Virus record (IMG/VR): IMGVR_UViG_3300025141_016305
Coordinates: 111,012 to 175,011 of that record
DNA from: a virus
DNA length: 64,000 nucleotides
Reading direction: 5' to 3' (one strand)
Shown: one piece after another, positions 1-64,000 of the stretch
Position numbering within the stretch: the first letter of the stretch is position 1
Layout of the letters: the number at the start of each line of letters is the position of its first letter
The notes under the pieces: generated by a model
Databases searched by the model: none
What the model was told of the DNA's origin: nothing
The model's input: the letters and a program-made list of their open reading frames with translations, nothing else
Translations under genes and position numbers: made by a program

Positions 1-2611
1 TTGATATATTGTCTGTAATTCCACTCACAATTGGAATTGGAGTGCTTGTCATTTGTCTGATTCTTGCCAAATACCCGACAGCATATGGTTTCATAAACTC
101 CGTCGGCGCATGTACCTCTCTTGACCTAGGTGTCATACCGGGGGCGCGGGGTGCCATAACTGCAGTGTCTTCATATATAATTGCATTGCTTGTGACTATT
201 TTGCTTATTATGATCACCGGGGATTTTGAAATAATTCGCTCCCGGGCGCGGTCTGTTTCGTAGTCTCCTAGTAAGCCCAAGCCTTCATTGCCCGGAATTG
301 TAAAATCAAAATGAATTGTTATTTCTGGTGCGAATAGACCTAAATCAGCCCTGGGTGTGTTTGTTGTTATGAAACTAGGATCTCTTTCATTGACAAGTGC
401 CTTGATTTGATCCACAAGCATTTGTAAATTATTTGCCTCTTGCAAGGGGTCAAATCCACTGGGGTCAAACTGAAATCGTGCCTCTTTTGCTTGTTTTGCA
501 GCTTCCCTTATATCTTCTTTGGCCACCTGCAATCTTCTGTCCAACTCTGCGATATCTATGGAAATAGAAAGGGGCGTTGTTTGAAAAGTGTTCAAAAAAT
601 CTGATGCTTTCGGATCAGAATCTGCAGCTAATTTAGACAAAGAGACAAGCGATTCGCCAATTATCTCGCTACCGTCAAATCTACCAAACGGACCTAGGTC
701 AATATCTATTCGAGACCTTTCTTGTGCTGACAATTCAGAATCTTCACGTGAAACTTTTAGGGCGGCCTCTCTAAATCTTCTGACTATTTCTCTTCTGTTT
801 GCTGCAGCGTACGCTCTATATTCTTTAAATCTTCTTTTGTTTTCTTCTGGGGATAAATCTTCGCATGCCTCATCAATCCTAGCCGCTAGAGGATCCGGGA
901 CAGTATCTGTATAAGAGGACTCTTCTGGGTCGAGTGCAGGAGCTTCTTGAGTTGATATTGAGTACCCTTCCGTTATTAGATTTAATTTATCTACATTTAT
1001 TTCAAAATAGGCACGATAAGGGTCCCCGGTACGAAACGAAGGGGTTCGATATTGAATGAATTTAATTAATGGCTCTTGAAGGTTCAAACCCTCTATTTCA
1101 TCATAAAACTGAACTTCTGATTCTACTATTTCATTTGATTTTGAAAGATTTTCCCTTGTTGTTAATACCCAATATTTAGATCTATCTTCACTTGCTATAT
1201 CGTGCGGAAGCATGTTTGAATGTTCTGGCTGTGGTATGTCCGAGCCCACTACAAAATACTCATCCAAAAACTCTATTTTATCTTTATATATGTACCAGAT
1301 ATCTGGCTTATTATAAAAATCTAACACTTTACTTAAGGCTTTGTCTTCCAAAGATTTTATTGTTTCGGGATCATAATTAAAAATATTTTCAAAAGTAAAC
1401 TCTGTGATATCGAAAAATCCAACTGTTTTACTATTCACAACAAATGGATCCGGATCTGTCAGGGGGTCTGGTTGCAAAGCTCTCTCTATGTAACCTCTTG
1501 CTTGTTCTAAATCAATCGTAGGATCTATTTCATCCTCTGCAATCATTTCCATTGTTTTTACGGCGGCATCATATAATATACTAGCCTTTGCGGAATCTTG
1601 GCCGGTGGCTTTTGGTCTTGCCTTATAAATTATAGAAGCAGCAGACATAGAAATACTTTCTTCCGTCCCGCCAGAACGAACAGCTTCGGCGCTTGGAGAA
1701 TCTTGCCCTAAGCGGCTGGCACTTTGCAGCACGGGACCCCTAGGGCGGATTGGGTCCCAATCATAAGAAGCTGGTGCCTTTTCTTTGAAAATAGCAACGT
1801 GGCCTTGGTTGTCTTTTAATGAATTCAAAACGTCTAGAGAGGCGAGCGGAAATGCAGGGGCGAATATTGCTCCTTGGCTTTCTGCAGAGTCTGGGCGTTG
1901 CGCTAAGAGGAGACTAACAAACCGGTTAAATAATTCATATGGTATTATATCTACAACTAGGCCCCCTTCCGCTGTCCCAAAACTTACTTCTTGTACTGTC
2001 CCATCCAAAACTATTGGTCTGGTTATAACATCCTCTCTATGGTAGTACCCTTCATTTGAAAGACCGGAAGCCTGAGGGAGCCATCCATGCATAACTGCAA
2101 GAGTCGCTTCTCCAAGTTGGCCATACTCTCTTTCAAACAAAGTTATAATTGAATCAATAACCTGCAAAGTTAGTGATTCTTTTCTTGCAATTTTGCTAGC
2201 ATTTGAAAGATCATTATACTCAACACCTTTTTCCAACTCGTTCAATTCAGCTATCATTCTATTGACACCAAATTTGTTAAAAAGATAACAAAGTATAAAA
2301 AACTGGTTATCTAGTTGATATTTCATTATTCGAGATTGCAGGTCTTTATTGAAGGTTGCAACATCTCTAGGCGTAGAGCCAACTCCGGAAACACAGTCAA
2401 ACCACCCATTTGGATCGTATGCTACGCCCTCATTTGCTTCTTCTTGTGGAGGTAGGTCTTGGGCTCTAACGACGGACCCTAAAGCTAATTTAACAGCGGA
2501 TATGTCACTACCGATATCGCCTATTTTTCGAGGTCCGAAAGATAAAGTTCTCTCTCCCTTGTCTGTAGTGTGCGTTACTTCTAGCTTGAATGATCTGATC
2601 GTACTAGACAT
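1..2611 (-). CDS. Large virion-like protein, 3' end outside window
   Basis: Reading back from an ATG at 2611, the minus strand stays open to base 1, giving at least 870 residues with no stop; the C-terminus lies beyond the window. The start follows a purine-rich GGAG about 11 bases upstream. The protein begins MSSTIRSFKLEVTH and is mostly acidic and helical, with many Glu/Asp/Ser stretches. I recognise no enzyme motif. It is first downstream of a baseplate-like gene and lies in the same orientation, so a baseplate or tail structural role is likely by context only. The plus-strand frames inside this region are antisense shadows. Confidence 0.75.
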   Translation of the reverse strand, partial: MSSTIRSFKLEVTHTTDKGERTLSFGPRKIGDIGSDISAVKLALGSVVRAQDLPPQEEANEGVAYDPNGWFDCVSGVGSTPRDVATFNKDLQSRIMKYQLDNQFFILCYLFNKFGVNRMIAELNELEKGVEYNDLSNASKIARKESLTLQVIDSIITLFEREYGQLGEATLAVMHGWLPQASGLSNEGYYHREDVITRPIVLDGTVQEVSFGTAEGGLVVDIIPYELFNRFVSLLLAQRPDSAESQGAIFAPAFPLASLDVLNSLKDNQGHVAIFKEKAPASYDWDPIRPRGPVLQSASRLGQDSPSAEAVRSGGTEESISMSAASIIYKARPKATGQDSAKASILYDAAVKTMEMIAEDEIDPTIDLEQARGYIERALQPDPLTDPDPFVVNSKTVGFFDITEFTFENIFNYDPETIKSLEDKALSKVLDFYNKPDIWYIYKDKIEFLDEYFVVGSDIPQPEHSNMLPHDIASEDRSKYWVLTTRENLSKSNEIVESEVQFYDEIEGLNLQEPLIKFIQYRTPSFRTGDPYRAYFEINVDKLNLITEGYSISTQEAPALDPEESSYTDTVPDPLAARIDEACEDLSPEENKRRFKEYRAYAAANRREIVRRFREAALKVSREDSELSAQERSRIDIDLGPFGRFDGSEIIGESLVSLSKLAADSDPKASDFLNTFQTTPLSISIDIAELDRRLQVAKEDIREAAKQAKEARFQFDPSGFDPLQEANNLQMLVDQIKALVNERDPSFITTNTPRADLGLFAPEITIHFDFTIPGNEGLGLLGDYETDRARERIISKSPVIIISKIVTSNAIIYEDTAVMAPRAPGMTPRSREVHAPTEFMKPYAVGYLARIRQMTSTPIPIVSGITDNIS

Positions 2612-2626
2612 ATTTTATATTCTCCG

Positions 2627-4021
2627 TTAATTAACAGTGTTATATTTGCTGTTAATGTATTCCTCTGATTCGTGATCTAAAAATCTTATTTTAAATTGGG
2701 CTAAGTTCAACTTGTTAAATGTACATTGCAAGTCCCCTGTTGTCAAGAGTGCAAGATCAGTTGAAATTCCCTTTGCCGCATTCATAAGATTCCACAGGGC
2801 TGGGCCTGTTGCTGTCTCATGATGGTGCATCGCTAACGTTCGGTTAAATTCGGTCTGAAATGTTATGACATTGTTGATTATTCTTGTTGTCTCTTCAACT
2901 AATTTCACAATTTGCTCAAGTGCCATTTCCAAATTAGACCCAAGAACCATTGGTTGTTGAGGCAGGTCCTGGTCGGGGTGAGTTACTTTTTTCCCATTAT
3001 TAGCAACCAGATGAATACCAACATCTGATGCATTGATTTGGTTGCCTTGCGAATTCACGGTCTCATGATTTCCTCTGGTTATAAATTTAATATTTTGCCT
3101 TGCATGCATCCTTACTCTATCTGCTTTGAGCATAATGGCAGAAGCTGGTGCACCAGGATTATCAATTTTTGTATTTCTATAGGAAAGGAGCCCAAAGTCA
3201 TCATATGCGACCATCTCTTTCTTTAGCGGTTTTGAGATTTTAAAATATTCATCAACATCTGTCATTTGACTTATATATATGCGGGCTGCGTCCATCATCA
3301 TCCCGGGGTGAATTCCATCACTTAAACGCTTCCCTTGCAAGGAATTGGATCTAACAGTATTATATAAAGGACCAAGAACAATTGGCTTTCCAGTTCCAAA
3401 ATCAGCTACTGGGAAAGGTGACATTCTACCTGCCACAATATCAATTGCACCAGCGGCCATATGGTCAGAATATCCAGATTTTTCGCTGCGGCTAAGAGAA
3501 TCAGGTGACCAGTTTTCTGTTCTATCCGCCGGGTTCCTATCTCTACCTAAGCAGATCAAAGTATTATTCGCTCCTTGAAGTACAGTATCCGTTTCCCTAT
3601 TAAAAAACTCCGGTATTACATGACTTTCGTCAAGTGGCCTATTTCCACTACCATCTGCGGGGGTGTCCGAGGGTCCAGCTAAAAACGAAAAAGCAGAATC
3701 CAAAGGCTTAAAAGAAAAATGGTTTCTCGGTATGCCTTTTGTTTGTACCTTTTTTGTACTATTTTCTGGTGTCCTCTCTTGTGGGCCGGATCCAGGGGAA
3801 GATGCTGGCGGCTCGTCAGGTGGTGGGCTTTCTCCTCGCAATTTCGCGCCATGAGCCATGGCCCGATCAAAATCTTCTCTCCTGGCTTGGGCCGCGGTCT
3901 CTCTACGCTCAGCGCTTCGCCGCGCAGATTGTTCGAGGCGCAAATCTTCCATAGCATCAGCCTCTGCCTGTGCGGCTCTAGACTTAAAATCGTTACCGTT
4001 ATTGTTGTCGTTATCTGCCAT
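2627..4021 (-). CDS. Putative baseplate/tail-spike protein
   Basis: 464 residues. Residues 1-110 are charged, Arg/Glu-rich and then Pro/Ser/Gly-rich, with a likely flexible linker. The rest is a globular part with phrases typical of phage baseplate or central-spike proteins, such as RVRMHARQNIKFITRG near residues 300-315 and a C-terminal helical part containing HHHE. No catalytic motif is evident. It lies between the large virion-like gene and a second baseplate-like gene, all on the minus strand. Structural role is inferred from style and neighbours; I cannot name a specific T4 counterpart. Confidence 0.6.
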   Translation of the reverse strand: MADNDNNNGNDFKSRAAQAEADAMEDLRLEQSARRSAERRETAAQARREDFDRAMAHGAKLRGESPPPDEPPASSPGSGPQERTPENSTKKVQTKGIPRNHFSFKPLDSAFSFLAGPSDTPADGSGNRPLDESHVIPEFFNRETDTVLQGANNTLICLGRDRNPADRTENWSPDSLSRSEKSGYSDHMAAGAIDIVAGRMSPFPVADFGTGKPIVLGPLYNTVRSNSLQGKRLSDGIHPGMMMDAARIYISQMTDVDEYFKISKPLKKEMVAYDDFGLLSYRNTKIDNPGAPASAIMLKADRVRMHARQNIKFITRGNHETVNSQGNQINASDVGIHLVANNGKKVTHPDQDLPQQPMVLGSNLEMALEQIVKLVEETTRIINNVITFQTEFNRTLAMHHHETATGPALWNLMNAAKGISTDLALLTTGDLQCTFNKLNLAQFKIRFLDHESEEYINSKYNTVN

Positions 4022-4033
4022 TTTCTTTCTCTT

Positions 4034-4714
4034 TTATCTGATCGATTTTAAGATGCCAATACTAAAATTGTGTTTATTGGGAAATTCAACTGCAGCCATC
4101 GCGCCGTTGCGAAGTCCATCAGCTTTATTAACGGAATAGAATCTAGGAAACCTATCCAATCTTTTAATTTGTTTTGGTACAGTTTTATACCACTCTGGAG
4201 GCACAACTGCACCGGTGGCGTCTTTCTCGACGTACTCATCAGCGTCCATCTCAATACCTTCAAGAGTAAACAAGCCGGAATCGGCCACACTACTAAATGG
4301 TTTGTCTGGATTAAGAATCGACGCGTCCGAGGGATCCATCAAAGTCATTTCTGAAATAAATCTATCAATTAATTTCATTTCTGGCAACGGCAAGCATCCT
4401 GAAATTTCTGGTATATACACTATTGCCTCTACTATGTTTGCATCTTTTGCATCTTCTGGTGTTTTGCTGCCCATCACCAAAGACAAGAATGTATTATCAT
4501 GTTTTTCCCAAAAAGTTTTATAATCCATATAAGACCAGTGCATGATTATGCCGTTGTAAGTTTGAGATGGCTTGTCTAGGCCCTTGGTATTAGGGTGCCT
4601 AGGCTCTAACCCTTCTAAGGCATATCTCATAGGGTTGTATCTAAGATTCATCTGATCAGATGGTTGTCTTTTTTTGTCTCTTTCTTCTACTGGGCCTGAA
4701 CCGTAACCTGACAT
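4034..4714 (-). CDS. Putative baseplate-associated protein
   Basis: 226 residues, soluble, with no signal peptide or membrane segment. It starts MSGYGSGPVEER and has a disordered, charged first 35 residues, followed by a compact domain rich in aromatic residues (HWSYMDYKTFWE around residue 58). It is 2 bases from the stop of the upstream 99-residue gene and 13 bases from the next gene, so it belongs to the same transcript as the putative baseplate genes. Function is inferred from position only. Confidence 0.55.
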   Translation of the reverse strand: MSGYGSGPVEERDKKRQPSDQMNLRYNPMRYALEGLEPRHPNTKGLDKPSQTYNGIIMHWSYMDYKTFWEKHDNTFLSLVMGSKTPEDAKDANIVEAIVYIPEISGCLPLPEMKLIDRFISEMTLMDPSDASILNPDKPFSSVADSGLFTLEGIEMDADEYVEKDATGAVVPPEWYKTVPKQIKRLDRFPRFYSVNKADGLRNGAMAAVEFPNKHNFSIGILKSIR

Positions 4715-4715
4715 C

Positions 4716-5015
4716 TTACTCCTCCTCTTGATCCTGATTTATTAAATCAAAAAGTTCTTGCTTATCTTCTTCCGATATTCCTTCTTTGTTGTTTTCCTTC
4801 TTTTGCATTAAACCTGCCAACTTTACTAGTTGTTCATTTGATCTTTGTAGGGTTTCTAAGTATTTTGCAGCGATTAATCCAACTTCTTTATGTCTATCAT
4901 CAGATATCTGCATGTATTTTAAAAGATTCATAAGCAGGCTTTTTGTGGCTGCTCGATCATCAACTATGTTTTTCGTTGCATCTTCAATGAAGTCTATAAC
5001 TGTCTTTTTTGCCAT
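4716..5015 (-). CDS. Small helical phage protein
   Basis: 99 residues, almost wholly helical by composition, with a basic N-terminal half and a very acidic C-terminus (DLINQDQEEE). Small proteins of this kind commonly sit next to the late sigma factor gene in T4-like marine phages. There is no Shine-Dalgarno sequence. Instead the ATG is preceded by CTAATTAAAAT, the same sequence found in front of the fibre-like gene at 38638. Function unknown. Confidence 0.55.
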   Translation of the reverse strand: MAKKTVIDFIEDATKNIVDDRAATKSLLMNLLKYMQISDDRHKEVGLIAAKYLETLQRSNEQLVKLAGLMQKKENNKEGISEEDKQELFDLINQDQEEE

Positions 5016-5019
5016 ATTT

Positions 5020-5026
5020 TAATTAG
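5020..5026 (-). promoter_or_regulatory. Candidate late-promoter-like box CTAATTA
   Basis: On the minus strand CTAATTAAAATATG places this box 4 bases before the ATG at 5015. The identical string CTAATTAAAATATGGC precedes the gene starting at 38638, and CTATTTA variants precede other genes from 45265 to 63705. A -10-like element this close to the start, without an SD, would give a leaderless transcript. Inferred from recurrence only. Confidence 0.35.
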
Positions 5027-5043
5027 GTATGTGCTAAATTTTA

Positions 5044-5739
5044 CTATTCTTTATCCCACTTTGTTTTAAACAATCTATACTTTTCTCTTAATTTATTTAG
5101 ATTATTTACAACTTGTTTTGTATTAAGGCCTGTTAATTCTCTCAAGTACAAATAAACCGCCTTCTTGTTGAATATTTCAATGTCCTCTATATTGTGCAGG
5201 AGAACTTTTACAGCCTCAAGAACAGATTTTTCGTTTGGTTTTAAATTGCCGTTGTCCCACTTGTCAACTTGGCTTAGCAAACTGTTCCAAAATTCTATCT
5301 CTGTGCGTCTTTCTATATATGAATCAACTTCTGTGTCGGAGGTTCCATTTAGGACATCGGCTCCTCCATTTTCTACAAGGTTCTCATACGAAACCTCTCT
5401 TTTAATTTTTTTAGAATTCTTTTTTACTTTGTGAATAAACCAATTTTTTGTAACAACAGAGAAATAAGAAAAAGCTTTTGACCCCTTGTTTGGGTCATAT
5501 TTTTCTAATATCGTAGTTAGCCAAACTTTACAATCTTCCCTTAAAGAATCAATATTTGGAAGTGTATTGAACTTATAAGTAAAAATGATTTTATTAACCA
5601 TCTCATCAAAAGCAGGCTGGATTAGAGATCCATATAGTTTTTCTCTTTCCTTTTTGCAATTAGTTGATGCATAGCTTACTATTGCATCTTCATGTAATTT
5701 TGTAAAATAATCATTTTTCTTACTTTTCCTTCTTCTCAT
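5044..5739 (-). CDS. gp55-like late-transcription sigma factor
   Basis: 231 residues. Residues about 60-115 match region 2 of phage late sigma factors: LREDCKVWLTTILEKYDPNKGSKAF, then a YFSVVTKNWFIHKVKK segment, with the Asp-Pro-x-x-Gly and aromatic-rich core-binding and -10-recognition helix. A Lys-rich patch follows, and a C-terminal HTH-like tail ends at KTKWDKE. In T4, gp55 directs host RNA polymerase to TATAAATA late promoters together with the sliding clamp. The same role is inferred here, and TATAAATA and CTAWWTA boxes occur elsewhere in the window. It lies 1 base downstream of a small membrane-protein gene. Confidence 0.75.
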   Translation of the reverse strand: MRRRKSKKNDYFTKLHEDAIVSYASTNCKKEREKLYGSLIQPAFDEMVNKIIFTYKFNTLPNIDSLREDCKVWLTTILEKYDPNKGSKAFSYFSVVTKNWFIHKVKKNSKKIKREVSYENLVENGGADVLNGTSDTEVDSYIERRTEIEFWNSLLSQVDKWDNGNLKPNEKSVLEAVKVLLHNIEDIEIFNKKAVYLYLRELTGLNTKQVVNNLNKLREKYRLFKTKWDKE

Positions 5740-6036
5740 TTAGTCTTCACCTAATCCAATTTCTTTTGTTTCTTTTGACTCGTTCAATACCAAGTCCAGT
5801 CCACCTAGTATTGCTACTAACTCTCTACTATGCTCTAAAAGGTTGTGTAATGTGGTGTCACCATAAAACATTTCAAGTTCATGAATGCTATTAATATGAC
5901 TAGAAAAATCTGTGATCATCTCTGACAATGACTCCATATCTTGATTAGCTGTTGCTATAATTTGCAATAACCATCTTACATATAGCATTAAAACTAAAAC
6001 TATCAATAAACTCACTATAAACAACCAAAACCACAT
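5740..6036 (-). CDS. Small membrane-anchored phage protein
   Basis: 98 residues. Residues 1-28 form one strongly hydrophobic transmembrane segment (MWFWLFIVSLLIVLVLMLY), followed by a soluble helical domain and an acidic tail. The N-terminal position with no cleavage site suggests a type II or signal-anchor topology. It overlaps the FmdB gene by one base and abuts the sigma factor gene, so all are co-translated. Similar small membrane proteins accompany sigma and FmdB genes in T4-like marine phages; the function is unknown. Confidence 0.6.
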   Translation of the reverse strand: MWFWLFIVSLLIVLVLMLYVRWLLQIIATANQDMESLSEMITDFSSHINSIHELEMFYGDTTLHNLLEHSRELVAILGGLDLVLNESKETKEIGLGED

Positions 6037-6284
6037 TACAATTCCTTATTTTTTAATTTTTGTTTTTCACTCTTCATTTCTTGCTTGGTTCTTTTGATAT
6101 AATCATCTACAACCTGGCCAGTCTTTGAAGAATTAAAATTTGAAGTCTTTATGTCTAAAATTGCAGGGACCTTGTAAATATTTTCTCCTCCGCACAAAAT
6201 GCACGCATTTTGCCCATCAAACATACTATGTTTCACTTCAAACGTTTCAAGACAATCCTTGCATTTATAAACATAGACCGGCAC
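6036..6284 (-). CDS. FmdB-type zinc ribbon protein
   Basis: 82 residues. It starts MPVYVYKCKDC and carries two CxxC knuckles (residues 8-11 and about 29-32, CILCGG), the hallmark of the FmdB/CxxC_CxxC_SSSS regulatory zinc ribbon. The C-terminal 35 residues are basic and disordered. Family members are proposed regulators and occur in many T4-like phages; the target is not known. Start and stop overlap both neighbours by one base, so it is translationally coupled. Confidence 0.75.
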   Translation of the reverse strand: MPVYVYKCKDCLETFEVKHSMFDGQNACILCGGENIYKVPAILDIKTSNFNSSKTGQVVDDYIKRTKQEMKSEKQKLKNKEL

Positions 6285-6505
6285 TAATCAGAGCCCACAG
6301 TAGTGTTGGTCTCTTCTAGGCGATGCAAACTATTTTCGTTTTCGACCTTAAAATTTGGAGGATTAGTAACAACAAGTTCGCTCTGACTTGGGTCACTTAC
6401 CACAAAATTAAATGATCTTAATACCGGTACAATATCTGTTTGTTCTAGTAAAGATTTTTGTAGGGCCATCATGATGGCTCCCATTGCTTGGTCTGATAAT
6501 TTCAT
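6284..6505 (-). CDS. Small phage protein, unknown function
   Basis: 73 residues, soluble, beginning MKLSDQAMGAIMMALQKSLLEQTDI. The first 25 residues are predicted helical and the rest extended, with a polar tail. It is similar in size and placement to short conserved proteins of T4-like marine phages but has no recognisable motif. It lies one base downstream of the sugar locus end and overlaps the FmdB gene, so it is the junction between the glycan locus and the phage core genes. Confidence 0.5.
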   Translation of the reverse strand: MKLSDQAMGAIMMALQKSLLEQTDIVPVLRSFNFVVSDPSQSELVVTNPPNFKVENENSLHRLEETNTTVGSD

Positions 6506-6506
6506 A

Positions 6507-7478
6507 TTACATATTCTCCTTTATCTTTTTGAAATCACTCTCATACATAATTTTGGCTAATTTCTTAAATGTTACTTTTGGCTGCCAACCCAATACTCTT
6601 TTTGCCTTTGAACTATCGCCCAACAAAAGCGGTACTTCATGTGGTCTAAATAATCTTTCATCTATTTTAACATGCTTATCTACATCTAGGCCTGCTATAG
6701 TAAAAACTTCTTCCAAAAATTCTTTAACAGTATGTGTTTCCCCAGTTGAAATAACATAATCATCAGGGTATTTTTGTTGCAACATAAGCCACATTGCTTC
6801 AACATAGTCGCCGGCGAAACCCCAGTCACGTTTTGCTTCTAGGTTGCCCAAATATAAAGTATCCTGTAGGCCTAACTTGATCCTGGCTGCAGCAAGTGTT
6901 ATCTTTCTAGTCACAAATGTTTCCCCTCGTTTAGGAGATTCGTGATTAAACAAGATACCAGAAGAAGCATGCATTCCGTACCCGGTCCTATAATTATTCA
7001 CTAAATTATGAGCAAACAATTTTGCACATGCATATGGAGATGCCGGCTGGAACGCTGTCTTTTCTGATTGTGGCACTTCTGGATTATCTCCAAACATCTC
7101 AGACGATGAGGCTTGATAGAATTTGCAATTCGGCCGGAGTTCTCTTAGTGCATTTAAAATTTTTAATGTGCCCATCGCGATGCCGTCGACCGTATTTTCA
7201 GGTATATCGAAAGATACTCTAACGTGAGATTGTGCCGCAAGATTGTAGAATTCATCTGGCTTGTATTTATTGATTAATTTCCACACAGACCCTGCATCAT
7301 TTAGATCAAAAAACTCCATATGAAACCTGGGGTGACCGAAGACATGATCTACTCTTCCAGTGTTGAAAGAGGAGCTTCTTCTTTTGAGACCTATAACTCT
7401 ATATTTTTTATTCAATAAAAATTCGGCCAGATAGGCGCCGTCTTGGCCTGTGATTCCTGTGATCAATGCTGTTTTCAT
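6507..7478 (-). CDS. gmd: GDP-mannose 4,6-dehydratase
   Basis: 323 residues, an extended short-chain dehydrogenase that converts GDP-mannose to GDP-4-keto-6-deoxymannose, the precursor of GDP-fucose, rhamnose and perosamine. Visible are the NADP-binding TGITGQDG at residues 7-14, the [13 protein letters not shown] segment diagnostic of Gmd, SSSEMFG, and the YxxxK pair in SPYACAKLF. It is slightly short for the family (usually 340-370). A good SD (AAGGA) lies upstream. It is the last gene of the glycan locus. The only GDP-fucose synthase sequence in the window is a 57-residue remnant at 35404-35577. Confidence 0.93.
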
Positions 7479-7480
7479 CT

Positions 7481-8482
7481 TTATTCCTTATTTAGTTCTT
7501 CATTTAAAATATCTACAATTTTATCTGCGGAATTGCCGTCACCATATGGACATGGTAAATCTATAGACCAATCTGATTTTACCTTTTCAAAGGCCCTCTT
7601 TAGTTCCTTGGGCTTGGCGCACATAAACGCAAAACTACCTATACCCTCTAACCTCTCTGTCTGTTCTCTACAAACAATGCATTTTTTTTTCAGAAACGAT
7701 GTTTCTTCTTGTAATCCGCCTGAGTCTGTTATGACAAACCTTGTTGTTGCCAAAATAGATATAAATTCACTATACTCCATTGGCTCGATAATATTAACGT
7801 CTGATAGTAGATGTTTATGTTTTTGTACATTTGGATTAGGGTGTAAGGGTATTATAAAATCTAAATGCTTGTTATTTTTTGCAATATTGTTTATTTCTTT
7901 AAACCACATGTGCATTTGTTGATGGTTTTCTCTTCTATGCATAGTTACTACAACTTTATTAGAATAAGTTGGAACTAGATCTTTCAAATTATCTAAAACT
8001 GTATTGCCTACTACTTCAATTCTTCCCTGCGTGGATTCATCGAGAAGAAATTTTTTCGATGTCTCAGTTGGGCACAGGTGTAAATCAGCAATTCTAGAAA
8101 TAGCCTGCCTATTAAACTCTTCTGGATATGGTTGTAATTTATTATAAGTTCTTAGACCTGCTTCGAGATGTACAACTTTTATCTTTCTGTGAAATGCAGC
8201 CAAGGCCACCGCAAAGGCCGAGGTAGTGTCTCCTTGTACTAGTACCGCCTTTACGCCTTTGAACACTTCGTCTTGGTTCATTATGGAAGACACAATTGAA
8301 TCAAGTCTATTTTTTCCATGAACAATAGATAATCTAATTATATCCCCTTCCTCTGCTATAATCTTTCGTAGCAAATCTTCATGTTGCCCTGTAAACAACA
8401 ATTTATAAGGCAGATTAATCTTGGCCAATATTGGTTTAATTTTTATAAACTCGGGCCTAGTCCCAAAAGATACTAATATCAC
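7481..8482 (-). CDS. UDP-GlcNAc 2-epimerase family enzyme
   Basis: 333 residues from a GTG at 8482. An ATG at 8545 also exists, but it would overlap the upstream gene by 62 bases and add a non-conserved hydrophobic extension, so I chose the GTG, one base after the preceding stop. Family signatures are [11 protein letters not shown] at the N-terminus, [27 protein letters not shown] and DSGGLQEE. WecB-type enzymes make UDP-ManNAc; NeuC-type enzymes release free ManNAc for sialic acid. The placement with NeuB- and NeuA-like genes favours a NeuC-like role, but sequence alone does not separate them. Confidence 0.88.
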
Positions 8483-8483
8483 T

Positions 8484-8789
8484 TTATAACTCTTCTTCAA
8501 AAAAAGTATCAGAAGTAATTGCCTTATCACATATGAATAAATCATAGATCGGCTTCTTTAAAATTAGGTCATGATACTTAACACCCCACTTTTTAAATTG
8601 TTTTTGTGTTGTTTCTGTCCAGTCTATACCTGAACCAGTGCCGCGGGCGGTCCAATAAATAATCTGATTACCTTGGTCAAAAAGTTCGTTTATTTTTGAT
8701 ATGCGATTCTTCAGCGGTGTAGCTTTTGAATAATCTCTATTCGGCGGTGAGGAACAAATTGTCTCATCTATATCAACATAAATTATCAT
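8484..8789 (-). CDS. HAD-family sugar-phosphate phosphatase
   Basis: 101 residues, a minimal HAD fold without cap. DIDETIC at residues 6-12 supplies the DxDxT nucleophile loop, YWTARGT is motif II, and a downstream Asp in DLFICDKA is the probable motif IV. Such short phosphatases accompany capsule or LPS sugar clusters. Here it sits between the 2-epimerase and the NeuB-like synthase (one-base overlap), the place for a KdsC- or Neu9P-phosphatase-like step. A paralogue at 39980-40336 lies in the second metabolic cassette. Substrate is inferred. Confidence 0.8.
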   Translation of the reverse strand: MIIYVDIDETICSSPPNRDYSKATPLKNRISKINELFDQGNQIIYWTARGTGSGIDWTETTQKQFKKWGVKYHDLILKKPIYDLFICDKAITSDTFFEEEL

Positions 8790-9610
8790 TATTTTCCTCT
8801 TAGGCTTTCTCTTTTGGAAAGCTCTGAACCCAATACTTGTCTTGGGCCGGGATTTCCAAAAGATTTTTCAATATCTCTGATTCCTTTTACAAGCTTCATT
8901 AAGCCAATTGGTTCTACTGACGCCATCTGATCGCTGCCCCACATTGTTCTGTCTAAAGTTATGTGTCGTTCGACCCATGTGCAGCCCATGGCGACTGCTG
9001 CAAATGTGGTAACTAAACCATATTCATGGCCGCTATAGCCTATATCTTTATTGACGTTTTTACTGGAAAGGTGATGAATATAGTTCAGGTTTAATTCTTC
9101 TATTTTTGAAGGGTAGGAAGAGTTTGTATGCATTATAACATCCGGATCGCAAACATCTACGCACAATGAAATTTCCTCCTCCGTACTCATTCCTGTGGAA
9201 ATTATCAAATTATCACAATTTTGTCTTGCGTATAAACAAAGTTCAAGATCGGTTATAAGTGCAGATGGGATTTTCATTATAGAAGTATATTGTTTCATGA
9301 AATCAACTGATGGCTTATCCCATACAGATGCGAATAATTTTACTTTCTTAGTTTCTGCATATTTATACAAATCATCATATTGTTCTTTTTCAAATTCGAT
9401 CCTATTTTTATAATCAATATATTTCATCTCGCCCCAGGGTGTAGAGCGCATTTTATCTTTCTGATGTTCTGGGACGCAAAGTTCTGGTGTTCTTTTTTGA
9501 AACTTTGCATAATCACATCCGGAAACTTCGGCCAAATCAATTAGCTTTTTTGCCAATTCAATATCGCCATTGTGGTTTATTCCAATTTCTGCTATTATTT
9601 TAACTGCCAT
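8789..9610 (-). CDS. NeuB-family sialic acid synthase
   Basis: 273 residues. NeuB enzymes condense phosphoenolpyruvate with ManNAc or a related sugar to give a nonulosonic acid. Diagnostic phrases are IAEIGINHNGD (residues 5-15), DYAKFQKR, IISTGMST, GYSGHEYG and WVERHITLDR followed by GSDQMASVEP. The usual C-terminal SAF (antifreeze-like) domain is absent: family members with it are about 345 residues. The TIM barrel alone is therefore present, as in some viral and metagenomic members. It overlaps the NeuA-like gene by 11 bases. Confidence 0.88.
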   Translation of the reverse strand: MAVKIIAEIGINHNGDIELAKKLIDLAEVSGCDYAKFQKRTPELCVPEHQKDKMRSTPWGEMKYIDYKNRIEFEKEQYDDLYKYAETKKVKLFASVWDKPSVDFMKQYTSIMKIPSALITDLELCLYARQNCDNLIISTGMSTEEEISLCVDVCDPDVIMHTNSSYPSKIEELNLNYIHHLSSKNVNKDIGYSGHEYGLVTTFAAVAMGCTWVERHITLDRTMWGSDQMASVEPIGLMKLVKGIRDIEKSFGNPGPRQVLGSELSKRESLRGK

Positions 9611-10244
9611 GTTTATTCTTGAATTCCTCTAAATCACTAAGAGTATCTATATCAATAACTTTTGGTATCTTGTAATATAAAGTATCTTTATTATACAGGT
9701 TGTTGTTTAGGTTTTTAATCTCATTTGTTTTAAATATACTAATCATATGACATATTTTAAAACATTTGGGATAATCTTGCCTCCTATAGTAATCGTGCGG
9801 GACTATTTGAGAGCCCCTATTGTTATCCTCTTCTTTTAGAAATAAATAAGGACTAACATCTATTTCTTCTCTGCACAATAAAGATAGAGCTTTATTGCAC
9901 TTAAACCATTCATACGCCTTCAATACATCTTCCCATTTTCTTTCTGGGTATGTCAAATACAGCATTATTACATCTCCAGATAATTGACAATCTTCAACAA
10001 CTTCCTCGACACACTGTAATGTGGAAGCTGTGTCTTTTGCGCTTTTAGCACTACGATTGTGAATATTGCACATTGCAAAATCACTGCGTACGCGGGCAAT
10101 AATCGATGGATCATCTGTACTAACAAAGACCTTATCACGATATTGTTTTGGGATCTTATTTAGCGTGGCATCTAACAGTATTTGATTTTTTTTTGGCAGG
10201 CCTTTGGAGCCCTTTCTGGCTGGTATGATAATGTTGAAGTTCAT
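9600..10244 (-). CDS. CMP-sialic acid synthetase-like cytidylyltransferase
   Basis: 214 residues. The N-terminal IIPARKGSKGLPKKN (residues 5-19) is the CTP-binding signature of NeuA/KdsB-like cytidylyltransferases, and FVSTDDPSI and a C-terminal IDIDTLSDLEEF segment complete the family pattern. It would activate the NeuB product with CTP. It overlaps the synthase gene and lies 3 bases from the aminotransferase gene. A second, divergent member of this family is at 41973-42641. Confidence 0.85.
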   Translation of the reverse strand: MNFNIIIPARKGSKGLPKKNQILLDATLNKIPKQYRDKVFVSTDDPSIIARVRSDFAMCNIHNRSAKSAKDTASTLQCVEEVVEDCQLSGDVIMLYLTYPERKWEDVLKAYEWFKCNKALSLLCREEIDVSPYLFLKEEDNNRGSQIVPHDYYRRQDYPKCFKICHMISIFKTNEIKNLNNNLYNKDTLYYKIPKVIDIDTLSDLEEFKNKHGS

Positions 10245-10247
10245 TTT

Positions 10248-10892
10248 TCATCTATTTGCTTTTTCATATATGGGAAACTGTGATAAGTCTTTATGAATCC
10301 CTGAAGTTTCTAGATCTTCATTGTAATCCTCTATATTTTTGAATAGCTCCAAGCCCTCTGCCGCTTGTTCCGGGGGCATATACATATTCCACCCTATCAT
10401 GTCGAAAGAGTCGTCCTTGTAAAGTTTATCTATATGGCGACCTTCATATCTAGCTACCTTGAACCAGTCGTATGCTTTTTTATCGTTTGTAAGAATCATT
10501 CCACCTTTGCCAATTGGAATATGTTTTCTGCGGTGAAAAGAGAGACAATAATAAGAATCTTGCACGTACATGTCTTTTCTCATTCTGGTTGCTGCATCAT
10601 AAACTGGGTATGGAGATAATTGATATTCTCCTGACCAATCTATATCTTTAAATTTTACCTGACAACCTGCGTGAATCACTGTGCACGGGACGGATACATA
10701 GGTTCTTTTTGGGAGCGTAATTTCTCCTTCTGCTTTTAAATACTTTAAGCACAAAAACATCGCATCAGTACAATTATCAATGGCTACAGCATATTTGCTT
10801 CCCGCGTAATTTGCCATCTTCTTTTCAAAAAGATCGACCACATCCCATGGATCAGATAAATTATAATCCTTTATATACTTTTCTACTAACAT
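10248..10892 (-). CDS. Short DegT/DnrJ/EryC1-type aminotransferase
   Basis: 214 residues from the ATG at 10892; an upstream ATG at 10931 would run into the lipoprotein gene. PLP-dependent aspartate-aminotransferase fold: the internal-aldimine Lys is probably K123 in SFHRRKHIPIGKGG, and YDAATRM supplies the Asp that contacts the pyridine nitrogen. It is far shorter than the usual 360-390 residues, lacking most of the C-terminal small domain. It may be a minimal viral form or a decayed copy. Likely role is amino-sugar synthesis in the glycan locus. Confidence 0.72.
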   Translation of the reverse strand: MLVEKYIKDYNLSDPWDVVDLFEKKMANYAGSKYAVAIDNCTDAMFLCLKYLKAEGEITLPKRTYVSVPCTVIHAGCQVKFKDIDWSGEYQLSPYPVYDAATRMRKDMYVQDSYYCLSFHRRKHIPIGKGGMILTNDKKAYDWFKVARYEGRHIDKLYKDDSFDMIGWNMYMPPEQAAEGLELFKNIEDYNEDLETSGIHKDLSQFPIYEKANR

Positions 10893-10894
10893 AA

Positions 10895-11557
10895 TTATTG
10901 CGGGTCTTCTACTCGTATTAACAAATTGCATGCATCGGCTTGATTAAAACATCGATCGATAATGCACTGCTCGTCAGTAAAGCGACCAGCAGCGTCGACG
11001 CAGTTTGCCCTAACACAATTAGCAAAGTTGATATAGGCATTCTGTGCAGCTGCACTATACCGGTCCATGCACATGCGGCTGCATTCCACTTGTTCTTCTT
11101 CCATCATATATTGGCCACAATTTTCCTGATCAAAACAACCAACCAATTCAAGACACTCAGCTGCTACGGCGCGATCTACTCCGGTGTCGGGAAACTGACT
11201 ATCACTGCCGGTGGATGGCTGATCCTCTTCTACTGCCGGAGTGAAGTCGCTCATCGGTGCGGTACCGCCTGTTGGCTCGGCGGATTCTTCTTCGGTCATA
11301 ATTCCTGCCATGACGCTAGGGGAGTTTGGAGTTTCTTGGCCGGCCGAGGGAATGTATTCATTAACAGGTGGGGTTTGCGTGTTGCTTGGCGTACATCCGT
11401 ACCGGCTGCCTTCGAGAGTTAATTGTTCAGTACACTCAAGCCCATCGCCACAGTCGAAATCGCCAGCATTGCAGTTGCCGCTAGGAATGTGCCTTTTTTC
11501 TTTTTCGCACCCAAAAAGAAAAATAAGTGTTGTTAATAGTATAAAAATTAATTTCAT
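10895..11557 (-). CDS. Cys-rich lipoprotein of host type
   Basis: 220 residues. A lipoprotein signal is clear: MKLIFILLTTLIFLFGC with lipobox LFGC and Cys17 as the acylated residue. The middle is Pro/Ser/Thr/Glu-rich and disordered. The first part of the mature protein and the C-terminal 90 residues hold many paired Cys (DFDCGDGLEC, CMDRY, NCVRANC, QCIIDRC), suggesting disulfides outside the cytoplasm. Gene base composition is visibly GC-richer (about half by eye) than the AT-rich neighbours, with different codon use, pointing to recent transfer. Such Cys-rich lipoproteins are common in Myxococcota-type bacteria; that source is my inference. Function unknown. Confidence 0.8.
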   Translation of the reverse strand: MKLIFILLTTLIFLFGCEKEKRHIPSGNCNAGDFDCGDGLECTEQLTLEGSRYGCTPSNTQTPPVNEYIPSAGQETPNSPSVMAGIMTEEESAEPTGGTAPMSDFTPAVEEDQPSTGSDSQFPDTGVDRAVAAECLELVGCFDQENCGQYMMEEEQVECSRMCMDRYSAAAQNAYINFANCVRANCVDAAGRFTDEQCIIDRCFNQADACNLLIRVEDPQ

Positions 11558-11560
11558 TTT

Positions 11561-12217
11561 TTATCCTTTTTTTCTTGTCATCTTATCATAATATTCGCCA
11601 ACTTTAAATGATTTACCCGTGGTCGCAGTAGTGCCCGCGAAATCTTCATCATAGGCAAAACCAGGAATAACTCTAAAATCAAAACTAACTCTTGTCGCAC
11701 CTGTCTTATTGGTTTTGTTTCCGTGGCGGACTTGATTTAAATAAGCAAACAAAAATTCGCCATATTCCAACTCTATTGGCTTAAAGTCTCCTAGGCCTGG
11801 TAGGGTTTCTGACCAGATTGTATTAGTTCCGTAACATTTAGTGATGGGCAAAAAGATATTTACCTCTCCTAATGGGTGCTTATGGTTAGAATCCCCATCG
11901 CAGTGCCAAAGATAGACTGCTTTTGCCCCAGGTCTATGAAATCGAATGTTCGGATATTTTTGATATATAAGCGTATCGTCTTGAAACAAGGGAAATACAA
12001 CCTTTCGAAGGAAAGAGGTATATAAGTTCTCGAATTCTGGCCAGCCATCATCAATCTTTTTATAGAAAGCTTTATGGAAAGGTGTGTGAGTATCCTCTCC
12101 TAGTGCCAAATTTTTCTTTCGATCGTGACTGTCTAAATCTTCTAGGGGCACCTCGTATAAGGCGCGTACAAGCTGGGAAAAAGGATATTTTTTTGTATCA
12201 TACTTTATTATTTTCAT
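11561..12217 (-). CDS. Fe(II)/2-oxoglutarate-type dioxygenase
   Basis: 218 residues. WHCDGDSN near residue 105 gives the HxD pair of the double-stranded beta-helix iron site, VNIFLPIT is the following strand, and RHGNKTNKTGATRVSFDFR gives the distal His and an Arg for 2-oxoglutarate. The pattern resembles StrG/streptomycin-type and polysaccharide-cluster hydroxylases. The start has a good SD (GGAGA). Placement between two sugar-modifying genes suggests hydroxylation of a sugar or lipid precursor. The substrate is unknown. Confidence 0.7.
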   Translation of the reverse strand: MKIIKYDTKKYPFSQLVRALYEVPLEDLDSHDRKKNLALGEDTHTPFHKAFYKKIDDGWPEFENLYTSFLRKVVFPLFQDDTLIYQKYPNIRFHRPGAKAVYLWHCDGDSNHKHPLGEVNIFLPITKCYGTNTIWSETLPGLGDFKPIELEYGEFLFAYLNQVRHGNKTNKTGATRVSFDFRVIPGFAYDEDFAGTTATTGKSFKVGEYYDKMTRKKG

Positions 12218-12232
12218 TTATACTCTCCAATT

Positions 12233-13312
12233 TTAGTAATATTGTTTAGAAAATTTAATTATTTTTTCACAAATATAATCAATTTCTAAATTTGTTAAAT
12301 CCGGAAACGATGGAAAAACTACCACTTCCTTGTTTATCAATTTTGCATTTATATCTTTTCCGGAAAAATTTAAGTGTTTATGAGCCCTGTAGGAATAAAA
12401 CATTGGCCTAGTATCGATTGCCGCGGCCATAAAGAAATCTTTTGCTACATCATATCCTTTTGAACCTGGTATTTTAATTCCGAACATCCACTTTGAATGA
12501 GTAGTATTTTCTTCTTCTATTTGCAGTTTCACGTTGGGGATGTTTTTTAAATTTTCTTTGTACCTTGAAAAAATTCTTTTTTTACTTTCGATGATACTGT
12601 TGCTATCTTCTAATTGCCCAAGAAGCAGAGCAGCTTGTATATTCGTCATTCTATAGTTGTATCCTAATTCATCATGAATAAATCTGACTTCGCTCTGCCC
12701 TTGTCCTCTTAGTTTTGAAGCGTATTCATAAATATTTTTATCATTTGTCAAAAAAGCACCACCTTCACCACAAGTTATATTTTTATTGCCGTAAAAAGAT
12801 AGTGAAGAACACAGGGATTGAGTACCAGAAGAATAGCCGGCATAAGACCCAAAAAAACCCTCACAGTTGTCTTCAATAATTGGACAATTAAATTTTTGTT
12901 TCAAATCTGGGACGTTTATTATGTTTCCCAAGTTATGTACAGCAAATATCGCGCTTCCCTCTTCAACCTTGTCTATTTCCATATTCCAAGTATTTAAATT
13001 CAGATCGACACACTCAACTGCCCATTCATTATTATCATACACTAGAGAATTGTAAGCTGCAACGTAACATGCACTAGGCACTATAATCTTTTTTATATCT
13101 GGGCGTGTTTTTTTTAGCGCTCTTACCACAAGGTGTGTGGCAGCGGTACCATTATTAGTAAGGAGTGCATATTTGTAGCCTCCTACTTCTGATAGTTTTT
13201 CTGAAGCTAAATCAACATATTTGCCTGTTGAAGATACCCAGGAAGACTTTATGGCATCATTAGCATAGTGCGCGCTTTTCGCGGAGATAGATGGCTTATA
13301 TACCGGAATCAT
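12233..13312 (-). CDS. DegT/DnrJ/EryC1/StrS aminotransferase
   Basis: 359 residues, full length for the family. PLP-dependent transfer of an amino group to a keto-sugar nucleotide. EDNCEGFFG (D148) and SFYGNKNITCGEGG (K177, aldimine Lys) are visible, as is a typical C-terminal substrate domain. It overlaps the downstream end of the acetyltransferase gene (13296-13718) by 17 bases. The two would form the usual aminate-then-acylate pair for an N-acylated deoxyamino sugar such as a perosamine from the Gmd product. That pairing is inference. Confidence 0.88.
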   Translation of the reverse strand: MIPVYKPSISAKSAHYANDAIKSSWVSSTGKYVDLASEKLSEVGGYKYALLTNNGTAATHLVVRALKKTRPDIKKIIVPSACYVAAYNSLVYDNNEWAVECVDLNLNTWNMEIDKVEEGSAIFAVHNLGNIINVPDLKQKFNCPIIEDNCEGFFGSYAGYSSGTQSLCSSLSFYGNKNITCGEGGAFLTNDKNIYEYASKLRGQGQSEVRFIHDELGYNYRMTNIQAALLLGQLEDSNSIIESKKRIFSRYKENLKNIPNVKLQIEEENTTHSKWMFGIKIPGSKGYDVAKDFFMAAAIDTRPMFYSYRAHKHLNFSGKDINAKLINKEVVVFPSFPDLTNLEIDYICEKIIKFSKQYY

Positions 13313-13718
13313 TTTCTCTTCTCATAAAAATAGTATCTTCTGTTTCTTTAAACTTGCTGAATTCGAATGTTTCATATACATGAATTGCTCTTTCGTTGTC
13401 CCTATCCACTGACAAATATATCTCTCCAGAGTACGAATCTATAAGCTTTTTCATTATCTTTTTGCCATAACCCTTTCCATAATGACCTTCTTTCACACAT
13501 ATTCCAAGCCACACTTTGTCGGATGCGTGATCTAGATCTAGGTGACCATAGCCGATTGCGGCCGTATCTATCAAAAGAAAAGTGACAATATGGTTTTCAA
13601 TCGCGGTTTCGGGTGTGCGATTAGAATAATATCTAAACTTTTTTTCAGACGAACCTATTGAATGTATAAAATTTCTCAAAGTAGAAATATTATTCTGATC
13701 AATTTTTAAGAATTTCAT
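13296..13718 (-). CDS. GNAT-family N-acetyltransferase
   Basis: 140 residues. Acetyl-CoA-binding motif A is visible as VKEGHYGKGYGKKIMKKLID (Gly-x-Gly-x-Gly/Ala type), with a following ERAIHVYETFEF segment typical of the family C-terminus. It overlaps the aminotransferase gene by 17 bases and the DUF6492-like gene by 20 bases, so it is part of the same transcript. Acylation of the amino sugar made by the neighbouring aminotransferase is the most likely role. Confidence 0.82.
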   Translation of the reverse strand: MKFLKIDQNNISTLRNFIHSIGSSEKKFRYYSNRTPETAIENHIVTFLLIDTAAIGYGHLDLDHASDKVWLGICVKEGHYGKGYGKKIMKKLIDSYSGEIYLSVDRDNERAIHVYETFEFSKFKETEDTIFMRRENDSGI

Positions 13719-14667
13719 TTACCTCTTCTACACAAGTTTCAGCATGTTTTTTCGACCCTATTCGAGTATGGTTTTGAAAAGTCACCGCATCCCATCCGGC
13801 TTCACTACACCTTTTTGATATGTGCGCGCACGAATCTTTAAAATTTTCAAAAGAAAATGCGGCTTCCTCTTCTTTGGATAAGATATGTACATCTCCATAA
13901 AGGTTTGTTCTAGAACCTATAGTGTGATTTTCTTCTCCTGGTACGCCCATTCGCCCCTTATAGGCCAAAATGCTCTTTTGAGGTCTGATTGCAACTCTGT
14001 TCGGATGATGTTTTAGAACATAATTAAAATAAAGCTCATAAGTTGTAAACAAAAGAGGTAACTTATCATGAGCCGGTTTTGGAGATGGTATGCAGCGATA
14101 CTCTTGTTGGGTAACTGAAATATCTGCCTTCCAAAATGGCATATTATGACGCTTTTCAACCCTTTCAAACATCTCTTTTAGAATATCTTTTTGAATCAAC
14201 ATATGATGACATATTCCAGAATATCTACTTTGCTTTGTCAGGCCGGGAATTAGCTTTTCCATATGTTCTAAATACGGGTGCTGAGTGACATGGCTTGGTA
14301 TATCATAACTTGCATTGTAAAGAGCAATATCATCTTCATTTATAAATTCTGTTTCTTTTAAAAATATAGTGTCTGCATCACAAACGAGTACATCTCTTTC
14401 CAAATCAGGAATAACTAGAGCCGAAGTTGTTTGTATAAGGCCTCCATAATAGTTAAAAGTTTTTCTATGGAATCCTACAATATCTCCAACATCTGTAAAG
14501 GAAAACGGAAACTTCTCTTCTGAATAAAACTCAGCTTTATCTGTTAGCTTTTCTTTGGATACAACTATGATCCTTCTAACGTTTTTTACATTTTTTCTGA
14601 TCCCGTCGATACACAGATCCAGAGTATCGGTGTCTTTTCTATGAGCGGGTATAACTACGTCTATCAT
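13699..14667 (-). CDS. DUF6492-like putative glycosyltransferase
   Basis: 322 residues. I chose the ATG at 14667 (MIDVVIPAHRK), which overlaps the upstream stop as ATGA; an ATG 12 bases earlier is less likely. The GT-A style opening DVVIPAHRKDTDTL is followed by VLVCDADTIFL, a DxD-like nucleotide-sugar site, near residue 115. The rest matches the length and style of the DUF6492 family found in polysaccharide clusters. Donor and acceptor cannot be deduced. Confidence 0.65.
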   Translation of the reverse strand: MIDVVIPAHRKDTDTLDLCIDGIRKNVKNVRRIIVVSKEKLTDKAEFYSEEKFPFSFTDVGDIVGFHRKTFNYYGGLIQTTSALVIPDLERDVLVCDADTIFLKETEFINEDDIALYNASYDIPSHVTQHPYLEHMEKLIPGLTKQSRYSGICHHMLIQKDILKEMFERVEKRHNMPFWKADISVTQQEYRCIPSPKPAHDKLPLLFTTYELYFNYVLKHHPNRVAIRPQKSILAYKGRMGVPGEENHTIGSRTNLYGDVHILSKEEEAAFSFENFKDSCAHISKRCSEAGWDAVTFQNHTRIGSKKHAETCVEEVNEILKN

Positions 14668-15497
14668 ACTAATTTCCAAACATCATAATAATCACTTTTC
14701 ATATGATTCATATCGTGAAAAAACATCCCATTGCCAAAACTACTATACCATTTTTGATCTTCATGTTTAAACTGTTCAACAAAGTCTTTACTGTGTATTA
14801 TCTTTTTATGTTTTCCAATCATTCCGGCGGCGAGGACAAATGTGCTCGAACCTGCAATAAGTACGTCACACTCTGACAATATTGAGAAATCTGCCATATA
14901 GTTGTTTTCTGGCTTGAAATAGAATCGAATGTTTTTGTTTTTTAAATATGTGTATGTTTCGTAAAAAGAAGGATAGTTTATATCTGGATCATCCGTACAG
15001 AGCGCAAAAATGATATCATTATCATATTCTTTCAACACTGTGTCTATTGCTTTTATATAATATTCTGCAGGGTGTATTTCTCTCCCATTCATTCCATCAG
15101 CACCTCTGGTATCTCCTCCTCTTATGTGAATTCCCACCACCGCTTTTGAGTCGTGTATCAAAGATGCAGGATTCCTTAGTTTAATAAAATCTCGGGGATC
15201 TTTTTTCGTTACTCGATAAAAAGGACCACACAGAGATAGTGTGTGTAATCTCCAGTTACCGCGGGAGTACGTGTCTATTAATTCTTCTTGATTTTTATAT
15301 ATTAAATCACCGAAGGGTATTTCTTCAGCTTCTATTTTGTCTTTTAAAATATCACAGGTTTGTTCAAAGCTATGATAACTATCCCACATAGCTGTTGAGC
15401 ATGGTTGCCCCAACATGCTCCCAAGCTGCATTAGAGTATTAAAATGAAAAATTTTGTTTCCATGTCTTCCTCTTGTCTGTTTGTCTATTATAATCAT
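14664..15497 (-). CDS. GT11-like alpha-1,2-fucosyltransferase
   Basis: 277 residues. GT11 signatures are visible: the HIRGGDTRG motif around residue 127 (family HxRRxD, nucleotide-sugar binding), CTDDPDI, and the DFSILSECDVLIAGSSTFVLAA block (family FxxMxxCxxxIISxSTFxxW). These enzymes transfer fucose from GDP-fucose. A second GT11-like gene is at 20311-21027. The window encodes Gmd but only a fragment of GDP-fucose synthase, so the donor may come from the host. Confidence 0.8.
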   Translation of the reverse strand: MIIIDKQTRGRHGNKIFHFNTLMQLGSMLGQPCSTAMWDSYHSFEQTCDILKDKIEAEEIPFGDLIYKNQEELIDTYSRGNWRLHTLSLCGPFYRVTKKDPRDFIKLRNPASLIHDSKAVVGIHIRGGDTRGADGMNGREIHPAEYYIKAIDTVLKEYDNDIIFALCTDDPDINYPSFYETYTYLKNKNIRFYFKPENNYMADFSILSECDVLIAGSSTFVLAAGMIGKHKKIIHSKDFVEQFKHEDQKWYSSFGNGMFFHDMNHMKSDYYDVWKLV

Positions 15498-15498
15498 T

Positions 15499-16158
15499 TT
15501 ATTTATTCCATTCCGGTAGGTGTTCTACTTCCTTAATAGGGTACCAATAAGTTGTCATTGCAATGCGGATCCCTTCTGATATTTCTTTTCCTCTATGTAC
15601 ATACGTAGAATCAAATAAAACGCAAGTTCCGGCATTTCCTGTCACTTCTACTATCTTATCATCTCCAAAATTGTTGCGAATATAAGAATCTTCAAGTCGA
15701 AGATTGGAAAAAAACGGCAACTCTGAATTTCGGGCCTTGGACCCCCTCAAGAACATAAACGGACCGTTTTCTGATTTGACATTTGTGAGATATATCATTG
15801 ATTTAAATTGTGCCGGCTTTTGACTATCCAGATGCCAGCCTCCCCCGGAGTCTGAGGGACTATCTTGTGCAAACTTTACAACATTTGACTGTACATTTTC
15901 TGGGAGGTGGCAATTCGAATATTGCTTTGCTATATCATATATAAATTTGTCATTTTTGAAATCAGACGCACATAAACTATATGGCTCTGATGGGCGAAGT
16001 CTGAGGTCTCCTCCTTGACCTGAAGAGAATGCTTCCAGAGGGGCTTTGGAAAGTTCCTTTATAGCCATGTCGCATTTTTCTTTGTTCCAATAATCTCGAA
16101 GTATGCATATGCCTTCTTTTCGAAGAATATTTAGAACTTCATGTATCATGTGGTTCAT
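15499..16158 (-). CDS. Phytanoyl-CoA dioxygenase (PhyH)-like oxygenase
   Basis: 219 residues. GGGWHLDSQKP supplies the HxD iron ligands, and DSTYVHRGKEISEGIRIAMTTYW gives the distal His and the 2-oxoglutarate-binding Arg, in the order expected for PhyH proteins. MIYLTNVKSENGPFMFLRGS is typical of the family core. It overlaps the GT2 gene at 16139. An in-frame ATG 9 bases in would also serve as start. Hydroxylation of a sugar or lipid is likely; the substrate is unknown. Confidence 0.75.
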   Translation of the reverse strand: MNHMIHEVLNILRKEGICILRDYWNKEKCDMAIKELSKAPLEAFSSGQGGDLRLRPSEPYSLCASDFKNDKFIYDIAKQYSNCHLPENVQSNVVKFAQDSPSDSGGGWHLDSQKPAQFKSMIYLTNVKSENGPFMFLRGSKARNSELPFFSNLRLEDSYIRNNFGDDKIVEVTGNAGTCVLFDSTYVHRGKEISEGIRIAMTTYWYPIKEVEHLPEWNK

Positions 16159-16942
16159 TTATTTTTTTCCATTTCCATTTCCATCGATCTTCAATTTCTC
16201 TTAACTTTAGTGTTTTTTCAGAGTTGCTTAAAAGATGGTGCTTAATTGTATTTCCATAATTAGCACCATGGTGTTGGTGGTCCCAGGCTGCGCGGTCGCG
16301 ATGAGACTCTCCAGAAGTAAAATAGTGACTTAACTTTCCATAATGTAATATTACTGGGTCTTTTTCTACATCTTCATAAGGTCTCGGGGTGTTGATAGGT
16401 TGATTTGACGGTCGTACTCTATGTTGAGTTATATCATACTTTAGAGTATGTCCGGGAATGTTTTTCACTAAAAAACCTTTCCTATAGGACGTTCCTATTT
16501 CCCATGGGTCCCATCTTATAATTTGGCCATTATTTCCTACATAACTATCGACTCTGTAGTGGTTTTCGTCTCTCCATAAATGAATCCATGGGAAAGTATA
16601 CATATTGACATCGGGATCTAAGCCTCCATTTTTTATCCAATCTGCGAAATTAGCAGAAGGTATTTCGTCGGCATCTAAAAACAAAAAATAATCCGGGTTA
16701 TATTTGTAACAGCGATCTAATATTTCTTGTCTCTGCAGGCTGCCTTGCCTGTCTTTCCAGTCGTGTGGAGGTCTTTTGTATATTTCCACGTTTGGATACT
16801 TTTTGCAAATCTCATATGTTTCATCATCACTTTGATCATCGCTAATCACTATTGCGTCACAAAATGTTGATAAAGCTTGTATTTGTTTATCAGCTATATA
16901 CGCGGCGTTTTTGGCTGGTATGCCTGCTACTATTTTAACCAT
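16139..16942 (-). CDS. Family 2 glycosyltransferase
   Basis: 267 residues. GT-A fold: VAGIPAKNAAYIADKQI at the N-terminus, VISDDQSDDETYEI nucleotide-binding acidic loop, and FLFLDADEIPSANF with the metal-binding DxD. The C-terminal half is rich in Trp and His, typical of GT2 enzymes acting on polysaccharide. It overlaps its neighbours by 20 and 8 bases. Donor unknown. Confidence 0.83.
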   Translation of the reverse strand: MVKIVAGIPAKNAAYIADKQIQALSTFCDAIVISDDQSDDETYEICKKYPNVEIYKRPPHDWKDRQGSLQRQEILDRCYKYNPDYFLFLDADEIPSANFADWIKNGGLDPDVNMYTFPWIHLWRDENHYRVDSYVGNNGQIIRWDPWEIGTSYRKGFLVKNIPGHTLKYDITQHRVRPSNQPINTPRPYEDVEKDPVILHYGKLSHYFTSGESHRDRAAWDHQHHGANYGNTIKHHLLSNSEKTLKLREIEDRWKWKWKKINEPHDT

Positions 16943-17198
16943 TTATACTGCTCCAAATATTAGACACATAAAGACTTGGGTCTTCATCGATTATCTCTTT
17001 CTTTACCGCTACAATTGTTGCAGCCCCGGGGCACAAACACTTTGGATGCACTATTCCTCTGGCTCCGGCATCAATAACAAAAGAAAAAAAGTTTTCAGGA
17101 TACGCGTCGTGCATGTATTCTCCCACTTTTCGGTGATTGTATTTTTGAATTTTTGGAAATGCCCACGATACACTTTTTTCACTAAGGTCTATTCTCAT
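16935..17198 (-). CDS. Small protein of the glycan locus, unknown
   Basis: 87 residues, overlapping the gene on each side by 8 and 4 bases, which supports it being translated. It starts MRIDLSEKSVSWAFPKIQ and includes FVIDAGARGI and two Cys in KCLCPG. The DAGARG string recalls a methyltransferase motif I, but the rest of such a fold is missing. It may be a decayed enzyme or a genuine small protein. No function assigned. Confidence 0.5.
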   Translation of the reverse strand: MRIDLSEKSVSWAFPKIQKYNHRKVGEYMHDAYPENFFSFVIDAGARGIVHPKCLCPGAATIVAVKKEIIDEDPSLYVSNIWSSING

Positions 17199-18274
17199 TT
17201 TATTTCTCCCTTGTTTATTGTATATCTAACTAGTCTAGTTAATGGCGTTTGTATTCCCTCCAAAACACACAAAGTATATACACTCGGATCCTCAGAAAAT
17301 GATACAACATGAGGAGGGCCCATGTGGGTTGCCATAGATGAAACACAACCACTTTCTCGACTTTCCTTCACGGATTCCGGGTCTTGAGAGAATATGCTCC
17401 CGGCCTCTTTCCAATGAACTCCATCTTTTGATGTCATTATTAGTGTCTTTTTATCAAAATATTTTCGCTGTGAGCCGTCTGGGGTTAGGATTTCATTTCT
17501 AAAAAAATGAGAAAATGCAATGTACCCTTTTTTTGAAGAGAGAGGATATGCTCCCATAAAGTAAAGATTTTCATTTTCAAAATCAAAACCAGGATCTTTT
17601 GTTATCAACTTTGGCACGGACCAAGAAATTAAATCTTTTGATTTGATATAAAACACATGGCGTACGCCCAAGGCCTCATTTGATCTCAAGTACGCTACAT
17701 ATTCTTGTATATTCTCGTCGTAAAAAATACTTGGCATATTATCTGATCCGATTATTCCAGATTCACATTTAGTTAAATTACTAAGAACTGGCTTGTCATG
17801 GTAAAGACTCCACTTAATTCCGTCTTCTGACTTGAAAACATAATAACCATTTGCATGATATGGGTGGTGAAAATCATCTCCAAAAATAAGACGCTCTTCC
17901 AAAGGCCAACATGGACTAGGAACATTAAAAAGTTTTGCTCCTTTACTTACTTGACAATCTCTCAAAAGAGGGTGGCTCGGGCCGGCGTGGTAGCCACCAA
18001 TAGCTTTATATTTCTCTCCCGGGGGAGTTCTGGGATTTGTGTCAATAAATACTCTAAAGTTTTCTATTGCCAAAGAATTAACTAAAACAGTATTGTTTTC
18101 AGGCTTTATAAACACGTTGCTATTCTTTTTAGCGAAGCAAATAGCTGAAGGGTTGTCTAGTCTGTAGTAAATTTTATCTCCTGCAAGATGTGAATACACC
18201 CCTGTCCAAGTCCCGTTTTTTTCCCGCGGCGTTTCTCTCAAATTAAGCATTGTTTCATGTCTTTGCATTTTCAT
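17195..18274 (-). CDS. GH43/GH32-like five-bladed propeller protein
   Basis: 359 residues, start ATG overlapping the upstream stop as ATGA. Repeated beta-propeller phrases are visible: YYVFKSEDGIKWSLYHDKPV, SIFYDENIQEYVAYLRS, FYIKSKDLISWSVPKL and LIMTSKDGVHWKEAGS. The Asp-Gly-(I/V)-x-W pattern marks each blade edge, as in GH43/GH32/GH68-clan glycosidases and related sugar-binding proteins. No signal peptide. It may trim or bind the glycan made here. Active-site acids cannot be assigned with confidence. Confidence 0.65.
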   Translation of the reverse strand: MKMQRHETMLNLRETPREKNGTWTGVYSHLAGDKIYYRLDNPSAICFAKKNSNVFIKPENNTVLVNSLAIENFRVFIDTNPRTPPGEKYKAIGGYHAGPSHPLLRDCQVSKGAKLFNVPSPCWPLEERLIFGDDFHHPYHANGYYVFKSEDGIKWSLYHDKPVLSNLTKCESGIIGSDNMPSIFYDENIQEYVAYLRSNEALGVRHVFYIKSKDLISWSVPKLITKDPGFDFENENLYFMGAYPLSSKKGYIAFSHFFRNEILTPDGSQRKYFDKKTLIMTSKDGVHWKEAGSIFSQDPESVKESRESGCVSSMATHMGPPHVVSFSEDPSVYTLCVLEGIQTPLTRLVRYTINKGEIK

Positions 18275-18900
18275 GAATTTGGTTTTCCTTTAAAAGTGAT
18301 ATTTTTATCAGATTGCTGTATTAGGGAGAGTATTGTATTTTTTGCAAGATCTCCGCCGTGCGCGCTGGTTTGGTTCATTTTTCCATCTTCTGTATAAGTT
18401 CCATTTTTCCATAAGTAATGCAAACTGGACTTTGTTTCCTCTTTTGAAAAATAATAAACATCTTTCCCAGTTTGAAAAAAGTCAAACCCTATCAAAGAAA
18501 TAGTATCATGATCTGGGCTATTTAAAAAATAATGAAATGCCATTACTCCTGTTGATGGCCAAAAGCCATATTGTTTTTCATAAAGTTGTTTGACATAAGC
18601 TCCATAATCTTCAAAATAAATTACTTGGTGATCTGGAAGAAAACACTTGTTTGGAGGCACAATATCTCTGCTTGTATTGAAAACTCTTTTTAGGCCTAAA
18701 TTGTTAATAAACTCTTTACTATACGGGAACGGATCTCCTGCATTTAGAAAATGATAGGTTGCCCTGTTTGATATAAAATGCTGATATTTTTCCATTGGAG
18801 GAAAATTACAAATTGCAATTTCGTCAAACGAATCAACAAATTCTTTAGTGCTATACTTAACACTGGGTCCTTTTCCTATTATTGCAACTGATTTTTTCAT
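18271..18900 (-). CDS. GT29-like sialyltransferase (putative)
   Basis: 209 residues. The opening SVAIIGKGPSVKYS resembles the L-motif nucleotide site, and FWPSTGVMAFHYFL with ISLIGFDFF resembles the S-motif region of family 29 sialyltransferases and their bacterial relatives. A C-terminal His (TSAHGGD) lies where the family has its catalytic VS-motif His. With NeuB- and NeuA-like genes in the same locus this would be the transferase that uses the CMP-sugar. Homology is judged by eye; a DUF115-like glycosyltransferase is the alternative. Confidence 0.55.
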   Translation of the reverse strand: MKKSVAIIGKGPSVKYSTKEFVDSFDEIAICNFPPMEKYQHFISNRATYHFLNAGDPFPYSKEFINNLGLKRVFNTSRDIVPPNKCFLPDHQVIYFEDYGAYVKQLYEKQYGFWPSTGVMAFHYFLNSPDHDTISLIGFDFFQTGKDVYYFSKEETKSSLHYLWKNGTYTEDGKMNQTSAHGGDLAKNTILSLIQQSDKNITFKGKPNS

Positions 18901-18902
18901 CT

Positions 18903-19676
18903 CTAACCCCTTAAGCTTAAGGGTATTCTTTTATCGTTTATGTCTAATTCTTCAATATCAAAATCGACATCAGTGTCAAAAGGGTATTTCTTGTTCTGTA
19001 TTGCATCCTCTAACAAGTCTTTTTTTGCGCAGAATCTATACTGTGGGTGACTATAAGTATGCAATTTATGCACCATCTCTTCAGCAGACATGCACCAAGA
19101 AAAATGGCCTCCGACATATTCCTCTGTGTGTCTGGGAAAATCTCTCCAATTATTGGGATAGGCCGGGTTCATTAAGCCATAATATGTTGCAATTGGAGAA
19201 GTAAAATCCTTGTTTCTCCATAAATAATTTTTCTTATAAAAAAATTGCCTAAGCTTAAGCCCTATTACTCCGTACTTCTCCACTTGTTCTTTGATGTATT
19301 CAATTTTATCACCATAAATAATCTCATCAGCATCGATTGATATAACGATATCATTTGGAGAAAAATTATAAAGCTTAGTGAACCAACTTCTCATAACTGG
19401 TTCGTTGATATTGTGTATATCTGCCTCGTTATTATATGCTTCAACTGTATGGTCATGAATAGAACATTGGTGATATTCCAACTTATCTTGTAGTTCAATT
19501 GGGATATTGTCCTTAATATTTCCAAACTTAAAATCTCTTTTCATACCAGTATGATTGACATCAAATTCACAGACTATCATCTTCTCTAAAAAAGGATAAC
19601 ACTCTTGTAAATTTGCCCTTATAAAATCAATCTCATGAGGAGCATAACAATATGTCTTGAGGTATAATTTGCTCAA
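18903..19676 (-). CDS. GT17-like glycosyltransferase
   Basis: 257 residues with a TTG start at 19676 that overlaps the upstream stop as TTGA. Visible are VISIDADEIIYGD (DxD metal site, residues about 113-125) and the C-terminal GGHFSWCMSAEEMVHKLHTY segment characteristic of family 17 beta-1,4-N-acetylglucosaminyltransferases. The bacterial members occur in polysaccharide loci. Donor probably a UDP-sugar, by family. Confidence 0.72.
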   Translation of the reverse strand: MSKLYLKTYCYAPHEIDFIRANLQECYPFLEKMIVCEFDVNHTGMKRDFKFGNIKDNIPIELQDKLEYHQCSIHDHTVEAYNNEADIHNINEPVMRSWFTKLYNFSPNDIVISIDADEIIYGDKIEYIKEQVEKYGVIGLKLRQFFYKKNYLWRNKDFTSPIATYYGLMNPAYPNNWRDFPRHTEEYVGGHFSWCMSAEEMVHKLHTYSHPQYRFCAKKDLLEDAIQNKKYPFDTDVDFDIEELDINDKRIPLSLRG

Positions 19677-20314
19677 CTTTGCACTCTCAATCGCGAGGCA
19701 CCTAAAATGTTTATTGGTGGAACTTCTTTGCTTAAATCATACACTTTTCCTTCGTATGAGTATATTTCGTCACCCATTTCAATATTAATATCATTTTCCC
19801 AATACAACTCCACAACAAAGCTAGATCTAAAAAAAGGATAAAGGCTGTTAAGCTCTGGTATATCTACCGTTTTATGAACTAAATTTCTTCTGGGTCTTAC
19901 TATTATCTTTTCGTTTGAATCATCATAATAAACCCACCATTTATGACCATTAGGATCATGTATGTCGTCCCCAGAAACAAGATTATCTATAAGAGGTGTT
20001 GGCACTTCAATGTAACCTCTATCTGAAATTCTGATCATTTCTTTTATAAAAGATATCGGATCTCTAACATGCTCCAAGATGTGACTTGCCCAGCAAAAAT
20101 CAAATTGTTTGTCTTCAAAAGGGAGTGGAAGATTATTTAAATCGTGAATTATCAATTCCTTATCTTCTGGCTTTTGATCCCAATCATTTAAATCAACAAA
20201 CGTTGAAGCATGTTCGCAGGACCCGTTTTCTCCACTACCTAAATCTACTACGTTCCATTCAGGGTTTTCTTGTAGGGTTTGTAAAATATCAAACCTGTTA
20301 CTTCTTTTAATCAT
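19673..20314 (-). CDS. Class I SAM-dependent methyltransferase
   Basis: 213 residues from the ATG at 20314, which forms ATGA with the upstream stop. NVVDLGSGENGS is motif I, LNNLPLPFEDKQFDFCWASHILEHV is the motif II/post-II region typical of Methyltransf_11 proteins, and YIEVPTP is motif III. Likely O- or N-methylation of a sugar in the locus. The substrate is not deducible. Confidence 0.8.
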   Translation of the reverse strand: MIKRSNRFDILQTLQENPEWNVVDLGSGENGSCEHASTFVDLNDWDQKPEDKELIIHDLNNLPLPFEDKQFDFCWASHILEHVRDPISFIKEMIRISDRGYIEVPTPLIDNLVSGDDIHDPNGHKWWVYYDDSNEKIIVRPRRNLVHKTVDIPELNSLYPFFRSSFVVELYWENDINIEMGDEIYSYEGKVYDLSKEVPPINILGASRLRVQS

Positions 20315-21027
20315 ACCAATCTCCATATTTCATAATCTTTATTTCCGCCGGCGGCGCGGAGGTCACACCAAAACTTATCGTTTTCCGAAACTCGATAAGT
20401 AACCCAATCTTTTGAATGAATTATTTTTTTATATTTACCAATAAACCCAGCTGAAATACAGAAGGTCGATGGACTCGAAATTATATGACTGCACTCAGTC
20501 ATAATAGAAAAATCATGTGCATAGTTGAGTCTATTCCCTGTGTTTTTACCTATAAAAAAATCAAGATTATTTTTCCCTAAATAATCTTTTACTATCTTAT
20601 AACTCTCCAGGCCTGGGTCGTCTGTAAAGAGGACAAAACTAGATACATCGTTTTTTACTATATCTATACTATCACAGTAATATTTACTTTTTAATATAGA
20701 TTTAGGATTCCAATCTTTAAAGTCTGTACCTCTAAAATGGATCGCGCAGACATTATCTGATATTATTGGCTTCTCTTTTAGGTTGAAAACTTCCCTTGTT
20801 GAAATTCCGGATTCTTCGAAGAATTTATCTCCGAGACAAAAATCAAAAACTTCAAACCCTTCCGCTGGTGGGGGATGACCAACAAGATCCCCTTCAAATA
20901 AATTATGGCCATGAAATGGAGTACAAAAATAATTCACACCTCTTTTGTGTGCTTCTTGCCTAAGATTGTAGTAGTATATAAGCCTATTTCCAAAGCCGCA
21001 ACCAGGCATGTTCATTATTCCAAGCAT
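20311..21027 (-). CDS. GT11-like alpha-1,2-fucosyltransferase, second copy
   Basis: 238 residues from ATG at 21027 (MLGIMNMPGCGFGNRL), which overlaps the upstream stop by one base (TAATG); an ATG 33 bases earlier lies inside the upstream gene. GT11 motifs are CAIHFRGTDF, LFTDDPGLE and DFSIMTECSHIISSPSTFCISAG. It is related to the gene at 14664-15497, and both end in a similar IWRLV/VWKLV tail. The two probably add GDP-deoxyhexose residues at different positions. Confidence 0.78.
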   Translation of the reverse strand: MLGIMNMPGCGFGNRLIYYYNLRQEAHKRGVNYFCTPFHGHNLFEGDLVGHPPPAEGFEVFDFCLGDKFFEESGISTREVFNLKEKPIISDNVCAIHFRGTDFKDWNPKSILKSKYYCDSIDIVKNDVSSFVLFTDDPGLESYKIVKDYLGKNNLDFFIGKNTGNRLNYAHDFSIMTECSHIISSPSTFCISAGFIGKYKKIIHSKDWVTYRVSENDKFWCDLRAAGGNKDYEIWRLV

Positions 21028-21791
21028 TATTTGCTTTCTCTCACGCACAACGGTTGCCATCCCTTCTCAACCCAATACTGCACAACGCCGTCTCGAATGC
21101 CAGCGTGCGTATTCGTCTTGTAAGTGGCAAAGTCATCGTGACCTAAGTAGTTCTCTGCGTCACCCCACAAACTCCTGTCAGAGGCCGGCATTCGCGGTAC
21201 AAAGCAACCTATACCTTGATGTATCTGACAGGAAGCTGCGAAATGAATGTCTTCTCCATTATCCCAACTATAAGGCTTATCTTTCCATATGTTTCTGGCC
21301 CACTCTGTTTTGAAAAACCAGCAGTGGCCCACGAAATCAACCTCTGTCTCTGTTTCCACTGGGGACCCATCTCCATGATTAAAACAGTGCGAATTTAATA
21401 TTTCTTTTCCCTTTTCGAATGTTCGACCATTGGCGCCAACAATACAATTATTTCGCTTAGATGTATCAAGGCAGTTTTCTAACCATCGAGGACCGGGCAT
21501 TGTATCATCATCAAATATTGCCACATATTCGGTATCACATAAGAGAGGCAAGGAAAATCTTCCATGAAATTTAAAGTTTATATCTCTAGATTGAATGATT
21601 GAAATATTATAGTTTTTTTTATCTTCCTCTGATAATTCAATATTTAAGTGGGATTCATTTTGGTATATCCAAATTTGATAAGGTTTTTTTGTTTGGTTCA
21701 AGAGATAATTTATCTGTTTTACAAGATGGTTTCTTTTCCAGACTGTTAAAATAACTGTTATCTCATCTTTAAGTATATTTATGTTGCTCAT
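21027..21791 (-). CDS. Family 2-like glycosyltransferase
   Basis: 254 residues from ATG at 21791 (MSNINIL), an ATGA overlap with the upstream stop; an upstream ATG at 21860 lies inside that gene. ITVILTVWKRNHLVKQINYL opens a GT-A fold, YVAIFDDDTMPGPRWLE holds the DDD metal site, and SWDNGEDIHFAA is the ED/GEDxxx acceptor motif. Substrate unknown. Confidence 0.78.
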   Translation of the reverse strand: MSNINILKDEITVILTVWKRNHLVKQINYLLNQTKKPYQIWIYQNESHLNIELSEEDKKNYNISIIQSRDINFKFHGRFSLPLLCDTEYVAIFDDDTMPGPRWLENCLDTSKRNNCIVGANGRTFEKGKEILNSHCFNHGDGSPVETETEVDFVGHCWFFKTEWARNIWKDKPYSWDNGEDIHFAASCQIHQGIGCFVPRMPASDRSLWGDAENYLGHDDFATYKTNTHAGIRDGVVQYWVEKGWQPLCVRESK

Positions 21792-22735
21792 TTCCAGTAA
21801 CAAGATCCTTCCACAATGTGTGTATTTTTTGGTGTTTCTTCTTCTGAAGGGAACACCCAATGTTCATTAAAAAATTTATTTATTATATCATGCGGCAGCC
21901 ACCTATTGCCTTTGATTCCAAACATGACTTGCAAACCCCCACCTAGGTGTATAGCTGATTTATTTTTATTCTTTATAAAGCTACAAAGAGGTAAAGAATA
22001 GGCCCCTGCTCCAATTAAAGCAACATCAAAATCAATATTTTCTATTTTTTTGCACATATCTTCTAGCGAGAGAAGCCAAGAATCTGCCGCGGGGGTCTGA
22101 AGGGCGGGGGACAATGGGCATTTTAAAAATTTTATATCAAAATCTGGATTTATATCCTTCTCTAAAATGTTCCAAACTTTTGCTTTATTTTTGTATTGTT
22201 TCCCCACTGTCTTTACGAAGGGGCTTATTATTAAAACCTTCTTAGATTCTAGTGCTCGGGTCCATGGCTGGCTGTGATAAAAAGGCTCTAAGGCCCTCGT
22301 TGCACACAAGTTACTCATAAAGGCCCACTCTTTTACAATATGATCCTCTTGAAACTGTGGGCTCCAAACACCCATTAAATCAATATCAATCAAAGAACTA
22401 GAATATTTGTCGGCCCACTGATCTAAACCCGGGGAGTTTTCAGGAAAGACTCCTGCATTGTTATGCAAAGCTGAGGCCAAAGTAGACCACCACATTGGCT
22501 TAAACCAGGAGGGTTTTTTTTTGCTTATAAGATACTCTTGCATTGCTGAACATTCGATTCCTCCAATTTTACCTGCGGCGAAAGGAATATTCTGTGTAAG
22601 ACAAGACCTAAGATAGTCATTACCCCATTTTTGCGAATGTACTAATTTGTTTGTGACGCCATAAATTTTGTTAGCCAGCGCAGAGTCTTCAGGTGTGTCA
22701 ATTAGGTTATTTTGTTTTTGTTGCCCAATAGTCAT
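21788..22735 (-). CDS. Putative GT-D/DUF1792-type transferase
   Basis: 315 residues. FAAGKIGGIECSAM near residue 52 and the C-terminal ALIGAGAYSLPLCSFIKNKN with AIHLGGGLQVMFGIKG recall a widespread polysaccharide-cluster family resembling GT-D fold glycosyltransferases. It overlaps the ketoisomerase-epimerase gene by 29 bases in another frame, so a later start is possible. Assignment is by phrase resemblance only. Confidence 0.55.
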   Translation of the reverse strand: MTIGQQKQNNLIDTPEDSALANKIYGVTNKLVHSQKWGNDYLRSCLTQNIPFAAGKIGGIECSAMQEYLISKKKPSWFKPMWWSTLASALHNNAGVFPENSPGLDQWADKYSSSLIDIDLMGVWSPQFQEDHIVKEWAFMSNLCATRALEPFYHSQPWTRALESKKVLIISPFVKTVGKQYKNKAKVWNILEKDINPDFDIKFLKCPLSPALQTPAADSWLLSLEDMCKKIENIDFDVALIGAGAYSLPLCSFIKNKNKSAIHLGGGLQVMFGIKGNRWLPHDIINKFFNEHWVFPSEEETPKNTHIVEGSCYWK

Positions 22736-24119
22736 ATATTTTCTTTTCTATTTCATATTCTAAATCTTTTACGGGTCGTTCGGGCTGTTCATCTGCCCAA
22801 TCGGCCATTTTTTCTATAACATTTCTTAAGTTTGTCTCATCGACAAAACTTAAATGCTTTTTGGCTTTGTCGTGATCACAATAAGCCACATGCACCTCTT
22901 CTCTTTTTGCCATATAAACCTTCTTAGGTTCGTGGCCGCGGGACTTCATAATTTCGATTAAAAGATCAGCGGCATCGTCGATCGTACAATATTCATCTGA
23001 ACCAATATTGTATGTTTGCCCGTTTGTTCTTTCATCTTTTATCAATTTTTCTAAAGGCTCCATACAAAAATTAATATCTGAAAATGCTCGGATTTGGCTT
23101 CCATCTCCAAACACTGTTATTGGTTCATTATTTAATACCTGTCTAATCCATATCCCTATAACATTTCTATACCTATCCCATATATTTTGATATAACCCAA
23201 CCACATTGTGAGGCCTAATAATAGAATAGTCTAACCCAAACATCTTATTGGCAATTGCCAAATCCATTTCAACAGCATATTTGGCTACGCCGTATGGATC
23301 ATCTGGGTTTGGTATTTGACCCTCTTTGAAGGGCGGTTCTCCAAAACCATACACTGCCATGGAACTAGTGAATACTAGTTTTTTTACACTATTATTAATA
23401 CACGCATTAATGATGTTTGCAGAACACAACACATTGCTTGTATAATTATAGTTTCTTACAAACCTACTTAAGCCCTCGGATGCATATGCAGCAAAGTGAT
23501 AAACAAAGTCAGGCCTTTCGCGAGCAAAGATCTCTTCTGTTAGTTTTCTATCTTCTAAATCTGTCTGGTAAAACTTTACACCCTCCGGAACACTGGAGTG
23601 ATACCCTCCACTCAGATTGTCTATCCCCACAACATCATAACCATTCTCTAATAAGTGTCTTGAAAAGTTTGCTCCAAAGAGACCCGCAACACCAGTTATC
23701 AGTACTTTCAATCTTTCATCCTCATTTGTCTTTATTTTATTTAGTTCTGCTTTAAAATCATCATAGTCTCGAATATAGTCTTCTTTATCATACTCTTCAG
23801 AACACAAACACAAGACAGTGGTGTTTTTCTTTTTTAAATTTAACACGGCCCATTCTAAGTTTTCATGTAAAAAACTTTGGCCCGGGTCTAGATTTATAAA
23901 ATTTTTCCCCTCTTTATTTTCGACGGATATTTCAACTTGCCCAGAAAGGCACACCAATACCTGTTTGCATTTAAGGTGAGCATGCTTGCCTCTAACACAA
24001 TTAGATTTTGAACCAGAAGTTATATAAAAAATTCTTTTTACTTCGAAAGGGGTGTGACTAAAGTCAAAAACACCCAGCATAGATTCATCTACGCGTTTGA
24101 AGATCTTTAAAATATCCAT
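22707..24119 (-). CDS. Cupin ketoisomerase / NAD-epimerase fusion
   Basis: 470 residues, two domains. Residues 1-135 are an FdtA/QdtA/WxcM-type cupin (RGKHAHLKCKQVLVCLSGQVEI with metal-binding-type His), which isomerises dTDP-4-keto-6-deoxyglucose to the 3-keto sugar. Residues about 145-465 are an extended SDR epimerase: VLITGVAGLFGANFSRHL nucleotide site, SSMAVYG and YGVAK catalytic pair. The fused order suggests ketoisomerisation coupled to C4 epimerisation or reduction. It overlaps the aminotransferase gene by 35 bases, consistent with a dTDP-3-amino-3,6-dideoxyhexose pathway. I know the two families separately; I do not recall this fusion. Confidence 0.82.
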   Translation of the reverse strand: MDILKIFKRVDESMLGVFDFSHTPFEVKRIFYITSGSKSNCVRGKHAHLKCKQVLVCLSGQVEISVENKEGKNFINLDPGQSFLHENLEWAVLNLKKKNTTVLCLCSEEYDKEDYIRDYDDFKAELNKIKTNEDERLKVLITGVAGLFGANFSRHLLENGYDVVGIDNLSGGYHSSVPEGVKFYQTDLEDRKLTEEIFARERPDFVYHFAAYASEGLSRFVRNYNYTSNVLCSANIINACINNSVKKLVFTSSMAVYGFGEPPFKEGQIPNPDDPYGVAKYAVEMDLAIANKMFGLDYSIIRPHNVVGLYQNIWDRYRNVIGIWIRQVLNNEPITVFGDGSQIRAFSDINFCMEPLEKLIKDERTNGQTYNIGSDEYCTIDDAADLLIEIMKSRGHEPKKVYMAKREEVHVAYCDHDKAKKHLSFVDETNLRNVIEKMADWADEQPERPVKDLEYEIEKKIYDYWATKTK

Positions 24120-25026
24120 GAGTTTTAACTAGTTTTATTACTCTCCCTAATTCTTTTTCTGTTAAGTTCTCGTGAAAAGGAATCGAAATAGTTGTTTTCG
24201 ATTCCTTTTCACTTTTCGGTAAAACCTTTTTTGCTTTGCAGTATATAGGTTTGTTGTGTAACGATTCATAATGAATTCCAATCTCTATTTGTTCTTTTTT
24301 CGCTTTTCTAATAAAGGTGTGTCTATCATTCACATTCAATCGATATAGGTGAAAACTATCATTATTGAGGCCGAACTCTGAATTGTATCTTTCTCTTATC
24401 TCTTCTAGCGATTGATATTTTTGCTTTAATTTATCAAAATTTTTATTTGCAATATACGCTTGAATTGCATTTAGATACATTTTAAATCCTGGCTTTATTA
24501 TCTTTCTTTTCCAGCTTTTTTCGTCAAATATGCAACCATTCATAACCATCATTTTAAAAAAATCAATCTTCTCTTTATCGTTACTAACAATTATACCGCC
24601 ATCAAAACTTCCAATTGGCTTTGTCGGGTAAAAACTAAATATCATTAAATCTTGAGGCTCCGCTTCAATTAAAAACTGATTTTTTGTAATTTTTTGTGCA
24701 GAATCTATTATCTTATATGCGCCGAAATCATGAAGAATATACGAGCCCCCAACCCACTCAATATCATCTCTAAAAGATATGTTATTCCCAGAAGTTTTTA
24801 TGGCATTACAAACAACCGGAGGTAATATCGACGGGACTTCGACAGTTACATCTTTATTTAGCAATGCCATGAAAATGGCGTTTGTAGCACTATTAAACCC
24901 ACACGCATATTTAGCTCCGGTGAATTCAGCTATTCTTTTCTCGAACTTATCAACTATGTCGTCGTGCAGACCGGTCAATTTAGAAGTATCGATTGTGTAA
25001 TTGTTTATGTTAAAAAGATTAATCAT
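24085..25026 (-). CDS. DegT/DnrJ/EryC1 aminotransferase
   Basis: 313 residues. FSFYPTKPIGSFDGG gives the aldimine Lys (K136) and KIIDSAQKI the Asp (D108). It is shorter than the standard 370 residues but has a recognisable C-terminal domain. Being directly upstream of, and overlapping, the ketoisomerase fusion makes it the likely FdtB/QdtB-type 3-aminotransferase of the same pathway. The third member of this family in the locus, after 12233 and 10248. Confidence 0.84.
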   Translation of the reverse strand: MINLFNINNYTIDTSKLTGLHDDIVDKFEKRIAEFTGAKYACGFNSATNAIFMALLNKDVTVEVPSILPPVVCNAIKTSGNNISFRDDIEWVGGSYILHDFGAYKIIDSAQKITKNQFLIEAEPQDLMIFSFYPTKPIGSFDGGIIVSNDKEKIDFFKMMVMNGCIFDEKSWKRKIIKPGFKMYLNAIQAYIANKNFDKLKQKYQSLEEIRERYNSEFGLNNDSFHLYRLNVNDRHTFIRKAKKEQIEIGIHYESLHNKPIYCKAKKVLPKSEKESKTTISIPFHENLTEKELGRVIKLVKTHGYFKDLQTRR

Positions 25027-25033
25027 ATATGTT

Positions 25034-25873
25034 TTATAACTGAAAAGACTCAGTTATTGCCTTTGGATGAAGCCCTATGAATTTTCTAGTTCGACATGGG
25101 CCGCGGTGTTCTGGTTTCCATTCGTGCACTCCATGGTATTTATTTTCTAAGAGGTATCTCTCGACCCTTCCGCCATTTACCCATGGAACAAAAACCTTTT
25201 CGTAATAATCAGGAATACATTTAAACCTGCTAACTTTTGCTTCATAATACTCTGCCTTGTTTTTGACTTGTCTATCAAAGACGTAGGAATAATGATACAT
25301 CATTACGCCTGTCATATTATAAAATGAATCACTATTAATGTGTTTAAGATCATGTTTCGATGAATACTTCATTGTCGGAGGGCGATGTGTCAGCCAAGTA
25401 CAGCCTTTTTCATATTTAAAAATTCTTATAAAATTATCAACATTTTGTTCAAACCCAGTAAGATAATCCTCAAAACCACCATAAAAAGTACAACTTTGAA
25501 CCCCAACGCTAGTTGGTTGATGTTCTTTTAAAAAATTTATTGTTTTTAATATATCTTCCGTTTTATATACTTCGTCGCTATCAACCATCCAAAGATAGTC
25601 TGTATCTTCCTTCAAAAGAGACATATACGCATTACACTGATCGTCTTTTTCGTCATATTGGCCATGGACGACAAAAATTTTATTATCAGGATCAGGGAAA
25701 CTATCTAATATTTCATTAGTTTTGTCTGAAGATGTGTTTCTTCCTTTACTTTGCCAAAACTTTACCGGACCTTCGGCAATAACTATTTGATGCGCATGAG
25801 GGTATATTTGTTCTAAACACTCTTTTAGAACATAGTCTCCTTCAAATACAATCATTCCAAATGATATTTTCAT
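25034..25873 (-). CDS. Family 2-like glycosyltransferase
   Basis: 279 residues. ISFGMIVFEGDYVLKECLEQI opens the fold, IVIAEGPVKFW follows, and YLWMVDSDEVYK carries the DSD metal-binding motif. The C-terminal region is His- and Tyr-rich with MYHYSYVF. It overlaps the upstream gene by 32 bases. Donor and acceptor unknown. Confidence 0.75.
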   Translation of the reverse strand: MKISFGMIVFEGDYVLKECLEQIYPHAHQIVIAEGPVKFWQSKGRNTSSDKTNEILDSFPDPDNKIFVVHGQYDEKDDQCNAYMSLLKEDTDYLWMVDSDEVYKTEDILKTINFLKEHQPTSVGVQSCTFYGGFEDYLTGFEQNVDNFIRIFKYEKGCTWLTHRPPTMKYSSKHDLKHINSDSFYNMTGVMMYHYSYVFDRQVKNKAEYYEAKVSRFKCIPDYYEKVFVPWVNGGRVERYLLENKYHGVHEWKPEHRGPCRTRKFIGLHPKAITESFQL

Positions 25874-26753
25874 TCAAACTCTCCATATCTTTAAAATATT
25901 GCTCGTATAAAGAAAAAACAAATTTATTATTTTTAAGATTTAATATACCATGGCGTGGGGCTGGAATATAGGTTTTATTTTTCAAATCTTCCTTGAAGTT
26001 TGAAAAATGATAAAATAGTAGTTTCTGCAACTTTCCGTTCCATAATATTTTATCGGCTATATATTGATGGTGATGTATGTTCCATGGTGCTAGGTGTCCA
26101 AGATAATCATCAATTTTAAATACACTATTGTAGAGTTTTGGAAACAGCTCTAAATATTTTTGATCCCCGCAAGTACCATAAGCGCTAGCGTACTCGTTAT
26201 CGTCATGAAGCAAACAGTCTTTCCAAAAGGCCGCGCATGATTGACCATCTTTGTCGTTTTTAAAATACACTATTCCTACATTGTACAACCCATTGACTGG
26301 GTTATAGGGTACCCTGTTCTCTATAAGACCTATTGACCCGAAATCTTTTAAATCTAAAATCCTTGTTGGATCTTCAAAGAAATAAATATCCGCATCAACA
26401 TAGACAATATCGTCTATGTTGCAATGTTTCAAACAATACCAAGAATAATAAGAAGCTAAAGACCATATGAATTGCAGCTTTTTTGCACCTTTCTCGTTTC
26501 CTCCGCAGAGGTTTAAAGATTCGAAAGATGGCTTATTGTTTTGTGATTTTTTTAATTCTTTGTCTGAATTTAAGAGGTCTTTTATATTATGACAATTTAC
26601 TTCTTTACAATTATTGTTAATTAATTTAAAAATATCGTCATCTAAGCACAGTAAATTAATCGTATACTCTGAGGTATGATTTCTTATACTTTCTCTTAAT
26701 GCTAAGAACTTTATGGCAAATTTGCTGTCAGCCAATGTACAAATGCTGATCAT
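25842..26753 (-). CDS. GT8-like glycosyltransferase
   Basis: 303 residues. MISICTLADSKFAIKFLALRES resembles the start of GT8 and related nucleotide-diphospho-sugar transferases. IVYVDADIYFFEDP holds the DxD motif (near residue 118), YNVGIVYFKND is typical of the family, and WNIHHH near residue 222 may be the C-terminal metal ligand. ATGA overlap with the upstream gene. Substrate unknown. Confidence 0.72.
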   Translation of the reverse strand: MISICTLADSKFAIKFLALRESIRNHTSEYTINLLCLDDDIFKLINNNCKEVNCHNIKDLLNSDKELKKSQNNKPSFESLNLCGGNEKGAKKLQFIWSLASYYSWYCLKHCNIDDIVYVDADIYFFEDPTRILDLKDFGSIGLIENRVPYNPVNGLYNVGIVYFKNDKDGQSCAAFWKDCLLHDDNEYASAYGTCGDQKYLELFPKLYNSVFKIDDYLGHLAPWNIHHHQYIADKILWNGKLQKLLFYHFSNFKEDLKNKTYIPAPRHGILNLKNNKFVFSLYEQYFKDMESLNENIIWNDCI

Positions 26754-28819
26754 GTACTAGGTTTTTGTGCTCTTGCGAGATAAGAAGCTTGATGTTTTTT
26801 AAACACTTCTCTTTCTTCTCGACTCTTCCAAACTGCGTTGTCCGTATCTGTTGATACACCTTTCGGGTTAAAATAATATAGACCTAAAGGTTTATAATAT
26901 TTTTTAAATTTTGAACCATTTAGCGCGCAGCGTAACCAGAAATCCCAATCTGCTGCTGACTTATATTTATCATCAAAAAAGCCATTTTTATCGTGAATAG
27001 TCTTGCGCCACATCGGCATACAGTGGGGCGCGTTGCCTCTTAGCATTGACTCTATAGAAAAATCTTCTGCCGGATATATTTGTCCTTGTGATGAGTTTTC
27101 TTCAAAAGTCTCATTTTCATGAAAAGTCAAAAGATTTTCAGAGTAAACTAGATCGGCATCTTCGTTCGTAGATAAGAAAAACCCTAATTGCTCCATAAAA
27201 TCTATTGCATGCCTATCATCCAAGTTGGCATTCGTGATAAATTTACCAGAAGCCATTTCAACAGCCATGTTCCAGACACCATAAATACCGGGGTCGTGAT
27301 CTAATCTTTTATAAATAATGTTGTCCGGATGGGAGTTTGCATATTCTAAGATTGTAGGCTCTTCGTTGCCGGGGGAGTTCGCATTTATTAGTATTAATTC
27401 ACACTTTTCTCTAAAGATTGTTTGTCGTGTTATATCTTCCAAAAAGGGCTTTATAAAATTGTCCGCATCATATACAGATGTAATAATGGATATTTTCGGT
27501 ATCTTTGATCTATCGACCTTTTTTATCTGAGAGTCGACTCTGTCGAATAGACTCTTTTTTTTGCTTCTGGTCTGGTCATTTACAGTTAAATATTCAATAG
27601 TTTGATCTCCGAGAATCGCGCTACTCATTTGTTTTAATATTTTCTGCTTTTCGTGAGAAATAGAGATGTCTTTTTTTAGTGTTTTTGCCCAACTTTTATA
27701 GAGGCTATAATTACTTTTAACATTTCTGATTTGTTTTCTAAAAGACAATTCATTTGGATACGCCCACTTGCTGCCTTCAACTAAGATATTTTCCCACTCC
27801 GCGGACTTTTGAATCGCTTTTAATTCATATTCAACTCTTGCAAAAAGTTTTTTATCTTTTAATTTTTTAGTTTTCTTTTGTTTTACTTTTGTAGTTAAAA
27901 AATCCAAATGAGCTGACCAGTCTGTTGCCACGACGGGCATGCCAGAATACGCTGCTTCAAACAAAGGAAGACCATAACCCTCGCCATGAGTAGTGGAGAC
28001 TACTGCTTTAATCTTTGGATTGTTATATAATCCATGTATTTTCTCTTCTGAGAGGGATCCATGAAGTAGATAAATTTTACACTTCTTTTCTCCGAAACCA
28101 CTAATAAGTGTTTTTAAATATTTCTTAGTTGCTGCTCGATCTATTTTATTACCAGCAACAAAGCCCGTCTTCAAAATTAAACCTACGTCCGCATCATTTC
28201 TAAACTCTTTAATAAACCACTCAATTGTTTGGTTTAAGTTCTTTCTAGGACCGAAGAGTGCGAGGGTTAAAAAATTAAACTCTGTTTCTAAATCTAAATC
28301 GATTTGTTCCGGAACTATATCTTTTACTGGGTAAGGTACAACTTCGACTGGACATTGACACTCTAGTATAGTGACCTCATCTTGTTTTGAATGGTTCGTA
28401 ATTTCATACTTAGTTTTAACAAATCCGTCTTTTGCGTGTTGAGATGGTACAATTAACTTGTTAATCCCTTTTGTTTTTTCAAGCCAGGTATGAGAAACTC
28501 TATCTGTTTCAATCCCAGCTGTAACACAAATTGAATAATTTGCTCTTTTTGTAAATTCAAAAGGGATTCCCACGTGCACCTGCATATCAAAGACTGGTTG
28601 TGCGTCATGAGCCTGGCACTGTGTCATGTATCTCTGAAACTTTTCAATATTGTCGTTTATTGTTTGATCTCTGGGTGGTGACCATGCGGTGTTTCCCCAC
28701 GGGAGTGGGACTATATACATGTCTAGGCCTCTTATTTGTTTCAAAGATTCATACACCAACCGTGCATGCTCACCATACCCAGATTGAGTCAATATTGGTG
28801 CTTCTAATAATACTCTCAT
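26750..28819 (-). CDS. GT4-GT2 fusion glycosyltransferase
   Basis: 689 residues. The N-terminal half (1-410) is a GT-B enzyme: LTQSGYGEHARLVYESL, LALFGPRKNLNQTIEWF and the E-x7-E-like THGEGYGLPLFEAAYSGMPV block. The C-terminal part (from about residue 430) is a GT-A/GT2 domain: ISIITSVYDADNFIKPFLEDI, NANLDDRHAID and a DWDFWLR acceptor-site motif. The protein may add two consecutive sugars. It is the largest gene in the locus and overlaps both neighbours as ATGA. Confidence 0.83.
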   Translation of the reverse strand: MRVLLEAPILTQSGYGEHARLVYESLKQIRGLDMYIVPLPWGNTAWSPPRDQTINDNIEKFQRYMTQCQAHDAQPVFDMQVHVGIPFEFTKRANYSICVTAGIETDRVSHTWLEKTKGINKLIVPSQHAKDGFVKTKYEITNHSKQDEVTILECQCPVEVVPYPVKDIVPEQIDLDLETEFNFLTLALFGPRKNLNQTIEWFIKEFRNDADVGLILKTGFVAGNKIDRAATKKYLKTLISGFGEKKCKIYLLHGSLSEEKIHGLYNNPKIKAVVSTTHGEGYGLPLFEAAYSGMPVVATDWSAHLDFLTTKVKQKKTKKLKDKKLFARVEYELKAIQKSAEWENILVEGSKWAYPNELSFRKQIRNVKSNYSLYKSWAKTLKKDISISHEKQKILKQMSSAILGDQTIEYLTVNDQTRSKKKSLFDRVDSQIKKVDRSKIPKISIITSVYDADNFIKPFLEDITRQTIFREKCELILINANSPGNEEPTILEYANSHPDNIIYKRLDHDPGIYGVWNMAVEMASGKFITNANLDDRHAIDFMEQLGFFLSTNEDADLVYSENLLTFHENETFEENSSQGQIYPAEDFSIESMLRGNAPHCMPMWRKTIHDKNGFFDDKYKSAADWDFWLRCALNGSKFKKYYKPLGLYYFNPKGVSTDTDNAVWKSREEREVFKKHQASYLARAQKPST

Positions 28820-30081
28820 AAGTCCTTAATCAATTCCCAACTTTGATAGTTTTTTCTATTTTCCCATGAGCCCAGATTTTGTGTTACATACTCAAAAAGT
28901 TCGCGCCAATTACTTTCGTACTGCTCAAAACCATAATTCGTTAAAACATGATTTCTTCCAGATTTACCCATCTTTAATCGTTCCTCTTTTGGAGTATTAT
29001 AAAAATCCTCTAGTGCTTTTAAAAAGTCCCCTCTTGAAATACGGTCTTCGTAAATATAAGGTACATCTTGAGAGCCGATAACAGCTTTAGAGGAAGGCTC
29101 TATACCAATCCCAAACCAATTACCTTGACCATCAGTCACCTGTTCCTGCAGGCCGCCTGTCATATTTACAATTACTGGAGTTTCACATGCAAGAGACTCT
29201 AAAGTAGAGAGACCGAAACCTTCAGCATCTGATATGTTTATTGTGCAATCCACAAAGGAATAAATTTTTGCTAATTCTTCCGGGGGCATTTTCTGTGTTG
29301 AAAACATTATTTGATCTGATTTTAGGCCTAGGCGTTCTGCGATTACTTCCAAATCTTGACCATTTGGATCCTTTGGTTCCGTGTGCATTATTAGCGCAGC
29401 TTTGTCGTGCCCCACTTTATCTAAAAAATCTTTAAACCAAAATATTAAAGTTCCGGATTGCTTTCTTCTTGCATTTCTATTGTTCCAGAAAAACACCATT
29501 TTATTGCTTAAGCTATTTAATTTTTCATTTAAAGTACCCAATTTAGAAGTAGGCAGGGCTTTGAATATTTCAGTATTAACAGTGTGTGGAATTCTTACAC
29601 ATTTAACGTCCGGGCTGACTTTTCTGACGATTTGATCAGTTACATCACTAATTGTGCAAATAACATCATTTGAATCATAGAAACTTTTATTATAATATGG
29701 ATATGGAAAATTATCCCAAACATGATAATAAACCATGGGGACATTCTTTCTTATTTCATCTTCCAGTTGCCACAACCAAATAAAAAATCTTGGATCTGTC
29801 ATAAACCACAAAACGTCTGGCTTAAATTGGTGAAGAACTTGCCTGACAATAGTTGCGTTGCCATACCCATCAACTGGATGGATTATTAGATCCTCTCCGT
29901 ATGGTTCCACCTTAATAGGCCGATAATCATTGTGTTTTAGGGCGCCAGCTAGGCATAGAAACTTATATTCACCCGTCTTTAGTAAAGCCTCAATCATGTA
30001 TTTTGTTTGAGTTCCAACCCCGGAAGGTACTAGTGGGCTATCAGCAATAACGAAGATCTTTTTTTTAGGTTTTGTGGTCAT
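28816..30081 (-). CDS. Family 4 glycosyltransferase
   Basis: 421 residues from the ATG at 30081; an ATG at 30087 also exists. The chosen ATG overlaps, as ATGA, the stop of a relic copy of the nuclease C-terminus just upstream, which suggests the ancestral gene order nuclease then GT4. Motifs: VIADSPLVPSGVGTQTKYM at the start, VFFWNNRNARRKQSG, and ISDAEGFGLSTLESLACETPVI, the GT4 donor-binding block with the E-x7-E pattern. Confidence 0.85.
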   Translation of the reverse strand: MTTKPKKKIFVIADSPLVPSGVGTQTKYMIEALLKTGEYKFLCLAGALKHNDYRPIKVEPYGEDLIIHPVDGYGNATIVRQVLHQFKPDVLWFMTDPRFFIWLWQLEDEIRKNVPMVYYHVWDNFPYPYYNKSFYDSNDVICTISDVTDQIVRKVSPDVKCVRIPHTVNTEIFKALPTSKLGTLNEKLNSLSNKMVFFWNNRNARRKQSGTLIFWFKDFLDKVGHDKAALIMHTEPKDPNGQDLEVIAERLGLKSDQIMFSTQKMPPEELAKIYSFVDCTINISDAEGFGLSTLESLACETPVIVNMTGGLQEQVTDGQGNWFGIGIEPSSKAVIGSQDVPYIYEDRISRGDFLKALEDFYNTPKEERLKMGKSGRNHVLTNYGFEQYESNWRELFEYVTQNLGSWENRKNYQSWELIKDL

Positions 30082-30237
30082 ATGCAATGTTTAGTTTTAT
30101 AAAATTTACAATATTTACAAGAAAGTCTATTTTTAATAAAGTTTTTTCTTTCTATATTTATAGCAGCTTTCTCTAACATTTTTAAAGAATTTTGTGTTTT
30201 TTCTTTGTTTATAGCTTCATTTACTTTCTCGCTCTTG
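30078..30237 (-). pseudogene. Relic 3' end of the PD-(D/E)XK nuclease gene
   Basis: Read on the minus strand, this interval is open and ends in CKYCKFYKTKHCI-stop. It nearly repeats the C-terminus of the complete nuclease at 30918-31691 (CKYCKFYKTEYCT). About 37 codons match closely; upstream of that the similarity fades into the FkbM gene end. No start codon or 5' part remains. The stop overlaps the GT4 start, so this was probably the original nuclease end before the FkbM gene arrived. Confidence 0.8.
30094..30202. repeat. Direct repeat, copy 1
   Basis: 109 bases that match 30934-31042 at an offset of exactly 840 bases, with three mismatches (30117, 30123, 30126) by my base-by-base reading. 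The copy covers the 3' end of the nuclease reading frame. Together with copy 2 it brackets the FkbM gene. Confidence 0.9.
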
Positions 30238-30921
30238 CTATGGAAATTTTACATATATCCAATCGATTGGACAATCCGAATACGGGCGGTGGTTGCGAAG
30301 ATCAAAATACTTTCTTAAAACAGTATCATGCTCTGACATCTTCTTGCCTAGCTCTTTAGTGTTCTCGATGGTGCCGAGATTGTCATGATAATCTAAATAA
30401 AGCTGACGTATTGTTATATTATCAAGAACTTTAGATTCGAACATATGATCCAAAACATCAAATTCTGCTCCTTCGATGTTCATAACAATATAAAGTTCAA
30501 ACTTATCTTTTGGAAAGTTTTTTAAAATTTCTACAAAATCAACGGCTTCAACATTGTATGATTGAACATATTTCCCCGATCGTTTGCCTCTGTGTGTCGA
30601 GTTTGAACCTTTCCCAAAATCATGAAATTCTACAGTCCCATCAGCATTCCACACTGCCGCATTATATAGACGCGTCTTTGCGCGTGTGTTAGGTTCTAGA
30701 TAAGACAACTCTTTTTCTATATCAAAATCTTTTAAAGCTTCAAATCCCAGGATTTGATCGAAAAAATCACCAAGTTGTTCTGGTTTTGTCGGCAGACCAT
30801 TTGGACGATTGAGGGTACATTCGTGGCGACCCCATGGGGCGATGTGATGAAAATATGAGGCGCCTTTGGTATACCACCCGCAAATGATTAATACTTTTTT
30901 TCTTTTTGTTTTCAAAATCAC
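30238..30921 (-). CDS. FkbM-like methyltransferase
   Basis: 227 residues, GTG start overlapping the nuclease stop as GTGA. The FkbM core is visible in FELYIVMNIEGAEFDVLDHM (family KxDIEGxE) and a C-terminal LDYHDN segment. The canonical N-terminal DxGANxG motif is absent and is replaced by VLIICGWYTKGASYF, so it is a divergent member. FkbM enzymes O-methylate sugars. The gene is bracketed by two copies of the nuclease 3' end, so it was inserted as a cassette. Confidence 0.7.
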   Translation of the reverse strand: MILKTKRKKVLIICGWYTKGASYFHHIAPWGRHECTLNRPNGLPTKPEQLGDFFDQILGFEALKDFDIEKELSYLEPNTRAKTRLYNAAVWNADGTVEFHDFGKGSNSTHRGKRSGKYVQSYNVEAVDFVEILKNFPKDKFELYIVMNIEGAEFDVLDHMFESKVLDNITIRQLYLDYHDNLGTIENTKELGKKMSEHDTVLRKYFDLRNHRPYSDCPIDWIYVKFP

Positions 30922-31691
30922 GTACAGTATTCTGTTTTATAAAATTTACAATATTTGCAAGAGAGCCTATTTTTAATAAAGTTTTTTCTTTCTATATTTA
31001 TAGCAGCTTTCTCTAACATTTTTAAAGAATTTTGTGTTTTTTTCTTTCCGGCAGTAACTCTATATATTTCAACATTATCTTTTTTTGCAGTTCTTTTTAG
31101 TAAAGCGAAGTGTACTTCTATATTTTTAGGATCAATATTATGTTTTTTGGAAAAATAATTCTTATAATACACTAACTGATATGTTGTCATTGGAGCTGAT
31201 TTTCTTCTACTATCCCAACCCCAGGAGCATGTTTTCCAATCAATAATGTGGTATTTACCATCAGATGTCTTTAAGACCAAATCAATAAAGCCTTTAAATT
31301 TTCTACCACAAGACTCCACTTCATCTATATCTTCTAAAATCTCTTCTTCAACAGAAACAACAGCATAATCTCCAAAAACCTTTTTTAATTCTGGAAGTAT
31401 AAGATTTGAAAGCAATTTACTTTGTATTTTCATTTCTCTTATCAATTTTTGGTTCAGGTCGCAATCTAAAATTGATAGTTCTTCTTCAAACTTTTTTAGA
31501 AAAAAGCCGTATTTATCTTCTATGTCCTTATTTACGATATTTTCACAAAGATAATGTATAGCTGTGCCAAAGGCGGTATATTCATTACCAGAAAAATAAG
31601 GTAATTTATCGATATGAATTAATTTATGTCTGTATGGACACTCTGTCCAGTTTTTCAATTCTGAAAAACTTATTCTTTTTATTTCTTTCAC
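30918..31691 (-). CDS. PD-(D/E)XK nuclease with Cys cluster
   Basis: 257 residues. RecB/Cas4-type nuclease: ISFSELKNWTECPYRHKLI at the N-terminus with the first Cys, then GFIDLVLKT and YHIIDWKTCSW giving the D...DxK core near residue 160-175, the Q-containing YQLVYY helix, and a C-terminal CKYCKFYKTEYC triplet. One N-terminal and three C-terminal Cys is the AddB/Cas4-like iron-sulfur arrangement. Likely an exonuclease in phage DNA metabolism. Its 3' end is duplicated downstream. Confidence 0.85.
   Translation of the reverse strand: MKEIKRISFSELKNWTECPYRHKLIHIDKLPYFSGNEYTAFGTAIHYLCENIVNKDIEDKYGFFLKKFEEELSILDCDLNQKLIREMKIQSKLLSNLILPELKKVFGDYAVVSVEEEILEDIDEVESCGRKFKGFIDLVLKTSDGKYHIIDWKTCSWGWDSRRKSAPMTTYQLVYYKNYFSKKHNIDPKNIEVHFALLKRTAKKDNVEIYRVTAGKKKTQNSLKMLEKAAINIERKNFIKNRLSCKYCKFYKTEYCT
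30934..31042. repeat. Direct repeat, copy 2
   Basis: Partner of 30094-30202; it forms the true 3' end of the nuclease gene. The two copies flank the FkbM-like gene. Confidence 0.9.
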
Positions 31692-32152
31692 GAACTCTCT
31701 TTTGTTTTGTTACTAATATTTTTCATCTTATCACGAATTGATCTAGATGTCGAGGCTTTTTTTGTGGATGGTCTTCTTCGTCGTGGTCGAGGGGGAGGTG
31801 TAGGTATTGTAGTTTCTTCTTTCTCTTTAGTTTTGGTTTTAAGCTGAGGTTCCTCTTCTTTTTTTGAAGGGGTTTCTATTGAATTTTTCTTTTTGGTTTC
31901 AAGTTCTATCTGAACAACCCATGTTCCAATTTGTTTGATGCCACTGCGAATTGAATTGCCTACAGCATTTTTCGGTCTGGAAATTATTCTTGACACTTTA
32001 TAGTTTTTACTTGCAATCTTTATTATATCTTTATCGTTTAAAATTATTGTTGGATTTATAATAAAGTCTCTCACCTCTGTGTGAATAGTGATCTTTAGTT
32101 CGTCTCCGTTTAATTCTTCAATTACCTTCCTAATCACCGGTATCAACTCCAT
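31688..32152 (-). CDS. Basic/acidic-tailed protein, unknown
   Basis: 154 residues from ATG at 32152; a TTG at 32158 would add two residues. The first 90 residues look like a small beta-rich domain. The rest is low complexity, Lys/Glu-rich and then a Pro/Arg run (TPPPRPRRRRPS) that could bind nucleic acid. It overlaps the nuclease start (ATGA-like) and the zincin end. No family recognised. Confidence 0.55.
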   Translation of the reverse strand: MELIPVIRKVIEELNGDELKITIHTEVRDFIINPTIILNDKDIIKIASKNYKVSRIISRPKNAVGNSIRSGIKQIGTWVVQIELETKKKNSIETPSKKEEEPQLKTKTKEKEETTIPTPPPRPRRRRPSTKKASTSRSIRDKMKNISNKTKESS

Positions 32153-32810
32153 CCTCAAAAGATAAATTTAAAATCTTTTGATATAAGACAGGACTGATGG
32201 ATTTCAATCTGCCTACATCTTTAGATATGAAGAAAGACTCAAAACCATTTGCAAAATATTCTCTAAGTGAGGTAGCTGCGTAAGGGGAGTAGAATAAATT
32301 TGCAGTCAAACTTGATAAAGTGGGATACCCTATTTCGCGGTACAAAAAATCATCAAACTCAAAAGAGAAATCAGTTTCTAAGAAATCATCTAAATCAACA
32401 CTAACACCTTTTCTATCCAATATTGTCCATAATTTTTTTCTTTTTCTTATAAACTCGTTTGCAATCTTTTGATCAGAATATATATAAAAAGCATTTGCAT
32501 CCTCAATTGAGTGTGCTATTTCATGAGCCAAATCATCAACCATGTCTTCAACTGAATCTTGCTCATTTGTTATAAAAATAGATGAATTTTCATACATAGC
32601 TTGAACATTTCTTTGCAATAAAAAATCAAACTCCCCAACGTAAATAGAATCAACGTTGGCCAACAAAAAAGAAGGAATAGATTCTTTTATTTTCATAAGC
32701 ACTTCCTGGATCGAAACATTGTTTGTTATCGCATCCTTTATAAAGACCTCAATCCCAAGAAAAGTAAAATGAATAGGTTTTTTATTTTTTATATAATTCT
32801 TAAGACTCAT
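32130..32810 (-). CDS. Putative zinc metalloprotease (HEIAH)
   Basis: 226 residues. DDLAHEIAHSIED near residue 92 is a HExxH zincin motif, and a downstream REYFANGFESFF contains the Glu expected as third ligand in gluzincin or anthrax-lethal-factor-like folds. It lacks a signal peptide, so it acts in the cytoplasm or virion. It lies in the PhoH-proximal block of phage core genes. The substrate is unknown. Confidence 0.68.
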   Translation of the reverse strand: MSLKNYIKNKKPIHFTFLGIEVFIKDAITNNVSIQEVLMKIKESIPSFLLANVDSIYVGEFDFLLQRNVQAMYENSSIFITNEQDSVEDMVDDLAHEIAHSIEDANAFYIYSDQKIANEFIRKRKKLWTILDRKGVSVDLDDFLETDFSFEFDDFLYREIGYPTLSSLTANLFYSPYAATSLREYFANGFESFFISKDVGRLKSISPVLYQKILNLSFEDGVDTGD

Positions 32811-33075
32811 CTTCTTGATTCCGAGTAGTTATATTGTTCTTAACATATTCCACGTCAGTTAAAGCCTGTGTGTATCCATTGACCCAGTTTTCTTCTGCCA
32901 CCGCTAATAAAAATTCTGGGAATTGTTCTGCAAAAATGCTGATAACACTTTCAACAGTTACTTCATCGTTTTCGGGATTTGTCTTTTCACCAACATAATT
33001 AACAATTATTTCTTTTAATTCAGATTCAGTTGGAATAACCTCTTTTTGTAAATCAGAATTCTTTATCTCTGTCAT
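32800..33075 (-). CDS. Small acidic phage protein
   Basis: 91 residues, acidic, with a predicted helical C-terminal half (EFLLAVAEENWVNGYTQALTDVEYV). Proteins of this type occur near PhoH in T4-like marine phages. It overlaps the zincin gene by 11 bases and the PhoH gene by 4. Function unknown. Confidence 0.55.
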   Translation of the reverse strand: MTEIKNSDLQKEVIPTESELKEIIVNYVGEKTNPENDEVTVESVISIFAEQFPEFLLAVAEENWVNGYTQALTDVEYVKNNITTRNQEDES

Positions 33076-34382
33076 AATTTTGTTGCCGCAATAGTTGCTA
33101 CTTGCGATCGTTCTCCTTTCATCAGTGTAATGTGTCCTGTTATTTGTTCCTGTTTAAGCCTCTCTACCACGTATGAGAGTCCGTTATTCGTTTCATCTAT
33201 ATACATGTTGTCAATTTGTTCAATATCCCCTGTGAGGACAATCTTGGTACCTTCTCCGACCCTTGTTAAAACCGTTTTAATCTCATGCTGGGTCATATTT
33301 TGTACTTCGTCGATAATAATGAACGCGTTTGATATGGACCTACCTCGGATAAATGTCATCGCCTCTACTTCGATTTTTCCTTGATCCATATACATAGCCA
33401 ATGTGGTTTTATCATCGCCCATCAAAAATTGTAAATTATCTTGTATTGGCGCCAGCCATGGCAACATCTTCTCTTCCATGGAACCTGGGAGGAAACCAAT
33501 ATCCTTTCCCATTGGTTCAACCGGCTTGGTTACAACTACTTTTTTATAGGTCGCGCCTTTGCCGAAAGTCTGCTCTAACCCAGCTGCTAAAGCCAAGAGA
33601 GTTTTTCCAGAGCCGGCTTTACCCACCAAAGAAACAACTGGGATCTTGCTGTTCAACAGCAAATCGAATGCAAATTGCTGCTCTTTATTTCTTGGGTAAG
33701 TTCCCCAGATTCCTTTTGTTGATTTTGCTATTCTATCCAAAGGAGATAAGCTATTGATATATTTTGCCAAGGCAGTTTTTTTGTCATTTGAATTCGAGAT
33801 AAGCATAACAAACTGATTTGGGGAAAGATTATATTCATCTCCTAAAAATACTTCCTCATCTTCATAAAAACTATTTATTATCTGCTCATCTACTAATATT
33901 TCAGTTTTTCCGGAAAACAAACCATCAGAACTTTCCAAAACCTGTTCACCATGATAATCCTCAGTGAGGAGACCTAGAGCATCACACTTAACTCTCATAT
34001 TAATATCTCGGGAAACAACAATAACTTTTCTCGGCTTATTTTCCTCTTGGACAGATAAAGCCGTTGCAAGAATTTGATTATCGGAATCCTCCAGGTCTAA
34101 ATCATCAGGAAGACAAAAGGGGTTATAAGAACTAACTCTCAATATGCCCTTTCCTTTTCCCATTCTTACGCCTTTTGAAAGATTACCTCCAGATCTGAAT
34201 GCATCTAAACGGCGTATTATCTCTCTAGCTTGAGATCCTACAGAATCTTGTCTTTTTTTATGTTTGTCTATTTCGTCTAGTATTTTTAAAGGTATGACAA
34301 TATCATTATTGCCAAATGTATTGATCGCCGCGGCGCTTGTTAAATACACATTAGTGTCGAGAACGTATGTTTTTTTAGCCAA
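33072..34382 (-). CDS. phoH: PhoH2-type PIN-ATPase
   Basis: 436 residues with a TTG start at 34382, preceded by AAGGA at good distance. Residues 1-140 are a PIN domain (YVLDTNVYL, VVSRDINMRVKCDALG). Residues 215-436 are the PhoH P-loop NTPase: LVGKAGSGKTLLALAAG Walker A, VTKPVEPMGKDIGFLPG, IIDEVQNM Walker B and LTGDIEQIDN. PhoH2 proteins couple RNA unwinding to PIN RNase activity and are common in marine phages. Confidence 0.92.
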   Translation of the reverse strand: MAKKTYVLDTNVYLTSAAAINTFGNNDIVIPLKILDEIDKHKKRQDSVGSQAREIIRRLDAFRSGGNLSKGVRMGKGKGILRVSSYNPFCLPDDLDLEDSDNQILATALSVQEENKPRKVIVVSRDINMRVKCDALGLLTEDYHGEQVLESSDGLFSGKTEILVDEQIINSFYEDEEVFLGDEYNLSPNQFVMLISNSNDKKTALAKYINSLSPLDRIAKSTKGIWGTYPRNKEQQFAFDLLLNSKIPVVSLVGKAGSGKTLLALAAGLEQTFGKGATYKKVVVTKPVEPMGKDIGFLPGSMEEKMLPWLAPIQDNLQFLMGDDKTTLAMYMDQGKIEVEAMTFIRGRSISNAFIIIDEVQNMTQHEIKTVLTRVGEGTKIVLTGDIEQIDNMYIDETNNGLSYVVERLKQEQITGHITLMKGERSQVATIAATKL

Positions 34383-34410
34383 AAAAATATCCTTTTTTGA
34401 TATAGTATCA

Positions 34411-34584
34411 CTAATAATTAGGTTTTTTAGCTATTTTTATCCACTCAGTTGGAATCTTTATATATTTTGGTTTTTGTTTCTTTGGTGCTAAAATAGTTGA
34501 TTTTTCAATAGGTTTTTCAATTTTCCCGCTTGTGTGAGGGCATGGGGCTGAAAGTATTAAAAGTATCATATACGCAGTAATCAT
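34411..34584 (-). CDS. 57-residue exported or membrane peptide
   Basis: ATG at 34584 preceded by a clear SD (AGGAGAA, 5-6 bases). The product starts MITAYMILLILSAPCPHTSGK, a short hydrophobic N-terminus compatible with a signal peptide or lipoprotein-like Cys15, then a Lys/Pro-rich tail ending AKKPNY. Its stop lies 29 bases before the PhoH TTG. It diverges from the protease at 34636, so the two could share a control region. Confidence 0.55.
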   Translation of the reverse strand: MITAYMILLILSAPCPHTSGKIEKPIEKSTILAPKKQKPKYIKIPTEWIKIAKKPNY

Positions 34585-34635
34585 GAGAGTTCTCCTAAAT
34601 TAAAAATTATTTTGTGGTATATTTAATATATAAGT
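34585..34635. promoter_or_regulatory. Divergent intergenic region before protease gene
   Basis: A 51-base AT-rich spacer between the minus-strand peptide gene and the plus-strand protease. It contains GGTATATTTAATATATAAG, with TATATT- and TATAAG-type -10-like strings a few bases before the plus ATG, and no SD for the protease. A promoter for the only plus-strand gene must lie here or in the preceding bases. Exact elements cannot be fixed from sequence. Confidence 0.3.
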
Positions 34636-35394
34636 ATGAACACAAAAACCAAAAAACTAACTTTATTAATGTTTTTTTCCATCTTCCTGGCTAGTTGTCC
34701 AACTGCTAGCAGTGTTGGTGCAAATAAAAAAATCAATCCACCTACCTACAGCTTTGTAAAAGTCTTCAACGAGCTTCAAATAGAAGAATGCAAAGGAGAT
34801 AAAGATGAACGCGGTAAAGAATGCCCTGTTGGGTTTTATTTTTCCACCGGGAGTGGCATGGCTGCAGATGTAGTCGAAAATGAAATGATTGTTTTAACAG
34901 CTGGGCATGTTTGTGAGGCAAAGCTTAACCCTTTTATAACGAAATACACTTTGACAATAACCGTTATGGGACATGATGGTAGAAAACACCAATCTCATAT
35001 AATAAAATCCTCTTTTGACAATTCAAAAGGAGATCCAGATATGTGTGCCCTATATGTTCCGACTTTAAGAATCAAAAAAGTGCAGATTTCTGGGAGGCCT
35101 CCTCAAATAGGAGACGAGATATATTATATCGGGGCGCCCATGGGAGTTTATCATAACCCAGTTGCTCCGATCTTCAGAGGAATATATAGCGGAATAATTG
35201 ACCCGTCATCAGCACTAGTAACTGCTCCAGCTGCAGGAGGCTCTTCTGGTTCTTCTGTTTTAAACCAAAATAACAGAATTATTGGAATCTTATATGCTAC
35301 TCATCCCGGGTTTCATCATGTTACTGTTATGACAAATTATTATGCTACACTGTTGTTTTTAAATGATGTGAAAAAAGAATTCAAAAAACAATAA
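34636..35394 (+). CDS. Trypsin-like serine protease lipoprotein
   Basis: 252 residues and the only convincing gene on the plus strand. N-terminal lipoprotein signal KKLTLLMFFSIFLASC with lipobox LASC (Cys21). The chymotrypsin-fold triad is visible: TAGHVC (His), a DPDMCALYV Asp, and GGSSGSSVL (Ser). IGDEIYYIGAPMGVYHNP matches S1C/S1B style proteases. It would act outside the cytoplasm, anchored to a membrane, which is unusual for a phage protein. Likely acquired from a bacterium (a moron gene). Confidence 0.85.
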   Translation: MNTKTKKLTLLMFFSIFLASCPTASSVGANKKINPPTYSFVKVFNELQIEECKGDKDERGKECPVGFYFSTGSGMAADVVENEMIVLTAGHVCEAKLNPFITKYTLTITVMGHDGRKHQSHIIKSSFDNSKGDPDMCALYVPTLRIKKVQISGRPPQIGDEIYYIGAPMGVYHNPVAPIFRGIYSGIIDPSSALVTAPAAGGSSGSSVLNQNNRIIGILYATHPGFHHVTVMTNYYATLLFLNDVKKEFKKQ

Positions 35395-35403
35395 AATTAT
35401 TTT

Positions 35404-35577
35404 CTATTTTATACCGCGAACATTAGGGTAGTTGCTTGCAAACCAGTCGCAAGTTTCTTTTAATGATTCTTTAAAATTAGTATATTTACATTCATATCCC
35501 ATCGATCTTAACAATGAATTACTAGATGGCTTTCTTTGTTGTCCTGTTGGTTTCGAGGTGTCCCAAACTTTTTTCAT
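35404..35577 (-). pseudogene. C-terminal remnant of GDP-L-fucose synthase
   Basis: 57 codons: VWDTSKPTGQQRKPSSNS near the start, then MGYECKYTNFKESLKETC and DWFASNYPNVRG. This matches the C-terminal end of Fcl/WcaG-type epimerase-reductases (typically WDTSKPxGQxRK...). The Rossmann domain is missing and no SD precedes the ATG. Fcl acts on the Gmd product, and a complete gmd lies at 6507-7478, so the phage lineage seems to have carried and lost this step. Confidence 0.7.
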
Positions 35578-35597
35578 TATATTTTAAAAACTTAGAA

Positions 35598-35768
35598 TCA
35601 ATATTCCGCTTGATTATAAGTGTTTAGTATCTCTTTTTTCTTTTTTATAATTATCTCTAAGCGCTTGGCAAAATGAATTTTATTACCCCTCTTTGCCTGA
35701 GATATTGTTTTCTCTAAATGCACTATATCTTCTCTTATTTTTCTTATCTTATTTGAGTTCATACTCAT
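35598..35768 (-). CDS. Small basic coiled-coil protein
   Basis: 56 residues from ATG at 35768 (a second ATG at 35762). It is Lys/Ile/Glu-rich and helical throughout (IREDIVHLEKTISQAK, RLEIIIKKKKEIL). A GGAGG lies 13 bases upstream, within the end of the preceding gene. Coding status rests on the open frame and tight spacing. Function unknown. Confidence 0.5.
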   Translation of the reverse strand: MSMNSNKIRKIREDIVHLEKTISQAKRGNKIHFAKRLEIIIKKKKEILNTYNQAEY

Positions 35769-35773
35769 GATAT

Positions 35774-36100
35774 TTATTCATCCTCCACTTCATGATATTC
35801 GACATAAACTTTATATCTCATAGATATCGAGTCAATGCCGCCGCCAGGCGGCGGAGACGATGGCGCAAAATACACATTCTTAACAGCATCATCTTCCATT
35901 AAACTTATTATAAAATCAAAAGAGATTACTCTTACTGTAAATCTATAAGTGTTAACTGCTTTTCTAAATTTTTTATGATTTGAAAATCCAACAAGGTATT
36001 GGTTTATACTTTCCATGTGAGTCCGCAATACCTCCATAGACTCGGCTTCTGTAAGTGCGCGCCACTTAATATCGTCTTCGCTCTTGTTTTCTGTGGCCAT
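35774..36100 (-). CDS. Small phage protein, unknown
   Basis: 108 residues. It begins MATENKSEDDIKWRALTEAES and has a helical N-terminal half, a PSSPPPGGG loop, and a beta-rich end (MRYKVYVEYHEVEDE). It is in an array of small genes (35598-36280). No family recognised. Confidence 0.5.
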   Translation of the reverse strand: MATENKSEDDIKWRALTEAESMEVLRTHMESINQYLVGFSNHKKFRKAVNTYRFTVRVISFDFIISLMEDDAVKNVYFAPSSPPPGGGIDSISMRYKVYVEYHEVEDE

Positions 36101-36103
36101 GGT

Positions 36104-36280
36104 CTAATCTCTCTGAGATTTCAATATTAAAGCTCTCAATTCTTTCAATTCTTTTATTGCTGTCATAGAATTTTTGCGTACGCGGCGGCCGGCTGAAACA
36201 TTCCCGTCCTCAGATTTTTCTGCGTCCAGTGCAGAACTCTGCAATATATCAATAATTTCTGCTAATTTTTCGTTAATCAT
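36104..36280 (-). CDS. Histone H1-like small protein
   Basis: 58 residues with a strong SD (AGGAG) and ATGA overlap with the upstream cupin gene. The C-terminal half VSAGRRVRKNSMTAIKELKELRALIL resembles the AGRRxRKxLxEIKKLxxxxR core of the histone H1-like proteins of T4-like marine phages. Such proteins probably bind DNA. The acidic N-terminus is atypical for a histone. Confidence 0.55.
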   Translation of the reverse strand: MINEKLAEIIDILQSSALDAEKSEDGNVSAGRRVRKNSMTAIKELKELRALILKSQRD

Positions 36281-36638
36281 GACTTTCTCCTTCTATTCTG
36301 TTGTAATCGTCACTATATCTAATTATATCCTCTTCCTGAAAAGTTTCCCCTGTCTGGACTTCTACAAATATTAAACACTGATTTTTGTTTGTATTTTCGA
36401 TTCTATGTTTTGTTCCTTTGGGTATGCTTATGATGCTACCGTATTTTACTGGACTCTTCTTGTCATCGATGGTAACTTCTCCATAACCTGAGACAACTAC
36501 CCAAATTTCATTTCTCTTTTTATGAGATTGATAGCTGATTCTATGACTAGGATTAATAATTATTCTTTTTAATTTATATTGAAGCTCATCCAAAAGTACT
36601 TCATAAGTTCCCCACGGTCGATGAATATGATTTGGCAT
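36273..36638 (-). CDS. Mannose-6-phosphate isomerase type II cupin
   Basis: 121 residues. HRPWGTYEVL at the start and the cupin barrel (RISYQSHKKRNEIWVVVSGYGEVTIDD, GSIISIPKGTKHRIEN) match the stand-alone C-terminal domain of GMP/PMI bifunctional enzymes. The type II isomerase makes mannose-6-phosphate from fructose-6-phosphate, feeding GDP-mannose and the Gmd step at 6507. No GDP-mannose pyrophosphorylase is in the window. SD AAGGG precedes the ATG. Confidence 0.78.
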   Translation of the reverse strand: MPNHIHRPWGTYEVLLDELQYKLKRIIINPSHRISYQSHKKRNEIWVVVSGYGEVTIDDKKSPVKYGSIISIPKGTKHRIENTNKNQCLIFVEVQTGETFQEEDIIRYSDDYNRIEGESHD

Positions 36639-36660
36639 TTTTCCCTTTTATATTTTGTTT

Positions 36661-36737
36661 TGGTGGGCCTCCGCGGACTTGAACCGCGAACCTGCCGGTT
36701 ATGAGCCGGATGCTCTAACCTATTGAGCTAGAGGCCC
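36661..36737 (-). tRNA. tRNA with CAU anticodon, probable tRNA-Ile2
   Basis: A 77-base cloverleaf with encoded CCA: acceptor GGGCCTC/GAGGCCC, D-arm GCTC/GAGC, anticodon loop CTCATAA (CAT), T-arm CGCGG-TTCAAGT-CCGCG. A CAU anticodon can be Met, or Ile2 when C34 is lysidinylated. C4-G69 and C5-G68, which are known TilS recognition pairs, are both present, and a tilS-like gene lies 21 bases upstream. This supports Ile2 (AUA decoding). The 27-43 pair (T-C) is mismatched. Confidence 0.92.
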
Positions 36738-36743
36738 GATACT

Positions 36744-36751
36744 TATTTATA
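36744..36751 (-). promoter_or_regulatory. T4-type late promoter TATAAATA before the tRNA
   Basis: A perfect TATAAATA on the minus strand ends 6 bases before the tRNA 5' end (36737). T4-like gp55 sigma recognises this consensus, and a gp55-like gene is at 5044-5739. The spacing would put the transcript start at about the tRNA's first base. Confidence 0.45.
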
Positions 36752-36758
36752 CCAAACA

Positions 36759-37361
36759 TTACTTATAAATTTCAATTAATTTTTTTCTAATTGTTGTCCT
36801 CAGCCCGGGATTGACCACTAATACTTGAGGTAAAATATTTATTCTTGTATGATTTCTCATAAAATTTAAATGAGAATTAGAAGGGTCTTGAATCCAAGAA
36901 ACTTTTTTTTTAATTGCATAATCTTTTATCGTTTTTTTATTTGTCATCAAAAACGGTCTAAAAATATTCTCACCTCTTTTATAGGGTATTAGACGGCCAT
37001 GGCCATGCAAACTTGACATAATCCAAGTTTCTACGCAATCATCGAGGTGATGACAAGTAATAATAAACCTACTACCAAGATTGTTGAGGAAATCATATCT
37101 TTCGTCTCTCCAAAACTCTTCTAAAGAACGCTTGCCTTTAACTCCATTGACCCTACCAATAATTAGTTCTAGTTTATTCTCATTTGCATAGTTTTCAACA
37201 AATTCTTGAGCTTTTTGCGAATGATTCGTGTCATGATTAAAGTAAGCTAATTTTATTCTTCTTTTTCCCTGCTTGAGAAAATGAGCGAAAACCATCGAAT
37301 CAATGCCGCCAGAACATGCAATAGTTACATTTCTAGGGATTTTTCCAATTATACGTATCAT
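36759..37361 (-). CDS. tilS: TilS-like tRNA(Ile)-lysidine synthetase
   Basis: 200 residues, the PP-loop ATPase domain alone. ACSGGIDSM at residues 15-23 is the P-loop, CHHLDDCVETWI is the HxxDDxxET motif, and DPSN followed by RNHTRINILPQV is the diagnostic TilS ending. The enzyme converts C34 to lysidine so that CAU reads AUA and is charged with Ile. The C-terminal domains of longer TilS proteins are absent. The CAU tRNA lies immediately downstream on the same strand. Confidence 0.87.
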   Translation of the reverse strand: MIRIIGKIPRNVTIACSGGIDSMVFAHFLKQGKRRIKLAYFNHDTNHSQKAQEFVENYANENKLELIIGRVNGVKGKRSLEEFWRDERYDFLNNLGSRFIITCHHLDDCVETWIMSSLHGHGRLIPYKRGENIFRPFLMTNKKTIKDYAIKKKVSWIQDPSNSHLNFMRNHTRINILPQVLVVNPGLRTTIRKKLIEIYK

Positions 37362-37393
37362 ACTTTATATGATATAAGATTGCTTTAAAAAAA

Positions 37394-37600
37394 TCAAGCT
37401 TTTCTTTTGTCTGCGTGTTCTTTTCCTTTTTTCAACCATTCATGAGTTGCGTCAAGATTTAAGTGTTTTGGAATCTCGACCATAGGCAAAAATCCATGAA
37501 CCAAGAAAAAAGCAGATCGGTATAAAAAACCAAGTCCCAAAGATCCAGCAAACTTAAGATGAGAGATATAAGTTTCATTATTTTCCTTAAGGTGCTTCAT
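37394..37600 (-). CDS. DUF6356-like small membrane protein
   Basis: 68 residues from ATG at 37600; an upstream ATG at 37612 falls in the repeated leader (ATGTTTAATAATATG), so it is not used in my model. One transmembrane helix is visible (GSLGLGFLYRSAFFLVHGFLP, residues about 25-45), preceded by HLKENNETYISHLKFA, the family's conserved opening. Function unknown; it occurs in marine phages. Confidence 0.65.
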   Translation of the reverse strand: MKHLKENNETYISHLKFAGSLGLGFLYRSAFFLVHGFLPMVEIPKHLNLDATHEWLKKGKEHADKRKA

Positions 37601-37641
37601 ATTATTAAACATCTCCCAACAAGAGAAAAGTTGGTGGAGAG
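37601..37641 (-). repeat. Repeated leader element, copy A
   Basis: Minus-strand sequence containing CTCCACCAACTTTTCTCTTGTTGGGAG and a TTTAATA box ending at the ATG of 37600. The CCAAC/GTTGG arms form a small stem around TTTTCTCTT. Copies B (38639-38681) and C (45266-45309) share the same framework. Confidence 0.6.
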
Positions 37642-37651
37642 GGTGGGTTTC

Positions 37652-38638
37652 TTACCAGGTAGAGAGAGCAGACCGCTTCCAAGTATTTGTCGCGACACAA
37701 ACATAGACATAGTTTGTATCCCAGCAAATCATCCCGGCTGTGCCTGTGGCTGTGGCGCTAGCTGGAGTTTGCGAATCTCTGAGTCTTATCGCGTCTGCGT
37801 CGATATCCAACACTTCTGTCGGAGAGGTTGTGCCAATACCGACCTTTGGCGCGCCATAAGCATCATATTTAAATGTCATAACATCTATAGGAGTACCGGT
37901 TGGGGCTTGTTGAATTACAAGATTGTTTGAATCATTGTGCAAAGCCCAATCTACAAATCCGTGCCTATCGTTTTGGAGGACAATCCAATTTTCACCATCG
38001 TTTCGGGAATGGACCGACAATATTCCGTTACCATAGTTGTTGAATGAGTTGATCGACACTGTTTCACCAAACGTATGTGTAGTTCCATCTTCAGAGGTTA
38101 TATGAAGACTAGATTCGGTACCATCTAGTTCTTGAGAACTCCACAAAGCAACCTGACCATCGGTAGGAGCATATACCTCTTTAACGGATATCGAATCAAT
38201 TGAAAAAGCGGTGGAAGAACCTATTGAGCTTATCTCTAGAGACGTGCCGCCGGCCTTTATCAGTTGGGTATATGTATTTGCGCCGTTCCCACCAATGTAT
38301 GTTGGCGAAGTACTTGGCGAAACATTGCCAAGCTTCACCATCATATTTGAAGCAGTTGTTACGTTGCTGATTGTGAATTGAATTAAGTACAAGGTACCAG
38401 ATGATACCCCCGACAATGTTTGGGTTAAAGCGCTGTACGTGTAACCAGAACCGGCGGACTTAGTTAATTTTCCGGAGTCATAAGCCCAATCAGTCCCTAA
38501 CGACCAACTGCTAGCATCACTATCAAAAGTCCCATTTGTGACCAGTTCGGTACCTAAATCGGTTGTACCAAGCTTTATACTTTTTGTAATTGCTTCTGAC
38601 CAACCTATTTGTTCTACATCTAGTTTTGCTCTAGCCAT
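37652..38638 (-). CDS. Tail-fibre/appendage-like virion protein
   Basis: 328 residues. Residues 25-155 look like a carbohydrate-binding-module beta sandwich (LVTNGTFDSDASSWSLG, YTYSALTQTLSG). The C-terminal half is fibre-like, with VGIGTTSPTEVLDIDADAI, typical of phage tail-fibre adhesins, and a final cap ending in RSALSTW. No SD; a CTAATTA box and the leader element precede the ATG. Probably the receptor-binding or decoration protein. Confidence 0.7.
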   Translation of the reverse strand: MARAKLDVEQIGWSEAITKSIKLGTTDLGTELVTNGTFDSDASSWSLGTDWAYDSGKLTKSAGSGYTYSALTQTLSGVSSGTLYLIQFTISNVTTASNMMVKLGNVSPSTSPTYIGGNGANTYTQLIKAGGTSLEISSIGSSTAFSIDSISVKEVYAPTDGQVALWSSQELDGTESSLHITSEDGTTHTFGETVSINSFNNYGNGILSVHSRNDGENWIVLQNDRHGFVDWALHNDSNNLVIQQAPTGTPIDVMTFKYDAYGAPKVGIGTTSPTEVLDIDADAIRLRDSQTPASATATGTAGMICWDTNYVYVCVATNTWKRSALSTW

Positions 38639-38978
<340 letters not shown>

Positions 38979-39074
38979 TTAACAGCAACCACTCTTGCAA
39001 GTGCAACACCCGCAACAGCAGCAGCAATGTTTTGAATTAAATAAATTAACCAATCTATGCAATAAACCTTTCAT
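38979..39074 (-). CDS. 31-residue Cys-rich (metallothionein-like) peptide
   Basis: ATG at 39074 with a strong SD (AAGGGGGT, 7 bases away). The product is 31 residues, with a basic hydrophobic first half (MKGLLHRLVNLFNSKH) and then CCCCCGCCTCKSGCC, ten Cys in the last fifteen residues. That density suggests metal binding. The stop codon (38981-38979) abuts the tmRNA 5' end at 38978, so the tmRNA must be processed from, or started within, this gene. No named family recognised. Confidence 0.6.
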   Translation of the reverse strand: MKGLLHRLVNLFNSKHCCCCCGCCTCKSGCC

Positions 39075-39097
39075 GATAATTACCCCCTTTTAAGTAA

Positions 39098-39967
39098 TTA
39101 CCACTCTTCTGGAAAATTAGTCTTAAGAAAATTTAGTGCTCTCTCTTTTTGAGCTTGAGTTTCCCAGGAATATTCTTCGTCTCCTGTTGTTCTGGGTATT
39201 ATGTGCTCTACTTTTGAATGGGGATTAAAATCTAGCTTTAAACTTTCATCTTTTCGCACCCTATAAGACCATTCTATGTCATCTCCATAATAATGAAGCA
39301 AATCTTCGTTAAGTGGATACTTTTCCCATGCGGCTTTTTTACCTACAGTATAATTCCCGTCAAAATATTGATGTCTAGTAAAGGATTTTTGATCATATGG
39401 TAACAACATCCTCTTTGGTAGTGTCGGATGATCCCACAAAATCCAGTCCCTATATCTTTCCCCAGAAATTGTATGTTTCACATTCCAACAAAAATCCCAA
39501 TCATATCCAAATTTATTAAAACCATTGAACCAGTCTTTATCAAATTTATAATAATCATGAAAAATAACCACATTCTCATATTTTGCATTTTGCCAAATAA
39601 GATTCTTCTTTTTGGTTGTCCAACCACTCTTAATACCCGGGTGTTTTCTTTTATTTATATCTAACTTCTTTACAACATATTCTTCGGATTTTTCATCTTT
39701 TATAGAGAGTCCGTTTCTTAGTTTTAAGAAACTGTCGTCTTTAATCCAATCTGTTTGATCGTCAAAAGGGATATGTTTAACATCTCCAAAAGCATGTAGG
39801 CGGTATGCATTGCGGCCATTTTTTGGATACGGACCTCCAACTATAATGATTTCATATTCCGGAATATTCAAATTTCTTATTGAGTCCAATATCGTTAATA
39901 TCTTATCTCTCCAAGCTAAATGATTTTCATTTTCGCTAGCTACCGTTGGAAAACCAAATGTCCACAT
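39098..39967 (-). CDS. GT2-like glycosyltransferase of the acid cassette
   Basis: 289 residues. YEIIIVGGPYPKNGRNAY and VVIFHDYYKFDKDW (a DYYxFD-type metal loop), with a later DDIEWSYRVR acceptor-site motif, fit a GT-A enzyme. It is the last gene of a six-gene coupled run that starts at 43669, so it is the likely user of the activated product made there. Donor and acceptor unknown. Confidence 0.7.
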   Translation of the reverse strand: MWTFGFPTVASENENHLAWRDKILTILDSIRNLNIPEYEIIIVGGPYPKNGRNAYRLHAFGDVKHIPFDDQTDWIKDDSFLKLRNGLSIKDEKSEEYVVKKLDINKRKHPGIKSGWTTKKKNLIWQNAKYENVVIFHDYYKFDKDWFNGFNKFGYDWDFCWNVKHTISGERYRDWILWDHPTLPKRMLLPYDQKSFTRHQYFDGNYTVGKKAAWEKYPLNEDLLHYYGDDIEWSYRVRKDESLKLDFNPHSKVEHIIPRTTGDEEYSWETQAQKERALNFLKTNFPEEW

Positions 39968-39979
39968 AAACTTTATCTC

Positions 39980-40336
39980 CTATTTGCTCACTAAGCGTTT
40001 ATTATAATTAATTGTTATGATGCATTGCTGCAGCGGGTCGTCGTAATCTAAAATCGACGCATTTATATTTTTGTCATCAATAAATATATCATACTCAGGT
40101 TTGCCAACCATAAATTTATGATATTTTACTCCCCATTTTTTTAATTGATTTTTAGTAAATTCGTACCAATCTTTTTTGGTAATCGTACCCCTAGCGGTCC
40201 AATACACGATTTCATGGCCGTTTTCATACAGTTTGTTTATCTTTTCTATTCTATCTTTTAGCGGTCTAGAATTTTCATAATTTAAATCTAATTGGCGCGT
40301 ACATATAGTACCATCAATATCAACAAAAATTTTCAT
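39980..40336 (-). CDS. HAD-family sugar-phosphate phosphatase, second copy
   Basis: 118 residues. IFVDIDGTIC (residues 3-12), YWTARGT and DIFIDDKN form HAD motifs I, II and IV. It is a clear relative of 8484-8789, longer by a C-terminal tail. Like that copy it neighbours an aldolase/synthase gene and a CMP-transferase gene. A dephosphorylation step between condensation and activation is the likely job. Confidence 0.8.
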   Translation of the reverse strand: MKIFVDIDGTICTRQLDLNYENSRPLKDRIEKINKLYENGHEIVYWTARGTITKKDWYEFTKNQLKKWGVKYHKFMVGKPEYDIFIDDKNINASILDYDDPLQQCIITINYNKRLVSK

Positions 40337-40339
40337 TTT

Positions 40340-41284
40340 TCAACTTTCAACTTCACAATATGGATCTTTATTATCCAATATATTTACTGCTGTGGTACAT
40401 GCTTTTCTTCTCATTTCTTCAAAAGACTGCTCAGAATAAAACGATGTATGAGGATTAATGATTACGCGGTTACTATAATAACCGCTAAGCCACTTATCTA
40501 AAAAAGAACACCTAAGTGGGGGTTCCGTTTTTAAAACATCCAAATAAACATTTGAAATTTCTTTAGAATCTAGTGCCTTTTCTAAAGATTTATAATCTTC
40601 AATTAAATTACCTCTTGCAGTATTCACTATTGTAGACCCTTTTTTCATATTTTTTAAAAATTCTTTATTTATCATACCAACTGTTTCATTGTTACATGGT
40701 ACGTGAATTGAAATAAAGTCTGAAGTTTTTAACAAATCATTTAAAATGTTAACTCTTTTGCATTCCAAGACCTTTTCGTATCCTTGGGAAACATATGGAT
40801 CGTAAAATAAAACATCAAAACCGAAAGACTTACATAAACGGATTAACACACTACCGATTCGGCCAGCGCCTATAACTCCTACTTTTATTAAGTTGGCTCT
40901 TTGTATGTTCTTGTTTGGCAATTGCCATTTTTCAGATAAATAGTTTTGTTTAGATAAACAATTATATTCATATATATTTCTATATTTTGCAAAAATAAAA
41001 GCGGCGGCTGATTGTGCGACCTCATGAACTCCATAATCTGGTATTATACAGACTTTTATTCCTCTTTTTTGAGCTTCTTTTACATCTACATTATCATATC
41101 CCACACCATATCTAACCACAGCTCTTAACGACTTGAATTTATCAAAAAAAACATTATTTATTTTTTCATTCCAAGCTAGATAAACAGTTGCATCATAGTT
41201 TTCCCTACTAATCTCGTTACCTAAAATCTCTTTTTCTATATCAGTGATTTCAATATCATTGGATATACACACTCTACGCATCAA
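40340..41284 (-). CDS. D-isomer 2-hydroxyacid dehydrogenase
   Basis: 314 residues, phosphoglycerate-dehydrogenase-like. VGVIGAGRIGSVLIR is the NAD site. The catalytic Arg lies in NTARGNLIED, the Glu in LKTEPPL and the His in INPHTSFYS. Without an ACT domain it is a short member related to PGDH/PdxB/glycerate dehydrogenase. ATGA overlap with the aldolase. It could oxidise or reduce a 2-hydroxy acid made by the GAPDH-like step. Confidence 0.87.
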   Translation of the reverse strand: MMRRVCISNDIEITDIEKEILGNEISRENYDATVYLAWNEKINNVFFDKFKSLRAVVRYGVGYDNVDVKEAQKRGIKVCIIPDYGVHEVAQSAAAFIFAKYRNIYEYNCLSKQNYLSEKWQLPNKNIQRANLIKVGVIGAGRIGSVLIRLCKSFGFDVLFYDPYVSQGYEKVLECKRVNILNDLLKTSDFISIHVPCNNETVGMINKEFLKNMKKGSTIVNTARGNLIEDYKSLEKALDSKEISNVYLDVLKTEPPLRCSFLDKWLSGYYSNRVIINPHTSFYSEQSFEEMRRKACTTAVNILDNKDPYCEVES

Positions 41285-41976
41285 ATGCCTCTGTTGTTTA
41301 AAATCAGTTTATAGGAATCCATTAATACAGTTGTATCCATCCCCAAAGCAAAAAAAGAAAAATCATCTTCGTATTTCTCTACATCCAAAGAATTTCTAAC
41401 CAGATGAATCGCTGCCTTGTTTTTCGGAATAAGTAATTTATATTTTTTTATTGCATTCAAAAAATTTTCATTTTCAAAATCCCCAACGCAACCATAACTG
41501 GCAGATAGATCATACATCCCTATAAGAAAATGATCAATATCAAAATTGATCATTTCATCCAGAATGTCAATCCCCTCTTTTGATTCAATCATAGCAATTA
41601 TTTTTGGGTTTGCTTTATCTAAATCCCTAGTTCCCCACATGTTTTCGCGAACTAATCCCTGGCCGCGTTGGCCGCCATGGCGAGGATATTTACACATTTT
41701 AATAATTTTTTGACAATATTGAATACTATCTACAGTAGAAAAAATAGCATAATCTATACCACTATCTAAACAGGTTCGAACCAAATGATCATCAGCATAT
41801 GTAAATCTTACACCACATTTTTTACCACACAATTTTACAGTCTGTATACATGAAAACAAACTTTCATTAGAAAAATTTGAATGTTCTGCATCCAGGATTA
41901 CTCCTTCACAATCTGCATTACAAAGAATCTCACTAATAATGGTACTGGGTATCTGTTGCCAGGAAAACTTTCTCAC
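41281..41976 (-). CDS. HpcH/HpaI-family aldolase
   Basis: 231 residues from GTG at 41976, which overlaps the upstream stop as GTGA; an ATG at 42003 lies inside that gene. GVILDAEHSNFS, CGVRFTYAD (catalytic Arg), IAMIESKEGIDIL (metal-binding Glu) and GMYDLSASYG are the family marks. Such enzymes reversibly join pyruvate to an aldehyde to give 4-hydroxy-2-oxo acids. Substrates here are unknown. Confidence 0.8.
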   Translation of the reverse strand: MRKFSWQQIPSTIISEILCNADCEGVILDAEHSNFSNESLFSCIQTVKLCGKKCGVRFTYADDHLVRTCLDSGIDYAIFSTVDSIQYCQKIIKMCKYPRHGGQRGQGLVRENMWGTRDLDKANPKIIAMIESKEGIDILDEMINFDIDHFLIGMYDLSASYGCVGDFENENFLNAIKKYKLLIPKNKAAIHLVRNSLDVEKYEDDFSFFALGMDTTVLMDSYKLILNNRGI

Positions 41977-42641
41977 CCCAGCACTCCGGGGGCCATCAAA
42001 CATGCCATTTCAAAATCATCCCAATAATCTATTTCCACTGCTTCTTTTTTCGAAACTCTAAATTTAAATGGATTAGTTCCCATCCAGTATTTAACTTCTC
42101 TTTGTTTTTTTACACTAGCTGTATATGCTGCTCCGGTTATTTGATCCCAAGATGGTAATTCCTGTGTAAAATTATGCCAGGGCCCTGGATTAAAATTGAT
42201 GCATCTTCCCTTTTCGTCCAATAAAAAATCGTTATAAGGTACAGTTGTTACAACACTATCTTTCGTATTTTTATCAATCACTTCCTTTTCATAAGCTTCT
42301 ATAATTTGGTCATATCTAGTAAAAAACGGATTTGTTACCATCGCCCATGTAATAATATCCTCTTCAGAAAAATGTGATATAATATCTAAAATATATTCAT
42401 GAAGGCGTGCGTCATTACACATGTAGTCGCTTCTCGAAATAAAACTTATGTTATTCTGCTCAGCTATAAGCCTTGCTTTAGAACTGTTACTTGCCACTAC
42501 GATATCGTCGACTTTGGTGCATGATTTAAGTTGTTCTATTTTAAGATTAAGTAAAGACTTGTCCTTATGAAAGTTTCTAAAATTCTTATTTTTAACCCTT
42601 GTTGAACCCTCTCTTACAGGAATTACTGCAATGTGTTTCAT
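41973..42641 (-). CDS. Acylneuraminate-type cytidylyltransferase
   Basis: 222 residues. AVIPVREGSTRVKNKNFRNF is the CTP-binding signature, with Thr for Ser/Lys at one position. VVASNSSKARLIAEQNNISF and a C-terminal VSKKEAVEIDYWDDFEMA (the EAxxIDxxxD motif) complete the fold. It is only distantly related to 9600-10244. It would activate an acidic product with CTP. ATGA overlap with the GAPDH-like gene. Confidence 0.83.
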   Translation of the reverse strand: MKHIAVIPVREGSTRVKNKNFRNFHKDKSLLNLKIEQLKSCTKVDDIVVASNSSKARLIAEQNNISFISRSDYMCNDARLHEYILDIISHFSEEDIITWAMVTNPFFTRYDQIIEAYEKEVIDKNTKDSVVTTVPYNDFLLDEKGRCINFNPGPWHNFTQELPSWDQITGAAYTASVKKQREVKYWMGTNPFKFRVSKKEAVEIDYWDDFEMACLMAPGVLG

Positions 42642-43669
42642 GTTATATCCAACTTTTGGTAGAGAGATATTTGATCCACAACTCTACTAGCATACCCGAA
42701 TTCATTGTCATACCACAAAACCAATTTTAAAACATTTCCCTTAGTTTCTGTCCAGCGATGATCAATATGGCAAGAATAAGGAGACTTAATAAAATCTGTT
42801 GAAACCAGAGGTTCAATATCGTTTTTAAAAATTTTACAAGTTTGTTCACTCTCCGCATCTAAAAAGATTTCTTTAATTTCTTTCTTATCAACGGTTTTCT
42901 CTAAAATAATTGTAAGGTCCGCTGATCCAACAATGGCATGGGGTGTTCTATAGGAAAAAACCAACAACTTATCCTCAATACCTGTTAAAACTCGGTTTGT
43001 TGCAACTAAAGCTGTCGTCCATTTGGGAATAATATTATTAGAACTGGAGCGGCCTAGGGCATAGTTATGATAAGTTTGTTTCGGATTAGATTGATATTTT
43101 GATTGTCCATCTAAAACGTTCTGATAATTTAGCCATGGATGAACAGTAGTGATGCTGCCACCAGAGATACCAAAAGAATTATCTAATCTCTTTAGTACCG
43201 GGGCGAGAGCCGTAGTATCGCAAATACTACATGAAACCACCTTATGACATTTATCTGCAAACTTTTCGTTAACACCCAAAACTAATTCAAAATCAGAAAT
43301 TGAACTTGAGTTAGTTATATAAACCCTTTTTACTCCCCACTTTTGTATAACCTGAGGTGCTGAACTTATATTTCTTCCTATTCCAGATGCATCAATAACA
43401 TAATCTGTGTTGCTCCAATCTACGTTTTCTATTTTCGATTCACAAAAAACTTTAATCTCATGACCATTTAAAACTAGTTTATCGTTGGCGGTGCATTCGA
43501 CATGGCCCTGAAAGCGACCATATAAAGAATCATACTTTATTGTATATTCAATATTCCTAACATCAAAATTTATATCATTGATAGTGGTAATTTGAAAGTT
43601 ATTATTATTGGCCAAGATTCTTAATATTTGGCGGCCGATGCGGCCAACGCCGTTGATACCAATTTTCAT
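42638..43669 (-). CDS. GAPDH/erythrose-4-phosphate dehydrogenase-like
   Basis: 343 residues. INGVGRIGRQILR is the NAD site, SCSICDTTALAP contains the catalytic Cys in place of the usual SCTTNCLAP, TVHPWLNYQNVLDG keeps the general-base His, and a C-terminal WYDNEFGYASRV matches the family. The altered active-site neighbours suggest a different aldehyde-phosphate substrate. It is the first gene of the cassette. A gapA paralogue in a phage is unusual. Confidence 0.85.
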   Translation of the reverse strand: MKIGINGVGRIGRQILRILANNNNFQITTINDINFDVRNIEYTIKYDSLYGRFQGHVECTANDKLVLNGHEIKVFCESKIENVDWSNTDYVIDASGIGRNISSAPQVIQKWGVKRVYITNSSSISDFELVLGVNEKFADKCHKVVSCSICDTTALAPVLKRLDNSFGISGGSITTVHPWLNYQNVLDGQSKYQSNPKQTYHNYALGRSSSNNIIPKWTTALVATNRVLTGIEDKLLVFSYRTPHAIVGSADLTIILEKTVDKKEIKEIFLDAESEQTCKIFKNDIEPLVSTDFIKSPYSCHIDHRWTETKGNVLKLVLWYDNEFGYASRVVDQISLYQKLDIT

Positions 43670-43714
43670 TTTTCTTAAAAAACCTTACTAGCTATGGATG
43701 TAGATCTCTATACC

Positions 43715-43723
43715 TTTATAGCA
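43715..43723 (-). promoter_or_regulatory. Candidate extended -10 promoter TGCTATAAA
   Basis: In the 115-base gap before the GAPDH-like gene the minus strand reads TATGCTATAAAGG, a TG-N-TATAAA extended -10 element about 45 bases before the ATG, downstream of a run of A's. A -35 element is not clear. The gap otherwise contains AT-rich sequence and no other gene. Confidence 0.35.
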
Positions 43724-43784
43724 TAAAACACTTTTTTTTTTAAGAATATAGATTTTTGTATATTTATTTATTTTTATTGCTTCT

Positions 43785-44978
43785 CTAGCGTGATTTAAGT
43801 GTTTTGATGTGTTCTAGGGCAGTTTGTAGCAGGTCTTTATTTAATTGAAAAATTTGTCTCTCCCGGTTAGGGCCGCCTATTTTAGTTTTGACAAGGCCTA
43901 ATTCTTTCAATACATCCACCATTCGGGCAGCCCGATTATAACCTATACTTAATTTTTTTTGCAAGAACCCATGGATTCCTCCAAGGGTGGGTGGAGATTG
44001 TTTTTTAGGATACTTAATAAGAACATGTAATGCATCAAGAAATCGAGGGTCTTGTATAGCTACTCGAATCAAATCATCGCTAAGTAAAGTGTCTCTGGCT
44101 TTTGGGCTTCTTCTAGGAGGGTTTTCATATGCTCTAGGAATCTCATCTGGAATGAAATCCAAAGTGTCGTCTTTTCCAATATTTGCATCTCTTTCTTTTA
44201 CTTTCTGTCTGACAAAATTTTGTGCATCCAAAAATCTTTCATGAACTGTTTTTGGCAATTCTTTCGCTACACTGTCAGTCATCCACTCGCTAGGTTTTCC
44301 TGCTTGGTCTAATAGACCCATTTGAGGTGTTGCAACTCGCTTGATCGGAGCTGATGGGAGAGGATCACTCATGCTACTTGGCAAAGGTGGAAAATCTACT
44401 TGTGTTTTCTTTTTTCCTAAACTAGATAATTTATCCAAAGACGTTGGTTCGTCTCCAATAGGAGGCCTCTGGTAAATCTGCCTATCTTTAACTTTTGATC
44501 CGGATTTTCTGATTGCTTCTCTGGTTTGTTTTTCGACAACATCTGTAACCTTATCTACCTGGTCGACATAATAAAATATTTTTTCGGCTACTTCGTTTTG
44601 TGGTGCTCTCACTAAAGCATCGGATGATTTTAAAGATTTGCTAGCTTTTTTTAATTTTAGGGCACCTTTTAGCGCTCGACCTGCTTGGCCAAGCAAAGGA
44701 AGGGCCGCGGCCAGTGATATAGCTAGATTGGCAGCTGCAAAAATGTTGCGATACTTCTCAAATGCTTCGATGGCAGGAGGGATGTCCGGATAAGCTGATA
44801 TCCCTGTTGGATCGAAAAGTCCTATAACCGTGCGTAAGTTTTCAAAATCTTCTTCTGATACTTTAACGTTTCCGAGATCTGGATCTGGGGAAGTGATCAC
44901 CCGGGCGGTGTCTGGATCTGTTATATCTATTTCTCTTAGATACTTTCTCCAGCTTTCCATTATGAGTTGATGTTTCAT
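43785..44978 (-). CDS. Tagged virion-type protein with FtsK-gamma-like C-terminus
   Basis: 397 residues. It begins MKHQLIMESWRKYLREIDI, a member of the short tag family. Residues about 80-105 are an Ala/Leu-rich hydrophobic segment, and the middle is a charged linker with several Pro stretches. Residues about 305-390 match the FtsK gamma winged helix: DPRFLDALHVL, then LSIGYNRAARMVDVLKELG and a GGPNRERQIF end. In FtsK this domain reads KOPS DNA and activates XerCD. No FtsK motor is present. Function here is unknown; virion location is inferred from the tag. Confidence 0.75.
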   Translation of the reverse strand: MKHQLIMESWRKYLREIDITDPDTARVITSPDPDLGNVKVSEEDFENLRTVIGLFDPTGISAYPDIPPAIEAFEKYRNIFAAANLAISLAAALPLLGQAGRALKGALKLKKASKSLKSSDALVRAPQNEVAEKIFYYVDQVDKVTDVVEKQTREAIRKSGSKVKDRQIYQRPPIGDEPTSLDKLSSLGKKKTQVDFPPLPSSMSDPLPSAPIKRVATPQMGLLDQAGKPSEWMTDSVAKELPKTVHERFLDAQNFVRQKVKERDANIGKDDTLDFIPDEIPRAYENPPRRSPKARDTLLSDDLIRVAIQDPRFLDALHVLIKYPKKQSPPTLGGIHGFLQKKLSIGYNRAARMVDVLKELGLVKTKIGGPNRERQIFQLNKDLLQTALEHIKTLKSR

Positions 44979-44989
44979 GATATATTCTC

Positions 44990-45265
44990 TTATTCAAGCT
45001 GGCCTAAATCTCTGGCAGCATTTCCAGATATATATTTTACAGCTGAATTCATGTAATCTCCTGCTTTTGTTATTTTTGTTTCAAGCCATTCTGGTAAATC
45101 ATCTTTATCTTCTATGAGGCTTAAAAGAATTTTTGTATCTGCCAATAGATGAGCTAAAGTTGTACGATGCATTCTAGCTTCTTCTTGATTCTGCGCATTT
45201 GGCATCGATGATACCTTGGCATCCGTACAGCCACAACTTTCTTGTATACTAATTTTAATTTTCAT
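44990..45265 (-). CDS. Small phage protein with tag-like start
   Basis: 91 residues. MKIKISIQESCGCTDAKV opens with a short variant of the tag, then a helical domain with DLPEWLETKITKAGDYMNSAVKYI, a pattern common in small proteins of marine T4-like phages. No SD; a CTATTTA box and leader copy C precede the ATG. Function unknown. Confidence 0.6.
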   Translation of the reverse strand: MKIKISIQESCGCTDAKVSSMPNAQNQEEARMHRTTLAHLLADTKILLSLIEDKDDLPEWLETKITKAGDYMNSAVKYISGNAARDLGQLE

Positions 45266-45309
45266 ATATTAAATAGTCCCCGATAAGAGAAAAGCTTGGT
45301 GGAGGTGGC
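45266..45309 (-). repeat. Repeated leader element, copy C
   Basis: CACCTCCACCAAGCTTTTCTCTTATCGGGGACTATTTAATAT in front of the ATG at 45265. It aligns over about 40 bases with copies A and B. On its upstream side it continues into a tmRNA-3'-end-like remnant. Confidence 0.6.
45270..45276 (-). promoter_or_regulatory. Candidate late-promoter-like box CTATTTA
   Basis: GACTATTTAATATATG: the box ends 4 bases before the ATG at 45265, and no SD lies at a usable distance. One of a group of CTAWWTA boxes in front of virion-type genes. Confidence 0.35.
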
Positions 45310-45325
45310 AGTTCGAGTTCAAATG
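45298..45325 (-). repeat. tmRNA 3'-end-like remnant
   Basis: GAACTCGAACTGCCACCTCCACCA on the minus strand repeats the acceptor and discriminator end of the tmRNA (38669-38684) and a decayed T-arm. The remaining cloverleaf is absent. It lies upstream of copy C of the leader. Probably a duplicated gene end, not a functional RNA. Confidence 0.55.
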
Positions 45326-45326
45326 C

Positions 45327-45908
45327 TTATTGTTTTCGAAAAACATATATACTATCAGGCTCGCCGGGTACCTTCTCTCTGATTATTAGCTCTTTATTGT
45401 TATATGATATTGCCCAGTTCTCTACTCTTTGGCCGCTGTTCGGGTCGAAGAAGTGTAGTTTTCCTTTCTCATCAGCATCAGCTTTAAAAATCAATTCGCG
45501 GTTACGGCGCTGGCGGTTGATTCTTTTTCGCTGTGAGACTCTGCTGCCGGAAAAAAAACGCAAGTTCCAACGTAGATCTACGCTTGGGGGCGTAGCTCGT
45601 ATTGGCTGGCCAGGGTATGGCTTCAAGGGGTTGGTATATGTATGCACCTTGGATCTTTCGTGATCAAGATCCCAGGCCGTGTCTTCGAGATCTTTTGCAG
45701 CTTGGAGCTGTTCTGCTTGTTGTTTTGCTTCTTTCGCGGAGGCCTCTTTTTTAGCTTTCATTTGATTATGCTTCACCAGCGCCTTCATGCGGGCCTTATG
45801 GATTTTGGATATAGGACGAGGTTCTGGTTCGTCCTCGATATCGGTAGCCAGTGTCGTCTCTATTTCTTCTTCGATTATTCTTAGCAAATATTGTTTTGTG
45901 ATCTTCAT
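45327..45908 (-). CDS. Tagged virion-type protein
   Basis: 193 residues. MKITKQYLLRIIEEEIETTL is the clearest example of the short N-terminal tag. A very charged helical middle (residues 30-90, Lys/Ala/Glu-rich) and a compact, Arg-rich C-terminal domain (VDLRWNLRFFSGSR) follow. A CTATTTA box sits just before the ATG and no SD is present. No homologue recognised; capsid- or tail-associated by tag. Confidence 0.62.
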   Translation of the reverse strand: MKITKQYLLRIIEEEIETTLATDIEDEPEPRPISKIHKARMKALVKHNQMKAKKEASAKEAKQQAEQLQAAKDLEDTAWDLDHERSKVHTYTNPLKPYPGQPIRATPPSVDLRWNLRFFSGSRVSQRKRINRQRRNRELIFKADADEKGKLHFFDPNSGQRVENWAISYNNKELIIREKVPGEPDSIYVFRKQ

Positions 45909-45912
45909 ACAT

Positions 45913-45919
45913 TAAATAG
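45913..45919 (-). promoter_or_regulatory. Candidate late-promoter-like box CTATTTA
   Basis: TATACTATTTAATGTATG places the box 4 bases before the ATG at 45908; no SD. Confidence 0.35.
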
Positions 45920-45929
45920 TATAAATTAT

Positions 45930-46277
45930 TTAAAAATCAATATTATAGCTTTTGATATATCGTTGGAGGTCTATTTTTTTTATTCCCAAAATTAGGCTAG
46001 CCTCTCTTATGTTTTTCGATTCAGATAAAGCATACCTAACTACTGCTTCTTTACAAATATCAGAAGAATATTTAAGAAGAGGAAAATTAAATAACTTACC
46101 CCTTAATGATTTACTAGCAACTAGTAACTTTAAAGTAATAAGCTCTTCTAAAGTGAGAAAATTTAATTTTTCTAAGAAATCTTTATTTATTTTATTATTT
46201 GAAAGAAGTTCTTTTCTAAGATCATAATTTTCATTATTTGATTTAAACTTGGCTTCTTTTAATGTGTTGTCTTTCAT
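45930..46277 (-). CDS. Fis-like helix-turn-helix protein
   Basis: 115 residues. The C-terminal third (SKNIREASLILGIKKIDLQRYIKSY) is a Fis-type HTH with the conserved Ala-Ser/Gly-Ile pattern. The middle is helical. Similar small HTH genes accompany structural genes in T4-like marine phages and may regulate them. Binding site not known. Confidence 0.62.
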   Translation of the reverse strand: MKDNTLKEAKFKSNNENYDLRKELLSNNKINKDFLEKLNFLTLEELITLKLLVASKSLRGKLFNFPLLKYSSDICKEAVVRYALSESKNIREASLILGIKKIDLQRYIKSYNIDF

Positions 46278-46352
46278 AACCCCTGTGCTGTTTTGCCAAC
46301 CTTCCTACCAAGGGTATCATATGAAGCTTAAAAATTCAAGGGTAATGAGCAA

Positions 46353-49300
46353 CTATTCTGCTGCCTGAGTAAATTCACCCATTCCCGGGGCTGATGAAGC
46401 TTGAGTCGAGGCTTGATCATAAGCTGTATTTGTTGGCTCTTCCACATTAATGGCTGTTTCATTATCCCATTTATCAAAATAAAGTTTAACATTTGCAATG
46501 AGATAATCGTGATACATTTCCTGATCTTCAGGATTGTCTAGTTCTCCATAGTAATTAACAATAGACTTTTCAATTGCTGGGTAGATTCTTTCTGCTTTAT
46601 TTCTACCAGTAGTATCTTCCCCTTCTATGGAAGCCATAGTTTCTTCTTCAGGCTCATCTGGTAGTTCCTTTTCTGATCCGTCGTCAGCATCGATAAACAT
46701 TTCAGCATCGACACCTTGAACATCTACTCCAACCTCTTCACTTATAGTTACTTCTGCAAGTTGGTCTGCTCCAACGTCATTTAAGCGAACCGGCGTTAAA
46801 GTATCTTGAATCCATTTTACAATATGAGCCCTAAAGGAACTCTTCTGATCCTCATCAGTAGTTAAGGTTTTGTAGGCTTCTCTCATAGTTGCTAAAATAT
46901 TAGTATTTTTTAAGAGGTCTTTAAGAGTGTTAATTCCAGTATTATCATGCACATCAACAGTTGGATCTTCAACTTCGTTAAGGGAAGTTTCGAAAATAAT
47001 ATTTCTAAGTTGCATTCTTAATCTGTGTTCTTCTAACGCTCCAGCGATAACCTCTTCATGTTGAGAAGCCTTTTTATTAAAAAATTCCCTAAGCCCTATT
47101 CTTATCTTTTTTCGCAATCTTTTTTCTTCTTTGGTCATTTCATCATCCCTTTTGTTGTTTTTGATAGGTCCAGCATAACCAGCCACTGCGCCAGAAGACA
47201 TAGATGACATTTCTTCTATGTCTTCTTCTGCTAAAAATGCATTTGAAACGTTTTTCGTTCTATCTTTCCTGAACCCACCGCCATGTTTAGTTAAATCATG
47301 CCGGCCTTGATCTAAATAGTCCGAATGTGCTTTCGAAAGTCTTTTGCGCATATTCTTTTGAAATTTTCCACTGCCCGGGACGCCTTTTGGAGCAGTTTGC
47401 GCCCGGAACTCCTCAAATAGTTTTTCAGCTTCTTTTACGATAATTTCCTGTAGTGGGTCCAGTTCTGGCTCTTCGACTTGATCTTCAACAGATTGTGAAG
47501 AAACATCTGTATCTGCTGGGTTAAGGCCCATAATTCCCATAAATGCTAAAGCATCATCTCTGTTTGGTAAAAAGTGCTGCAGTAATTGTAGGCCGATGGG
47601 GTTTTCAGTTGCGAAATCCATTAGGGCTCGCATGTCACTTGCGTTAAATGCTGTATAATCTTTTTTCAGTTTAGATTTAATCTCTGGTAACTCTTCGATC
47701 ATTTTGATGTATTCAGAATCGTGAGTCACAAGTGGCACAAGACCAGATAAAAGCTCCAGATCTGGCCTAGACTTCTGAACCGAGGCTCTCAAGCCTTTAA
47801 ACCGTTTTGCATCATTTTCTTTGTCTCCAACCCCGACAATCACTTTTGCGTTAGGAGGTGCAATCAACAAATCTGTTGGATCCGCCGGCTTTGTTACATA
47901 ATCTATCGTTAAACTCACCGGTGTCACGCGGCCTTGGTCTGCCACTATTATTTGAGTCTTACTTCTTATAGGTGAATCCTCAAGCATGACAGTCCACATT
48001 TGTTTTGCCTGTTCTGCAGTAATAACTTTTCCAGATACAGGCAGAGGTCTAGAGTTCTTCATAGGGCTTGACACTATGATATATATTTTATCAGCCTCCG
48101 GTAAATCGCCCCGCGGGCCCCCCATCGCGATTATTTCAGCGGCCTGCCGATGGCCTTTGTGTGGTGGCTTAAAGGACCCGGGCAATATTGCAATCACTAG
48201 AGGCTCAGAACTGGCTTTTAAGACCTGTTCTCCTTCTCCGGCAGGCTCTATAGGGCCAAAGCGGTTAAATGGCCTCATACCGAGGATTTGATTGGCCGGA
48301 GCAAAGTTTCCAGTGAACTTGTAGGTAACACCATTCCACGCAAAGACGAACCCTTCAGATGGTGTATTTACACCGTCAATTGATTTAAGTTTAACCATCT
48401 GCTTTTCAAGCTCGGCTTTTGCTCTCTCGTTAGTAGATCCGCGAATGGCATCAATTTCCGTTTTAATTTTATCTTGTAAAAATTTTATTTGTTTTGGGTT
48501 ATCTCCAATAAATGCAGAATCAAAACCTTCCAGTGCCGCCGAAGAAAAGTCATGAAGAATACGTTGAAGATCTAAAGTGTAGTTAGCATAATTAAAAGTC
48601 TTTACAAATTGGCTAACTTCTCTCTTTAGTTCTATGGGCATTCCTTTTGTAATTTGGGGCAGCCCCGGATAATCTCCTATTTTCATAACTCTTTTTAAAA
48701 TCATGCGATTAACATCTTCTGTTAAGCCAAACTGTTCAATCTGGGGGGATACTTGTTCTGATACATAATGATTGATTGTATCAGAGTCATTAACTTGAAT
48801 ATCTTGCATAAGATTATTTATCGCGTCAATTGTTGGCTGTAAAGTATTGTTTATACTCTCTAAGCCTGCAGGGGCTAGTTTTCTTTGAGTGTGTGTCTCA
48901 ACAGAGAAAATCGTCGGATCATCCGTTGCTTTGCCTCTAACAACTCGCTCAAGTTTGTTGTAGTTTGGAGAAACATCTACTTTCTTGTTTTCTTCATCTG
49001 AAAGTTTTGGATCAAAATAAAAATGACCAAATTCATGAATAAGTAAAGTTTTCTTATCATATGGAATTACGTTGGTTGTTCCCGTTCTTCTAGGGTCATC
49101 CTCTTCAGCTTCAGGATTACCAGGATTCATCACTTCAACATTAAAATATATTTTGTGATCTTTGCCATTTCCAAAGATGTCCAGTAAAGTTTCCCTGTCT
49201 AGATCTTTAACTGCATTCTCAAAAGATAGCAAAGCTTCTACAAAACTGTATCTTAATGTTTGAGAAGGGTGCCCAGAAAAGAATTCGTCTAATTCTTCGG

Positions 49301-49535
49301 GGTCTAAGCCCCCAGCTTTTAATTGGCCTTTATTTCTAGCTGCAACTGCACGACCACTAGGTACGTTAAAGGAGATAGACAGATTCTGACCGTCTGTTTT
49401 TTCTGTGCCGCGCAGCTTGCCATCAGCCGCGGCCTGTAAAAGCTGCTTTAATTCACCAAAAGTCATTTCGCCATTATCATAGATATGGTTCATGTGCCCC
49501 GGTACGCCACCTTCTAAAAGAAGTTCTTTTTTCAT
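46353..49535 (-). CDS. DUF6267-like ligase-type plus HxGH nucleotidyltransferase virion protein
   Basis: 1060 residues. Residues about 10-170 match the DUF6267 family of marine T4-like phages: GHMNHIYDNGEMTFGELK, then GTEKTDGQN with K46 in a KxDG arrangement like covalent nucleotidyltransferases (ligases). A later SEGFVFAWNGVTYKFTG (about 395-411) resembles ligase motifs IV/V. Residues about 450-620 are an HxGH nucleotidyltransferase: LPGSFKPPHKGHRQAAE and an IYIIVSSPMKN segment. The remainder is acidic and helical with a tag-like LDPLQEIIVKEAEKLFEEF. Strong SD (GAGGT). A virion-borne enzyme is inferred. Confidence 0.75.
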   Translation of the reverse strand: MKKELLLEGGVPGHMNHIYDNGEMTFGELKQLLQAAADGKLRGTEKTDGQNLSISFNVPSGRAVAARNKGQLKAGGLDPEELDEFFSGHPSQTLRYSFVEALLSFENAVKDLDRETLLDIFGNGKDHKIYFNVEVMNPGNPEAEEDDPRRTGTTNVIPYDKKTLLIHEFGHFYFDPKLSDEENKKVDVSPNYNKLERVVRGKATDDPTIFSVETHTQRKLAPAGLESINNTLQPTIDAINNLMQDIQVNDSDTINHYVSEQVSPQIEQFGLTEDVNRMILKRVMKIGDYPGLPQITKGMPIELKREVSQFVKTFNYANYTLDLQRILHDFSSAALEGFDSAFIGDNPKQIKFLQDKIKTEIDAIRGSTNERAKAELEKQMVKLKSIDGVNTPSEGFVFAWNGVTYKFTGNFAPANQILGMRPFNRFGPIEPAGEGEQVLKASSEPLVIAILPGSFKPPHKGHRQAAEIIAMGGPRGDLPEADKIYIIVSSPMKNSRPLPVSGKVITAEQAKQMWTVMLEDSPIRSKTQIIVADQGRVTPVSLTIDYVTKPADPTDLLIAPPNAKVIVGVGDKENDAKRFKGLRASVQKSRPDLELLSGLVPLVTHDSEYIKMIEELPEIKSKLKKDYTAFNASDMRALMDFATENPIGLQLLQHFLPNRDDALAFMGIMGLNPADTDVSSQSVEDQVEEPELDPLQEIIVKEAEKLFEEFRAQTAPKGVPGSGKFQKNMRKRLSKAHSDYLDQGRHDLTKHGGGFRKDRTKNVSNAFLAEEDIEEMSSMSSGAVAGYAGPIKNNKRDDEMTKEEKRLRKKIRIGLREFFNKKASQHEEVIAGALEEHRLRMQLRNIIFETSLNEVEDPTVDVHDNTGINTLKDLLKNTNILATMREAYKTLTTDEDQKSSFRAHIVKWIQDTLTPVRLNDVGADQLAEVTISEEVGVDVQGVDAEMFIDADDGSEKELPDEPEEETMASIEGEDTTGRNKAERIYPAIEKSIVNYYGELDNPEDQEMYHDYLIANVKLYFDKWDNETAINVEEPTNTAYDQASTQASSAPGMGEFTQAAE

Positions 49536-49556
49536 GATATACCTCGAATTATAATA

Positions 49557-50555
49557 TTACTTGGCCCACTTCTTAACTAAGTCTTCATAAAGATTGGCAT
49601 TTCTTTTAGAAAATCTAGATTCATAAAGGTTTTCTTCCCTTTCAGGTGTCCCATTCAATTCACTCGAAAAGTTATCCTCCTCGATAGAATCTTCGGATTC
49701 ACCCTCTTCTGTTATAGAATCCTCTTCTTCCTCATCTAGTCTGCGTCCACCGGCATCTCGCCCGGCAACGCGGTCGGGAATATCAGTTTTGCTCTGCTCT
49801 TCTAAATCTTCTTCCTCTTCGAGAGTTTCTTTGTCTCCTCGATCGCCGTCAATAATCTCTAAGGCCGCGCGCATTACATCGACTAACTCTTGCTGGCTTA
49901 AACCACTGAGAGAAACGGGACTCTCCCCCTCTTTTGGCCCATCACCCCAGCCACTTTCTGCTTCTTCGGGAGATAATTCGCTCTCCCATCCTCCCGGGGT
50001 CTCAACAGAATCCGCCTCAGTTTCTCCGCCTCCTGGGGGCTCCTCTTCATCGGCATGTAATTCAGACACTTTCTGTTCTAAAATTTTTCGAATCATCTCT
50101 TTAAGAGATTCTTTCGTATTCTTGTCGGTCATTTGTTTGTTCTCCTTTAACAGTTTCGACTCTTGCATTGTAAATTTTTCATTGTCTTCCCAATCTCGAA
50201 AACACATGTTACCAATTAAATAGGCCTCTTCTTCCATTTTGCGCATGTGGGGGTTTTCCTGCGCGTATTTGTCAGTCATCTGGCCACATTTGTCTGGTGA
50301 TAGATCTCCTCTGAGATTTTGAGTGTGATGAACCAATTCGTGGGCAAAAGATCTTAAAATATCTTTTGGATGCCGCCCGGTAATAAAGATGGTTATAGCT
50401 TTGTTTTGGGGATCATAGTGAGCAGTACTTCCTAAGAATCCTTTTGAGTTTTCAGCATCTTGTTTTAGGAAGAGTCTAGGAGGATAATCAAAGCCCATTT
50501 TGTTTTTAGCAAAGTTGGTAAATTTGCCCAATAATGGCTTAAGTTGATCAATCAT
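49557..50555 (-). CDS. HELVHH zinc metalloprotease-like protein
   Basis: 332 residues. SFAHELVHHTQNLRGD near residue 70 is the HExxH motif typical of a marine phage family, with EEEAYLIGNMCFRDWE carrying a likely third ligand. SLKEMIRKILEQKVSE (about 150-165) is tag-like. The rest is a very acidic, low-complexity tail. A CTATTTA box lies 20 bases before the ATG, with SD AGAGG. Probably a virion protease or maturation protein. Confidence 0.68.
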   Translation of the reverse strand: MIDQLKPLLGKFTNFAKNKMGFDYPPRLFLKQDAENSKGFLGSTAHYDPQNKAITIFITGRHPKDILRSFAHELVHHTQNLRGDLSPDKCGQMTDKYAQENPHMRKMEEEAYLIGNMCFRDWEDNEKFTMQESKLLKENKQMTDKNTKESLKEMIRKILEQKVSELHADEEEPPGGGETEADSVETPGGWESELSPEEAESGWGDGPKEGESPVSLSGLSQQELVDVMRAALEIIDGDRGDKETLEEEEDLEEQSKTDIPDRVAGRDAGGRRLDEEEEDSITEEGESEDSIEEDNFSSELNGTPEREENLYESRFSKRNANLYEDLVKKWAK

Positions 50556-50574
50556 TACAAAAAACCTCTAAAAA

Positions 50575-50581
50575 TAAATAG
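50575..50581 (-). promoter_or_regulatory. Candidate late-promoter-like box CTATTTA
   Basis: AAACTATTTATTTTTAGAGG, about 19 bases before the ATG at 50555 and followed by an SD. The long-leader class of the CTAWWTA boxes. A fragment of the leader (ACTTTTATTGGAGA) lies just upstream. Confidence 0.35.
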
Positions 50582-50611
50582 TTTTATTAGCTTTGATCTC
50601 CAATAAAAGTT

Positions 50612-51619
50612 TTAAATGAACTCTTTATCGCCCGAAAACATGATTTCTATATCCGGGGTGATCTCTGTTTGAATTTTGGTTGTTAGCCAGAACTCCATGT
50701 CTGCTCTATTTTTGAATTGGTATAAGCTTGGTCCATCGAACGCGCACCAACTATCAACTTGTTCCAAAACATCCATTTTATTAAAAACAATATTATTTAT
50801 TCCGTTGATCCTCGAAGCCATTTTTAACATGTCAAAATCTAACCAGTTTATTTGCCGGGGCCGCCCGGTTGTGGAACCGAACTCTTCTCCAGCCTCTCTG
50901 ATATCTTCAAAAATAGGATCCTCTCCTTCGAATTTCTTGGCGCCAACATATGTTTCATAAATTTTAGCCACACCCCAAACATCTCTTATCGCTTTTGGGG
51001 GGACGCCATTTAAAATAGCAGAACCAACCGTACAGTGTGAGGAGGTAACATAAGGGTAATCGCCCCAATCAACATCTAGGCCAAATCCCTGTGCACCCTC
51101 AAATAGTATTTCTAATTCATCTGGATCATTATCTTCATAAAGTTCTTCGTACAAGTTAATTAAAAATTTCTGTAATCTTGGATCTTCAAATGCGCGCACT
51201 CCACGTCGCGCGTATTTATCCCTATAAGCGGGCCCGTTACCTCTTTTGGTTGTTCCTATTTCTTCATCTTTCTTGTCTTCTGCTCTGTGAAAATCCGTAA
51301 TAATATGAGCATTGGTGGATACAAATATTAAACCTTCTGTTGATATTCCGTTTTCTTCTAATTCTTCAATTTCTTTTAGGAATGTATCGACGTGGATTAC
51401 ACACCCAGGCCCAATAACTGATTTTATTCCATAAAAAACACCACAAGGAATATGGTGCGTTACAAACTTCTTACCATCATGAAAGATAGTATGCCCAGCA
51501 TTGCACCCTCCATTATATCTTATTACATGTGTATAATTATTGCCGCTACAAAGAGCGTGCGCAATCTTACCTTTTCCGCAGTCTCCATATTGCAAATCCA
51601 CAACAACATCAGCAATCAT
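50612..51619 (-). CDS. purA: Adenylosuccinate synthetase-like (PurA)
   Basis: 335 residues, short like archaeal and phage PurA. YGDCGKGKI (D13, C14) aligns with the catalytic GDEGKGK loop, NAGHT (H43) is the general acid, GNGPAYRDKYARRGVR and STTGRPRQINW match the IMP and GTP regions. The Asp that PurZ enzymes replace is retained, so the substrate is probably IMP, giving AMP for DNA synthesis. Strong SD AAAGGAG. Confidence 0.87.
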   Translation of the reverse strand: MIADVVVDLQYGDCGKGKIAHALCSGNNYTHVIRYNGGCNAGHTIFHDGKKFVTHHIPCGVFYGIKSVIGPGCVIHVDTFLKEIEELEENGISTEGLIFVSTNAHIITDFHRAEDKKDEEIGTTKRGNGPAYRDKYARRGVRAFEDPRLQKFLINLYEELYEDNDPDELEILFEGAQGFGLDVDWGDYPYVTSSHCTVGSAILNGVPPKAIRDVWGVAKIYETYVGAKKFEGEDPIFEDIREAGEEFGSTTGRPRQINWLDFDMLKMASRINGINNIVFNKMDVLEQVDSWCAFDGPSLYQFKNRADMEFWLTTKIQTEITPDIEIMFSGDKEFI

Positions 51620-51659
51620 ATTAACTCCTTTTGATTACTCTATGATTATACAGCAATGA

Positions 51660-51851
51660 TTACTTGTTTTTTAGTTTTCTTCTGGCTAATTGAGGGTTTC
51701 TTGCGACCATTTCTAAGTCGGTTTGCAAATCATTGATTCTTGAGGTGATTTCTATATACTGTGTCTTTCTTTTTTTTTCTTTTAAAAAAGAAAAAAAGGC
51801 AAAAACAATAAGACCTGTATAAAATAATATTTGATTAATATCGTATTCCAT
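51660..51851 (-). CDS. Small membrane/coiled-coil protein
   Basis: 63 residues. One N-terminal transmembrane helix (ILFYTGLIVFAFFSFL, residues 8-23) and a basic, coiled-coil-like C-terminal part (EITSRINDLQTDLEMVA). Follows directly after the gene at 51855. Function unknown; small anchored proteins of this kind can be part of a lysis module. Confidence 0.5.
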   Translation of the reverse strand: MEYDINQILFYTGLIVFAFFSFLKEKKRKTQYIEITSRINDLQTDLEMVARNPQLARRKLKNK

Positions 51852-51854
51852 TTT

Positions 51855-52133
51855 TTATTCCTTTTTTTCGTACTCTTCATCCCATGGTGCTGGTGCATCA
51901 TCATCCAATAACTTTTCCACTGAGGAGAGTGGATGATCATCATACTTTAAGTAATCTGAATCTTGATTATTCTTAAAATACTCATTGACTTCCTCTATAT
52001 TTTCATTTGTATTAGCATAAAGGGCTTTTAGATATTTTTTGGCTTTTTCTGCACTTGTAGAGCATCCAACTTTCTCCCCTAGCTTTTTACCTTTTTTCTT
52101 ATACACGCATTTTCCTTTTCTTTTATATGGCAT
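51855..52133 (-). CDS. Small basic phage protein
   Basis: 92 residues. MPYKRKGKCVYKKKGKKLGEK then VGCSTSAEKAKKYLKALYAN is a widespread small phage pattern (two Cys, Lys-rich). The second half is acidic. Possible nucleic-acid binding. No function known. Confidence 0.6.
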   Translation of the reverse strand: MPYKRKGKCVYKKKGKKLGEKVGCSTSAEKAKKYLKALYANTNENIEEVNEYFKNNQDSDYLKYDDHPLSSVEKLLDDDAPAPWDEEYEKKE

Positions 52134-52143
52134 AGTTTTTATC

Positions 52144-52953
52144 CTATTTTAAATAATTATTCCAAACTTTGTTAAAATTTAAATTTAAATTATTGCTTGA
52201 TTCTAGTTTTATTGACATCATTTTATCATAAGATTGTATTTTTAATGTAGAAAGTTTATGAAGCAAATTTGCATTTCTAAGCATCTTAAAAGCTAGATTT
52301 TCTGGAGAATATATCCCCTCTTTGGATAATCCTGTCGTTCGCATTCTAGATATCTTTAATTTTAACTTCGAAGCATATCCATAGGCCTCTTTGAATTTTG
52401 ATTTTTGAAAAAGTTCCGATATGTGATCGATCGAATTCGAAATACCAAGTGCCTTCTTTTCAGTTGTATTTAAATCAATATCTACTTCTTCTGTTTTCGG
52501 CTCTTTGATCCACCTCTCTCTCATTAGGGACCAAATTCCCTTGCTCATATGATCCTCGTTGGTATCTTGAAAGTAAAGTTCAACTTCTTTACCGTCAATG
52601 GTTATATTGTGTGTTTTATTCCAATTTATTCTCGATTGATCGAGCATTCTTTTTACTAAATCATAGTTTTCATCAATTTTTGTAAAATCAAAAAGAATAT
52701 GAAGATCTATATCCGATAAGTCATGCCAATTGTATGAAGCAATAGAACCTGTAATGATAATATCATCAATATCCACATCTATTTCCATGGAATTGATGAT
52801 TTCATCAGCGATTTTCATTAATTTTCTTGCTACGATTGTATTGAGCCTGTTGTTTTGCCAAAATTTTGGATACAAATTTGGCCTTGGTTTAAGTCTAGCT
52901 AATTCCAAACCAGAAAAAGTATTAATTTTATCATGTATATTTAAATTAATCAT
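52144..52953 (-). CDS. Pol-beta-type nucleotidyltransferase
   Basis: 269 residues. IITGSIASYNWHDLSDIDLHILFD (residues about 67-90) is the GSx...DxD motif of the nucleotidyltransferase fold. A later VELYFQD gives the third acidic position, and the C-terminal half is helical. Overlaps the NUDIX gene by 8 bases. Substrate unknown: could be tRNA, protein or antibiotic-like. Confidence 0.72.
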   Translation of the reverse strand: MINLNIHDKINTFSGLELARLKPRPNLYPKFWQNNRLNTIVARKLMKIADEIINSMEIDVDIDDIIITGSIASYNWHDLSDIDLHILFDFTKIDENYDLVKRMLDQSRINWNKTHNITIDGKEVELYFQDTNEDHMSKGIWSLMRERWIKEPKTEEVDIDLNTTEKKALGISNSIDHISELFQKSKFKEAYGYASKLKLKISRMRTTGLSKEGIYSPENLAFKMLRNANLLHKLSTLKIQSYDKMMSIKLESSNNLNLNFNKVWNNYLK

Positions 52954-53332
52954 TTTCTTTCTCCAACACCATTAATACTATTTTTCGATATTTATTCCTC
53001 TTATTCTTAATTTTTAAGCTTTTTTTACTCAAAAAAGTATAAGCTGTATGTTCTTTGCTTAATTTTATTGGTTGGGAATCGTATTTTGCCTTAAAAAAGT
53101 GTGTTTTTCCTATTTTTGTGACAAAAATAGGGTCTCTAACTGTCAAATTAGTTTCTTCTAAGACCTCCCGGGCAAGACCATCTAGGAGAGATTCATTTCT
53201 CTTGAGATGACCACCAGGCAGATCCCATTCTCCTGGGTATTTTTTATTTTTGGTCGATCTCTTAAGAAAAAGCGCTCTATCTTCCTCATCGACCAGAATT
53301 ATCTTTGCAACTGTTGATACATCGTCAGACAT
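52946..53332 (-). CDS. NUDIX hydrolase
   Basis: 128 residues from the ATG at 53332 (MSDDVSTV); an ATG at 53359 would add 9 residues with no better SD. The NUDIX box GGHLKRNESLLDGLAREVLEETNL is complete (GX5EX7REUXEEXGU). It hydrolyses a nucleoside diphosphate linked to another moiety, for example mutated dNTPs, NADH or sugar nucleotides. Overlaps the nucleotidyltransferase gene. Confidence 0.85.
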   Translation of the reverse strand: MSDDVSTVAKIILVDEEDRALFLKRSTKNKKYPGEWDLPGGHLKRNESLLDGLAREVLEETNLTVRDPIFVTKIGKTHFFKAKYDSQPIKLSKEHTAYTFLSKKSLKIKNKRNKYRKIVLMVLEKEND

Positions 53333-53384
53333 AATTTTTATTTTTACTCTTATAATCATAAACCAGTATTAACTAGTTGTTGTC

Positions 53385-53717
53385 CTATATATTCTCCGAT
53401 AGTAGTTTTCCGTCCTTATAGATTTGCATATAAGCAGTACATCCAGTCATCATAATTTTATCTTGCATTTCGAAAGCATCAATGATGTCATCAAAAACCA
53501 TGGTCGCTGCCTTACCATTATATGTTACAGTTTGATTCAAACGTATTCCGCATTCTTCTAAAAAATCATAATGATTTTTAACATCCCATATAACTAAAAC
53601 ATTATCAATTACATGAAAAGACTCAATCCACACATCCATCATATCTTCCAGGCTTACGGAATAAACATTAAAGCCTTTTCTTTTTGTTTTTTTGTTGTTT
53701 TCTTTTCTTGTCGTCAT
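53385..53717 (-). CDS. Small phage protein, unknown
   Basis: 110 residues from the ATG at 53717 (MTTRKEN), overlapping the upstream stop as ATGA; an earlier ATG at 53753 lies in the upstream gene. A basic N-terminus is followed by a soluble alpha/beta part (MMDVWIESFHVIDNVLVIWD). No motif recognised. Confidence 0.55.
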   Translation of the reverse strand: MTTRKENNKKTKRKGFNVYSVSLEDMMDVWIESFHVIDNVLVIWDVKNHYDFLEECGIRLNQTVTYNGKAATMVFDDIIDAFEMQDKIMMTGCTAYMQIYKDGKLLSENI

Positions 53718-54199
53718 TTTGAGTGCCTGTCTGCTATTGACTGTGAGGCCCAAGCGTTAGGTTTTAAGCGGCAAGAGAGCCCATACCCTTGCACATACCC
53801 TCTCATCATGTCGGAAAGCCTAGACGTCCCGTTATTGGCGGAGAAAGGAGACACATCTAGATGTAATTCTATATCTTCACAATTAAAATCATAATCTGTC
53901 ATTAATTTTTCAGCTAACTCTACAGATCTTCTAGTTTCTTCTGTAATTCTTATTGTTAATTGATTGTGGATATTTTTTGGCACCTTTTCTCTGTAGAAGA
54001 AATACCTTCCACCATCAAGCCCGCCATGAAGACAAAGGGTGGTTGCAAAAGTAGTTTTCTTACCAGAAACGAAAGAATCAGAACCTATAAAGATGCGTGA
54101 CCCGCGGGTGACATAATCCCGGACCATTTCTATTACATCTAAAAAATTAATATTTTCGCTTGAACCTGTTATCCATTTTTTTTGATCTAAATCATCCAT
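53714..54199 (-). CDS. YkuK-like RNase H-fold nuclease
   Basis: 161 residues. IFIGSDSFV at residues 36-44 (D near the start), YFFYREKVP, a mid-protein Glu in ETRRSVELAE, HLDVSPFSAN and a C-terminal AWASQSIADRHS follow the DUF458/YkuK family pattern. Members are predicted RNase H-like nucleases. Role in phage DNA or RNA processing is inferred. Confidence 0.75.
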   Translation of the reverse strand: MDDLDQKKWITGSSENINFLDVIEMVRDYVTRGSRIFIGSDSFVSGKKTTFATTLCLHGGLDGGRYFFYREKVPKNIHNQLTIRITEETRRSVELAEKLMTDYDFNCEDIELHLDVSPFSANNGTSRLSDMMRGYVQGYGLSCRLKPNAWASQSIADRHSK

Positions 54200-54211
54200 A
54201 TAAAAATGTTA

Positions 54212-57200
54212 TCATACATTTTGTTGTTTTTCTCTAGCTTCTTTTAGTTTTCGGAGTATTTCTTCGCCAACAGATTGATTTTGACCAGCTAAGTCCAGGA
54301 CATCTTCAAAAAGTTCCAAATCTTGAACCAAAATTTTAGCAACCGTTATAGCTGTTTCCCGAGAGGTATCTCTTGTAAGGTCAATTGAAAATGATTTCCA
54401 TTCTTCTGTATAATCATCTTTTGGAGCTTCCTCTTCTCTAGCTGAGGAACCATACGGGTACGGTGTATAGCCTTTGCCACTGTTTTCTGTTAAAACTTCC
54501 ATAACTATTTTTTCTAAATCTTTTTTATTCATTTCTTGTATTCCTTGTTTAGTTTTTTTAACAATTGCTTTGTCGGCATCTGGTCTTATTTTTTTTGGTT
54601 CTGGCTTCATCGGCGCGCCTATTATTTTATTAGCATAATCTGGATCTTTTTTTGGATTTTTCTTTGACCGATATTTCTCGTAAAATTTTGTGCGATTTTG
54701 AAAATATGTGTCCAACATTGCTCTAGAATCCGGAAGAAGCGCACCTGCAACCACGCTTGCTCCTATCTTATTTGCGATTTCACCCCATCCTCCACCAACT
54801 CCTTGTTGATAAGCATATAATATGATTCTAGCTTTTTCGTCATCTGAGGCCACATCCCACATAGCTTTAGCATATTTGTTCTTTTTATTTTTTTCTGTTA
54901 TGTAATTCTGTACTAGTCCTAGATACTGTGGAATGCCATTAATAGATTTCATCGCGTTAAATGCATCAAAGTCTGGATCTACTTTGTCAGTAAGGTCTTG
55001 TCTCGCCCTGGCTTTGTGTTGGCCTAAACCCCAAGCCGATGCTGGAGAAACTGAGCGAGGATTCCAGGCGCTTTCTGCTTTTATTAACTTTAAAATAAAC
55101 TTTTTGCTTTTTAATGGCCCGGGCAAATCTTTCAAATCCTTAAATTTAGTGTTTTGAACGTATTGTTTTATTAACTTTATATTTTCATTTGAACTCTTTG
55201 GATCCAAAGTAAATTTTTTATTTTGAATAACTAAATCTAGTTGTCCCGGTGCACCGATTCTATACCGACCTCGAATTTCAGGTTTATCTAAGTTATAAGC
55301 CGCATATGCGTTCTGAGCATCTTCGGCTTTTTTTAGAGCGTACTTAACTCGTTCCTCTCCTTTTAAATTTTTTCCTGTTTCGTCAAAAAGAGCCTTCTTG
55401 TAAGCAGCATCGCCTACTTTTTTAAGATGTAACCGATCCGGCGCACCGATGGCCATAAATTCCGGATCATCTGGATCAAAGTCCATGTCGACAACATCTT
55501 CTGAATTGTTGCCTAGGTGATCACCGTCCCTATTTTCTTTTTGTTCAGGTAATGAAAATTTCATTTTTTTATAAACCTCCTTTTCTAGCGATGCATGCTT
55601 GTCTATTATATTGACAACTGAACCATCAACTATCTCCGATGTCTTTTTTGATGTATCATTCTTTCGTTTCGCCTTTGTTGCATCTCTTTGTAGTGTTTCA
55701 TTAATTATGTTTGGATCTTTTCTTCTTTTTAATAATTCTTTTTTTGTTAATAAAAAAGCTTGATCATCTGAAATGATCATCTCCAATACGACTGGCCGAA
55801 TATAATTTTGAAGAATTTTTTGAAAATCTTTTCCTTCAGCAAATAAAAATTCTGCCAAATTAAGATCTTTCTCATCATATCTTGGATCTTCTTTCATCGT
55901 CCTTTTGAAATATGAATAAAACTGAGAAGATGTTATGTAAGTGTTTTCATGAAAATCAGGGAAAAGATTAAAAATATTACCACCTTCTAAGACAGCATTA
56001 TCATCAATATTCTCGCTTATTTGGTTAGAATTAAGAATTATTTCTTCCATCAAGAGGCTGTAATATATTCGGGCAATAAATTTTTTCGTAATCAAAGACT
56101 TTCCCTCTCCGCCCCAGAAATTACTTAAGTCTCCCCGGCCAATTTCACTTAACAAAGGGTAGCCGTAAGCAAAAATACCACTACCAGCCGCGGCTTGCCT
56201 CCAAACACCCCCTTCTAACAGGGTTCTACTAAACCCAATTCTTAGAAGTTTGGACGTTAATTTACTAACGCCTTCTATAGACTTGGCGCCTGCTCTAGCT
56301 GCAGTTCTAGGAATAACAAAATTATCGCTTCGTGGAACTCCCCTGGGCCATGTGTATCCGGTTAGTTTGCCCTCCATTGCATCATCGAGGCTTCCATACA
56401 CCTTCTTTGTCAAGGCTTTTTCTAGTTTATCAGCATTTTTACGCATAAAATGCCCCTCTTCAACAAGATTTTCCGCAGATTTTTGCAAAGTTATAATGGT
56501 TGTATCAATATTTGATTTATTTGATCTAATAATTTCAGTCTCATCTTTAAGAGAATTTATTTTCTTTATAATAAAATCTTTGTTATTTTCTAATTCATTT
56601 ATAATTTCATCGCGTGCGGTGGCATTTGGTACGGGCAACCTAGGGGACCCAAGTCGAGGACGCATACCACTTCCAGTTCTTGCCGCGGCAAACGAATCAA
56701 GCATAGCTTCTTTTATTTCTTCAAATATTTCTTCACCACTCCGGATCGAAGATGGAGCCATATGGCTCTGGGAGTATTTTAAAACTACTGACCCTACTCT
56801 GTCACTAATTTCATTTTCAAGGGGTCTCCGCTGGGCTGCTCTTTGTGCTTTTCTGGACCCGGCACCCAGACCTATAGCTGGCTCAATGTCGGGAAATCGA
56901 TGAGACTTAAACATTATATCATTTAATTTGTTAAATAATTGTTTTTCATTTCTTTGTAACTTTTTAACACTTTTATTCAATGCTCGTACATATGGCTTCG
57001 ACGCCTTTGCTGCCATAGTGCCAATGCGCTCGACAAATATCTTTGAAAAGTTTCCAATATTTGTGTTGTTAGCTGTTTTGGCTAGCTTTCTTACTGATTC
57101 CGCCTCTCTCTTTAGCGTATTTACTATTGGAACCAATTCACTAGACACAAGATCTGCTAAATCGTCAAAATACTTAGCAGTAGTTTCGTTTAGTTTCTCG

Positions 57201-58678
57201 ACCATTAGCCCAGCTTGTTTTACAACTTCTTCTGGCAAGCCCATCTCATCAAGTTTTCCTACAAGCTCAGGGCTTGGATTGAACATCCTATCAGCGTTTC
57301 TGTTTATTCCGTTTATTTTTGCATCGTCTATAACTTTGCCAAACCAATTTACCAGATCTGTTTTCTGCTCAGAGCTAAGAGCACTGAATGGTCGACGAGA
57401 AAATCTATTATTTATCCAAGCTATGGTTGGTCGAATAATACCATCAATATCAATGCTTTGATGCACCGCTTTCCAGTCTATATTTTTTAAATTTTTATCT
57501 ATAGCCTTGCCCCATCGGCCACTTTTCAAAGCATCTGTAATAGATCCTCGAAAATCTTTGTTTTTTAAGAAATTATACGAAAAATAAGTCGGTGCTGAGA
57601 CTGTTGCGGCACCGACGCCTAAAATTGAACCTATCATGACTCTTTTTATTGCACAGCGCATGTCCCCGGGGGTTCTTCCGGACAAACCCTTTGCTAAATA
57701 CTCTAATGTAACAGCAGCACCAGTGAAAAGGCCACCCCTCAACAAAGCTTGAGATGTTTGCTGTACTCCAATCCCCCTGCCCGGGCGAGTTGCAAAAAAA
57801 GCAAAAACACTCATTCCTGATGCCCCTGTCGCTGCCCAATCACCATCCGTAGCATAAAAAGCGCCACCCCCGGCTGCAGCCCCAGCAACTGTGCCAAATA
57901 TCTTTGATGTAACTACATCACCGAGACCTGCAGCACCTCGAACTGGCAAAGATGTGCTGCTTCTATAAATTCTATTCAAATAAGACTGCAATCTATTAAA
58001 TAACCCGCCAGATTTTAAAGTACCGCCAGCAGCAGTAATTGCTGCCAAACCCAAGTTCGCCCCAGTTGAATATTGAAAGGCTGCAACCAGCGCATCAATA
58101 GCACCATGAACATTTTCAATTTTTCTATAATCATTATCACATGGCAATTCAACTTTAGCATTTCCACTAGCGGACATCCCGGTGAGTATATTAGGCAAAG
58201 CCAATTGCAATTTCTCTTCTAATTCTCTAATAATTTCTGGACGCTCTAATTCCCGCTGTTTTGGTGTTGGGCTGACTAGAGTAACGGGCACTATATTTTT
58301 TGATTTTTCACTTTGTTCTAAACCTTTTATTAAATCAAAAAGTGTTTTTCTACTATCTCCATAAACTATTGTAATCGATCTCAAGTCAGATTGAGATGTT
58401 TTTTGATTAAGCCATATATAATATTGACGCAATTGACCATTTATTGCTTCTATAGCTTGTGCTTCGCTAGAGCCACGAGGTATTATCTTTTTTAATTCTG
58501 TTTGCCTACCAGAAGAATCTTGAATAACTATAACTTTATTTAACCTATCAGATTTAGAATCTTGATTCATCTCTGGGAACCAATCAATCTCATCTTTTGT
58601 TACAATTTGCTCAAGAAAAGACTTAAGTATGTCTCCATATCTTTTTTTAGTTTCCTGTTCTAAAATTTTAGCTATCAT
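54212..58678 (-). CDS. Large virion protein with lytic transglycosylase domain
   Basis: 1488 residues, ATGA overlap with the upstream gene. Residues about 205-370 are Gly/Ala-rich and hydrophobic, with repeated membrane-like segments. A long helical region follows. A soluble lytic transglycosylase signature lies near residue 1195: KAESAWNPRSVSPASAWGLGQ, with the catalytic Glu in ESAW, and a matching later ILYAYQQGVGGGWGE. Two tag-like segments occur, at the N-terminus (MIAKILEQETKKRYGDILK) and near residue 1383 (MNKKDLEKIVMEVLTEN). Likely an ejection or tail-tip protein that cuts peptidoglycan. Confidence 0.82.
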   Translation of the reverse strand: MIAKILEQETKKRYGDILKSFLEQIVTKDEIDWFPEMNQDSKSDRLNKVIVIQDSSGRQTELKKIIPRGSSEAQAIEAINGQLRQYYIWLNQKTSQSDLRSITIVYGDSRKTLFDLIKGLEQSEKSKNIVPVTLVSPTPKQRELERPEIIRELEEKLQLALPNILTGMSASGNAKVELPCDNDYRKIENVHGAIDALVAAFQYSTGANLGLAAITAAGGTLKSGGLFNRLQSYLNRIYRSSTSLPVRGAAGLGDVVTSKIFGTVAGAAAGGGAFYATDGDWAATGASGMSVFAFFATRPGRGIGVQQTSQALLRGGLFTGAAVTLEYLAKGLSGRTPGDMRCAIKRVMIGSILGVGAATVSAPTYFSYNFLKNKDFRGSITDALKSGRWGKAIDKNLKNIDWKAVHQSIDIDGIIRPTIAWINNRFSRRPFSALSSEQKTDLVNWFGKVIDDAKINGINRNADRMFNPSPELVGKLDEMGLPEEVVKQAGLMVEKLNETTAKYFDDLADLVSSELVPIVNTLKREAESVRKLAKTANNTNIGNFSKIFVERIGTMAAKASKPYVRALNKSVKKLQRNEKQLFNKLNDIMFKSHRFPDIEPAIGLGAGSRKAQRAAQRRPLENEISDRVGSVVLKYSQSHMAPSSIRSGEEIFEEIKEAMLDSFAAARTGSGMRPRLGSPRLPVPNATARDEIINELENNKDFIIKKINSLKDETEIIRSNKSNIDTTIITLQKSAENLVEEGHFMRKNADKLEKALTKKVYGSLDDAMEGKLTGYTWPRGVPRSDNFVIPRTAARAGAKSIEGVSKLTSKLLRIGFSRTLLEGGVWRQAAAGSGIFAYGYPLLSEIGRGDLSNFWGGEGKSLITKKFIARIYYSLLMEEIILNSNQISENIDDNAVLEGGNIFNLFPDFHENTYITSSQFYSYFKRTMKEDPRYDEKDLNLAEFLFAEGKDFQKILQNYIRPVVLEMIISDDQAFLLTKKELLKRRKDPNIINETLQRDATKAKRKNDTSKKTSEIVDGSVVNIIDKHASLEKEVYKKMKFSLPEQKENRDGDHLGNNSEDVVDMDFDPDDPEFMAIGAPDRLHLKKVGDAAYKKALFDETGKNLKGEERVKYALKKAEDAQNAYAAYNLDKPEIRGRYRIGAPGQLDLVIQNKKFTLDPKSSNENIKLIKQYVQNTKFKDLKDLPGPLKSKKFILKLIKAESAWNPRSVSPASAWGLGQHKARARQDLTDKVDPDFDAFNAMKSINGIPQYLGLVQNYITEKNKKNKYAKAMWDVASDDEKARIILYAYQQGVGGGWGEIANKIGASVVAGALLPDSRAMLDTYFQNRTKFYEKYRSKKNPKKDPDYANKIIGAPMKPEPKKIRPDADKAIVKKTKQGIQEMNKKDLEKIVMEVLTENSGKGYTPYPYGSSAREEEAPKDDYTEEWKSFSIDLTRDTSRETAITVAKILVQDLELFEDVLDLAGQNQSVGEEILRKLKEAREKQQNV

Positions 58679-59439
58679 CTATCTATTGGTCTCCTCTTTT
58701 CACCCGGACTCACAATTCTAGTATCGGGAGCAGCGTCTTTGTTCAGTTGCTGATGCAATATCTTAACTATAGCTTGTGTATCAATTGGTTTATTATCTAT
58801 TGTCTTATCAACTTCAACTCTAACATGATTTCTTTTAATCTCGGGAGAGGGCCTGCTTGGTCCTTCATGGTATTGAACAATGTAACTAAAGTATCTGTAC
58901 GCATAAGGATCATCATTTTTAAATTTATCTATTTTTTCTACTTCGGCTCTTGACAAAAGTTTCACTCCCAGCATTTGAATATTACCAAATTCGTTAGTAT
59001 ACTGCACCATGTCATCGCCAAGAGATTCTATCTTCCCTGCATTCCATAATTCCTCTGACTGCTCTTCTGGTTGTTCTTCTGGTTTCTGATTAATTTGGTC
59101 GACCGTGCGAGGGTCCTCTTCTTCATCACCTAAATTTTGATCATCTACGTCTGGAAATTCATCTTTAACATCTTGAGTTCTTTTTTCTGTATCTTCGTCT
59201 CCACTCAGACCCGGGTCGTCCGCCCCGGTGGTAGTACCAGTGGGTGTCCCAGTAATGCTGCCTCCACCAGTATCGTCACCGCCGGCCAGCCCGATGCCAT
59301 CACCTTCTTCCGGTGAAGTAACTTGTATTAGCTTTGTAATTTTTCTTTTTTTCTTCCTCTCTTTCTCTTCCGCTAGAGACATCACTTCTTTGACTATATC
59401 AATTAGGTCCTTTTTCAGGAGTGTTTTTGTATCATTCAT
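58675..59439 (-). CDS. Tagged, disordered virion-type protein
   Basis: 254 residues. It starts MNDTKTLLKKDLIDIVKEVMSL, another tag variant. The next 120 residues are Gly/Asp/Glu/Thr-rich and disordered. The C-terminal part (from about residue 135) is a compact domain. Coupled to both neighbours (ATGA at one side, an 8-base overlap on the other). Probable partner of the transglycosylase protein. Confidence 0.6.
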   Translation of the reverse strand: MNDTKTLLKKDLIDIVKEVMSLAEEKERKKKRKITKLIQVTSPEEGDGIGLAGGDDTGGGSITGTPTGTTTGADDPGLSGDEDTEKRTQDVKDEFPDVDDQNLGDEEEDPRTVDQINQKPEEQPEEQSEELWNAGKIESLGDDMVQYTNEFGNIQMLGVKLLSRAEVEKIDKFKNDDPYAYRYFSYIVQYHEGPSRPSPEIKRNHVRVEVDKTIDNKPIDTQAIVKILHQQLNKDAAPDTRIVSPGEKRRPIDR

Positions 59440-61600
59440 ATCTCGACCACCTCGAAAACCAATATGCTATATTTGCAATATTATCCAAAAGGATCTTAGC
59501 CTCTGAAGGGTTTAGACCATCTTCGCTCGTTATATTAGAATATATTTGCAAAAACCCGGCTGTACTTTGAAGAAAAGTTATATAATTTTTTAAAAAAACA
59601 ATATATTTCTTTAGAGCATCTATATTTTTTTCTTCTATAATTTCTATTAATTTTTCCGCCCTGCCTGCAGATTTGATCAATGAAAGAAAATAGTCTGTAA
59701 CATCATTGACATGTTCGGGATATATTACTTCGCCTGTACTTCTTTTTATTCCTATTGTTCCATTTTTGATAGCCGCGGCTAAGCCTGTGCTTTGTGCTCC
59801 TGCTCTTGTGCTGGTGATAAAAGATATTGGGACAGCTCTATCATCATCATAATTTAAAAAACCAATAGAATATACTCTCCTCCCGGCTCCGAGTGCAGAA
59901 AGATCCACGCGAGTTAGCCCCAGCCAACCATTTATCATAAATTCATCTAATTCAGGACTTAACATAACCCCGCCTCCGCGGCGTCTTATTGCACTTTCTC
60001 TGTCATAAAATCTAGACCTTAAATTTTCCCCTTTTTGCCAAAGTGCTGATGCGTCTGATTCTGCTTTTCTAACAAAGTTAAAAAACCCGCCGCCACGAGA
60101 TGTTTTTAAACTTGCGATTATATCATTTGAAGGAGTTATCCGATCGGGGCTTTGTAAGGCTTGGTTGAAAAAGTCTATATATTCTTCTAATCGATCTATA
60201 TCTTTGCCTTTTCCGATGAGATTTAATATTCCTCTTTTTACCTTGTTTGTCTCAATATCTTCGCCAAATCCCTCTTCCTCATTCAATGTATCGAGAATTG
60301 TATTCCAGGTTGAACCAAGTAGTCCCATCGGCCGTCCTCCAATGATGGGATCGACCGGCGTTGTGATATAGTTTATAAAATCATTTAATTGTTTTTCAAT
60401 TGAATATGAAAGTGTAGTTTCTATTGTTTGTTCTATTTTCCCCACTTCATCGAAGAAGTTGGATAAGTTCTCTAATTTGTTACCTGCAAATTGTATTAAT
60501 TTATCTTTTGATCTTTCACCTGTTATTTCTTGTCTGTAAATTTGAGATGTATTTTCGATGTCTTTAAATAAAAACCTAACTTGTCGTGCCTTTTCTTTGT
60601 CGTGCTGTGCAATCTCAAGAAGAAACGAGTCGATTAATCTCCAAATTCTGTCAAGAATAATAAATATTCCACTTTCTGCTTCCTCAAGCTCGTATACATC
60701 TGATTTGACTTCTTGAATTTTATTTTTTAATTCTTCCAAAAGAGACGCAGAATCTTGTCTGATTTTTTTTAAAGAAAAGCTTCCACCAAGTGCTGTTTGT
60801 ATTGTCGTAAAAATTAAAAAATCTGAGATTAGTGATGTTGTAAAACTTAGACCACCCATATATGGGTGGAAGCTTGCAAGGATGGATATCGCGACAGACA
60901 CCAAATCAACTGCGCTGTTCCACTCTTTATCTTGAAAAGCTCTTTTCTTTAGCCATGGCTCGATTATTCTCTTGTGTTTCCCAATTTCCGTCGCGACGTC
61001 TAAATAGAACCCTTCAAAATTTTCAGATTTTTGTTGAACTTGTTGTAAGACGGGCCCATCTATGTTTAATATACGCATAATTGCAGTGTTCATATCTGTT
61101 ATCTCTTTTCTGTCAAGAACTCTATGAAAAAAATAATTAGCATAATCTTTCTGCACCGGACGCAGGCCCGGGCCAAGCTCTTTTAATCCTTCTGCGCTTC
61201 CGTACCATTTAATGAAGAAAGCAATCCCCATCCTTATAGATTTAATATTATCAAGTTTAGCTTTTTTTGATTTATCTATTTTAAGTTTTTTGAGTGTTTT
61301 TCCTAAATTAATTGTTTTTTTAGATGGAACAAGAACAATCCTTGAAGAATATTTATCAACTTGTCTTATATCCTTTGCGATAGAATTTTTAGCGTTAAGA
61401 AAGTAACGCACCTCTTGTTTTTTAATAGAATTTTTAAAATCTTTAATAGGATTAGATATATCCCTTCCGATTCCAGGGTCAGCACCGCCTGGACCTGTAG
61501 ATACACCAACACCAAGTCCAATATCCTGGGTGATCCTATCCATTTCTTCTTTTACTAATTTTTGTAAGTACTTTTTACCTACTAAGGTGGTATGAGACAT
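59432..61600 (-). CDS. Tagged large virion-type protein
   Basis: 722 residues. LVGKKYLQKLVKEEMDRIT near the N-terminus is a tag variant. A Gly-rich linker follows, then a long alpha-helical part with one hydrophobic stretch (MGGLSFTTSLISDFLIFTTI, about residues 248-267). A CTATTTA box inside a perfect ATATACT/AGTATAT inverted repeat lies 36 bases upstream, with a weak SD AGGG. Structural role inferred. Confidence 0.6.
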   Translation of the reverse strand: MSHTTLVGKKYLQKLVKEEMDRITQDIGLGVGVSTGPGGADPGIGRDISNPIKDFKNSIKKQEVRYFLNAKNSIAKDIRQVDKYSSRIVLVPSKKTINLGKTLKKLKIDKSKKAKLDNIKSIRMGIAFFIKWYGSAEGLKELGPGLRPVQKDYANYFFHRVLDRKEITDMNTAIMRILNIDGPVLQQVQQKSENFEGFYLDVATEIGKHKRIIEPWLKKRAFQDKEWNSAVDLVSVAISILASFHPYMGGLSFTTSLISDFLIFTTIQTALGGSFSLKKIRQDSASLLEELKNKIQEVKSDVYELEEAESGIFIILDRIWRLIDSFLLEIAQHDKEKARQVRFLFKDIENTSQIYRQEITGERSKDKLIQFAGNKLENLSNFFDEVGKIEQTIETTLSYSIEKQLNDFINYITTPVDPIIGGRPMGLLGSTWNTILDTLNEEEGFGEDIETNKVKRGILNLIGKGKDIDRLEEYIDFFNQALQSPDRITPSNDIIASLKTSRGGGFFNFVRKAESDASALWQKGENLRSRFYDRESAIRRRGGGVMLSPELDEFMINGWLGLTRVDLSALGAGRRVYSIGFLNYDDDRAVPISFITSTRAGAQSTGLAAAIKNGTIGIKRSTGEVIYPEHVNDVTDYFLSLIKSAGRAEKLIEIIEEKNIDALKKYIVFLKNYITFLQSTAGFLQIYSNITSEDGLNPSEAKILLDNIANIAYWFSRWSRYE

Positions 61601-61623
61601 AGATATTAGCCCTAAAAAATGAA

Positions 61624-61645
61624 ATATACTCTCTAAATAGTATAT
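61624..61645 (-). promoter_or_regulatory. Promoter-like box in an inverted repeat
   Basis: ATATACTATTTAGAGAGTATAT: the arms ATATACT and AGTATAT are perfect inverted repeats around ATTTAGAG, and the CTATTTA box (61634-61640) overlaps the left arm. Either a palindromic operator over a late promoter or an RNA hairpin in the leader of the 722-residue gene. Confidence 0.35.
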
Positions 61646-61682
61646 TTTACCTTAAACTAGGCTATTTTTTAAATTCAAATTG

Positions 61683-61889
61683 TTATTCTTGACCCCAATC
61701 ACAGTCGCAAGGACTACAACTGCAAAAATCACAGTAATTTCCATAATTTTCCGTGATATATTCATCAATTTTTTTAATAACCTCTTCAAAGTGTTCCACA
61801 CTAAGCGTCATTGACATTTCAACTAAGTTTGACTTTGCTTCCCACGGAGTCATGTTGCCTTTTTCGAGACCGCTACATATAAAACACAT
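61683..61889 (-). CDS. Small zinc-binding phage protein
   Basis: 68 residues. MCFICSGLEKGNMTPWEA has a CxxC, and the end NYCDFCSCSPCDCDW packs five more Cys. The middle is helical. The MCFICSGLEKGxMTPWEA opening is a known small family in marine T4-like phages. Probably binds zinc or another metal; function unknown. Confidence 0.65.
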   Translation of the reverse strand: MCFICSGLEKGNMTPWEAKSNLVEMSMTLSVEHFEEVIKKIDEYITENYGNYCDFCSCSPCDCDWGQE

Positions 61890-61893
61890 ATTT

Positions 61894-62016
61894 TTACCTA
61901 TTTTTTGATTTTTTCTTTTCTAAATCTTCAACTCGATTATCTAAATCGTTCCAAGCGGTAGTCATACCAACTGCGAGAGTTAAGATTGTTATAAAAACTC
62001 CAATTTCCATTCTCAT
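61894..62016 (-). CDS. 40-residue single-TM protein
   Basis: ATG at 62016 overlaps the stop of the thioredoxin-like gene as ATGA. MRMEIGVFITILTLAVGMTTAWNDL gives one transmembrane or signal-anchor segment, and a charged coiled-coil tail (NRVEDLEKKKSK) follows. Too short for standard gene finders. Could be a lysis accessory or holin-like peptide, but nothing proves it. Confidence 0.55.
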   Translation of the reverse strand: MRMEIGVFITILTLAVGMTTAWNDLDNRVEDLEKKKSKNR

Positions 62017-62456
62017 AGTCGTTTGTTACCGATTTTTGTGTTAAACTGTTCAAATAGAGCAGTGGCGATGCTCTCCAAGCCAGAAAAAGCAACGGTTCGA
62101 CTCTTACGCCCGCCCAAAGTAACTACTAGAGTAGGGAGAATTCTTATATTTGTCCCTTCAGTAAGTTTTTTCACCCAAGGTTCTTCCATATTAACAAATA
62201 AAACCTTATTTGTCCAGCCCATTTGTTCCATAATCGCATGCAGGTAGCGACAGGAATTACACTTCATAGTAGTTAGCAGTATATAATCAGGCTTTTTATC
62301 GTCTCTAAGTGCCGATTCTAATTGAGAAATCGTAATCCAAGGTGGAACTCTATGCTTAACAACAGTAATTTCAACTTTTTTTTCCTTCTTTGTCGCAGGA
62401 GCCGAAGAACAACCCATAAAAATGCTTAAAAATACTATGGTGATCCACTTTATCAT
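62013..62456 (-). CDS. Thioredoxin-fold lipoprotein
   Basis: 147 residues. Lipoprotein signal WITIVFLSIFMGC (lipobox FMGC, Cys16). TMKCNSCRYL near residue 69 is the CxxC redox site (C-N-S-C, an unusual spacer), and NIRILPTLVV carries the cis-Pro. It would act in the cell envelope, for example in disulfide reduction. ATGA overlap with the gene above. Acquired host-type gene inferred. Confidence 0.75.
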   Translation of the reverse strand: MIKWITIVFLSIFMGCSSAPATKKEKKVEITVVKHRVPPWITISQLESALRDDKKPDYILLTTMKCNSCRYLHAIMEQMGWTNKVLFVNMEEPWVKKLTEGTNIRILPTLVVTLGGRKSRTVAFSGLESIATALFEQFNTKIGNKRL

Positions 62457-63277
62457 GTCATTTTCATAGAAATATCACTAACAAGTTCCGCTATAGCGTC
62501 TTCAACTATTTCTGGATCTCCGAGGCCTCTCTTTACAAGGTCGAAAAAACTTTTTGCCGTTTGGGGATTTTTTGCGGGGTGCCCATCAGGTAGCTTATCC
62601 AACTCATTTTCCACTTCTAGTGCGATTTTTTCATCCAACTCGTTGTCGGTTTCCAATTCGATCATTTGTTCGGAGACCAAATGTTGATTTTTCTTGAAGT
62701 AATTTTCAAATATTCCCTCTTTTAGTCCCGTACGCATAGGATCCATAACCATTTGGCGAGTTTTGGAACCTTCTTTCCAGCTGTTTAATATTTCATTCCA
62801 CTTTTCTATTGGCTGTTTTGCAACATCTCTTATAACTTTGTCGAATTCTCCAAAAAAGAGTTCTGATCCTGAGTCCAAAAGATCAATTGCAAATTGACCA
62901 GCGCGCTCCCGCGATTGGGGATTCTTTAAGAGATCGAGCACCTTTGTCGCGACATCATCATAGTTGTCACGAACCCACTTGTGTATTGGTTTTTGGCTTT
63001 TTTCTAATGAGTCTTTAATTTTTTTAGCAGTATCGTCATAGTCATCATATATCCACTTATCAAGTTGGTTCTTGTATTTTGTGAGAGCATAATGTGGATC
63101 TTTATTCAAGTCATCTGCGACTTCTTTTGCTTTCTTTCTCACCTTGGCCAGGTGTGGCTCGATTGAATCATCGTAGTGTTTGTCTAATTTTAGTGCCGCC
63201 TGAATATGACTATTGTTCAATAATCTATCTACACTTTTTTCTATTTTTTGAAGACGGATTTCTATATCTTCTGGCAT
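62453..63277 (-). CDS. Helical phage protein, unknown
   Basis: 274 residues, largely alpha-helical and charged, with repeated short Trp/Tyr-Asp blocks (KWIYDDYDDTAKK, KWVRDNYDDVATK) in residues 70-115. Good SD (AAGGA). No signal peptide. No family recognised. Confidence 0.55.
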   Translation of the reverse strand: MPEDIEIRLQKIEKSVDRLLNNSHIQAALKLDKHYDDSIEPHLAKVRKKAKEVADDLNKDPHYALTKYKNQLDKWIYDDYDDTAKKIKDSLEKSQKPIHKWVRDNYDDVATKVLDLLKNPQSRERAGQFAIDLLDSGSELFFGEFDKVIRDVAKQPIEKWNEILNSWKEGSKTRQMVMDPMRTGLKEGIFENYFKKNQHLVSEQMIELETDNELDEKIALEVENELDKLPDGHPAKNPQTAKSFFDLVKRGLGDPEIVEDAIAELVSDISMKMT

Positions 63278-63309
63278 TTTGTTTTCCTTGTATTATATTT
63301 ATCGAGTTT

Positions 63310-63705
63310 TTAGAGGCCACCACCACCCATTTGCCATTTATAACTGCCATACATCCCCGCGAAGGACTCAAGCCAAGAACCGTCCTTAAGTGGGTTGCCT
63401 TCGTCTTTAAATAATTTAGTACATTGTTCAACACTATCACAGTAAGGTCCGACCAATATTCTAGCCAAAGCTGACGCAGAGCGTTTATCGTTGTTAAGGA
63501 AATCAACAACGGAACTTTCTCCGTCGAACTCTTCCAGTCCCGCAGAGGACTTGTTTTTTAACACTGTTTTAAGAGCAGCTTTTAACACAGGGTGCACCTT
63601 CCACATTTTGCCCGGTACATTTAGAGATTCTGAGCGTTGCTCGTTTAAGATTTTGATAATCTCTTCTTCGATAATTTTTTCAAGATATTTTTTATTGATT
63701 TTCAT
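63310..63705 (-). CDS. Tagged small virion-type protein
   Basis: 131 residues. MKINKKYLEKIIEEEIIKIL is the tag, almost identical in form to that of 45327-45908. A soluble domain follows, with Cys-x4-Cys in YCDSVEQC and a Gly/Trp-rich end (YKWQMGGGG). A CTATTTA box lies 34 bases before the ATG. Function unknown. Confidence 0.62.
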   Translation of the reverse strand: MKINKKYLEKIIEEEIIKILNEQRSESLNVPGKMWKVHPVLKAALKTVLKNKSSAGLEEFDGESSVVDFLNNDKRSASALARILVGPYCDSVEQCTKLFKDEGNPLKDGSWLESFAGMYGSYKWQMGGGGL

Positions 63706-63738
63706 TGTTTTCCCCGATTTTGAATAAGAGTGATGTAA

Positions 63739-63745
63739 TAAATAG
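63739..63745 (-). promoter_or_regulatory. Candidate late-promoter-like box CTATTTA
   Basis: ACACTATTTATTACATCAC, followed after about 25 bases by a GGGGA SD and the ATG at 63705. Long-leader class of the CTAWWTA boxes. Confidence 0.35.
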
Positions 63746-63819
63746 TGTTTTATTCGAGCAAACCTTCGAAGAACCGCGTTTTGCGCGCAAATTTTTTATT
63801 TTTTCGGTATTTTTTTCTT

Positions 63820-64000
63820 CTACTTTAGCTTAAATTCTATAGCAGAGCCTAAAATATGACCATTAATCCAATTGTCTTTTCGCCTATTCTCTAAAAGATA
63901 GAACGTTTTATAGTTGACATTATCAGATATCTTGAATCTAAGGCCTGCTCCAAAGGCATTCTTTGTGAATAACCCTTCCTCAAAAGTAACGGCTTCGGTA
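63820..64000 (-). CDS. C-terminus of an outer-membrane beta-barrel (DUF2490-like)
   Basis: 60 codons open from base 64000 to TAG at 63822-63820; the start lies outside the window. The peptide alternates hydrophobic and polar residues (NAFGAGLRFKISDNVNYKTF) and ends in SAIEFKLK, with GLRFKISDNV and NRRKDNWINGHILG resembling DUF2490 family barrels. It would sit in the outer membrane. A 114-base gap with an AT-rich stretch and a CGCGTTTTGCGCG palindrome separates it from the next gene. Confidence 0.6.
   Translation of the reverse strand, partial: TEAVTFEEGLFTKNAFGAGLRFKISDNVNYKTFYLLENRRKDNWINGHILGSAIEFKLK

Follow-up and report, generated by a model that had tools for sequence, protein, structure and literature searches.

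We report a contiguous and conserved pair of phage genes, in which a tRNA-Ile2 gene with a CAU anticodon follows a gene for a tRNA(Ile) lysidine synthetase (TilS) that comprises the catalytic N-domain only. Lysidine at C34 of a CAU tRNA shifts its reading from AUG to AUA (Ile), and the two genes, as judged from their sequences, are likely to form a compact AUA-decoding cassette. Phage TilS, phage tRNA-Ile2 and the AUA argument (made for chloroviruses) have been published already; the conserved contiguous pair, the minimal enzyme in such a setting and the contrast in codon usage described below are new.

The phage, its tRNA-Ile2 and its minimal TilS

The window analyzed here (64,000 nt) corresponds to positions 111012-175011 of a viral contig of 175,011 bases, which has a GC content of 38.8% and carries nearly all of its genes on the minus strand. 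Matches to PHROG families (tail sheath, portal, major head protein, terminase, UvsX and DnaB-like genes) identify the contig as a distant T4-type myovirus, in agreement with the phage context assumed in a preliminary description of this DNA. As a lead to the host, the closest cultured terminase, that of Flavobacterium phage immuto, reaches only 44% identity, and an exact-match search with the tRNA core returned Ile2-like tRNAs of Clostridia only and was not informative. A phage tmRNA, a ribosome-rescue RNA (window 38669-38978, minus strand; Rfam tmRNA score of 127 bits; tag ANDDIEIFEDFALAA), lies 1.3 kb upstream of tilS, and in eight related loci (L012, L013, L017, L018, L026, L045, L055 and L062) a tmRNA is found 1.6-7.9 kb upstream of tilS. 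The starts of three putative host-like metabolic genes in the window (42638-43669, 50612-51619 and 6507-7478) resemble, by eye, GAPDH, adenylosuccinate synthetase and GDP-mannose dehydratase.

The tRNA, the only one on this contig, matches the Rfam tRNA family (RF00005) at 67.9 bits and is labeled Met by ARAGORN, from its anticodon. Its anticodon loop is CTCATAA, and its acceptor stem (GGGCCTC/GAGGCCC, followed by A73) has a paired G1-C72, so that it is not an initiator. In an isotype comparison with E. coli references only, it showed 82% identity to tRNA-Ile2 versus 68% to elongator tRNA-Met (metT/metU), and among the tRNAs of E. coli genomes it is matched best by one annotated as tRNA-Ile; the sequence thus places it, as had been proposed, with the Ile2 type rather than with Met.

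The acceptor pairs C4-G69 and C5-G68 are established determinants for E. coli TilS. Both are present in the phage tRNA, as the preliminary description had pointed out, and among the 27 loci compared (23 distinct sequences) C4-G69 is kept in all and C5-G68 in 26, with pairs 3:70, 6:67 and 7:66 varying. This pattern would fit selection on TilS determinants without being proof of it, because pairs 1:72 and 2:71 are likewise invariant. Nor does it prove recognition by the phage enzyme, since known TilS contact the tRNA, acceptor stem included, via C-terminal domains (PMC12514573), and these are absent here.

The identification of the upstream neighbor as a TilS PP-loop domain was confirmed. The 200-aa protein is matched by PF01171 (Pfam), scores 125.5 bits against NCBIfam TIGR02432 (TilS-N; cut-off 93.6) and carries the motifs SGGIDS (17-22), HHLDDCVET (104-112), DPSN (159-162) and RN (169-170), with D21, S22, D108, E111, D159, N162, R169 and R173 invariant across 30 viral and 23 bacterial sequences. 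An AlphaFold model built from 14 sequences (mean pLDDT 84.4) has Aquifex aeolicus TilS (1wy5, 2e21 and 2e89; query TM 0.81-0.84) at the top of its PDB matches. The gene is under purifying selection (median dN/dS of about 0.12 among related sequences, whose synonymous sites are mostly saturated).

The phage protein shares with the Aquifex enzyme (about 30% identity) the N-domain fold, the PP-loop and the catalytic motifs. Unlike that 317-residue protein, which continues into a C-terminal tRNA-binding domain, it stops after the N-domain and the following helix. All 30 compared viral TilS are 195-206 aa long; in the 146 Bacillota genomes with an above-cut-off match, the best match sits in an open frame of at least 310 aa. 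A split enzyme with a separately encoded C-domain was considered and rejected, as no TilS C-domain (PF09179, PF11734) was found elsewhere on the contig. Type I TilS carries CTD1 and CTD2 and type II CTD1, both of which bind tRNA; having neither, the phage protein is, as far as its sequence tells, a TilS by its catalytic domain and belongs to neither type.

The missing C-terminal domains, together with the label given by ARAGORN, would fit an elongator tRNA-Met standing next to an inactive or repurposed PP-loop protein. Given the closer match to tRNA-Ile2, the retention of C4-G69 and C5-G68, the invariant catalytic residues and the low dN/dS, we regard this explanation as very improbable.

A tree whose bacterial sampling was limited (Bacillota, three Gammaproteobacteria, Prevotella, Fusobacterium and two plasmid sequences) places every viral TilS on the same side of a long branch (support 100%). 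A scan of genome contigs for the closest cellular TilS yielded no relative, and plasmid records gave TilS matches at about 28-32% identity only. TilS matches in "phage" records of Listeria, Enterococcus, Staphylococcus and Acinetobacter were discarded, as they seem to be pieces of bacterial chromosome (checked for Acinetobacter, which has an accA-tilS neighborhood).

Table 1. Features of the tilS-tRNA locus (positions in the window)
Feature	Position	Strand	Basis
tRNA-Ile2 gene, anticodon CAU (36701-36703), CCA encoded	36661..36737	-	ARAGORN, Rfam RF00005, E. coli best match, acceptor pairs
Spacer from tilS stop to tRNA, 21 nt	36738..36758	-	sequence, gene coordinates
tilS, encoding a putative tRNA(Ile) lysidine synthetase of 200 aa (catalytic N-domain alone)	36759..37361	-	PF01171, TIGR02432, PDB 1wy5/2e89 (sequence and fold), invariant catalytic motifs
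PP-loop SGGIDS codons of tilS, ATP-binding	37296..37313	-	sequence; S17, G18, G19, D21 and S22 invariant in 30 viral TilS

Linkage of tilS and tRNA across relatives

Two scans of IMG/VR for TilS relatives gave 17 and 34 loci, many of them found in both. Within the clade of the window, a CAU tRNA lies behind tilS in 21 out of 21 distinct related contigs (TilS identity 58-76%), in agreement with the earlier suggestion that the tRNA is paired with a TilS of its own. The gap measures 9-25 nt in 20 of them and 633 nt in the remaining one (L037), where an ORF has been inserted. Fourteen of the 21 have no other tRNA on the contig, several contigs being fragments. For a single tRNA to adjoin a given gene among about 220, the estimated probability is near 1% per genome and, with the pair kept in 21 contigs, the adjacency exceeds chance.

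Downstream of the tRNA the gene content is largely conserved in the clade, and upstream of tilS it turns over; in some contigs, the window among them (with a cupin gene), additional genes follow the tRNA immediately. The persistence of the tRNA behind tilS despite this upstream turnover supports a cassette, as do the survival of the linkage in L037 and the occurrence of the pair in the other order in a distant 332-kb phage (L057, 47% TilS identity), where the tRNA precedes tilS by 88 nt and has a tRNA-Leu next to it. The ORF inserted in L037 (6604-7236) belongs to a family of 184-190-aa proteins with no assigned function, members of which stand just behind the tRNA in L015, L018 and L019; these two placements are suggestive of an insertion slot at the tilS-tRNA site.

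For more distant viral TilS (L058-L061, L177-L195) no CAU tRNA was found in the stretch examined, and in L192 and L197 one is located about 500 nt downstream of tilS, within a large tRNA array. The tight linkage is therefore a trait of the clade and one relative, adjacency is unnecessary for a viral TilS, and a general tie of all viral TilS to a tRNA was rejected. Viral TilS lacking a tRNA neighbor would fit an enzyme that acts mainly on host tRNA-Ile2 or for host viability, next to which a tRNA is incidental, and maintenance of host viability is what the authors of the MIJ3 study propose (PMC6892783). On the other hand, the adjacency in our clade has outlasted the saturation of synonymous sites, the upstream turnover and the insertion in L037, which makes such a role of the pair's TilS quite unlikely.

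A different explanation would be that host tRNA-Ile2 is destroyed or depleted in infection (e.g. by an anti-phage anticodon nuclease) and that the phage restores both the tRNA and its maturation enzyme, codon supply being secondary. The presence of a sole tRNA in most clade contigs fits one targeted tRNA equally well, and the nearby tmRNA would be in keeping with it. We nevertheless consider it unlikely, as no such nuclease is known for the host and the difference in AUA usage between phages with and without TilS is more directly explained by decoding.

AUA codons in phages with and without TilS

The expectation that AUA would be frequent in this phage was correct (27.7 per 1000 codons in the whole 175 kb), but the codon is not over-used: AUA makes up 39.7% of Ile codons versus 38.6% expected from four-fold sites, with an observed/expected ratio of 1.02-1.03. 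Since base composition explains the frequency, over-use of AUA was rejected as a proof of the module.

The same ratio was compared among phages. It amounts to 1.13 in TilS-bearing relatives, 1.24 in MIJ3 and 1.14 in two TilS-bearing phages of 635-642 kb, versus 0.39 in phiKZ, 0.33 in PhiPA3, 0.24 in 201phi2-1, 0.30 in ZZ1, 0.43 in the T4 late region and 0.29 in P-TIM40, six large phages with no detectable TilS and a strong avoidance of AUA; immuto, also without a TilS match, shows a mild avoidance (0.78). The values of the two groups are fully separated (P 0.003 by rank test), in a contrast that draws on few independent lineages, mostly partial genomes and differing hosts, with the absence of TilS inferred from sequence search. 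Host codon usage is a confounder, because immuto uses AUA without a TilS match. The most telling comparison is that of phiKZ, PhiPA3 and MIJ3, which share one host species, P. aeruginosa.

Even in the TilS-bearing clade AUA is not favored. It is avoided in the major capsid gene, with 17 out of 435 Ile codons (3.9%, against an expected 24.5%), and is scarce in UvsX (12.9%, against an expected 33%); in the terminase it is used freely, at 48.7% of Ile codons. As the capsid gene is the one expected to be most expressed, its avoidance of AUA suggests that the codon is still costly there. Nearly AUA-free capsid genes are seen in L008 (16275-18020) and its relatives L114-L131, AUA elsewhere accounting for 40-50% of Ile codons, and the AUA-poor replication genes comprise UvsX, a Pol III alpha-like and an SbcCD-like gene.

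Proposed working of the pair and its known counterparts

In the scheme that we favor, the mini-TilS would turn C34 of the phage tRNA-Ile2(CAU) into lysidine at the expense of ATP and lysine, and would probably modify host tRNA-Ile2 as well; host IleRS would charge the lysidine-bearing tRNA with Ile, and the tRNA would then read AUA. Owing to the phage's own TilS, the extra tRNA-Ile2 made in infection would not outrun the host enzyme, and without enough TilS it would remain a Met-accepting CAU tRNA. Both genes together would permit free use of AUA across most of the phage's genes. We infer that they are co-transcribed (no terminator-like site was found in the 21-nt spacer, which is weak evidence) and that the enzyme is active, specific and of benefit in infection. 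The module is self-contained, as had been suggested, insofar as the tRNA and TilS are both on the phage, but IleRS and the other tRNAs must be the host's.

The absence of CTD1 and CTD2, by which known TilS discriminate tRNA-Ile2 from tRNA-Met (PMC12514573), counts against a cassette. It is possible, though we hold this with more doubt than confidence, that the stand-alone catalytic TilS is specific for, or dedicated to, its co-encoded tRNA, the two being a co-evolved enzyme-substrate pair that discriminates Ile2 from Met without these domains and frees most clade genes from AUA avoidance.

The suggestion that no phage pair of this kind had been described stands for the contiguous arrangement, of which no description was found in the open-access literature, but its parts have been published for MIJ3/PA5oct, RsoM2USA, T4-like phages and chloroviruses. 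For Pseudomonas phages MIJ3 and PA5oct, a 2019 paper presented TilS as new to phages and without assigned function (PMC6892783); this enzyme is likewise confined to the N-domain (203 aa, 44% identity). MIJ3 also has an Ile2-like tRNA-CAU (175311-175387) which, unlike that of the window, lies about 9 kb from tilS in a group of 12 tRNAs, is annotated as Met and was not linked to TilS by the authors (PMC6892783). By annotation, MIJ3 encodes a second tRNA-anticodon modifying enzyme, TadA (L170 30483-30962; LR588166.1 90482-90961).

Ralstonia phage RsoM2USA encodes TilS plus many tRNAs, but its enzyme has 349 aa as opposed to 200, no Ile tRNA is given among its 43 canonical tRNAs and TilS is not tied to a CAU tRNA (PMC8504454). 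For chloroviruses, which unlike our phage infect green algae, the part of the source drawn on here explains viral TilS by an AUA use that is high relative to the host and describes no adjacent tRNA-TilS pair (PMC7589089). A lysidine-type tRNA-Ile occurs in T4-like phages (PMC1524935). Like the window phage, T4-like phages and phiKZ carry a tRNA-Ile2(CAU) (identity to E. coli Ile2 of 77% for ZZ1 and 90% for phiKZ); unlike it, they have no detected TilS, and modification is left to the host. A 104-aa ORF of immuto (L167 22262-22576; MW353175.1) is annotated as TiaS, the tRNA(Ile2) agmatinyltransferase, probably in error; if the annotation is right, this phage of bacteria would have a further enzyme for AUA decoding.

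The pair may explain how such phages use AUA freely, and, with a single tRNA accompanied by the one enzyme it needs, it is a natural experiment from which to learn what phages have tRNAs for. The jumbo phages of P. aeruginosa (phiKZ and PhiPA3 without TilS, MIJ3 with it) bear on whether TilS lifts the cost of AUA, and the missing C-terminal domains raise the central question of TilS specificity, namely how a minimal enzyme would tell tRNA-Ile2 from tRNA-Met.
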